The notes below the pieces were generated by a model that was not told where the DNA came from, made no database searches, and saw only the letters and a program-made list of their open reading frames with translations. Made by a program: the position numbers and the translations under genes. From assembly GCA_903970405.1 (NCBI GenBank), contig CAJCIT010000039.1:1-32148 (forward strand): 32,148 nucleotides of DNA, given 5' to 3'. Origin of the DNA: Acidobacteriaceae bacterium (GTDB taxonomy: Bacteria > Acidobacteriota > Terriglobia > Bryobacterales > Bryobacteraceae). This document shows positions 1-32,148 of the stretch, in pieces. The number at the start of each line of letters is the position of its first letter. The stretch's first letter is position 1.

Positions 1-592
1 CGCACTTCAGAAACGCGTTGGTGCACTGTCGAAAGTCGATACCCTCTTCTTGCATGCGAATCGCCAGCCAGTGATGCTGGTTGAGGCAGACCCGCGCGGA
101 GAAGGGGAAGTAAGGACACATGCGGACAAACATCCGGCCCCAGTGCGAATCATTCAGGTAGAAGTTAAACTGGTTCACCCAGCGCTGCTTGTACTCCAGA
201 TGAGGGCTGTCGTTGTCCTTGTCTCCAATGGCCACCAGGATGCGGGCCGGTTCCCGCGCTTTCACGATGGCCACCACCTGATCGGGTTTGGCATTTTGGA
301 AGTAGGGGTCCAGAAACTTGTCCCGCCGACTGTCGTCACCAGTGCCGTCGGGAGGTTCGAGAATCGGAGCGCCCCACTTCTCGGATCGGTTCTTCACCCA
401 ACACTGGAACTGATCGGCGATTTCCGTCAAGGTCTTCCTAGTCACTCGTTTTCCATCGCGATAGGTGTTGAAGAAGCCCAGCACGCGCTCGGGCTGTTGA
501 AACGGTTGGATCAATCCATTCAGCAAGAGCCGATCAAAACATCGATACCCGAACTGGATGTTATCCTTGTGATGCTCGACGAAGGCGTTCAT
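1..592 (-). CDS. Uncharacterised protein, 3' end outside the window
   Basis: The minus-strand frame is open from an ATG at 592 to the left edge, giving 197 codons with no stop, so the gene is cut by the window. An AGGAG ribosome binding site lies 6-7 bases before the ATG. The protein begins MNAFVEHHKDNIQFGYRCFD and ends, as far as visible, with a block rich in aromatic residues (FVRMCPYFPFSARVCLNQHHW). From memory this resembles a widespread but uncharacterised family of environmental bacteria, whose N-terminus reads like FDRxLxxG and which carries a 'VRxxxxxPFxxxVCLNxxxWL' block about 170 residues in. Those genes often look multi-copy or mobile, but I know of no demonstrated function. No signal peptide or membrane segment is seen. 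It is divergent from the S23-type gene at 651. The reading frame is well supported; the family assignment is recollection only. Confidence 0.75.
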   Translation of the reverse strand, partial: MNAFVEHHKDNIQFGYRCFDRLLLNGLIQPFQQPERVLGFFNTYRDGKRVTRKTLTEIADQFQCWVKNRSEKWGAPILEPPDGTGDDSRRDKFLDPYFQNAKPDQVVAIVKAREPARILVAIGDKDNDSPHLEYKQRWVNQFNFYLNDSHWGRMFVRMCPYFPFSARVCLNQHHWLAIRMQEEGIDFRQCTNAFLKC

Positions 593-650
593 AGCTCACT
601 CCTGTGTGGTGAGATACCAGGAGCATACCGCCGTGAACGCCTCCTGATCT

Positions 651-1022
651 ATGGCCCTTTCCAAACCAGCGCGGACGTTTCAGGATCTGCTGGTATGGCA
701 GAAGGCTCACGAGTTTGTGTTGGGAATATACGCCCTCACTGGGGGCTTCCCCAAGCAGGAGACGTACGGGCTGTCCCTGCAGATGCGTCGTGCCGCCGTA
801 TCCATTCCGGCCAACATCGCCGAAGGATTCCGTCGTCGCGGCAAAGCTGATAAGGCTCGATTCATGAACATCGCCGAAGGATCGGTCGAGGAATGCCGCT
901 ACTTTCTGATCCTCGTCAAGGACCTCGGCTATGGCGATACCGAACGACTGGCTCCTTCGCTGGAGGAGGTCAGTCGGCTCCTCAGCGCGTACGCCGCCGC
1001 GATTCTGGCTTCTGGCTCCTGA
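651..1022 (+). CDS. Four-helix-bundle (S23-type) protein
   Basis: This 123-residue protein fits the four-helix-bundle family first found inside 23S rRNA intervening sequences and also related to the Avd accessory protein of diversity-generating retroelements. Visible hallmarks are F-x-x-L-x-V-W-Q-K-A-H near residues 10-20, a conserved 'SLQMRRAAVSIPANIAEGF' block around residues 43-61, and an 'EEC' followed by hydrophobic helix repeats in the last third. Length is normal for the family. Members probably form pentameric barrels that bind nucleic acid; the cellular role of stand-alone copies is unknown. The ATG at 651 has no good ribosome binding site; an upstream GTG at 633 is excluded because it meets an in-frame TGA after three codons. 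No 23S rRNA or reverse transcriptase is nearby, so this is a stand-alone copy. Such genes are scattered by horizontal transfer. Confidence 0.85.
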   Translation: MALSKPARTFQDLLVWQKAHEFVLGIYALTGGFPKQETYGLSLQMRRAAVSIPANIAEGFRRRGKADKARFMNIAEGSVEECRYFLILVKDLGYGDTERLAPSLEEVSRLLSAYAAAILASGS

Positions 1023-1036
1023 CTTCCTCGACTCCC

Positions 1037-1068
1037 ATATCCCGCAGGGATATCAAGGCGAAGCCTTG
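1037..1068. repeat. Two adjacent short hairpins after the S23-type gene
   Basis: Two perfect inverted repeats sit back to back, 15 bases after the S23-type stop codon. The first is atatccc / gggatat (1037-1043 with 1047-1053, loop gca). The second is caaggc / gccttg (1054-1059 with 1063-1068, loop gaa). There is no T-run, so this is not a classical intrinsic terminator. It may be a small mobile-type palindromic element or a factor-dependent 3' end. The rest of 1069-1331 shows no convincing gene. Confidence 0.55.
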
Positions 1069-1331
1069 GCTAGTTAGCTTGGTGGTTTCTGGAGGGCAAG
1101 CGGACCATGACTATGAGCGCCGAGGCGAGACCATCCGCGCGGGGGACCGTCGGCCCGCAAGCCACATCCTGTTCAATCCGCAAGCAAGCGCGCAAACGGG
1201 CACTGCCTCGTCCGCTGCTGCAAGTCACTTCGTGAGACTCAGCGCGAACCACGGCAGGTCTCATCAGACGAAGCAGATGCCGGAGGGCTTTGACTCCGAT
1301 CGTTCGATCCCGATCATGAGCGATTGTGGTC

Positions 1332-1946
1332 TTACCGGGCGGGAACTAAGTGCCGCCCAAGTTGCCCGGTTCGTTGCTTGAGGTGCCAGCGCTGCCAAGC
1401 CCACACGAACTGGCGGCTTTGGCACGAGAAGCAACGAATGGGCTGGACCGCAAACAGCCAAAGTGGTAGCTCGAACCAACGCCATCGCGACGTCAACGTT
1501 TTCATTGAGAAGCATCTTGAACATTTGCAATGCGCCGACGCAGTGACTTGCTTGTTGTGTTTGATCATTCGAGTCCATGCGACACACGCCAACATGCCGG
1601 CCAGACTGCACAACCAGAGAAGCGTCTTCATTTTACTTTCGGAGTCGGCACTCGGTAATTCAGTTGAAACGAGTCCCGGCGCCAGCGTGTCGGCTAGATC
1701 GCTGCTGTCCTCGTTCGCCTCAGGCGTCACATCTACCGCAAATGAATCACTGCCCTCCAAAATTGCGGCGTCGATGCCGGCATTGAAACTCGAAGGGGTA
1801 GTGGCGTCGGCGCGGGCTCCAGCGAGCCCGTCCAAAGCGAGTCCGAAACTCGGCCTTAGGTCGAGATCAGAGGTCTCGGTCGCAAATGCCAGAGGAGCGG
1901 CTATAAGGCAAGATAAAACGAAATAGAATGCTGTCCAGGCCCTCAT
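1332..1946 (-). CDS. Small membrane protein with signal peptide and zinc-ribbon-like C-terminus
   Basis: I do not recognise a named family. I chose the ATG at 1946 (204 residues) because it has a GGAAG ribosome binding site seven bases upstream and gives a clean signal peptide (MRAWTAFYFVLSCLIAAPLAFA). The longer frame to 2075 adds a low-quality extension. After the signal peptide comes an acidic, Ser/Asp-rich segment of about 80 residues, a membrane helix at about 107-127, then a basic, Trp-rich tail. The tail holds two Cys pairs, CSRC at 142-145 and CFSC at 172-175, spaced like a zinc ribbon. That layout puts the acidic part outside the cytoplasm and the Cys-rich tail inside. From memory, similar short tails with two CxxC pairs around an aromatic, basic stretch occur in acidobacterial membrane proteins of unknown role. 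Confidence 0.6.
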   Translation of the reverse strand: MRAWTAFYFVLSCLIAAPLAFATETSDLDLRPSFGLALDGLAGARADATTPSSFNAGIDAAILEGSDSFAVDVTPEANEDSSDLADTLAPGLVSTELPSADSESKMKTLLWLCSLAGMLACVAWTRMIKHNKQVTASAHCKCSRCFSMKTLTSRWRWFELPLWLFAVQPIRCFSCQSRQFVWAWQRWHLKQRTGQLGRHLVPAR

Positions 1947-2404
1947 AAAGTATCTTCCAAACTGGAAGCTACCATGGATTTGGCTTCGTCCAGCACTTAG
2001 CACGTTAGGGTACCGGTGGACCTTATTAGTGGGGGATCTGCTAGCTCCGTGCGGCGGCTCCCGAAAAAGAGCCATCTGGTTTTAGGACCAAGTATCGATC
2101 TCGACATCGGCTGCGATGCGGGCGCCGGGGGGCCTTGTTGTTAGTCAGCCAACCTTGGCCGGGATATGACTTTCCTTGCAACACCCCGGCTGGCTAAGAA
2201 CGCGCCACTCTGCCCCGGGAACCGGCGTCAAACCCAGGGAAGAAGGCATCAGTTGAAAGCGGAAGCGGCTCAGACAGTACTGGAAGTTTGGGGCCGCGGT
2301 GGGCTCTTGGGTTCAGTACTGCCCGCGCTGGACTACGCAGCCGGTGGATCTTGTACACCTGCTTTTCGAAGCCAAGCGCAGCCTCCCCGCCGGAAACGGA
2401 TAAA

Positions 2405-2469
2405 CCCCTTTTAAGCTCCGTAGCTTCACGGGAAAAGGGGACAAGTAGCTTCCCGTGGAAATGGGACAG
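2405..2469. repeat. Inverted repeat and 25-bp tandem repeat, possible 3' end of the aldehyde dehydrogenase transcript
   Basis: An 8-bp inverted repeat cccctttt / aaaagggg (2405-2412 with 2433-2440) encloses a smaller one, aagct / agctt (2413-2417 with 2422-2426). Overlapping this, 2420-2444 and 2445-2469 are two directly adjacent 25-base copies matching at 20 of 25 positions, each starting gtagcttc and ending gggaca(a/g). It lies about 50-110 bases beyond the stop of the minus-strand aldehyde dehydrogenase, so it may end that transcript. The ggggaca motif recurs at 25478. The remainder of 2076-2515 holds no gene I can support. Confidence 0.5.
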
Positions 2470-2515
2470 ACCCCTCTTGGCGAGCAGGAGTCAAGCTGCG
2501 GCGTGCCGCCGACCC

Positions 2516-3958
2516 TCAATACTTCAGGTAAATGGTCTTCAGATCGCTGTAGAACTCCATCGCCGCCGGGCCTTGCTCCTTCGGCCCGAAGCTGGAGTCC
2601 TTCGTGCCGCCGAAGGGAAGCTGGTATTCAACGCCGGCGCTCGGAAGATTAACGGTCAAGAGGCCGGCTTCCGCGCCATAGATGAAATCGAAGGCATGGC
2701 TTAGGCTCGAGGTTTGAATGGACGACGAGAGGCCAAGGGGAATCTCATTGGCGATCCGAAGGGCGTCGGCCGCATCCTTGGCCTTCATGACGGCAAGAAC
2801 CGGGCCGAAGACCTCTTCCTGGGCAATGCGCATTTCGGATGTGACATCGGCGAAGATGGTGGGTTCAAAGAAGAAGCCCTTGTCATAGCCGGGTCCGGTA
2901 ACACGCTTGCCGCCTACTCGAGGCGCTCCAGCCTCTTTGGCTCCGATTTCGCAGTAGCGGATGTTGGTGTCGAGTTGCGCCTGATCGATGGCCGGTCCGA
3001 TGTCAACGCCGGCGCTCATTCCGTCGCCCACCTTCAGCTTCTTCGTCCTTTCAATGAGGGCATCGAGGAAGCGATCATAGATGGGCTCCTCCACGATTGC
3101 ACGGCTGGTGGCGGTACACTTCTGGCCGGTGGAAAAGAACGCGGCGTTGACCACGTTTTCAACAGCGGCGGCGAAGTTCGCGTCAGCCAGAACGATAGTG
3201 GGATTCTTGCCGCCCATCTCTAGTTGAATGCGCAACCGGCGTTTGCTTGCCTCCGCGTGAATCCAGTGGCCGATTTCGGTGGACCCGGTGAATGAGACTG
3301 CCCTCAACGCCTTGGCGTTCAGCAAGGCGCTGCCCAATTCCCCGCCGGAGCCCGCCACGAAGTTCACGACGCCAGGCGGGATTCCTGCATCGTGGCAGGC
3401 TTCCACGATGCGCCAGGCGCACAGCGGCGACGCGGAGGCGGGCTTGAGCACCACGGTGTTTCCGCAGATGAGCGCGGGGGCGAGTTTCCAGGCTGGAATA
3501 GCGATTGGAAAATTCCAGGGAGTGATCAGGCCCACTACGCCCAGCGGTTTGCGTAAGGCGAACATGTGGACGCGATCTCGTTCGGAGGGAACCAGGAAGC
3601 CGGGCAGACGGGAGCCTTCGCCTCCGAAGTAGCGGAAAATGTTTATCGCGCGCCGCGTTTCGCCTTTCGCTTCGGGCAGCGTCTTGCCCTCCTCGCGAGT
3701 CATCTCCGCGGCGATCGCATCGAAGCGCTGATCCAGCAACTCCGCCACTTTGAAAAGATAGTTGCCGCGGGCCGGACCTGCGAGCTGCGACCATTTCGGA
3801 AAAGCGGCTTGAGCGGCTTCCGCGGCGCGCTCAACATCCGCCGCCGAGCCCTTCGCCATCAGCCCCACCACTTCATCGGTGTTCGCCGGATTCCGGTTCT
3901 CAAACGTAGGGCCGGCGGTTACCCATTCGCCATTAATGTAGTTGCCAAAGACTTGCAT
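2516..3958 (-). CDS. NAD(P)-dependent aldehyde dehydrogenase, alpha-ketoglutaric semialdehyde dehydrogenase-like
   Basis: This 480-residue cytoplasmic enzyme oxidises an aldehyde to the acid with NAD(P)+. All catalytic elements of the superfamily are visible: TPWNFP with Asn149, Lys172 in VLKPAS, the FTGSTEIG Rossmann turn near 223-230, the general base Glu247 in LEMGGKN, and nucleophile Cys281 in FSTGQKCTATSR. The ending (KEQGPAAMEFYSDLKT) is like the YcbD / 2,5-dioxovalerate dehydrogenase group, which acts in sugar-acid breakdown, but substrate cannot be fixed from sequence. The ATG at 3958 (MQVFGNYINGEW) is preferred over one at 4009, because family members start there and the 17 extra residues cover a hairpin. 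It follows lemA by 91 bases on the same strand, with a hairpin between them, so co-transcription is doubtful. No sugar-acid pathway genes are adjacent. Confidence 0.9.
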   Translation of the reverse strand: MQVFGNYINGEWVTAGPTFENRNPANTDEVVGLMAKGSAADVERAAEAAQAAFPKWSQLAGPARGNYLFKVAELLDQRFDAIAAEMTREEGKTLPEAKGETRRAINIFRYFGGEGSRLPGFLVPSERDRVHMFALRKPLGVVGLITPWNFPIAIPAWKLAPALICGNTVVLKPASASPLCAWRIVEACHDAGIPPGVVNFVAGSGGELGSALLNAKALRAVSFTGSTEIGHWIHAEASKRRLRIQLEMGGKNPTIVLADANFAAAVENVVNAAFFSTGQKCTATSRAIVEEPIYDRFLDALIERTKKLKVGDGMSAGVDIGPAIDQAQLDTNIRYCEIGAKEAGAPRVGGKRVTGPGYDKGFFFEPTIFADVTSEMRIAQEEVFGPVLAVMKAKDAADALRIANEIPLGLSSSIQTSSLSHAFDFIYGAEAGLLTVNLPSAGVEYQLPFGGTKDSSFGPKEQGPAAMEFYSDLKTIYLKY

Positions 3959-3991
3959 TCCTCTGTTGTCCCACACGGCGCCAAAATGCAA

Positions 3992-4024
3992 AGGGGACCA
4001 CGCGCCCATGACGCGTGGCCCCTT
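3992..4024 (-). terminator. Hairpin after lemA, probable terminator
   Basis: A stem of 13 pairs with one mismatch and one G-U pair joins 3992-4004 and 4012-4024, loop of seven bases. Read on the minus strand it lies 26-58 bases past the lemA stop and is followed by TTTGCATTTT, a weak T-rich tail. It would separate the lemA operon from the aldehyde dehydrogenase gene. Confidence 0.5.
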
Positions 4025-4049
4025 GTCCAGGAAAGATGGTCAGATTCGC

Positions 4050-4616
4050 TTAGAACTTGACCTGCGGAGTCTTCTTCTCTTCGCTGCTGGCCTTGAAGTA
4101 CGCATCGTTGCGGTGGAAGCCGAATAGCGACGCGGCGATGCTGTTTGGGAACAGGTCGATGTTGGTGTTGTATTTAGTGATGGCCTCGTTATAGTCCCTG
4201 CGCGCAATAGCGATGCGGTTTTCCGTCCGCGAGAGTTCATCCTGCAACCGCATGAACTGCTGATCGGACTTCAACTGCGGATAGTTTTCCGACAAGACCA
4301 GCAACCGGCCCAAAGCGCCAGAGAGGTTATTGTTGGCCGCGATTTTGTCTTCCGGACTCTGGGCATTCAACATGCCGGCGCGGGCATTGGCGATGTCATC
4401 GAAGACGCCCTTCTCCTGCTTGGCATAGCCCTTCACGGTCTCCACCAGGTTCGGAATCAGATCGGCGCGCCGTTTCATGGCGTTGTCCACTTCGGCGAAC
4501 TTTCCGTCAATGTCGTTCTTCTGGGTCACCAGTTGGTTTCTGACTCCGAACAACTGGCCGCCAATCACCACCGCGAGCAGGACCAGGACGCCCAGCGCAA
4601 TTAAAAAGCCTTTCAT
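4050..4616 (-). CDS. lemA: LemA family protein
   Basis: This 188-residue protein has the LemA layout. A single N-terminal membrane anchor (about residues 3-22) is followed by a long helical domain. Family hallmarks are NDIDGKFAEVDNAMKRRADLIPNLVETVKGYA (about 34-64), an ARAGMLNAQSP loop near 78-88, SENYPQLKSDQQFMRLQDEL (about 109-128) and RRDYNEAITKYN near the end. Length is usual for the family. LemA is a membrane-anchored helical bundle of unclear biochemical role; it is very often encoded beside TPM-domain (YgcG) proteins, as here. The ATG at 4616 begins MKGFLIALGV. It is the last gene of a TPM / nucleotidyltransferase / lemA set, 30 bases after the nucleotidyltransferase gene. The identification is secure; the function is not known. 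Confidence 0.93.
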   Translation of the reverse strand: MKGFLIALGVLVLLAVVIGGQLFGVRNQLVTQKNDIDGKFAEVDNAMKRRADLIPNLVETVKGYAKQEKGVFDDIANARAGMLNAQSPEDKIAANNNLSGALGRLLVLSENYPQLKSDQQFMRLQDELSRTENRIAIARRDYNEAITKYNTNIDLFPNSIAASLFGFHRNDAYFKASSEEKKTPQVKF

Positions 4617-4646
4617 ACGATTCTTCTTTCCTCCCTATCTAAATCC

Positions 4647-5354
4647 TCACCGTTCAATGTGGTCCACATAGTCTACCAATCTATCGATTTCGGCTAAATA
4701 CTTATCGAATAACGCCACTGCCGTTGTGCCCGCCGGCAGCTTGCCGTTGGCCCGCACGTCGAGCACGGTGTTGAAACCCTCCAGCGGGCCTAGCACGGTC
4801 TCAAGCTCTTTGACAATCTCATGCTTGCGCCACTTCGCGTCCCTGCCGCTCAACATCAGGGCGTGCCGCCCCAGCACGCAAAACGTGGACACCGAGTCTG
4901 CCATTAGCTTAAGCAGGTAATCGGGCGTGGAAAGCGAGTGGGCTGCTTTCTGACGCAGCCGGATCAGCTTCGAGCGCAACTCGTGTTCCACTTGAGCCCG
5001 ATAGTACTGGGGCTGAATCTGGACGTCGTCCATGACATCGATGCCGGCGAGCACGCGGCGGTGGGCATGAATATCGTGGAACTCCATCGGAAAGCAATCC
5101 TGTGAGCGGCGGACTTCATCGGCGCTCATCAAGAGCGGAGACGGATTCCCCAGTTCCCGCCACCAGCGAAAAATCGGCTCCGATTCGGCCAGCTCAGACA
5201 GCGTGACTTTGGTCAGGACGCACAGCACGTTGAGATCGGATTTGTGCTCCTGAAAATCGCCGACCGCCGCCGAACCATAGAGAATGGCCGAAATGAGGCG
5301 ATCTCCGAAAGCCGCCTGCAGCCGCTCGGCCAGACTGTTGAGTTTGTTCTCCAT
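4647..5354 (-). CDS. Nucleotidyltransferase-fold protein with altered metal motif
   Basis: This 235-residue protein starts with a Pol-beta-type nucleotidyltransferase domain. The motif GSAAVGDFQEHKSDLN (27-42) matches the family pattern G-S-x(10)-S-D-x-D, except that the second metal ligand is Asn42 (AAC at 5229-5231) rather than Asp. The C-terminal 130 residues are helical and have no obvious metal ligands; they resemble the helical partner domain found in kanamycin-type or HEPN-linked nucleotidyltransferases. Function is unknown. Loss of one acidic ligand may reduce or change catalysis, but active relatives with variant motifs exist. It lies between the TPM gene (61 bases) and lemA (30 bases) on the same strand, so it is probably co-transcribed and works with that pair. 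No antitoxin-like small partner is adjacent. Start at ATG 5354, MENKLN. Confidence 0.8.
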   Translation of the reverse strand: MENKLNSLAERLQAAFGDRLISAILYGSAAVGDFQEHKSDLNVLCVLTKVTLSELAESEPIFRWWRELGNPSPLLMSADEVRRSQDCFPMEFHDIHAHRRVLAGIDVMDDVQIQPQYYRAQVEHELRSKLIRLRQKAAHSLSTPDYLLKLMADSVSTFCVLGRHALMLSGRDAKWRKHEIVKELETVLGPLEGFNTVLDVRANGKLPAGTTAVALFDKYLAEIDRLVDYVDHIER

Positions 5355-5415
5355 AAGGAGTCTGCTTCCTCCCGTGCCCAGCTAGAAACCAGGTGAATCG
5401 TTGCCAAGTGCTCGG

Positions 5416-6300
5416 CTACCAGTCAGAACTGGCGCCGCCGCCGCCGGCATCGCCACCGCCAAAACCGCCAAAACCACCGCCACCGCCCCCACCGCCGCTG
5501 TCGGATCCCCCGAAGCCTCCTCCACTACCCCAACCGCCGCGTCCGCCACCGCCGAGCACCTGGCCGAGGATCATACCGGCCAGGAGCCCGCCGCCACCGC
5601 CGCCGTATCCACCGCGGCCTCCTCGACCGCCGCGCAGACTGCCAATCACCCACATGATCACGAAGAAGCCAATCAAGAGAAGAAGAGGATTGAAGCCGTG
5701 ATGGCCTTGCCGAACAGGCCGGCTTCGCGCGACGGGTGCGGCAGCGTCGAACGGAATGTTCTTATTCCGAGCGATCTCCGTGGCCATGGTCTGAAGGCCC
5801 TGGAGAATGGCATTCCCGTAATCGCCCGCCCGGAGCGAGGGACGCATGGAGCGCAGCGTGTCCCCGGCAAAGGCATCGCTAACATAAGCCTCCAATCCTC
5901 GGCCATGCTCAATGTCCGACTTGTGGTCCTGAATGGCCAGGATCATGAGAGCGCCCTGATTATCTTTGCTCGATCCGGGTTTGAAGTGGCGGAAGAGACG
6001 AATGCCGAAATCCTCAATCGGCTCGTCGTCAAGGGTCGCGATGGTTACCACGCCGAACTGAACGCCGAGTTGCTTTTCGACGTTCGAACAATAGGCTTCA
6101 ATGGCAGCCTTGCCGGCAGGATCCACTACGTGCGCATAGTCACTCAAGTAGCCGGTCGGCGCCGGTAGTTTGTCAACGTCGACTTTGGCCGCCGCGGGCA
6201 GAACAGCTGCAAGCAGGGCGGCCGCGACCAGGACAGGCGCTATCGCGATCGTTCGAATACGCACACTAGGAGTACGATTCTTGGTGGCAATTTTGTTCAT
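5416..6300 (-). CDS. TPM-domain (YgcG family) exported membrane protein with Gly-rich tail
   Basis: This 294-residue protein has an N-terminal signal peptide or anchor (about residues 17-38, ending PAAAK) and a TPM domain at about 47-175. The domain opens with 'LPAPTGYLSDYAHVVDPAGK' and contains the QFGVVTIATLDD strand and GRGLEAYVSDAFAGDTLR block typical of the family. After it come a membrane helix at about 203-221 and a tail of about 70 residues made almost entirely of Gly with Ser, Phe and Asp, ending SSDW. The TPM domain folds on the outer side of the membrane; acid phosphatase activity is reported for plant relatives (TLP18.3), and a role in photosystem repair there, but bacterial members are uncharacterised. 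It heads the set TPM / nucleotidyltransferase / lemA. The Gly-rich tail ending in SSDW is common in bacterial members. Confidence 0.9.
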   Translation of the reverse strand: MNKIATKNRTPSVRIRTIAIAPVLVAAALLAAVLPAAAKVDVDKLPAPTGYLSDYAHVVDPAGKAAIEAYCSNVEKQLGVQFGVVTIATLDDEPIEDFGIRLFRHFKPGSSKDNQGALMILAIQDHKSDIEHGRGLEAYVSDAFAGDTLRSMRPSLRAGDYGNAILQGLQTMATEIARNKNIPFDAAAPVARSRPVRQGHHGFNPLLLLIGFFVIMWVIGSLRGGRGGRGGYGGGGGGLLAGMILGQVLGGGGRGGWGSGGGFGGSDSGGGGGGGGFGGFGGGDAGGGGASSDW

Positions 6301-6310
6301 TCAACCCGCG

Positions 6311-6346
6311 CGGGCGTGCTCAAGTGAGCTTACCAAGACACGCCCG
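6311..6346. promoter_or_regulatory. Inverted repeat upstream of the TPM gene
   Basis: A perfect 8-bp inverted repeat cgggcgtg / cacgcccg (6311-6318 with 6339-6346) flanks a second, overlapping palindrome gctcaagtgagc (6318-6329). It lies just upstream of the TPM start codon at 6300, between divergent genes. It could be an operator or a leader hairpin. No promoter boxes were assigned, and the function is inference only. Confidence 0.35.
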
Positions 6347-6451
6347 GCGCGGCAGTTCATGCAGTAAATCCAAACCACAGTACAAAACGTATACTTCGTA
6401 AACCCAGGAAGCCAAATGGAAATCCTGGTCAAATTGAAAGGAACAAACCCA

Positions 6452-6757
6452 ATGAAACCTCTACGCTACATAGTCTCTCTCGTCGCGATGGCGCTTTTCG
6501 CCGTCGTGGTTGACTTCGCACTAAGACCGGCCTCCGTGAGGGCCGCGGCGGCGAACCCAATTACCGTCCTGTGCGAGTCATGTGTAGTCAATCCGAACCC
6601 GATACCGTTCGTCCCGGTCTATCTGATCGTTCGCGATGAGACCACCGGAGAAGTCTGGTGTTACCCGCGCAGCGTCGACTATGGAAACCCTCTCGAAACG
6701 GGCGTCGCACCGGCGCTTTTGGGCACCCTCACGCCTGGGAAACCGATAAGTAAGTAG
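6452..6757 (+). CDS. Small exported protein of unknown function
   Basis: I do not recognise this 101-residue protein. The ATG at 6452 is chosen over one at 6416: it has AAAGGA about ten bases upstream and starts directly with a signal peptide (MKPLRYIVSLVAMALFAVVV, cleavage after about residue 31-34, ASVRAAAA). The mature part of about 67 residues contains a CESC pair at 41-44, then a short beta-rich core with 'YLIVRDETTGEVWCYPR' and a third Cys near 70. The Cys residues could form a disulfide outside the cytoplasm. It is divergent from the TPM gene and followed by a 470-base stretch without genes. Confidence 0.65.
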   Translation: MKPLRYIVSLVAMALFAVVVDFALRPASVRAAAANPITVLCESCVVNPNPIPFVPVYLIVRDETTGEVWCYPRSVDYGNPLETGVAPALLGTLTPGKPISK

Positions 6758-7234
6758 CAACTAAATACCAGCCAGGCTAAACCGCGAGGATAGGGCGTGC
6801 GCGTGTTCGCCTCCGATGGATCGCACTCACCAAAGCAATACGGGGGCGGCACGGCCGCGCGGCGCAATATCTCGTGCAGGTTGCGGACACGCCATCGAAC
6901 GGGCCTAAACCAACCTGGTCATCGCCACAGCTGAGGGGCGGGCGAGGCATCGCCAACATCGTGTTTGATGTGGCGCTAAATCGTGTTGAAACACTCAGTC
7001 AGCCTGCCAAGAACCGACTAATGCCGGAACTGTTATCGGCCCGCGCCGGAAGCTTTCGCGTGCCGCGAACCGCGCACAATGCCACGACACCGGCAACAAC
7101 AAGCGTCACGACGAATGAGCGCCGACGGGCGAGGTCAAGTGAATCCGGATCGGAAAAAGAATGCGAAAGGCGAGTCAGACTGCGACGACGCTTCAATAAG
7201 CGCCGTTATGCGCGGAACCGGCCTACGGCGGCGC
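6758..7234. other. Stretch without a supportable gene
   Basis: Several frames stay open here, but their translations are Arg/Pro/Ala-rich, show no family motifs or good ribosome binding sites, and conflict with one another. They look like chance frames in GC-rich DNA. I see no RNA gene, strong hairpin or repeat. It separates the small exported protein from the convergent DUF3494 gene. Confidence 0.5.
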
Positions 7235-8049
7235 TTACTTCGCCGAATGGCCGGATGCGGCTTTGCGGGCGGACAATTGGCGCCACAGCAGAGTGGATCC
7301 CGCGCCCAACCCAAGCAGCAGATAGCAGCCGGAAGCGGGCTCTGGAACAGAACTACTGCTGCTGACAGCCGGGCAAACGTCTACGCTGTTGGTGTCCAGA
7401 GTAACTGCCCCGTTCTGCGCCAAAGCGCTGCCGCAGTCAATTGTGGCGCCGGTATCGAGCGTGATGCTGACTAGCGCGAGAATATTTCCCTCGAATGCGG
7501 TGGCCGCGCCAAGGGTCGCCGAACTGCCTACCTGCCAAAAGAGATCGCTCCCTTGAGCGTCGTTCGTAAAAACAACTGAAGAACCGCCTGCGGTGGTAAG
7601 CGTGCTGCCTATCTGGAATACGAATGTTGAGTTGGCATTGCCCTCGCCATTCAGAGTCAGTTTTCCCGTTAACTGCGCCGTCGATGCAAAGCAGTAGACT
7701 CCCGGCGTAAGAGTAAGGCCGCCTAAAAGTCTTGGCCAGTCAAAGAAGTCCCGCAAGGAAGAGCCGCCGCAGCTCCGTAGGCCGCCGCGAGATCGGACTG
7801 AGCCAGCGTGGCGGCTGGGTCGTCATTGTCGATAAGACCAGCACTGACAGTACCGGGAGGGAACCCGGTAATTGACACTCCAGGCGATACTCCGAGGTTT
7901 CCATTGATTGCCGTCAGGCCCGTATTGGTGACCGTCGATCCGCCGAGCACAGCAAAAGAGCCGGCTGTGCCTAAATCGATGATGGGGCTGGCACAGACAA
8001 CGCCAACCGAAAACAAGAGACAAACGAAACCACTGAGCGCTATCCTCAT
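7235..8049 (-). pseudogene. Ice-binding-like (DUF3494) PEP-CTERM protein, frameshifted
   Basis: Two overlapping minus-strand frames together make one protein. The first (8049 to 7723) has an AAGGAG ribosome binding site, a signal peptide (MRIALSGFVCLLFSVGVVCA) and the DUF3494 start 'DLGTAGSFAVLGGSTVTNTG'. It then stops at 7723-7725 right after LTGQDF. The second, in the -1 frame, continues without loss from LGGLTLTPGVYCF to a PEP-CTERM tail: VPEP, a hydrophobic segment (GCYLLLGLGAGSTLLW) and basic residues. Family members normally read TGQDLGGLTLTPGVY across the join. The break is at a T4 run (7725-7728 on the plus strand as AAAA): removal of two bases would restore the normal text, and one added base would also restore the frame. 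The intact protein would be exported, sorted by an exosortase and held at the surface. It may be a real mutation or a sequencing error. Confidence 0.8.
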
Positions 8050-8121
8050 GTGTTTTTCTCCTTTTTCTTGCTACGAGAAGTCACATCCTGAGTGCGTCTT
8101 CAGCAAGCTATGCCTGCGATT

Positions 8122-8150
8122 ATCGTAATGTGACGGCCGGCTAACGTCAA
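8122..8150 (-). promoter_or_regulatory. Sigma-70-type promoter for the DUF3494 gene
   Basis: On the minus strand, TTGACG (8150-8145) and TACGAT (8127-8122) are separated by 17 bases. This is a five-of-six -35 box and a four-of-six -10 box at ideal spacing. Transcription would begin near 8115, giving a leader of about 65 bases before the ATG at 8049. The surrounding 8050-8466 stretch is AT-richer than its neighbours and carries no other gene. Confidence 0.5.
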
Positions 8151-8466
8151 TCCTTTATTTATCGATTATCAGAAGTTGATTTAAGAAGCTCCAGCAATTG
8201 TAATGTAAACTACTTTCAAGATCCGGCCTACTTGCTATTCGATTGTTCACACTTGCACGGTGCAGGGTTATTCTTTGTTACAACAAGATATAGCCCCGGC
8301 TTAAACCAACGGCGCGTAGTTAGTTGGACACAAACTTCCGCACCAGTGTTACTACTTTCTTGTGGCCGTGCTCCAGGCTTCGGGGGCAACGTCGCAAGGC
8401 GCGCTCCATACGAGTCCTGTTAATCTGAATTTTATTAGTCCCAACACGTTCATGTGCCACACACCA

Positions 8467-9255
8467 ATGGACTATCGATTTTCGTTGCGCATGCTCATCT
8501 TGCTTTCCGGTCTGCTGGTTCCAACCGGTGAATCGATGTTCGCCCAGGGAGGGCCGCCCTTTTATACCAACGATCCCGGCACTCCCGGCAATCTCAATTG
8601 GGAGATCAACATCGGCTACATGCCCTTCTTCTTCAGTAACCAATCTGTCTCCCACACGCCCGACGTCGATATCAATTTCGGTTTGGGCGATCGCATCCAG
8701 TTCACCTATGAAAGCGCCTGGCTCCGTGTCCAAAATCCGTCAACCAAAACAAAATTCGGCGAGGGGCAAAGCAATCCCGGCGTCAAGTGGCGTTTCTACG
8801 ACGGCGGAGACGAAGGCCTCAAGATTTCCGTCTTTCCCCAGTTCTTCCTCAACAACCCTGACAACGCCGTTCGCCGCGGCATTACCCCAGCAACCGAGTC
8901 CTTCCTCTTGCCGGTGGAATTCTCCAAGTCATTCGGTCCCGTTGGCGTGGACTACGAAATTGGCTATCAGTTAACCCGCAAAGGTCCGAACGGATTTATA
9001 ACGGGCGCCGTCATCGGCCATGACCTCACCAAGAAATTCGAAATCGACCTGGAATTCTACAGCCAAGGACCGTTCCATCTTGCCGGCAACCAACCCACCA
9101 TTGACTTCGGCGGCCGCTACAAAATCCATAAGCCTGTAATCCTTCTTTTCATGGCCGGCAGGAGCCTGGAATCCGCGGCTGCCAACCAGTCCTACTTCAT
9201 CGGCTACTTCGGGCTTCAGATCTTACTGCCCCCCAAGTCTTACGATTCGAATTGA
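8467..9255 (+). CDS. Exported outer-membrane beta-barrel-like protein
   Basis: This is a predicted protein of 262 residues. I start it at the ATG at 8467 because this gives a proper signal peptide: MDYRFSLRM, a hydrophobic stretch LILLSGLLVPTG, and cleavage near SMFAQ. An ATG at 8452 is also possible, and neither has a good ribosome binding site. The mature protein opens with GGPPFYTNDPGTPGNLNWEINIGY and continues with alternating polar and hydrophobic strands, many ending in aromatic residues, such as VEFSKSFGPVGVDYEIGYQL and KKFEIDLEFYSQ. That is the pattern of outer-membrane barrels of the transporter/MetA-pathway type, common in acidobacteria. The ending 'FIGYFGLQILLP' fits a final strand but lacks a strictly C-terminal Phe. 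Substrate is unknown. It precedes the nuo genes by about 200 bases but is probably a separate unit. Confidence 0.7.
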   Translation: MDYRFSLRMLILLSGLLVPTGESMFAQGGPPFYTNDPGTPGNLNWEINIGYMPFFFSNQSVSHTPDVDINFGLGDRIQFTYESAWLRVQNPSTKTKFGEGQSNPGVKWRFYDGGDEGLKISVFPQFFLNNPDNAVRRGITPATESFLLPVEFSKSFGPVGVDYEIGYQLTRKGPNGFITGAVIGHDLTKKFEIDLEFYSQGPFHLAGNQPTIDFGGRYKIHKPVILLFMAGRSLESAAANQSYFIGYFGLQILLPPKSYDSN

Positions 9256-9451
9256 GCATCTACACTCAATCGAAGACTCCCCATACGAAGGCTACGCCGG
9301 TTTTCGAGACGGCTAAACTAAAATCAGGTCAGAGCTACTTGCATGTCGCGGCCTGACTTCCCGCCGTTGCGCTTCCGGGCGAACCGAACCGGCTGTCGTT
9401 TCGCAGCTCCGCCGGGTGGGAAGTATCCGCTTGCCGGCCCGGTCAGTCACA

Positions 9452-9907
9452 ATGCGCCACTGGTTGAAAAAATTCTTACTGCTCGATATCCTGCGCGGCT
9501 TGCGGGTCACCTTCCGCCAGCAGGGTCCCCGCCAAATCACGACCGAGCAGTACCCCTCCGATCGTCCCTTCGTCGCCGAACGGTATCGGGGCGCGCCGCG
9601 TCTCAACATCAACCCCGAAAGCAACGAAACTCTTTGCATCGTTTGCGACCTCTGCGCCAAGGCCTGCCCGGAAAACCTGATCGTAGTCGGCAGTGAACGC
9701 GATCCCGTCACCAAGCACAAGATCCTCACTCATTTCACTTACGATCTCTCGCGCTGCATGTTCTGCGGCCTCTGCGAGGATGCCTGCCCTGTGGATGCGC
9801 TTGAACTGACCCAGGATTTCGAACTCGCGAGCTTCACCCGCCAGGGCTTGGTGTGGGATCGCCAGATGCTTGAAGAGGGTCCGCGCCCGGTGGAGTTCAA
9901 GCACTAG
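9452..9907 (+). CDS. nuoI: NADH-quinone oxidoreductase subunit I
   Basis: NuoI carries the two 4Fe-4S clusters (N6a, N6b) that pass electrons from the peripheral arm of complex I towards the quinone site. Both cluster motifs are complete: C62-x2-C65-x2-C68-x3-C72-P and C102-x2-C105-x2-C108-x3-C112-P. The N-terminus (MRHWLKKFLLLDILRGLRVTFRQ) is the usual amphipathic helix lying on the membrane. I use ATG 9452 (151 residues) since it matches this N-terminus; a GTG at 9416 would add 12 atypical residues. It is the first gene of a seven-gene cluster, one base before nuoJ. NuoG or NuoH would normally precede it, but here the upstream gene is unrelated. Confidence 0.95.
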   Translation: MRHWLKKFLLLDILRGLRVTFRQQGPRQITTEQYPSDRPFVAERYRGAPRLNINPESNETLCIVCDLCAKACPENLIVVGSERDPVTKHKILTHFTYDLSRCMFCGLCEDACPVDALELTQDFELASFTRQGLVWDRQMLEEGPRPVEFKH

Positions 9908-9908
9908 G

Positions 9909-10445
9909 ATGCTTTCCGCCGCGTTGTTCTACTTCTTCAGCCTCCTCACGCTCATGGGCGCCATTCTCTGCGTGACGCGCCGAAATCCCGTTCTCAGCGG
10001 CGCCTGGCTCATCGTGTCTCTCTTGGGAGTGGCTGGATTGTTTCTCCTCGTGGGCGCCGAGTTTCTATTCGTCGCTCAGATCATCCTCTACATCGGCGGC
10101 ATCACCCTGCTATTCCTGTTCGTCATTATGCTGGTGAATCTCGAAGGCATCGTCCGCGTTCGCCAGTTCCGCCGAAGCTGGCCGCTGGTGATGGCCGTCG
10201 GCATCGGACTCGTGGTGGAAATCGTCATCCTGCTTCTGCGCGGCCGTCTCCCGGCAGAAGCTACTACTGAAGCCTCGGCCGCCGGTAATACCGAGCAACT
10301 CGCCGACGTTCTCTTCTCTTCTTACTTCGTGCCTTTTGAACTTGCCTCGGTGCTTTTGCTGGCCGCTATCCTCGGTTCAATCTGGATGGGGCAGCGCCGG
10401 CCTGGGCGCCAAGCACATTCCGGAGCAGGAGAGCGAGTGGAATGA
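9909..10445 (+). CDS. nuoJ: NADH-quinone oxidoreductase subunit J
   Basis: This membrane-arm subunit of complex I has 178 residues and five hydrophobic helices. The typical NuoJ signature '[26 protein letters not shown]' lies at about residues 56-81, including the helix with the flexible pi-bulge region and the conserved Tyr-Ile-Gly-Gly. A loop rich in Ala/Glu/Thr (about 117-136) separates the fourth and fifth helices. The ATG at 9909 follows the nuoI stop by one base; an in-frame ATG at 9870 lies inside nuoI and is rejected. The stop codon overlaps the nuoK start (ATGA), so translation is coupled. Confidence 0.94.
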
Positions 10446-10750
10446 CCACCGTCTCGCCGCTTCATTACCTGATCGTGAGCGCCGTGCTGCTGGTCATCGG
10501 GACGCTCGGCGTTCTTTTGCGCCGCAACATCGTCGTCATTCTCATGTCGATTGAGCTCATCCTCAACGCCGTGAACATCAACCTGGTTGCTTTCTCGCAT
10601 CTGCACCGCCAAGTGAATGGCCAGGCCTTCGTCCTGTTCGTGATGGCGGTGGCCGTTGCCGAAGCGGCGGTGGGCCTGGGAATCCTGATCGCTCTCTTCC
10701 GTAACCGGGGCACGGTTCTGGCCGACGAAATGGACCTCCTCAAATGGTGA
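10442..10750 (+). CDS. nuoK: NADH-quinone oxidoreductase subunit K
   Basis: At 102 residues with three membrane helices, this is the normal size of NuoK. The conserved acidic residues of the proton path are visible: Glu in [11 protein letters not shown] (second helix) and Glu in [11 protein letters not shown] (third helix). It starts inside the nuoJ stop (ATGA) and its end overlaps the nuoL start by seven bases, so the three genes are translationally linked. It sits in the membrane arm next to NuoJ and NuoN. Confidence 0.96.
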
Positions 10751-12678
10751 TCGCCGCCGAGCAGGGTGGCGCGCTGCTGGCCGGCACGCTGGCACTGCCG
10801 CTCGCCGCCGTCCTGCTAATCCTCGTTTTCGGCGGACGGCGCATCGCCGCCGGCGACCGCCCCACTTCTCGCCCTGGCTTGGTTGCGGCCACGGCTGCTG
10901 TGCTCAGCCTCCTGCTCTCCGTCGGCTGCGTCTTGATCTATTGGAAGGCGCAGAATCGTTACTTTGCGCCGGAACTCCACATTTCCGGAGGAGAATGGAT
11001 TCCCGGCTTCGGCCCGACGCTTGGCCTGATGCTCGATCGACTCAGCGCCGTCTTGCTGTTGCTTGTCGACGGCATCGGCCTCATGGTTATCGTCTATTCG
11101 CTCGGTTACATGCGGGATGAGCGGGACCAAAGCCGTTTTTACGCCGCGCTGCTGTTCTTCATCGCCATGATGAAACTGCTGGTGCTGGCCGACAACTACC
11201 TTCTGCTATTTGCCGGTTGGGAGGGCGTCGGCTTCGCGAGCTATCTGCTGATCGGCTACCACTTCGAACGCTGGAAAGCGGCGCAAGCGGCCACCCAGGC
11301 GTTCCTCGTGAACCGAATCGCCGACGTTGGTTTTCTGCTCGGCATCCTCGCTCTGTTTGAGGTCTACGGCACACTGAATTTCCGCGGTATTCATGCCGAC
11401 GGAATCCCGCGTCCCGCCGTTATCGGCATTGCGTCCGCGCTGCTGTTTGGCGCACTCGGCAAATCGGCGCAGATTCCTTTCCATGTCTGGCTGCCGGACG
11501 CCATGGAAGGCCCAACGCCCGTCTCGGCACTGATCCATTCCGCTACCATGGTCTGCGCCGGTGTCTACCTCATCGCCCGCTCCTCAACGATTTTCGACGC
11601 AGCGCCGGAAATCGGCCGAGGCATGGCCATCCTCGGCGTTGCTACCGCGCTCTTCGCGGCCACCGTTGCTCTGGTTGAGAACGACATCAAGCGGGTCCTC
11701 GCCTACTCGACGATCAGCCAGATCGGCTTCATGTTCCTGGCCCTCGGTGTGGGCGCCTACAACGTTGCGATCTTCCATCTCTTCACGCACGCCTTTTTCA
11801 AATCGCTGCTCTTCCTGGGCGCAGGTTCGGTGATTCACGCACTGCATGGCAACCAGAACCTCAAAGAGATGGGAGGACTGCGCCGCAAGATGCCCGTCAC
11901 TTTTGCCACCATGACCATCGCCGCCGCGGCATTAGCCGGCGTCCCTGGACTCGCGGGCTTCTTTTCGAAGGACCAGGTTCTGGACGCAGCGCTGCTCGCG
12001 CCCGGAGGCAGGCTGCTTTTCGCCGCCGGCCTCTTCACCTCGCTTCTCACCGCCATTTATTCGGGACGCCTGATTTTCCTGGTCTTCTTTGGTGAGCGAG
12101 CGCGCCGAAGTGGAGTCGCCCCCGCGCACGGTTCGCCACCGCTCATGCTGGCGCCGATGCTGATCCTTTCCGGCGGTTGTATCGCCGCCGGATACTTTCT
12201 CCCCATCCATTGGAGTCAGTGGCCAGTTTTGCTCACAACGGGCATCGCCGCTTTGCTCGGGATCTGGGTCGCCTATCGGTACTACATCGCCCAGCCGGAA
12301 GCGCGCACAGCGCTGGACATTCGCTTCGCCCCGCTCGCCAAACTCCTGCGCAATCGCTGGTACGTCGACGCCATTTATGAAGAGCAACTGGTGGACCGCT
12401 TCGTGATGCGCATGGCGCACGGCGCCACCGTTGTGGACAACACCATCATCGATGGCAGCGTCAACGGCTTCGCCTGGTCAACCCGCCAGATGTCGCGCCT
12501 CTCCCGCTGGATCGACCGGTACCTCATCGACGGTCTTGTCCAGTTCACCTCCCACGGGCTCCGCTTCCTGGCGTCTCCGGCGCGCGCTCTGCAATCCGGC
12601 GCGGTGCAAACGTATGCTTTTCTCTTCATCGCCGGCCTGCTGGCGGCGCTGGGCTACTTTATCGTTCGAACCCGTTGA
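10744..12678 (+). CDS. nuoL: NADH-quinone oxidoreductase subunit L
   Basis: NuoL is the distal antiporter-like proton-pumping subunit of complex I, 644 residues with about 16 membrane helices. Key features are the channel Glu in [20 protein letters not shown] (about residues 155-174), the [24 protein letters not shown] block, the central Lys and His in the '[20 protein letters not shown]' helix, and a long C-terminal part. That part includes the amphipathic lateral helix (about 520-600, with [15 protein letters not shown]) that runs along the membrane arm, and a last anchoring helix. The ATG overlaps the end of nuoK. Four bases separate it from nuoM. Confidence 0.96.
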
Positions 12679-12682
12679 GATA

Positions 12683-14176
12683 ATGCCTCATTTGCTCAGC
12701 CTTGTTCTCTTTCTGCCGCTCGCCGGCTTGCTGGCCGTGCTGGCCATCCCCACCACCCAATGGCGCGCCATACGGCTCACAGCGAACTTTTTCTCGCTGC
12801 TGACCTTCCTTGCCTCGCTGCTCATTCCCGCTTTCTTCCACATAGGCGTCCCTGGCTTTCAAATGGTGGAACGGGCATCGTGGATCCCAACCATCGGCGC
12901 ACAATACCTCATCGGCATTGACGGCATCAGTCTGCTGCTGGTGCTGCTCTCCACTCTCATTTCAGCGCTTGCCATGTGGTGTTCCTGGAACAACGCCAGT
13001 GAGCGCGGCAAACTCTACTACGCCATGCTGCTGATGCTTGAAACCGGCGTCCTCGGCGTATTCCTCTCGCTCGATCTCTTTCTCTTCTATTTGTTCTGGG
13101 ACGTGGTCCTCATCCCGATGTACTTCATCATCGGCATTTATGGCGGTCCGCGACGCTCCTACGCCGCTATCAAGTTTTTCGTTTACACGCTGCTGGGCAG
13201 CGTCTTTATGCTGCTGGGATTTCTGGCGCTTTATTTCCAGTACGCGAAACAGTTCGGCGTCTATACTTTCGATCTCACGAAGCTCATCCAGGTGACGCTT
13301 GACCCGGCCATCGAAAAGTGGATCTTCTTCGCGCTGTTCCTGGGCTTCGCGGTGAAGGTTCCCATGTTCCCGTTCCACACCTGGCTGCCGGACGCCCACG
13401 TGGAAGCGCCCACCGCCGGCTCCGTTCTGCTGGCCAGCCTGTTGCTCAAGATGGGAACCTACGGATTCATTCGTTTCTCGCTGCCGCTTCTCCCCAGAGC
13501 CTCCATGGAGCCGTGGATCGTCAACCTCATGGTGACGCTCTCTCTGATCGCGATCATTTACGGGGCCTTGGTGTGCCTGACTCAGCGCGATTGGAAAAAG
13601 CTGATTGCGTATTCCTCGGTCAGCCACCTCGGCTTTTGCACGCTCGGCATCTTCGCTCTCAACCAGTCAGGCCTATCCGGCAGCGTCATCCAACAGGTGA
13701 ACCACGGCATCTCCACGGCGCTGCTCTTTCTCCTGGTGGGGTTCATCTATGAGCGCCGCCACTCGCGTGAGATCTCTGATTTCGGCGGCCTCGCGCAAGT
13801 GATGCCCGCCTTCGCCACGGTGTTCGCCATCGCCGTTTTCAGTTCGGCCGGCCTGCCGTTATTGAACGGATTCATCGGCGATTTCACCATCCTTTCGGGC
13901 GCCTTTGCGGTGAACCGCATTTGGGCGGGCGTCGGCGTTATCGGCCTCATCCTCGGCGCTGCTTATCTCCTCTGGCTCTACCAGCGCACCATGATGGGTC
14001 CGCTTAAGTACGAGGCCAATCGCTTCCTGAGCGACCTCAGCATCCGTGAGCGGCTGATCGTCTTTCCGCTGGTCATTCTGGCCTTCGCCATTGGCATCTA
14101 TCCCCGGCCGCTTTTTGAAGCCGTGTCATCGCCGGTTCAGGAGATTGTAGAGCGCTTGAACTCGGTGCGTTTTTGA
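12683..14176 (+). CDS. nuoM: NADH-quinone oxidoreductase subunit M
   Basis: NuoM is the middle antiporter-like proton-pumping subunit, 497 residues here. I use ATG 12683 (MPHLLSLVLFLPLAG), four bases after nuoL, since NuoM proteins start in this way; the same frame stays open far upstream inside nuoL but that extension is spurious. Seen features include PFHTWLPDAHVEAPTAGSVLLA with its helix-break region and the 'RDWKKLIAYSSVSHLGF' helix with its Lys. The residue matching the essential channel Glu (E. coli Glu144) is Asp140, in FYLFWDVVLIPMYFIIG. Asp keeps the charge but shortens the side chain. Gene order and spacing argue that it is functional. Confidence 0.95.
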   Translation: MPHLLSLVLFLPLAGLLAVLAIPTTQWRAIRLTANFFSLLTFLASLLIPAFFHIGVPGFQMVERASWIPTIGAQYLIGIDGISLLLVLLSTLISALAMWCSWNNASERGKLYYAMLLMLETGVLGVFLSLDLFLFYLFWDVVLIPMYFIIGIYGGPRRSYAAIKFFVYTLLGSVFMLLGFLALYFQYAKQFGVYTFDLTKLIQVTLDPAIEKWIFFALFLGFAVKVPMFPFHTWLPDAHVEAPTAGSVLLASLLLKMGTYGFIRFSLPLLPRASMEPWIVNLMVTLSLIAIIYGALVCLTQRDWKKLIAYSSVSHLGFCTLGIFALNQSGLSGSVIQQVNHGISTALLFLLVGFIYERRHSREISDFGGLAQVMPAFATVFAIAVFSSAGLPLLNGFIGDFTILSGAFAVNRIWAGVGVIGLILGAAYLLWLYQRTMMGPLKYEANRFLSDLSIRERLIVFPLVILAFAIGIYPRPLFEAVSSPVQEIVERLNSVRF

Positions 14177-14180
14177 GGAC

Positions 14181-15692
14181 ATGGCGCCCTTCAGCTACAA
14201 TGCGACGGATCATCTGGCCCTGCTGCCGCCCATCCTGATGGCCCTGTTCGCTTGCGCCATCATGCTGCTGGACGTTCTGTCACCTTCGGCGGAGAGCAGC
14301 CGGCGCGGCACCGTCTTCTTCAGCCTCCTGGGCATGACCTTCGTGGCCTATTCGCTGGCGCTACAAATCCGCGCCGTCACCCACGCCCCTGGCTTTGCGA
14401 TTCCCGCGTTCCAGGGTTCGCTTATCATCGATGCGCTTTCGCTCTTCACCAACGGACTGGTCTGGTTCTCCACGGTGATTCTCCTGTTATGCGCCTACCG
14501 CTATCTCGAAATCGCTCATGAGCACCGCTCCGAGTTCTACGCGCTTGCATTCTTCGCCGAGTGCGGCATGTACTTCATGGCCGGCGCAGTCGACCTGATC
14601 GCTCTCTTCGTCGGTCTCGAAACGTCGGCTCTTGCCTTCTATATCCTGGTGGGGTTCACCCGCGCCAATCGCCAATCGAATGAGGCCGCTTTGAAGTACT
14701 TGCTTCTCGGCGCGATGGCGTCCGGTTTCGTGGCCTACGGTTTTTCGGTGTTATACGGCATCAGCGGGTCCACACAACTCAGCGAAGTCTCGAAGGCCGT
14801 TGTGCGGCGCGGCAGCGCCGACCCTTTCGTCATCCTCGCCGTGGTCACCATCGCCGTCGGTCTCCTGTTCAAAATCGCGGGCGTCCCTTTCCACACCTGG
14901 GCGCCAGACGCTTATGACGGCGCGCCAACTCCCGTTACCGCGCACATCGCCGTCGCGTCCAAGGTGGCTGGCTTCGCCGTACTGATTCGTCTGCTCCTCG
15001 GGAGTCTCGCCTCAGCCCGCCCCATCTGGGCGCCGATTCTGGCTGTTACCGCGGTCGCCAGTCTCACCGTCGGCAGCATCGCCGCCCTCACCCAAGATCG
15101 CCTCAAGCGCTTCTTTGCTTACAGTTCCATTGCTCACGCCGGTTACATTCTGCTCGGCTTTCTCGCCGACTCGGACGATGGACGCCGGGGAATCCTGATC
15201 TACGTGTTCATTTACGCCCTGATGAACCTTGGCGCTTTTGCATTTCTCATCTCCCTACGCCGCCCTGGCAGCGCCGCGGACCGGCATACACCTGGGGACC
15301 TGATCGGCGACCTGCGCGGACTGTCCAAGCGCCATCCCCTCCAGGCCGCGCTCTTTGTGGTTCTTCTGCTGTCACTCTCCGGCCTTCCCCCCACGGCGGG
15401 ATTCCTCGCCAAATACTTCATCTTCATCGCTCTCATTAACACCGGGCACATCACGCTTGCCGTCATTGCCGCCGCGTATGTCGCCGTCAGCCTCTACTTT
15501 TATTTCCGGCTGGTTCGCGAGATGTATTTGCTTGAACCTCGCCCGGCCGAGCAACATACGGTGGAGCCCCTTGCCTCCAGCCTCGGCATTCGTCTAGCGC
15601 TCGGGACCACGGCCGGGCTGACGCTCCTGATCGGCCTCTATCCCGAGCCCCTGCTCCGCCTCGCCTTTCTTGTCACGGGAGGCGTCCCATGA
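14181..15692 (+). CDS. nuoN: NADH-quinone oxidoreductase subunit N
   Basis: NuoN is the proximal antiporter-like subunit of the membrane arm, 503 residues and about 14 helices. Typical segments are VDLIALFVGLETSALAFYIL with the channel Glu, LFKIAGVPFHTWAPDAYDGAPTPVTA with Lys, and 'LTQDRLKRFFAYSSIAHAGYILLG' with its Lys in the central pump site. It starts four bases after nuoM, where GAGG spanning the nuoM stop codon provides a ribosome binding site, and its stop overlaps the nuoH start (ATGA). In most bacteria nuoN ends the operon; here nuoH follows. Confidence 0.95.
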   Translation: MAPFSYNATDHLALLPPILMALFACAIMLLDVLSPSAESSRRGTVFFSLLGMTFVAYSLALQIRAVTHAPGFAIPAFQGSLIIDALSLFTNGLVWFSTVILLLCAYRYLEIAHEHRSEFYALAFFAECGMYFMAGAVDLIALFVGLETSALAFYILVGFTRANRQSNEAALKYLLLGAMASGFVAYGFSVLYGISGSTQLSEVSKAVVRRGSADPFVILAVVTIAVGLLFKIAGVPFHTWAPDAYDGAPTPVTAHIAVASKVAGFAVLIRLLLGSLASARPIWAPILAVTAVASLTVGSIAALTQDRLKRFFAYSSIAHAGYILLGFLADSDDGRRGILIYVFIYALMNLGAFAFLISLRRPGSAADRHTPGDLIGDLRGLSKRHPLQAALFVVLLLSLSGLPPTAGFLAKYFIFIALINTGHITLAVIAAAYVAVSLYFYFRLVREMYLLEPRPAEQHTVEPLASSLGIRLALGTTAGLTLLIGLYPEPLLRLAFLVTGGVP

Positions 15693-16873
15693 CGAGTCTC
15701 TTTCGCGCCGTTCTCGATAGCCCCTGGTTGACGCCGGTGCTTACATCGCTGGTGCTGACCGCTGTCTTTCCGCTCGGCGTGGGCTATCTGTCTCTGCTCG
15801 AACGCAAGCTGCTGGCCGATTTCCAGGGACGTCTCGGCCCCATGCGCGTGGGTCCTCACGGCCTGCTTCAGCCGCTGGCCGACGCGCTGAAAATGCTGCT
15901 CAAGGAGGACATCGTACCGAGCGAAGCCGAGAAATCGCTGTTCGCGGCCGCGCCCATCGTGTCCGTGGCCGCCGCCATGATGGGACTAACGGTTCTGCCC
16001 TTCAGTGGCCACATTTTCATCGCCGACGTCAATGTCGGCCTTCTCATCGTCCTCGCGTTTTCATCGCTGGGCGCAATGGGCATCATCCTCGGCGGTTGGG
16101 CATCGAACAGCCATTACTCCCTGCTCGGGGCCTTGCGCAGCGCCGCGCAACTGGTCAGCTATGAAATTGGTTTAGGCCTCGGGCTTCTGGCCGGCGTGAT
16201 GGTGGCGGGAACGCTCAGCCTCAGATCCATCGTCGAAGCTCAGCTCCACCGTCACATCTGGTTCGCGTTCTCAAACTTCGGCTTAATGTTGCTGCCTTTC
16301 AGCGTCTTCGTCATGGCCGGCGTTGCTGAAACCAATCGCATTCCGTTCGATCTTCCCGAAGCCGAATCCGAGCTCGTCGCCGGATACCACACCGAATTCA
16401 GCGGCTTTCGCTGGGGCCTTTACATGCTTGCGGAATGGGGCAACATTCTGGTGGTTTCCTCGGTCGCCGTCACATTGTTTCTGGGCGGTTGGCTGCGTCC
16501 GTTTCCGGACATCGCCCTTCTCGATCTGCCGCTCAATGCGGGTATACCCTTGTTAACCTTCGGCGGCATCGCTGTTTACTGCATGCGCCGCGCGGCGCTC
16601 GCCCGGTTGCGATACGAACGGCTGATCCTCATCGCAGTATCCGTAGTCTTCCTGGTGACGGGCCTCGCTTTCCTGATTCCAGAGCCTCGCGCTCAGCTCA
16701 GCGGTCTCTTTTGGTTCCTTGCCAAGCTGTCAAGTTTTGTTTATTCCGTCATCTGGCTGCGAGCCACCCTGCCCCGCGTTCGTTATGACCAGCTCATGGA
16801 TTTTGGCTGGAAGTATCTCATCCCTCTTGGGTTGATCGGCCTCGTTGTGAACGCCATCATAGGGTTGCTGTAG
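15689..16873 (+). CDS. nuoH: NADH-quinone oxidoreductase subunit H
   Basis: NuoH is the membrane subunit that forms the quinone chamber with NuoB and NuoD and links it to the proton channels. Diagnostic segments are the first-helix/loop block 'LERKLLADFQGRLGPMRVGP', ADALKMLLKED, and the quinone-cavity block AETNRIPFDLPEAESELVAGYHTEFSG (about residues 211-237) with its conserved Glu and Asp residues, followed by RATLPRVRYDQLMDFGWK near the end. Length (394) is above the roughly 320-350 of many members, mostly through longer helix-linking parts in the C-terminal third. It overlaps the nuoN stop by four bases. Its place after nuoN, rather than between nuoG and nuoI, is unusual. Confidence 0.95.
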   Translation: MTSLFRAVLDSPWLTPVLTSLVLTAVFPLGVGYLSLLERKLLADFQGRLGPMRVGPHGLLQPLADALKMLLKEDIVPSEAEKSLFAAAPIVSVAAAMMGLTVLPFSGHIFIADVNVGLLIVLAFSSLGAMGIILGGWASNSHYSLLGALRSAAQLVSYEIGLGLGLLAGVMVAGTLSLRSIVEAQLHRHIWFAFSNFGLMLLPFSVFVMAGVAETNRIPFDLPEAESELVAGYHTEFSGFRWGLYMLAEWGNILVVSSVAVTLFLGGWLRPFPDIALLDLPLNAGIPLLTFGGIAVYCMRRAALARLRYERLILIAVSVVFLVTGLAFLIPEPRAQLSGLFWFLAKLSSFVYSVIWLRATLPRVRYDQLMDFGWKYLIPLGLIGLVVNAIIGLL

Positions 16874-16962
16874 CGCCTCCTATATTTGTACTAGGCATTT
16901 CTTTACATTGAGCGGTTAACCTTCCGGGGGGCTCGCACGTCTGATCCAGTAACACAACCAAA

Positions 16963-17002
16963 CCCGCGTGGCGTCCTTCCCCCCTTAACCCGGCCACGCG
17001 GG
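16963..17002 (+). terminator. Hairpin between nuoH and murB
   Basis: A perfect 10-bp stem cccgcgtggc / gccacgcggg (16963-16972 with 16993-17002) encloses a pyrimidine-rich 20-base loop, 90 bases after the nuoH stop. No T-run follows, so it is at best a weak or factor-dependent terminator, or an RNA-processing hairpin at the end of the nuo transcript. Confidence 0.45.
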
Positions 17003-17068
17003 CCCGCTCTCGACTATCGTTTCATCGCGGTTACACGTACGCCCGGACTGGTCCCCTATACTGATCGT

Positions 17069-18070
17069 TTGCCTCTTCCTCTCCGATCGGCGCTGGAGAC
17101 TCTCCAGCGAATTCCAGACCTCGTCCTGCAAAGCGACGCGCCGCTGGCCGCCCACACCCGCTTCGGCATTGGCGGCCCGGCCCGAATACTCGCGGATTCA
17201 CCCAGCGCCGTCGCTTTTACTGCCGCGTTGAAGGCCGTGCGCGACAACGGTTGGACCCACGTCGTCATCGGCTGTGGCACCAACCTCATCGTCTCGGATG
17301 CCGGCTTCGACGGCATCGTCCTTCGGTATCGAGGCGCGGCCATCGAGGCGAACGATCTCCATCTGCGCGTCGGAGCGGGCGCCCTTCTGCAGGACGTTGT
17401 CGATTTCACCGTCCACTACGGACTTGAGGGCATTCAATCCATGACCGGCATTCCGGGCAACATTGGCGCGGCCGTTTATGGCAACGCGGGCGCTTACGGC
17501 CAGTCGATGGACCAGCGCGTATCGAGCGTCGAGTACACCGACGGTGACGCTCGCGGCACGCTCACCGCCGCCGAGTGTCAGTTCGAGTATCGCGAAAGCA
17601 TTTTTAAACGGCGTAAGGATTGGATCATCCTGACGGTCCATCTCGACCTCGATCCCGGCGAGGTCACGGCGCTCTACAGCACCGCCTTTGAGATCCGCAA
17701 CATCCGCGACACGAAGTATCCGCCCACCATGAAGTGCGCCGGCAGCATCTTCAAGAACTGCTTGTTTGAGGCCCTTCCTCCAGCGGTCCAGGCGCAAATT
17801 CCCGCCAAGATCGTCAAGGGCGGAAAGGTTCCGTCCGCCTGGTTCCTGGAACAGGTCGGCGCCAAAGGCATTCGGAAAGGCGACATCCAGGTGGCCGCCT
17901 ACCATGCCAACCTCATCTACAACGACGGTCACGGAACGGCGTCGGATCTCGTGGCCATCATCTCCGACCTGCAGGCTCGCGTTCGCAGCCGCTTTGACTT
18001 CGACCTCGAAACCGAAGTTCAGTTCATCGGCTTGGAACAGCCGACACGATTCTCGGCTCAGCAGGTTTGA
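17069..18070 (+). CDS. murB: UDP-N-acetylenolpyruvoylglucosamine reductase
   Basis: MurB uses FAD and NADPH to reduce UDP-GlcNAc-enolpyruvate to UDP-MurNAc, the second committed step of peptidoglycan precursor synthesis in the cytoplasm. The FAD-binding domain shows HTRFGIGGPAR (29-39), VIGCGTNLIVSD (66-77) and GIPGNIGAAVYGNAGAYG (127-144). The substrate domain is type I (E. coli-like), with YRESIFK (174-180, Arg175), catalytic Ser226 in CAGSIFKN and the closing Glu316 in LETEVQFIG. The start shown is TTG at 17069 (333 residues), with no convincing ribosome binding site. The frame is open upstream past the hairpin at 16963, so the true start is uncertain by some residues. It probably forms its own unit after the nuo genes. 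Confidence 0.92.
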   Translation: MPLPLRSALETLQRIPDLVLQSDAPLAAHTRFGIGGPARILADSPSAVAFTAALKAVRDNGWTHVVIGCGTNLIVSDAGFDGIVLRYRGAAIEANDLHLRVGAGALLQDVVDFTVHYGLEGIQSMTGIPGNIGAAVYGNAGAYGQSMDQRVSSVEYTDGDARGTLTAAECQFEYRESIFKRRKDWIILTVHLDLDPGEVTALYSTAFEIRNIRDTKYPPTMKCAGSIFKNCLFEALPPAVQAQIPAKIVKGGKVPSAWFLEQVGAKGIRKGDIQVAAYHANLIYNDGHGTASDLVAIISDLQARVRSRFDFDLETEVQFIGLEQPTRFSAQQV

Positions 18071-18182
18071 AAGCCCGCGCCAGGGGGGCCGCAGCTCCAG
18101 AAGCAATATACCGGCTAACTGACGAGACCGAGGCGTCGAGATCCAGTCACCCGTGAACCTCAGCCAGGCTCCCGCCGGCTCT

Positions 18183-19313
18183 CTACTTCGGTCCGTTGCT
18201 CAAGGGCGGCTGGCTCGCAAACGTAGCCACATCCTTCGCGGCCCTGGTTTCCACGCCCGGCTTTTGCAGAAAACCTAGGTCGCGGAACCAGTCGATGAAA
18301 CGGAATTGCCACGTGCCGTACGGCGTATCGTTGCGGTCTGTCAACCCGCCGCTCATGTGGCTGCCATCCGGAAGCGGATCGCCGGGGTGCCGGCCATACC
18401 CGTAAACGTGCATCTCGATGTTCGGGACGCCCAAGGTGAGCATCGCGTTGAAATACTCCATCGCCCAGATCGCATGAACCCGGTCGCCTGAGCCGCCGGT
18501 GGCGAGGAACGCCGGCGGCACGTTGCGCGGAATCGGCGGCGAGATTCTGTTCTTCGCAAAAGGCGAGGGCCCCGGATAAATGATGCCCACAAAATCCGGC
18601 CGTGATGAGGTCCCCGCCAGCGGGTCGCCCGGGCTTGAATTCTTCTTGTCGAAGTCGTCGTAAAAGACCGCTGCCGCAGCCGTGAGTTCGGCGCCCGCGG
18701 AGAAGCCCATCATGCCGATCTTGTTCGGATCGATCCGCCACTCTTTTGCATAAGCGCGCACCAGCCTGATCGCCTGCAACGCGTCGTTCACGCCGTCCAC
18801 TTGCGGCTCATACCCATCGCTGCGCAACCGGTTTCGCAGAATGACGGTGTTCACTCCATAGTTCGCAAAGAAGGGCACAAAGTCCGCTCCCTCGCCTCCC
18901 ACATTCAGCGTTCGGTGTCCGCCGCCCGCAACCAGGATCACCGCCGCGCCGGTATTAATCCCGCCCTCCACCGTATGCACTTCAATAGAGGGATTGTGTA
19001 TGTTCACGATGCTGCTGATGCGCCCGGGCACGGACTTGCTCATGGAGTACTTCTCGGGCTCGCGCACGCGCTCGTTCTTCAGGAAGGGCGACCCCGCTGG
19101 ATAAAGTGGAATCACCACGCCACCCTGCAGAATGGGCGTCGCGGCGTAGGGCCCATCGGTAGCCGGTCCCGGTTGTGGCACAGCCAGCGGAGCAGGCAAG
19201 GCGGGCAGCGCGGGCTTCGCAGCAGGCGGTTGAGGCGGATTCTGAGCCTCTACCGGAACCACCGACGCTAGCAGCAGCAGCGTGAGAATCGAATTAATTC
19301 TGCTTCTGGCCAC
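18183..19313 (-). CDS. Exported alpha/beta hydrolase (esterase-like)
   Basis: This 376-residue protein has a signal peptide (cleavage about residue 23, PVEAQ) and a Pro/Ala-rich linker to about residue 55, then an alpha/beta hydrolase domain. The nucleophile elbow is GFSAGAE with Ser205; Asp277 (GGSGDRVH) and His309 (YGRHPGD) complete a likely triad. The usual HGGG oxyanion segment appears as VAGGGHRTL (128-136). The layout matches the BD-FAE/acetyl-esterase-like group often acting on acylated sugars or plant polymers outside the cytoplasm. The substrate cannot be told. The start codon is GTG with GGGGA about ten bases before it. It is convergent with murB and not in an obvious operon. Confidence 0.85.
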   Translation of the reverse strand: MARSRINSILTLLLLASVVPVEAQNPPQPPAAKPALPALPAPLAVPQPGPATDGPYAATPILQGGVVIPLYPAGSPFLKNERVREPEKYSMSKSVPGRISSIVNIHNPSIEVHTVEGGINTGAAVILVAGGGHRTLNVGGEGADFVPFFANYGVNTVILRNRLRSDGYEPQVDGVNDALQAIRLVRAYAKEWRIDPNKIGMMGFSAGAELTAAAAVFYDDFDKKNSSPGDPLAGTSSRPDFVGIIYPGPSPFAKNRISPPIPRNVPPAFLATGGSGDRVHAIWAMEYFNAMLTLGVPNIEMHVYGYGRHPGDPLPDGSHMSGGLTDRNDTPYGTWQFRFIDWFRDLGFLQKPGVETRAAKDVATFASQPPLSNGPK

Positions 19314-19771
19314 GAGATTTGTGTCCCCTTTTCATACAGAGTAAGGACGAGGAATCGAGGCTTGAGGTTATGGGGCAGAGTAGGTGCAAGTCGGATCGCC
19401 ACTGCATTGACCAGCCACCGGTCGCTCCCTGACGGTCGCGGCTCAGTAGGCGCGGCTGCCTCCTATTTTTCACACGTTCTGACGGTCGCGGCTCGGTAGC
19501 GAATTCGATGTGTAAACGTCATCCACAGAGGCACCTGGCAAGTCGCCGGATCGGCGCTACGAAACGAACTGTTCAGGGTGAGTGCGGGCCTCAAATTCGA
19601 GCGCGTAGAGGGGCCAGCAGGTGAGAATCTGCGCTTTTTGGCGTGGATTTTGCGCGTTCGGGCGTTCGTCTGAGCGGAGTTGGGGCGGGGTCGCGCGACG
19701 CGGGCACTTACGGGAGGCGGATTGTCAAAGAACAGAAGCCGGCAGACTGCGGTTAGCAGACTGACGGCAGA
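19314..19771. other. Gene-free stretch with a short direct repeat
   Basis: No supportable gene is seen in this stretch. The motif ctgacggtcgcggctc occurs twice, at 19429-19444 and 19479-19494, 50 bases apart; both copies are followed by (a/g)gtag. A third, one-base-longer variant (ctgacggtctgcggctc) is at 20831-20847, past the next gene. Such a scattered motif suits a dispersed intergenic repeat family. No tRNA-like fold or terminator was recognised. Confidence 0.5.
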
Positions 19772-20584
19772 TCAAGCGGCCAGGGGTTGCGGGTTGGGCG
19801 CGTCCGGCGGCGCGGACGTGGAGTCGGGATCGACGGTTGGCGATGGATAGTGGCGTGGGCTTTGGAACGAGCCTACCTCAACGATGGGAGAGGTGTCAGG
19901 CGATGCGGCGTTTGCCTTGCGCTGCTCCTGCATGTCCTTGAAATCTTGGTGCGCGGCTTGGTAAGAGCGGCGCTGCGTGGTTTCGTAGCGAAGGTAGAGA
20001 GCGAAGGCTTTGTCGCCGCCGGATTCCAGAGCGCCGGTTTGCAAGTTGCGGGCGCGGCGCTGCAGCCACCAGGCTTGCGCCATGTCCACGAGTTTGTGAG
20101 CCTCAAGCCGGGTGCCCGGACGGAACTGGAAGCGGATGTCAGAGAGGAGTTCAGCGTATTCGGCGGGATCTTCGCTCGAGAGGAGTTTGAAGTCATTGAA
20201 GCCGGATGAGAGGCCGTGCTTGAACGAGTTCTGGGCGCTGCGCGCCTTGCCGGCCTGAGTGCCGGGGCCGCCGCGGTGAGAAGAAGGGCCGGGCGAGGGC
20301 GGGGAATCGGGGTCGCTGGACGGGTCCACGGGTTCGGAGCGCTTGGCGGCTTCCCTTTCGGCGAAGGCGGTTTCGAAATTGGCGCGGCCGGCGTCGTTCG
20401 TCTCGACGGGAGCCCCGATGTTGGACAGGTAGGTAGCGAGATGCGCGGCGGAAAGGGCCGGGTTCGGAGTTTCGGCGGGTACGGAGGCTTGCGCGGCAGT
20501 GGGCCGTGTCGATGCCGGGTTGGGCAAGTTAGCGCATTGAGCGGCGCGTAACTTGCGGCGCTCTTTACGAGTAGGTCGTGACAT
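19772..20584 (-). CDS. Hypothetical protein with KARS-N--KHG motif
   Basis: The function of this 270-residue protein is unknown. It has a basic start (MSRPTRKERRKLRAAQ), a Pro/Ser/Ala-rich, probably disordered region to about 110, and the motif GKARSAQNSFKHGL (112-125). A helical part follows with EDPAEYAELLSDIRFQFRPGTRLEAHKLVDMAQAWWLQRRARNLQTGALE, then a Pro-rich tail. From memory, proteins with the 'GKARSxxNxxKHG' motif followed by such helices are multi-copy in acidobacteria and planctomycetes and are uncharacterised; a link to DNA or mobile elements is only speculation. AGGGAG lies eight bases before the ATG at 20584. The leader carries a terminator-like hairpin (20611-20629). Confidence 0.75.
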   Translation of the reverse strand: MSRPTRKERRKLRAAQCANLPNPASTRPTAAQASVPAETPNPALSAAHLATYLSNIGAPVETNDAGRANFETAFAEREAAKRSEPVDPSSDPDSPPSPGPSSHRGGPGTQAGKARSAQNSFKHGLSSGFNDFKLLSSEDPAEYAELLSDIRFQFRPGTRLEAHKLVDMAQAWWLQRRARNLQTGALESGGDKAFALYLRYETTQRRSYQAAHQDFKDMQEQRKANAASPDTSPIVEVGSFQSPRHYPSPTVDPDSTSAPPDAPNPQPLAA

Positions 20585-20599
20585 CTAAAATCTCCCTGG

Positions 20600-20655
20600 A
20601 AAAAGAAAAAGCCGGGCAGAAGGCCCGGCGTTGTGTGGGAGATGCTGACAGCATC
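20600..20655 (-). terminator. Intrinsic-terminator-like hairpins in the leader of the KHG-motif gene
   Basis: Read on the minus strand, a perfect 7-bp GC-only stem GCCGGGC / GCCCGGC (20629-20623 with 20617-20611, loop CTTCT) is followed at once by TTTTTCTTTTT (20610-20600), a complete intrinsic terminator. About 20 bases before it on the same strand is a second perfect hairpin, GATGCT / AGCATC (20655-20650 with 20646-20641). The terminator lies only about 15-25 bases before the ATG at 20584, so it either ends an upstream transcript or works as an attenuator. Confidence 0.65.
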
Positions 20656-20868
20656 CCCAACTAGAGTCTACCACGGGCGAAAAAATCGTTTGGGGTTAAG
20701 GCTAATGGAATGAATGAGATGAGTTTTGTGACTGGGTTTTCGGGAAGGAGGAAAAGAGGGATAGGGCAGGTCAGCCGTGGTGGAGCAGACCGACCGGTTG
20801 GCAGGACAGGAACAACACCGCGGTTGCATCCTGACGGTCTGCGGCTCTGAAGGACCCAGGCTCGGAAA

Positions 20869-23391
20869 CTACGCCCGCACCGCGGCTTCGAGGAGCGCTG
20901 TCCGGAGTCGATCCTCATCGCTCTCGCTGAGCTTTTCGCCTCCCTTGGTGACATAGAAAACGTCGAGGGCTTTGTGCGCCTCAGTGTCGATCATCACCAC
21001 CTCAATGTTGCAGCCCGCCTGCGACATGGCTGCCGTGAGGTCATAGAGCAGCCCGGGACGGTCCTCCCCGATAAAGTCGATGAGCGTTGAGCTGTCGGAG
21101 GCCTGCTGATTAAATCGCACTACGGGCTGAATACTGGAGCCCCGGCTGGGCCGTGCGGGCGCGCGGCGGCGGCGCAGCAGATCCTCCACCTGAAGGCTGC
21201 CGCGAACCACATGTTCAAGCGTCAACCGCAGTTGGTCCACTTCTGTCGGATTCAATTCAAGCGTGCGGAGCGGATCGGCGAACCGGAATTCGTCAACCAC
21301 CACGCCGGCGGCGTTCGACGCGGCCTCCGCTTTCACAATGTTCATGCCGGCACTGGCCAGAGCGCCGCAGATCTTCGAGAAAAGCCCGGGGTAGTCCTTT
21401 GCAAGAACCAACGCTTGCCAGGCGTCCACGCGCCGTTCGATCTCGACGACCACCCCCGCTGCCTCCACCTTTCGAGCGAGCTCGATCTGATGGCGGATTT
21501 CGGACTCGGCGTGTGTGCGGAGATACCGCGTGGGAAGACCCTCCAGGAACCCCTGGAGCTCCGGCGTGACTTGTTCGTGGAAGAGCGCGTGATGCGGGTC
21601 CTCCATCCGATGGATGCGGTCGATTTCCAAGTCGCGAGTCAGTTGTTCGGCGCCCGTCAGGTAGACACGCCAAAGCTGTTCCATCCGCCAGGGCGTCATC
21701 GCCGTGGGATTCACAGCGCTGATGTCGGCATAGGTGAGGACCGCCAGCCAGCGCAGCCGCTCCAGCGTGCCCACGCGGCGGGTGAGATAGCGGCCGGTGG
21801 CGGGGTCGTCAAGGTCGCGGCCGCTCATGATCAGGGAAAGGTCCAGATGATGCTCAATCAGAAACAGAATGGTTTCGCGATGTTCCGCCGGGACTCCCAG
21901 CCGGTCCATCACCGGCACCGCGGTTTCAATGGATCCGCGAATATGGTCTCCCGGTGTCGTGCCTTTCCCGATATCGTGCAACAACAGCGCAAGCCGCAAT
22001 AGCCACGGCGAACCCGATTCGCGAAACAGATTACGAAAGCGGTGCGGAGACGCCGGCTTCGACGCTTCCAGATCGTCGATCATGCCGATGGCGACGAAGG
22101 TGTGTTCATCGACGGTGTAGCGATGGTAGAAATCGCGAACCACCAGGCTATCCACGGAGTTCCACTCGGGCAGAATGGCGTTCAAAACGCGTGTTTCTTC
22201 CATCTCGCTGAGCGCGAGCGCCGTATGAGGCTGTTCGAACAGCTCCTGAATGAGATCCCACGGCACGGCCGATTGGCGGACTCGAGCGGCAATCTCATCG
22301 GCCTCGCTTGAGAGCTTGCGCTGGACATCCCATGAGATCCGGATACCGTGGCGGGCCACGAAGATGAAAAGCCGCAGAAGCGCGTCAACCGAAGCCACTG
22401 TCTCGGCGGGACGCCGCAGGTAGATGCGCTCCCGGGAAACGGTGAAATCAGCGGTGGAGAGCCGCGAGCGCCAATCGCGGGTCTGTCGAGCCAGTGACGT
22501 ATCCTGGGTCTCGGTGTACTCCAGAGCGCGCAGCGCGGCCTGCGAAATCTGGCGTGCAAAGCGGAAATAGCGCCTCATCCATTCGGCGGGCGCCAAGCCG
22601 CCAAAGGCCTGCGAAGCCTGATCCTGCAGTTCGAAACTGAGCAGATTATTGTCCCGCTTGGCCCGGAAATGGAGGAAGCAGCGCAACTCGGAAAGAAACC
22701 CGACCGCATCGCTCAATCCGGCCGCCGCTTCGCGTATGGAATCGTTTTGCGGCATCAGCCTGCCCAGCCAGTGGAGCAAATGCCAATCGCGGAGACCGCC
22801 CGGCGTCTCCTTTATGTTGGGCTCCAAGTGGAAAACCGTGTTGTTGTACTTGCTGTGGCGGGCGCGGGACATTTCGGCCAAGCGCCGCATCAGCGTATGC
22901 GCCTGGCGGTTAAGGAAGTCTTTCAGGCGGACCTGGGCATCTTCGAAAAGAGCAGTGTCGCCGGCCAGGAAGCGCAGGTCCAACAGGCTGATGTGTAACT
23001 CGACGTTCCGCTCATTCAACCGCGCACACTCGGCTACTGTCCGAACCGAATGACTGATCCGCAATCCCTGGTCCCACAACGACTGCAAGAAGGTAGCCAG
23101 CGGATCTTTCAGAGGCCCGGCATCGGACTCTTTCTCAACCATGATGAGGAGATCGACATCGGATTGCGGAAACAGCTCGCGCCGTCCGTATCCGCCGCAG
23201 GCGGCCAGAGTGAGCCGGCGTCCCTTGAAGGCCTCCAGCAGCACGGCTGCCGCCGCGCACACCGTTTCGTCCACGGCAACCGTACGCTTAGCGATCACGG
23301 CCGCCGCATCATGCGAATCGGCGAACTCGGCGGCCAAGTTGTTTAATAATTCCCGGGAGGGGGTTGCGTCGGCGCTGGGCAAAACACTCAC
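20869..23391 (-). CDS. glnD: PII uridylyltransferase / uridylyl-removing enzyme
   Basis: GlnD senses glutamine and adds UMP to, or removes it from, Tyr51 of PII. All domains are present in 840 residues. The nucleotidyltransferase motif GGYGRRELFPQSDVD (66-80) has both Asp residues. A GlnD helical region follows (for example HLEPNIKETPGGLRDWHLLHW, about 188-208). The HD domain has LLLHDIGKG with His472-Asp473 for UMP removal. Two ACT domains come at about 655-735 (KDYPGLFSKICGALASAGMN) and 765-840 (GEDRPGLLYDLTAAMSQAGCN), which bind glutamine. It is slightly shorter than the roughly 890-residue E. coli enzyme. It follows glnB by 12 bases, so both are surely co-transcribed. Confidence 0.95.
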   Translation of the reverse strand: MSVLPSADATPSRELLNNLAAEFADSHDAAAVIAKRTVAVDETVCAAAAVLLEAFKGRRLTLAACGGYGRRELFPQSDVDLLIMVEKESDAGPLKDPLATFLQSLWDQGLRISHSVRTVAECARLNERNVELHISLLDLRFLAGDTALFEDAQVRLKDFLNRQAHTLMRRLAEMSRARHSKYNNTVFHLEPNIKETPGGLRDWHLLHWLGRLMPQNDSIREAAAGLSDAVGFLSELRCFLHFRAKRDNNLLSFELQDQASQAFGGLAPAEWMRRYFRFARQISQAALRALEYTETQDTSLARQTRDWRSRLSTADFTVSRERIYLRRPAETVASVDALLRLFIFVARHGIRISWDVQRKLSSEADEIAARVRQSAVPWDLIQELFEQPHTALALSEMEETRVLNAILPEWNSVDSLVVRDFYHRYTVDEHTFVAIGMIDDLEASKPASPHRFRNLFRESGSPWLLRLALLLHDIGKGTTPGDHIRGSIETAVPVMDRLGVPAEHRETILFLIEHHLDLSLIMSGRDLDDPATGRYLTRRVGTLERLRWLAVLTYADISAVNPTAMTPWRMEQLWRVYLTGAEQLTRDLEIDRIHRMEDPHHALFHEQVTPELQGFLEGLPTRYLRTHAESEIRHQIELARKVEAAGVVVEIERRVDAWQALVLAKDYPGLFSKICGALASAGMNIVKAEAASNAAGVVVDEFRFADPLRTLELNPTEVDQLRLTLEHVVRGSLQVEDLLRRRRAPARPSRGSSIQPVVRFNQQASDSSTLIDFIGEDRPGLLYDLTAAMSQAGCNIEVVMIDTEAHKALDVFYVTKGGEKLSESDEDRLRTALLEAAVRA

Positions 23392-23403
23392 CGGGATGCC
23401 AAT

Positions 23404-23742
23404 CTACAGCGCTGCCTCTCCGGTTTCGCCATTGCGGATGCGCATGGCTTCGAAGACGTCGAAAACGAAGATTTTTCCATCGCCGATCTTTCCCGTGCGC
23501 GCCGCCCCTGCCAATACGTTCGTAATCTCATCGAGACGCGCATCGGAAATCACCAACTCTACCTTGACTTTCGGCAAAAGGTCCACCTCATACTCCATGC
23601 CGCGATAGACCTCTTTGTGGCCCTTCTGGCGCCCGTGGCCCCGGACTTCGGTTATCGTCATACCGTCTACTCCAATGCCCTTGAGCGCTTCCTTTACCTC
23701 GTCCAGTTTGTGCGGCTGAATGATTGCTTCAATCTTCTTCAT
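23404..23742 (-). CDS. glnB: Nitrogen regulatory protein PII
   Basis: This 112-residue PII signal protein forms trimers that read 2-oxoglutarate, ATP/ADP and, through GlnD, glutamine. The start [20 protein letters not shown], the T-loop [20 protein letters not shown] with uridylylation site Tyr51 (in GMEYEVD), and the B-loop [14 protein letters not shown] are all intact. Having Tyr51 and GlnD side by side supports uridylylation in this organism. The gene lies between amt (125 bases upstream) and glnD (12 bases downstream). GlnK-type PII proteins are normally the ones beside amt, so this copy probably gates the transporter directly. From the sequence, GlnB and GlnK cannot be separated. Confidence 0.95.
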
Positions 23743-23867
23743 AAGGTTCCTAGATCCTATCGTGTCAGGCGAGCCCGGCGAGTGATGGAGAGGTCTCGGC
23801 GCCGCAGTCGTTCCTCGGACTCACGATCACGGCGGTTGTAATGTGTTCTCAGCGACCCAATCGGACT

Positions 23868-25289
23868 TTATGACTCCAGACTGTACCCTTCCTCGCCATG
23901 CATGCTGAGGTCCAGACCCTCTCGTTCGCCGGATTCGCTGGCTCTCAGGCCGATGGCTAGATCTACAACCTTCAAAATAATGAGTGTGCCCACGATGGCC
24001 AGTACCCACGCGATGGCTACGCCGGCGCCCTGATTGATGATTTGGCCGGGATTGCCATCCACCAGGCCCAGCGGCAGTAACTTTCCGGCGGAGTCTTTGA
24101 AACTGTCATTCACGGCGTTGGTCGCGAAGACCCCGGTCAGGAGCGCACCCAATGTACCGCCCGCGCCGTGAACGCCGAAGGCGTCCAGAGTGTCATCGTA
24201 GCCAAACCTGCTCTTAACCACTGTCACCATCAGGAAGCAGACCACGCCAGCGGCGAAACCGATCAACAGCGCCGGAAACGGCTTCACAAAACCCGAGGCG
24301 GGAGTAATGGCGACCAATCCGGCTACCGCGCCCGAGATGGCGCCCAGCATACTTGGCCTGCCATGCTTGCACCATTCGGCGAGCATCCAGCCGAGCGTGG
24401 CGGCCGCGGCGCCAAAGTGTGTCGCGACGAACGCGCTGGTGGCCAGACCGGAGGCGGCAACCGCGCTGCCGGCGTTGAAGCCGAACCATCCCACCCACAG
24501 CAAACACGCGCCGACAACGCTCAAGACCAGGCTATGCGGTTTCATCGGTTCACGAGGGTAGCCGATCCGCTTCCCCAGGTAGAGGGCGCACACCAGAGCG
24601 CTGACGCCGGACGTGATGTGGACCACCGTCCCGCCCGCAAAATCGAAGGTCGGGATCTTGCCGCCCAGAGACGAATTCAGAAGGCCGCCCTTGCCCCAGA
24701 CCATGTGGGCCATCGGAAAGTAAACCAGCGTTGCCCACAGGATGGTGAACAAAGCCATCGCGCTGAACTTGATTCGCTCGGCGTAAGCGCCGGAGATGAG
24801 CGCGGGCGTTATGACAGCGAACATCAACTGGTAGATCATGTACGTCTGGTGCGGAACGGTGGCGCCATAGTCGGGATTTGGCGCGCTGCCGACGCCATTT
24901 AGGAACAGGTATTGAAGGCCGCCCAGAAACGGAGTCCCTTCCCCGAAAGCAAGGCTATATCCGTAGGTGGCCCAAATCACTGTGATCAGCGCCATCATGA
25001 TGAAGCTGTGCATCATGGTGCTGAGTACGTTCTTGCGCCGCACCAGCCCGCCGTAGAACAGAGCCAGGCCGGGTCCGGTCATCATCAGCACCAGGGCGGC
25101 GCTGGTCAGCATCCAGGCGTTGTCGCCCGCCGATTGGGCCGATTTCGCCGCCGCATCGAGGGCAGCCAGTTTCGCCTCTACAGCCGGCGTAGTCTGGGCC
25201 ACCGCGGAGCAGGAGAGCGCTAACCCTCCCAGCACGCCGAGAAGCGGACCTTTGACGCCCCGCCTCGAATTGCCGCTCATGGATGCCAA
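23868..25289 (-). CDS. amt: Ammonium transporter
   Basis: This Amt/MEP/Rh-family inner-membrane channel takes up ammonium. It has about 473 residues, with a cleavable signal peptide (about residues 12-31, AVAQ) and a short Ala-rich segment before the first of 11 helices. Conserved features include PGLALFYGGLVRRKNVLS, the pore twin histidines in YFPMAHMVWG and GVHGAGGTLG, and NAGSAVAA. The C-terminal tail (EGLDLSMHGEEGY) is the segment that binds the PII T-loop. The start shown is TTG 25289, with AGAGG six bases upstream; an ATG at 25280 removes three residues and is nearly as good. First gene of amt-glnB-glnD, which is expected to respond to nitrogen limitation; no sigma-54 promoter was found for it. 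Confidence 0.95.
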   Translation of the reverse strand: MASMSGNSRRGVKGPLLGVLGGLALSCSAVAQTTPAVEAKLAALDAAAKSAQSAGDNAWMLTSAALVLMMTGPGLALFYGGLVRRKNVLSTMMHSFIMMALITVIWATYGYSLAFGEGTPFLGGLQYLFLNGVGSAPNPDYGATVPHQTYMIYQLMFAVITPALISGAYAERIKFSAMALFTILWATLVYFPMAHMVWGKGGLLNSSLGGKIPTFDFAGGTVVHITSGVSALVCALYLGKRIGYPREPMKPHSLVLSVVGACLLWVGWFGFNAGSAVAASGLATSAFVATHFGAAAATLGWMLAEWCKHGRPSMLGAISGAVAGLVAITPASGFVKPFPALLIGFAAGVVCFLMVTVVKSRFGYDDTLDAFGVHGAGGTLGALLTGVFATNAVNDSFKDSAGKLLPLGLVDGNPGQIINQGAGVAIAWVLAIVGTLIILKVVDLAIGLRASESGEREGLDLSMHGEEGYSLES

Positions 25290-25468
25290 TATGAGCCTCT
25301 CTCTCTAAGGCGCTTCCCAGACCCCACCAAACGTGCGTAGGCGAGCGCGACTAAAGCTTACAGAGTAGCAATCCTGCCGGGTCCGGCTACGTCAGTAGTT
25401 TGTATGCTTGGCATTGATTTTGTTTATCGGCCCGGAGTTCCCCTAGCCTTCCAAGCACTCAGATACCT

Positions 25469-25511
25469 CCGAAAATAGGGGACAGACCTGTTTCGGAAGG
25501 GGTGCGTCCCC
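25469..25511. repeat. Interleaved inverted repeats of the ggggac type
   Basis: Two inverted repeats interleave: tccgaaa / tttcgga (25469-25475 with 25491-25497) and ggggac / gtcccc (25478-25483 with 25506-25511). They can form alternative, mutually exclusive hairpins. The gggaca words also occur at 2437-2468. This is a likely copy of a dispersed palindromic intergenic element. The rest of 25290-25662, between divergent amt and the next gene, shows no gene; promoters for both must lie here but I could not place them with confidence. Confidence 0.45.
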
Positions 25512-25662
25512 TTATAACGGGTGGTCGAAATGCACCACGGGTGGTGCTCTACGGCCAGTATCGATGGTGAACAACTCCAATCGAATGAAAAAGTTGGACG
25601 GAAAACGAAATTGGCGAAACACGTGCCCTTAACGGAGCATCGGAAGGGTTGAAAGGCAAGAA

Positions 25663-26880
25663 ATGAAAATCACAGCAAGAAATGTTAGCCGTATTGGGCG
25701 TCCAGGCGTGGTCATGATTGGGCTACTGGCCGGTTCGATGGCTCTGTCCGCCCAGGACCCGCTGGACGGGCCCCCACCAGCCCCCGCGAATCCGCCGCAA
25801 ACGCAAGCACAGACCCAAGCACCCACCACGACGACCGGCGGATGGCGTCGCGTCGGCGACACGGCGAGTCAGAATCCGAGCGCAAGCGACTCTCCGGCTC
25901 CGGCCGAGCAAGATGCACAGCAAGGCGCTCCACAGTATCCCCCCCAGCCTCAGGCAGGTCAGTATTCCCAACAGGGCTATCCGCAAGCAGGGCAGTACCC
26001 GCAACAGCAGTATCCTCCACAAGGCTACCCGCCGCCGAATGGTCAATATTCGCCGCAGGGTCAACAAGCCCCGCCGCAGAGTTACCCGATTCCCGCGCAA
26101 TTGACGTTGCACCCCGGCACCTATGTCACGGTTCGAGTGAATCAGCCGCTATCGTCTGATCGCAACCAGGTAGGCGATGCGTTCACCGCAACTCTGGTTC
26201 GCCCGGTGGTTGTGGATGGCGTTGTCGTAGCGGTTCCGGGCCAGACCATTGGCGGGCGCGTGGCCGAGGCCCAAAAAGCCGGGCGCGTTGCCGGCACCTC
26301 TCGACTAGGCCTGCAGTTGACGGATCTCACCTTGGTGGACGGGCAACAGCTTCCCATTCACTCTCAGTTAGTTTCGCGTCAAGGCAATACGTCTGTGGGA
26401 CGCGACGTCGGTGCGATTGCGGGTACGACGGCCGTTGGCGCCGCTATCGGCGCAGCGGCTGATTGGGGGCGCGGCGCGGCCATTGGCGCCGGCGCTGGAG
26501 CGGCGGTGGGTATCGTCGGCGTCCTGCTGACCCGGGGCCAGCCGACAATTGTTGTTCCCGAGCAGATCCTGACCTTCCGTTTGGAAGGTCCAGTCACGAT
26601 CTCCACGGAGCACTCGTCGCAGGCGTTTCACTATATAGAGCCGGGCGAGTATGACCAACGCTACGCCAGCGCCCCGCCGCCCGCTTATGGGTACGCGCCA
26701 GCACCTGGATACGCGGCCTATCCCGCACCTTATTATTACGGCTATGCTTACCCGTACGGATATCCGAACTACTGGGGCTGGGGACCTGGTGTCTCCCTGT
26801 TCTACGGCGGTGGCTTCTACCGGGGAGGCTTTTACGGCGGTGGCTTTCATGGTGGCGGCTTCCACGGCGGTCACAGATAA
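25663..26880 (+). CDS. Exported Pro/Gln/Tyr-rich glycine-zipper protein
   Basis: This 405-residue envelope protein has no named function. An AAAGG site precedes ATG 25663. A signal peptide (about residues 14-30, SMALSAQ) is followed by a low-complexity Pro/Gln/Tyr region (about 36-143) with imperfect repeats of the 'GQYPQQ-GYP' type. A folded beta-rich domain (about 144-250) starts QLTLHPGTYVTVRVNQPLSSDRNQVGD. A glycine zipper comes next (about 252-295: GAIAGTTAVGAAIGAAADWGRGAAIGAGAGAAVG), which may insert in a membrane. A short beta segment follows, then a Tyr/Pro/Gly-rich tail with GGGF(Y/H) repeats ending GGHR. Similar proteins are common in acidobacteria. A strong terminator follows at 26980. 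Confidence 0.75.
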   Translation: MKITARNVSRIGRPGVVMIGLLAGSMALSAQDPLDGPPPAPANPPQTQAQTQAPTTTTGGWRRVGDTASQNPSASDSPAPAEQDAQQGAPQYPPQPQAGQYSQQGYPQAGQYPQQQYPPQGYPPPNGQYSPQGQQAPPQSYPIPAQLTLHPGTYVTVRVNQPLSSDRNQVGDAFTATLVRPVVVDGVVVAVPGQTIGGRVAEAQKAGRVAGTSRLGLQLTDLTLVDGQQLPIHSQLVSRQGNTSVGRDVGAIAGTTAVGAAIGAAADWGRGAAIGAGAGAAVGIVGVLLTRGQPTIVVPEQILTFRLEGPVTISTEHSSQAFHYIEPGEYDQRYASAPPPAYGYAPAPGYAAYPAPYYYGYAYPYGYPNYWGWGPGVSLFYGGGFYRGGFYGGGFHGGGFHGGHR

Positions 26881-26979
26881 GTCAGGTAAGTTCGCCGCAA
26901 GGCTGACCGAAATCTGAGGCGGAGGCGGGCTTATTACCGATTAGACGCCGGCCCAATACAAGCAATCGGAACTTCCTCA

Positions 26980-27020
26980 AACCGTCGCTCGTAGTACGCT
27001 ACTGAGCGACGGTTCTTTTT
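26980..27020 (+). terminator. Strong intrinsic terminator
   Basis: A perfect 11-bp stem aaccgtcgctc / gagcgacggtt (26980-26990 with 27004-27014) is extended inward by gtag / ctac with a single bulged T and a tacg loop, and is followed by cttttt (27015-27020). It closes the transcript of the glycine-zipper gene, 100 bases after its stop. The T-run touches the ATG of the next gene at 27021, leaving that gene no room for its own ribosome binding site outside the hairpin. Confidence 0.85.
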
Positions 27021-27731
27021 ATGCGGACACTTTTGTTGGGCGTTGTTGTGGCATTTCTCCTGCCAGTTGTGGCGTGCCAATTCCAGTCGCAGCCCACCGG
27101 CGATCTCAAGACGGATTCCATTCATCTGGACGATGCAGGCATCGAAGCGGCAACCATCGAGCTGAAGATGGGTGCCGGTGAGCTCGAAATCAACGGCGGC
27201 GCCGCCAAACTGGTGAACGCCGACCTTGAGTACAACGTCCCCGCCTGGCAACCCATTGTCCACCAGTCCAAGGCCGGGCATTTTGCTCGCCTTCGCATTG
27301 AGCAACCGGGAAAAGGAATCGCCAGCGGCAACCACATCACGAACCGATGGAACTTGCAGGTGACGGACCGGATTCCGGTCACTTTCAATATTGAGTGTGG
27401 CGCGGGTCAGGCCAAGTTGAACCTGGGCGACATGAAACTGAGGGAGGTCGACGTCAGTATCGGCGCCGGTCAGATCGATATGGATCTGCGCGGGCATCCG
27501 CAGAGCGACTATGACGTCCATATCGCCGGTGGCGTCGGCCAGGCGACTGTCTACTTGCCAGCCGACGCAGCCGTTCGCGCCGAAGCGCACGGCGGACTCG
27601 GATCCATCAAGGTGGAGGGGCTCGAAAAGCACGGCGATTTCTGGGAGAGCGCGAACTACGGCAAGGCGAAGGCCACAATTCACCTGAAAGTTGAAGGCGG
27701 CATCGGCGAGATCCGGATCGTCGGATCGTGA
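27021..27731 (+). CDS. Putative lipoprotein with toastrack-type (LiaF-like/DUF2154) repeats
   Basis: This 236-residue protein begins with a lipoprotein signal peptide (MRTLLLGVVVAFLLPVVAC; lipobox ending at Cys19), so it is probably membrane-anchored outside the cytoplasm. The body is a beta-solenoid-like domain in which the pattern 'xxIxxGAGELEINGGA', 'FNIECGAGQAKLNLGD', 'VSIGAGQIDMDLRG', 'HIAGGVGQATVYLP', 'GIGEIRIVGS' recurs. This is the toastrack type of repeat seen in LiaF and DUF2154/DUF4097 proteins that act in envelope-stress sensing. Its partner is unknown, and no sensor kinase or LiaF-like membrane gene is nearby. The start codon directly abuts the T-run of the terminator at 26980, so translation or expression may be controlled. 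It converges with tadA, 18 bases apart. Confidence 0.8.
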   Translation: MRTLLLGVVVAFLLPVVACQFQSQPTGDLKTDSIHLDDAGIEAATIELKMGAGELEINGGAAKLVNADLEYNVPAWQPIVHQSKAGHFARLRIEQPGKGIASGNHITNRWNLQVTDRIPVTFNIECGAGQAKLNLGDMKLREVDVSIGAGQIDMDLRGHPQSDYDVHIAGGVGQATVYLPADAAVRAEAHGGLGSIKVEGLEKHGDFWESANYGKAKATIHLKVEGGIGEIRIVGS

Positions 27732-27749
27732 GGTGTATTGGCTACAGAG

Positions 27750-28259
27750 CTAATCGCGGCGGGCCTCGAAGAAGGCGCTCAATAGGGCCGCCGCGTCAGC
27801 CGCCAGCAACCCCTCTTGTACAACAACGCGATGATTCAAGAGTTCAGAGTCGGCCAACGTGAACTTGCTGCGGACCGCTCCAAAGCGAATGTCGCGCGCC
27901 GCAAACACCAAGCGCTCCATGCGGGCAAGTACGATCAGTCCCGCGCACATCACGCACGGTTCAAGGGTCACGTAAAGCGTGCAGCCGGTCAGGCGGTAGT
28001 TGCGCGCGGTCTCCGCGGCTCGACGGATGGCAAGCGTCTCGGCATGGGCGGATGGGTCATTCAGTGCGATGGGTGCATTGTGACCGATCCCGAGCAACTC
28101 ATCGCCGCGTTCGGCATTGCTTTTCACAACCACCGCGCCCACCGGCACCTCGCCGGCATCGCCAGCCACGCGCGCTTCGGCCAAAGCAAGGCGCATGAAA
28201 TGTACATCGGCCTCCGAGAACGCATTGACGCTCGGCAATCTGAGATCGGGCTCCGCCAT
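27750..28259 (-). CDS. tadA: tRNA-specific adenosine deaminase
   Basis: TadA deaminates A34 to inosine in the wobble position of tRNA-Arg (ACG), letting it read several codons; it is generally essential. The zinc and proton-shuttle motifs are intact: His72-Ala-Glu74 in DPSAHAETLA and Pro101-Cys102-x2-Cys105 in TLEPCVMCAG. The family-specific NYRLTGCTLYVTLEPC and NHRVVVQEGLLA parts are present too. The length of 169 residues is normal. The ATG at 28259 (MAEPDLRLPS) is preferred; the same frame runs open to 28373 but that extension is low-complexity and Arg-rich. Guanine deaminase is an alternative, but the LEPCVMCAG and C-terminal text favour TadA. It is divergent from the export operon at 28452. 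Confidence 0.93.
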   Translation of the reverse strand: MAEPDLRLPSVNAFSEADVHFMRLALAEARVAGDAGEVPVGAVVVKSNAERGDELLGIGHNAPIALNDPSAHAETLAIRRAAETARNYRLTGCTLYVTLEPCVMCAGLIVLARMERLVFAARDIRFGAVRSKFTLADSELLNHRVVVQEGLLAADAAALLSAFFEARRD

Positions 28260-28451
28260 CGAATGTCCGATTGTAGCGGCGTGACCGCCGGAGTAGGAGC
28301 CGCGTGGCCGCCGTTGATCTGAAAATTCGGGCCGTTCGTCCTGAAACCGCCGCCGGGGGCGCCCGGAAAACATAGTCTAAGGATGGATGAAGGCTGCCGG
28401 ACACATCGCGCCGGGGCTCTTCGACTACTCTTACAGAAAGGGGATTGTGGC

Positions 28452-29615
28452 ATGTTTCGTTATTTTCCATTAGCCGTGAAGAACAGCGTCAGGAACCGAA
28501 GGCGCAGCGCATTGACGATTGCGAGCATTGCGGTTTCCCTCTGCCTGCTGGGCATCCTGTTCGCCATCTACAATGCCCTCTTCTACAAGGCGCCCTCTCC
28601 CGGGGGAGCATTGCGCCTGGTTACGCGTCACCGAGTCTCACTCGCGCAAGTCTTGCCTTATTCGTATGAAGCGCGGATACGGCAAGTTCCGGGCGTGAAG
28701 GAAGTATCGCCATGGGACTGGTTTGGCGGCACCTACAAGGATCGCCGCAACCCCGACAACTTCTTCGCCCAGTTCGCGGTTGAGCCTTCTCATTTCCTTA
28801 CCATTCGAACCCAAATGGATTTGCCGGAGGACCAGCGGAAGGCGTTTATCAATGAGCGAACCGGCTGCCTCATTTCGAAGGATCTGGCCGATCGGCTCCA
28901 TCTGAAGATCGGTGACCGGGTGACGTTGCTGGGCGATATTTATCCCTTCGATCCCGAACTGAAAGTGGCTGGCATTTTTGACGATCCGGACGCCGTCAAT
29001 TCACTCTTTTTTCATCGCGACTATATGCAGGAGGCCCTGCCGGCTTCCCGGAAGGATCAGGCAGGCACGTTCGCCATCCTTGCCGACAGCCCCGGCGACG
29101 TTCCCCGCATCGCAAAGGCGATTGACGACATGTTCGACAACTCGCCCCAGCCCACCAAGACGGAGTCGGAACAGCAGTTTGCACTGTCGTTTGTTTCATT
29201 CCTAGGCAACATTAAGCTGTTTCTCATCATCATCTGCGGCGCGGTTACGTTCACGATTCTGCTGGTAGCTGGGAACACCATGGCGATGTCCGTTCGCGAG
29301 CGAATTAAAGAGGTCGGCGTTTTGAAGACGTTAGGCTATTCAAACGGGGGCGTCCTGACGATTATCCTCAGTGAGGCTGCTGTTATTTCGTTGATCGGCG
29401 GATTCATTGGACTCCTCCTGGCAATGTTCATGACGGTGGGCGTCGGTGGCTTTGCCGCGCGATTCAATCAAAATTTGAAAGGCCTTTCTATTACTGCGCC
29501 GGTTGCTTTATTGTGCCTCGGTCTTGCGCTGTTCATCGGACTGGTCAGTTCGTTCATTCCCGCGTGGAACGCCGCCAGAACGAATATTCTCGATTCACTC
29601 AGGTACAGCGGATAG
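28452..29615 (+). CDS. ABC transporter permease, MacB/FtsX type (first)
   Basis: This 387-residue inner-membrane permease has the MacB/FtsX layout. One N-terminal helix (about 18-38, after the basic [20 protein letters not shown]) is followed by a large periplasmic domain (about 40-255) and three C-terminal helices (about 258-285, 310-340 and 350-378). '[25 protein letters not shown]' is the coupling-helix region that meets the ATPase. The final helix ends [20 protein letters not shown], a family signature. The ATG at 28452 has AAAGGGG about ten bases before it; an in-frame ATG at 28383 adds poor-quality residues. The second permease follows after 21 bases, so both probably form a heterodimer. 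Such transporters use a mechanotransmission cycle to drive substrates, such as lipoproteins or small molecules, across the envelope. Confidence 0.9.
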
Positions 29616-29636
29616 GACGGATAACAGGACAGAGAC

Positions 29637-30800
29637 ATGGCAATACCCGTTTCATACAATCTCCGCAATCTGGTTGTCCGCAAAACCACCACCATCATGA
29701 CTGCTGTCGGAATCGCCATGACGGTGGCGGTTCTGCTTGCCGTGCTTGCGCTGGGCGAAGGACTTAGAACGGCGTTCGATGCGGCCGGCAATCCGCTCAA
29801 TGTCCTGGTCCTGCGGAAGGGCGGCACATCGGAGTTGACCAGCGTCATGACGCAAGAGAGCTTCCAGGTGATCAAGGCTTATCCCGGGATCGCCAAAGGC
29901 GCCGATGGACAGCCAATGGCTTCGCTTGAGCTCGTGACAGTCATCAACCTGCCTAGCGCGGAGAGTCCCAACGGCGACAACTTGACGTTGCGAGGCACAA
30001 GCCTGCGCGGCGCCGAAATCCGTAGGCTCAAGCTGGCGTCAGGCCGCTGGTTTGAACCGGGACAACGCGAGGTGGTTGTCGGCAAGAGTGTGGCGAAGCG
30101 GTACCCCACCGCGGGAGTGGGAAAGCAGTTGAAGTTTGGCAAGGGGTACTGGACAGTGGTTGGTGTCATGGATGGCGGCGCGAGCGCGGTGAACAGTGAA
30201 ATCTTTGGCGACATCGGACAGGTGTCCTCGGATTTCAACCGCCAAGACGCGCTCAGTTCCGCGCTGGTGCAGGCGACAGATGAGGCCACTGCCCTTGCAT
30301 TGATCAATTCGCTGAAGGCCGACCGGCGATTGACCGTTGACCCGTTGACTGAGAAGGCGTATTACGATCAACTGACTTCCACGTCGGCGCCGATCCAAAT
30401 TCTGGGTTTGTTCGTCTGTGTGATCATGGCCGTCGGGAGCGCTTTTGCCGCGATGAATACGATGTACGCGATGGTGGCGCGGCGTTCGAAGGAGATTGGC
30501 ACCCTGCGCGTCCTCGGTTTCACCAAGGGCAGTATTCTGCTGAGTTTCTTTATCGAATCGGTCCTGCTGTGTCTGCTCGGAGGTTTGATCGGGTGCCTGG
30601 TGACATTGCCTCTCAACAACATCACCACCGGCATCGGCAGTTTCGTTACCTTCAGCGAAGTCTCGTTTAATTTTAGGGTGACGCCCGCCATCATGGCGAT
30701 CGGCTTGGCGTTTTCGGCTCTTCTCGGCGCAATTGGTGGATTCCTGCCGGCAAGGCAGGCAGCAAACAAGGAAATCTTGACGGCGCTCCGCGAAGTGTAG
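29637..30800 (+). CDS. ABC transporter permease, MacB/FtsX type (second)
   Basis: This is a second permease of 387 residues and the same layout. It has a first helix at about 15-40 ([25 protein letters not shown]), a periplasmic domain to about 250, and three C-terminal helices. The [24 protein letters not shown] coupling region is clear, as is the closing [19 protein letters not shown]. The two proteins share the fold but are clearly different sequences, so this is an old duplication, not a recent one. AGGACAGAGAC precedes the ATG. It is followed by 57 bases and the adaptor gene. The ATPase that powers the pair is not in the window and may lie beyond the adaptor. Confidence 0.9.
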
Positions 30801-30820
30801 CGCCCGCTGTGAAAGGCACG

Positions 30821-30843
30821 GATCGATAGGTATAGATCGATAG
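30821..30843. repeat. Short direct repeat before the adaptor gene
   Basis: The 9-base word gatcgatag occurs twice (30821-30829 and 30835-30843), separated by gtata. Each copy holds the palindrome atcgat. It lies in the 57-base gap between the second permease and the adaptor gene. A protein-binding role is possible, but nothing else supports it. Confidence 0.3.
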
Positions 30844-30857
30844 CACCCGTTCAATTT

Positions 30858-32148
30858 ATGGAGACAACAGACTTACATGGCCTCAAGATCGATCGAGGCG
30901 CCCGCCGGCCGCGTAGTACGAATCCGGCGTTGGGGAGGATTTTGTCGGCGGCGCTCATTGTAGTCCTCGCGGCAGGCGCCTGGTTCGCTTACGGTAAATT
31001 GACTGCTCCGACGATCGTGGAGTCTGTCCGCGTGGCGCCGCCGATGTCGGCCGCGGCTTCCGGAGAACAGAGTGTCTTGAGCGCCACCGGATACATCGTG
31101 GCTGCCCATAAGATTGAAGTGGCGTCGAAAGTCAATGGCCGCGTATCTTGGATTGGCGTCGAAAAGGGCGACAAGGTAAGGGCGGACCAGCTTCTGGTTC
31201 GGCTCGAAGACGACGAGTATCGTGCTCAGTTGCAACAAGCCACCGGGCAGTTGCAGAACCTCGAAGCGCGTCTTGCTGAACTCGTACACGGCTCGCGGCC
31301 GGAGGAAATCGCCAAGGCCAAGGCCGATGTCGAACAGGCGAAGGCGGACCTGGAGAACTCGAAAGTTACGCTTGATCGAACGAAGGCTCTGGTGAAGGAG
31401 GGCGTGCTTTCTAACCAGTCGCTGGACGATGCGCAAGCAAAATACGACGGCAACGTCGCGCGCGTGAACAGTTTGCAGCGGGTTCTGGACTTGGCGGTAA
31501 TCGGTACCCGCAAAGAGCAGATCGATCAGATCAAGGGACAAATCGAGCAGGCGCGCGGCTTGGCCGCCTTCTATCAAACTCAGCTCGACAATACGCTCAT
31601 CAAGGCTCCGGTCACCGGCACCATTCTTGAACGAAACGTCGAGAAGGGCGAGTTCGTCACCACGGGCTTTGTCGGCGACAAGGGCGCGAAGGGTTACGTG
31701 GTATCGGAGGCCGATCTTCGAGATTTGAAAGTGGAACTGGACATCAATCAGAACGACTTTTCCAAGCTGAAGTCCGATCAGAAGGGAATTATCACAACGG
31801 ACGCGTATCCCGACTTGAAGTTTAAGGGGATAATCGACGAGATTTCTCCGGAAGCGAACCGTTCCAAGGCAACGGTGCAAGTCAAGGTGAGAGTGCTGGA
31901 CCCGGACGACCATCTCCGTCCGGAAATGAACGCGACGGTGGCGTTTTACAACGAGGCAGCCGGGCAAAAGGCGGACTCCACCAAGCTGACTGTGGTGGTT
32001 CCCGCGGCTGCCATTCAAAACGGAAACGTCTTCCAGATTGTCAATGGGAGGGTCAAGAAGCGGGCAGTCACAACAGCCGCGTCGACAGCGCAAGGTGTGG
32101 TGGTTGAGGGTGGTCTGATCGGCGGGGAGGACTTGGTGTTGAACCCGC
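30858..32148 (+). CDS. Efflux periplasmic adaptor (HlyD/MacA family), 3' end outside the window
   Basis: The plus-strand frame is open from ATG 30858 to the right edge, 430 codons without a stop, so the gene is partial. The protein has a short basic start, one membrane helix (about 27-46), a split lipoyl/barrel-sandwich domain (SATGYIVAAHKIEVASKVNGRVSWIGVEKGD, and after the coil LDNTLIKAPVTGTILERNVEKGEF) and a long coiled-coil hairpin in between (about 115-235). A beta-barrel domain follows (PDLKFKGIIDEISPEANRSKATVQVKVRV) with HLRPEMNATVAF. These are the features of a membrane-fusion protein that joins an inner-membrane ABC exporter to an outer-membrane channel. There is no good ribosome binding site. 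It is the third gene of the operon with the two permeases; direct repeats (gatcgatag) precede it at 30821 and 30835. Confidence 0.92.
   Translation, partial: METTDLHGLKIDRGARRPRSTNPALGRILSAALIVVLAAGAWFAYGKLTAPTIVESVRVAPPMSAAASGEQSVLSATGYIVAAHKIEVASKVNGRVSWIGVEKGDKVRADQLLVRLEDDEYRAQLQQATGQLQNLEARLAELVHGSRPEEIAKAKADVEQAKADLENSKVTLDRTKALVKEGVLSNQSLDDAQAKYDGNVARVNSLQRVLDLAVIGTRKEQIDQIKGQIEQARGLAAFYQTQLDNTLIKAPVTGTILERNVEKGEFVTTGFVGDKGAKGYVVSEADLRDLKVELDINQNDFSKLKSDQKGIITTDAYPDLKFKGIIDEISPEANRSKATVQVKVRVLDPDDHLRPEMNATVAFYNEAAGQKADSTKLTVVVPAAAIQNGNVFQIVNGRVKKRAVTTAASTAQGVVVEGGLIGGEDLVLNP

Follow-up and report, generated by a model that had tools for sequence, protein, structure and literature searches.

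TPM-domain and LemA proteins are widespread and often encoded by neighbouring genes, and almost no function has been assigned to either family. MamQ, a LemA protein, has been proposed as a hub that organises other membrane proteins (PMC4902198), and TPM domains have been proposed to be chaperone-like beside PspA (PMC11237479). Active enzymes of the DNA polymerase beta-type nucleotidyltransferase (NT) superfamily are recognised by three carboxylates, provided by a DxD/E motif and by one further residue on strand beta-3, and some NT folds, OASL among them, are inactive and serve in binding (PMC4446440). No NT-fold member was found in the published TPM-LemA or PspA-TPM contexts. Similarly, the open-access literature gave no paper joining LemA, the TPM domain and nucleotidyltransferase, nor one joining LemA, nucleotidyltransferase and Acidobacteri, although absence from that literature is weak evidence.

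In the window (the whole stretch of 32,148 nucleotides analysed here, from an Acidobacteriaceae bacterium), an NT-fold gene lies between a TPM gene and lemA, with the following features:

5416..6300, minus strand: TPM-domain membrane protein, 294 aa (PF04536, E=3.1e-29, 102 bits against a gathering cut-off of 22.1)
4647..5354, minus strand: middle gene, putative pseudo-nucleotidyltransferase, 235 aa, with a predicted NT-fold N-terminal domain and a HEPN-like helical bundle
5271..5276, minus strand: GS of the NT motif, G27 S28, with S28 equivalent to AadA Ser-36 by alignment
5229..5240, minus strand: SDLN motif, S39 D40 L41 N42, from the sequence and the alignment with AadA1 SDID
5124..5138, minus strand: strand beta-3 and the preceding residue, P73-S77, expected seat of the third metal carboxylate/catalytic base
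5073..5099, minus strand: D86-x-F88-x-x-E91-x-x-D94 segment, from the invariants and column counts of the 33-member alignment
4050..4616, minus strand: lemA, LemA family membrane protein (PF04011, E=2.7e-59, 199.7 bits against a gathering cut-off of 26.2)
3994..4022, minus strand: terminator-like hairpin after lemA, with a 13-pair stem and a T-rich tail
2516..4009, minus strand: aldehyde dehydrogenase (PF00171), the next gene after lemA

The TPM gene is separated from the middle gene by 61 bases and the middle gene from lemA by 30 bases. Strand and spacing are thus as given in the first-pass annotation, and the PF04536 and PF04011 matches of the outer genes are clear. By hydropathy, the window TPM displays a signal-peptide-like N-terminus, followed by the TPM domain and one hydrophobic segment near residue 205, and it ends in a Gly-rich tail (...GGGGASSDW) whose terminal Trp is found in 171 of 180 operon TPMs. 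LemA has one N-terminal transmembrane helix, and the same type of analysis detected no hydrophobic or transmembrane segment in the NT protein. A GFGGG..GGGGA...W pattern recurs in the TPM tails (window 5416-5700 and other loci), and the strand opposite the Gly-rich tail yields long spurious Pro-rich ORFs, such as 5393-5701. The hairpin after lemA, a consensus match only in a region where the hairpin count is not above that of shuffled sequences, possibly marks the end of a three-gene operon, and a promoter scan of the region gave nothing above chance. The aldehyde dehydrogenase gene, which is frequent after lemA in loci of the same family only, was ruled out as a core member, as it is limited to part of the family and the terminator-like hairpin lies between it and lemA. 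Elsewhere in the window, two minus-strand ORFs that overlap (7235-7756 and 7723-8049) may represent one frameshift-split secreted protein with a PEP-CTERM-like end, and the plus strand carries at 9416-12678 ordinary housekeeping genes of complex I-like type (ferredoxin-like and NuoJ/K/L-like), both judged by eye.

The middle protein matches NTP_transf_2 (PF01909; E=0.1, 13.4 bits against a gathering cut-off of 21) and the ANT(3'')-II NCBIfam model (E=6e-4, 19.2 bits against a cut-off of 400) below threshold, and both matches span approximately residues 4-51. The AlphaFold2 model, built from 59 aligned sequences, has a pLDDT of 93.5 and a pTM of 0.87. The top match of this model in Foldseek and VIA is ANT(3'')(9)/AadA over the full length (Z ~16, rmsd 3.1-3.5, 207-215 residues), with Z=16.2 and rmsd 3.2 over 214 residues for 7uy4 in VIA and E=4e-6 for AadA in Foldseek. 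MNT and HEPN structures match separate halves of the model, in a match list from which a missing family is not thereby excluded. By its predicted fold, the protein is a member of the DNA polymerase beta-type nucleotidyltransferase superfamily, and the NT fold assigned to the middle gene on first reading is confirmed at this level. In the helical half the HEPN signature R-x4-6-H is incomplete: R134 is invariant, and His-139 of the window protein is not conserved (consensus RLRQKAAG).

The metal site of the middle protein differs from that of AadA both in the SDxD motif and on strand beta-3. The SDID motif of AadA1 aligns with the SDLN of the window protein (codons 5240-5229, TCC GAT CTC AAC), which places N42 at the position of AadA Asp-49. 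The missing beta-3 carboxylate corresponds to AadA Glu-87, and no position of the 70-77 region (predicted beta-3 strand, 74-77) is acidic in more than 3% of operon sequences. The window protein therefore has DxN and no beta-3 acid in place of the three carboxylates, and it falls outside the ANT(3'')/AadA family as defined by Asp-47, Asp-49, Glu-87 and the NCBIfam cut-off. An hhalign comparison with AadA aligned the first 43 columns only; E91 and D86 are candidate counterparts of AadA Asp-130. SDLN with AAC for the Asn had been read correctly in the first-pass annotation, which took it as one metal ligand altered by what could be a single base change. The replacement of Asp by Asn stands, but the account understates the change, because Asn is family-wide and a second carboxylate is missing. 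A recent single-base change is not borne out either, since Asn is the standard state of the family, occupying position 42 in 162 of 198 sequences, with Asp in 2. Two members of one genus (L131 and L147) carry SDYD and are nested on the tree among SDxN sequences; L131 passes the PF01909 cut-off at 31.6 bits and has no acid at residues 70-77 in the 33-member alignment. The SDYD of these members appears to have arisen by reversion, with the third carboxylate still missing. In other members the motif is lost altogether. The GS and SDxN motifs are wholly gone in a 24-member clade with the gene order NT-TPM-LemA, and on the tree f16, f76, f89 and single members have them disrupted or missing (L208, which reads ASLT, is divided over two matches and is left out of the motif losses). 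As read from the tree, motif loss across several clades is a matter of independent events.

These features bear directly on whether the protein could be an active nucleotidyltransferase with unusual metal ligands, NMPylating TPM, LemA or a small molecule. The window protein has the fold and the GS...SD motif, further acids are conserved (E80, D86, E91 and D94), and the sequence leaves room for a metal held by the Asn together with another acid. However, most family members have Asn in place of the second ligand, beta-3 is devoid of acid even in the two SDxD members, and the conserved acids do not track catalysis because they are kept in members without the GS/SD motif. NMP transfer to a partner, as the first-pass annotation had suggested, is likewise unsupported in view of the absence of two of the three metal carboxylates in essentially the whole family and of several lineages that lost the entire motif yet retain the operon. 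Activity of this kind is improbable, and the NT protein is very probably dead as a classical nucleotidyltransferase, as judged from its metal-site residues.

The NT protein is present in 47 of 61 genomes in a search of relatives, and 104 of the 396 Acidobacteriota genomes in the phylum-wide sample gave a match, a figure that takes in weak hits and paralogues. LemA is present in 102 of these 104 genomes, the exceptions (G183 and G406) being weak or partial NT matches. Co-occurrence at the genome level is modest when taken alone, because 208 of the 292 sampled genomes without an NT match also have LemA, and it is adjacency, rather than co-occurrence, that provides strong evidence for the link between NT, TPM and LemA. 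Among 198 distinct NT sequences, 190 adjoin TPM and/or LemA, and these comprise all 190 distinct orthologues examined. Both partners adjoin the NT gene in 172 of the 190 loci, and all 172 are co-directional. The order TPM-NT-LemA dominates (140 loci, plus 3 with a duplicate), followed by NT-TPM-LemA (25), TPM-LemA-NT (2), NT-LemA-TPM (1) and LemA-TPM-NT (1), so that the linkage outlasts rearrangement, the triplet being kept through five gene orders. The junctions are short, with median gaps of 16 bases for TPM-NT and 19 bases for NT-LemA, and in 12 of 28 NT-TPM pairs the ends overlap. A three-gene TPM-NT-LemA operon is therefore proposed here, of which the NT gene is almost certainly a member. 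The neighbourhood search thus upholds the conservation of the arrangement conjectured in the first-pass annotation: the triplet is shared well beyond the window genome and co-occurs with lemA, and in view of this conserved, co-directional and tightly spaced operon across the phylum its reading as an undescribed component of a TPM/LemA system is a fair one.

The two partners are not tied to the NT gene to the same extent. Where the flanks are sufficiently long, LemA is missing in L017, L029, L141, L143, L154, L168, L170 and L203 and TPM in L014 only; the tie of NT to TPM looks stronger because LemA is the partner more often absent. Conversely, 26 genomes were searched for want of the NT gene. 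Seven of the 26 are also without LemA, and four of these seven belong to one genus, in which other genomes carry both the NT gene and LemA. The TPM-LemA pair is retained in 11 of the 26 (ten confirmed by a broad profile in regions of ~10 kb), and the NT protein is therefore not essential to every TPM-LemA module. Searches of plasmids and viral contigs gave no NT-protein match, which says little about chromosomes elsewhere. The long open frames of some loci were not counted as fusions of the NT protein to another domain; in L164, the one that was scanned, the TPM match within the long frame sits in another reading frame. An M16-family peptidase gene was observed directly upstream of TPM in 25 of 51 longer Bryobacterales loci by crude gene calling (for example L043:1927-3210, L056:1891-3174 and L071:1913-3196), and an FAA hydrolase gene follows the aldehyde dehydrogenase in Bryobacterales loci; together with the M16 peptidase it may form an extended neighbourhood. 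Two contigs titled Arcobacter sp. and Acidimicrobiia (L079 and L101) carry Bryobacterales-type operons and are probably mislabelled genome bins.

Seven residues (L55, F88, E91, G104, R119, E123 and R134) are invariant in the 33-member alignment, in motif-bearing and motif-less members alike, and F88 and E91 persist in members that have lost the metal motif. The dN/dS values of motif-less pairs are 0.12-0.27 (NG86, a rough estimate given the high synonymous distances of some pairs) and lie near those of the neighbouring TPM genes. To judge from these ratios, the NT gene is under purifying selection, also after motif loss. A gene that hitch-hikes or is decaying, without a part to play in the module, would be expected to lose its catalytic motif and to be absent from some genomes that keep TPM-LemA, as is the case here. 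This explanation is contradicted by the purifying selection that persists after motif loss and by an association held through five gene orders, with short and often overlapping junctions, and is scarcely credible.

The fate of the motif also bears on a nucleotide sensor, in which the SDxN pocket would bind ATP or another nucleotide without turnover and the nucleotide state would set the TPM/LemA interaction at the membrane. Most operon members retain GS and S39/D40 over deep branches, and this deep retention of GS...SDxN suggests that in most lineages selection maintains some function of the pocket. In AadA the ATP phosphates are contacted by Ser-36 and Ser-46, whose counterparts here are S28 and S39, and the AadA-like two-domain arrangement is predicted to be intact. 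However, AadA binds ATP with Mg, two of whose three ligands are gone here, and sensing cannot be the shared function because the several lineages that lost the pocket motif retain the operon under purifying selection. As an account of the module, nucleotide sensing is doubtful.

The preferred reading is that the pseudo-nucleotidyltransferase is a dedicated soluble cytosolic partner, acting as an adaptor or scaffold, of the TPM-LemA membrane module. As a whole this explanation is somewhat favoured, and the adaptor or scaffold role at TPM/LemA, considered by itself, is evenly balanced. The gene neighbourhood suggests that the NT protein would bind the membrane proteins, the likeliest targets being TPM, through its Gly-rich tail, and/or the LemA bundle, while residue conservation points to a binding surface around F88/E91/G104/R119/E123/R134. 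The TPM tail would be cytosolic if the single-pass topology read from a simple hydropathy plot is right. A Gly-rich tail of the same kind is present in TPMs without an NT gene, and therefore the tail is not singled out as the NT target. Through such contacts the NT protein may help to assemble or regulate the TPM-LemA complex, and by analogy an assembly role would fit the MamQ hub and TPM chaperone proposals (PMC4902198, PMC11237479). In the GS...SDxN lineages the old pocket may still bind a structural or regulatory ligand, be it a nucleotide or another phosphate compound, without catalysis; such residual ligand binding is a tentative suggestion from the retained motif.

The remaining 8 of the 198 NT sequences adjoin neither TPM nor LemA. 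All are SDxN; position 91 is Lys in seven and Asp in one. They are paralogues, because four Bryobacteraceae genomes carry both forms. Downstream of the paralogue in L180, L188, L192 and L210 comes the gene of a TIGR04222 membrane protein whose tail is rich in Cys and Gly. The clusters also carry MNIO genes (PF05114), identified by direct scan in L188 and L212 and by similarity to those in L180, L192 and L210. A 2025 survey of MNIO clusters treats TIGR04222 at length, includes many such clusters without a known partner protein and makes no mention of a nucleotidyltransferase (PMC12452194). The paralogue (SDxN, Lys-91) of L180, L188, L192, L210 and L212 may be an unrecognised partner in TIGR04222/MNIO clusters. 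Neither the paralogue-TIGR04222-MNIO nor the TPM-NT-LemA arrangement was found described in the open-access literature. The NT protein could accordingly be conceived as a general partner that recognises or chaperones Gly-rich tails of low complexity, serving TPM and, via the paralogue beside the MNIO enzyme, TIGR04222. The four loci with adjoining TIGR04222 proteins and the surveyed clusters that want a partner favour such a role; the paralogue loci are a handful only, the TPM tail is unchanged where the NT gene is absent, and the TIGR04222 tails are predicted to be periplasmic (PMC12452194), which makes it unlikely. The same low probability attaches to a broader scheme in which dead nucleotidyltransferases were recruited for Gly-rich-tailed membrane proteins, in a TPM/LemA branch and in a sister TIGR04222 branch whose tails may be MNIO-modified and whose NT member may be the missing partner protein.

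A soluble third protein inherited with TPM and LemA across the phylum, despite reshuffling and motif loss, offers a concrete handle on the module. The large natural series of NT folds, from SDxD to no motif, is useful for the study of enzymes turning into non-catalytic partners.

Among known systems, AadA/ANT(3'')(9) (PDB 7uy4, 5g4a) resembles the NT protein over the full length of NT domain and helical bundle, with the GS...SD motif aligned. In contrast, identity is 13%, Asn replaces Asp-49, no acid occupies the Glu-87 position, and the gene lies in a TPM/LemA operon. The resemblance of the NT and helical domains to MNT and HEPN (Z ~8-12) recalls HEPN-MNT toxin-antitoxin pairs (such as MntA-HepT), but the window protein joins both halves in one chain, its catalytic Asp pair is incomplete, R-x4-6-H is not conserved and its gene lies beside genes for membrane proteins. 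Dead NT-fold proteins, human OASL among them, likewise combine an incomplete carboxylate triad with a retained fold and a non-catalytic role, which is here proposed; OASL, however, is of a distant subfamily and binds dsRNA, whereas the operon points to membrane proteins. TIGR04222-MNIO clusters are adjoined by the NT paralogue and also include a Gly-rich-tailed membrane partner, although the TIGR04222 tail is Cys-rich and MNIO-linked. With TPM-LemA pairs and the PspA-associated TPM, the locus shares a TPM that has a signal peptide, a membrane segment and a tail rich in Gly, and a LemA with an N-terminal helix. Its novelty resides in a pseudoenzyme of known fold as the third member of this known, unexplained pair.
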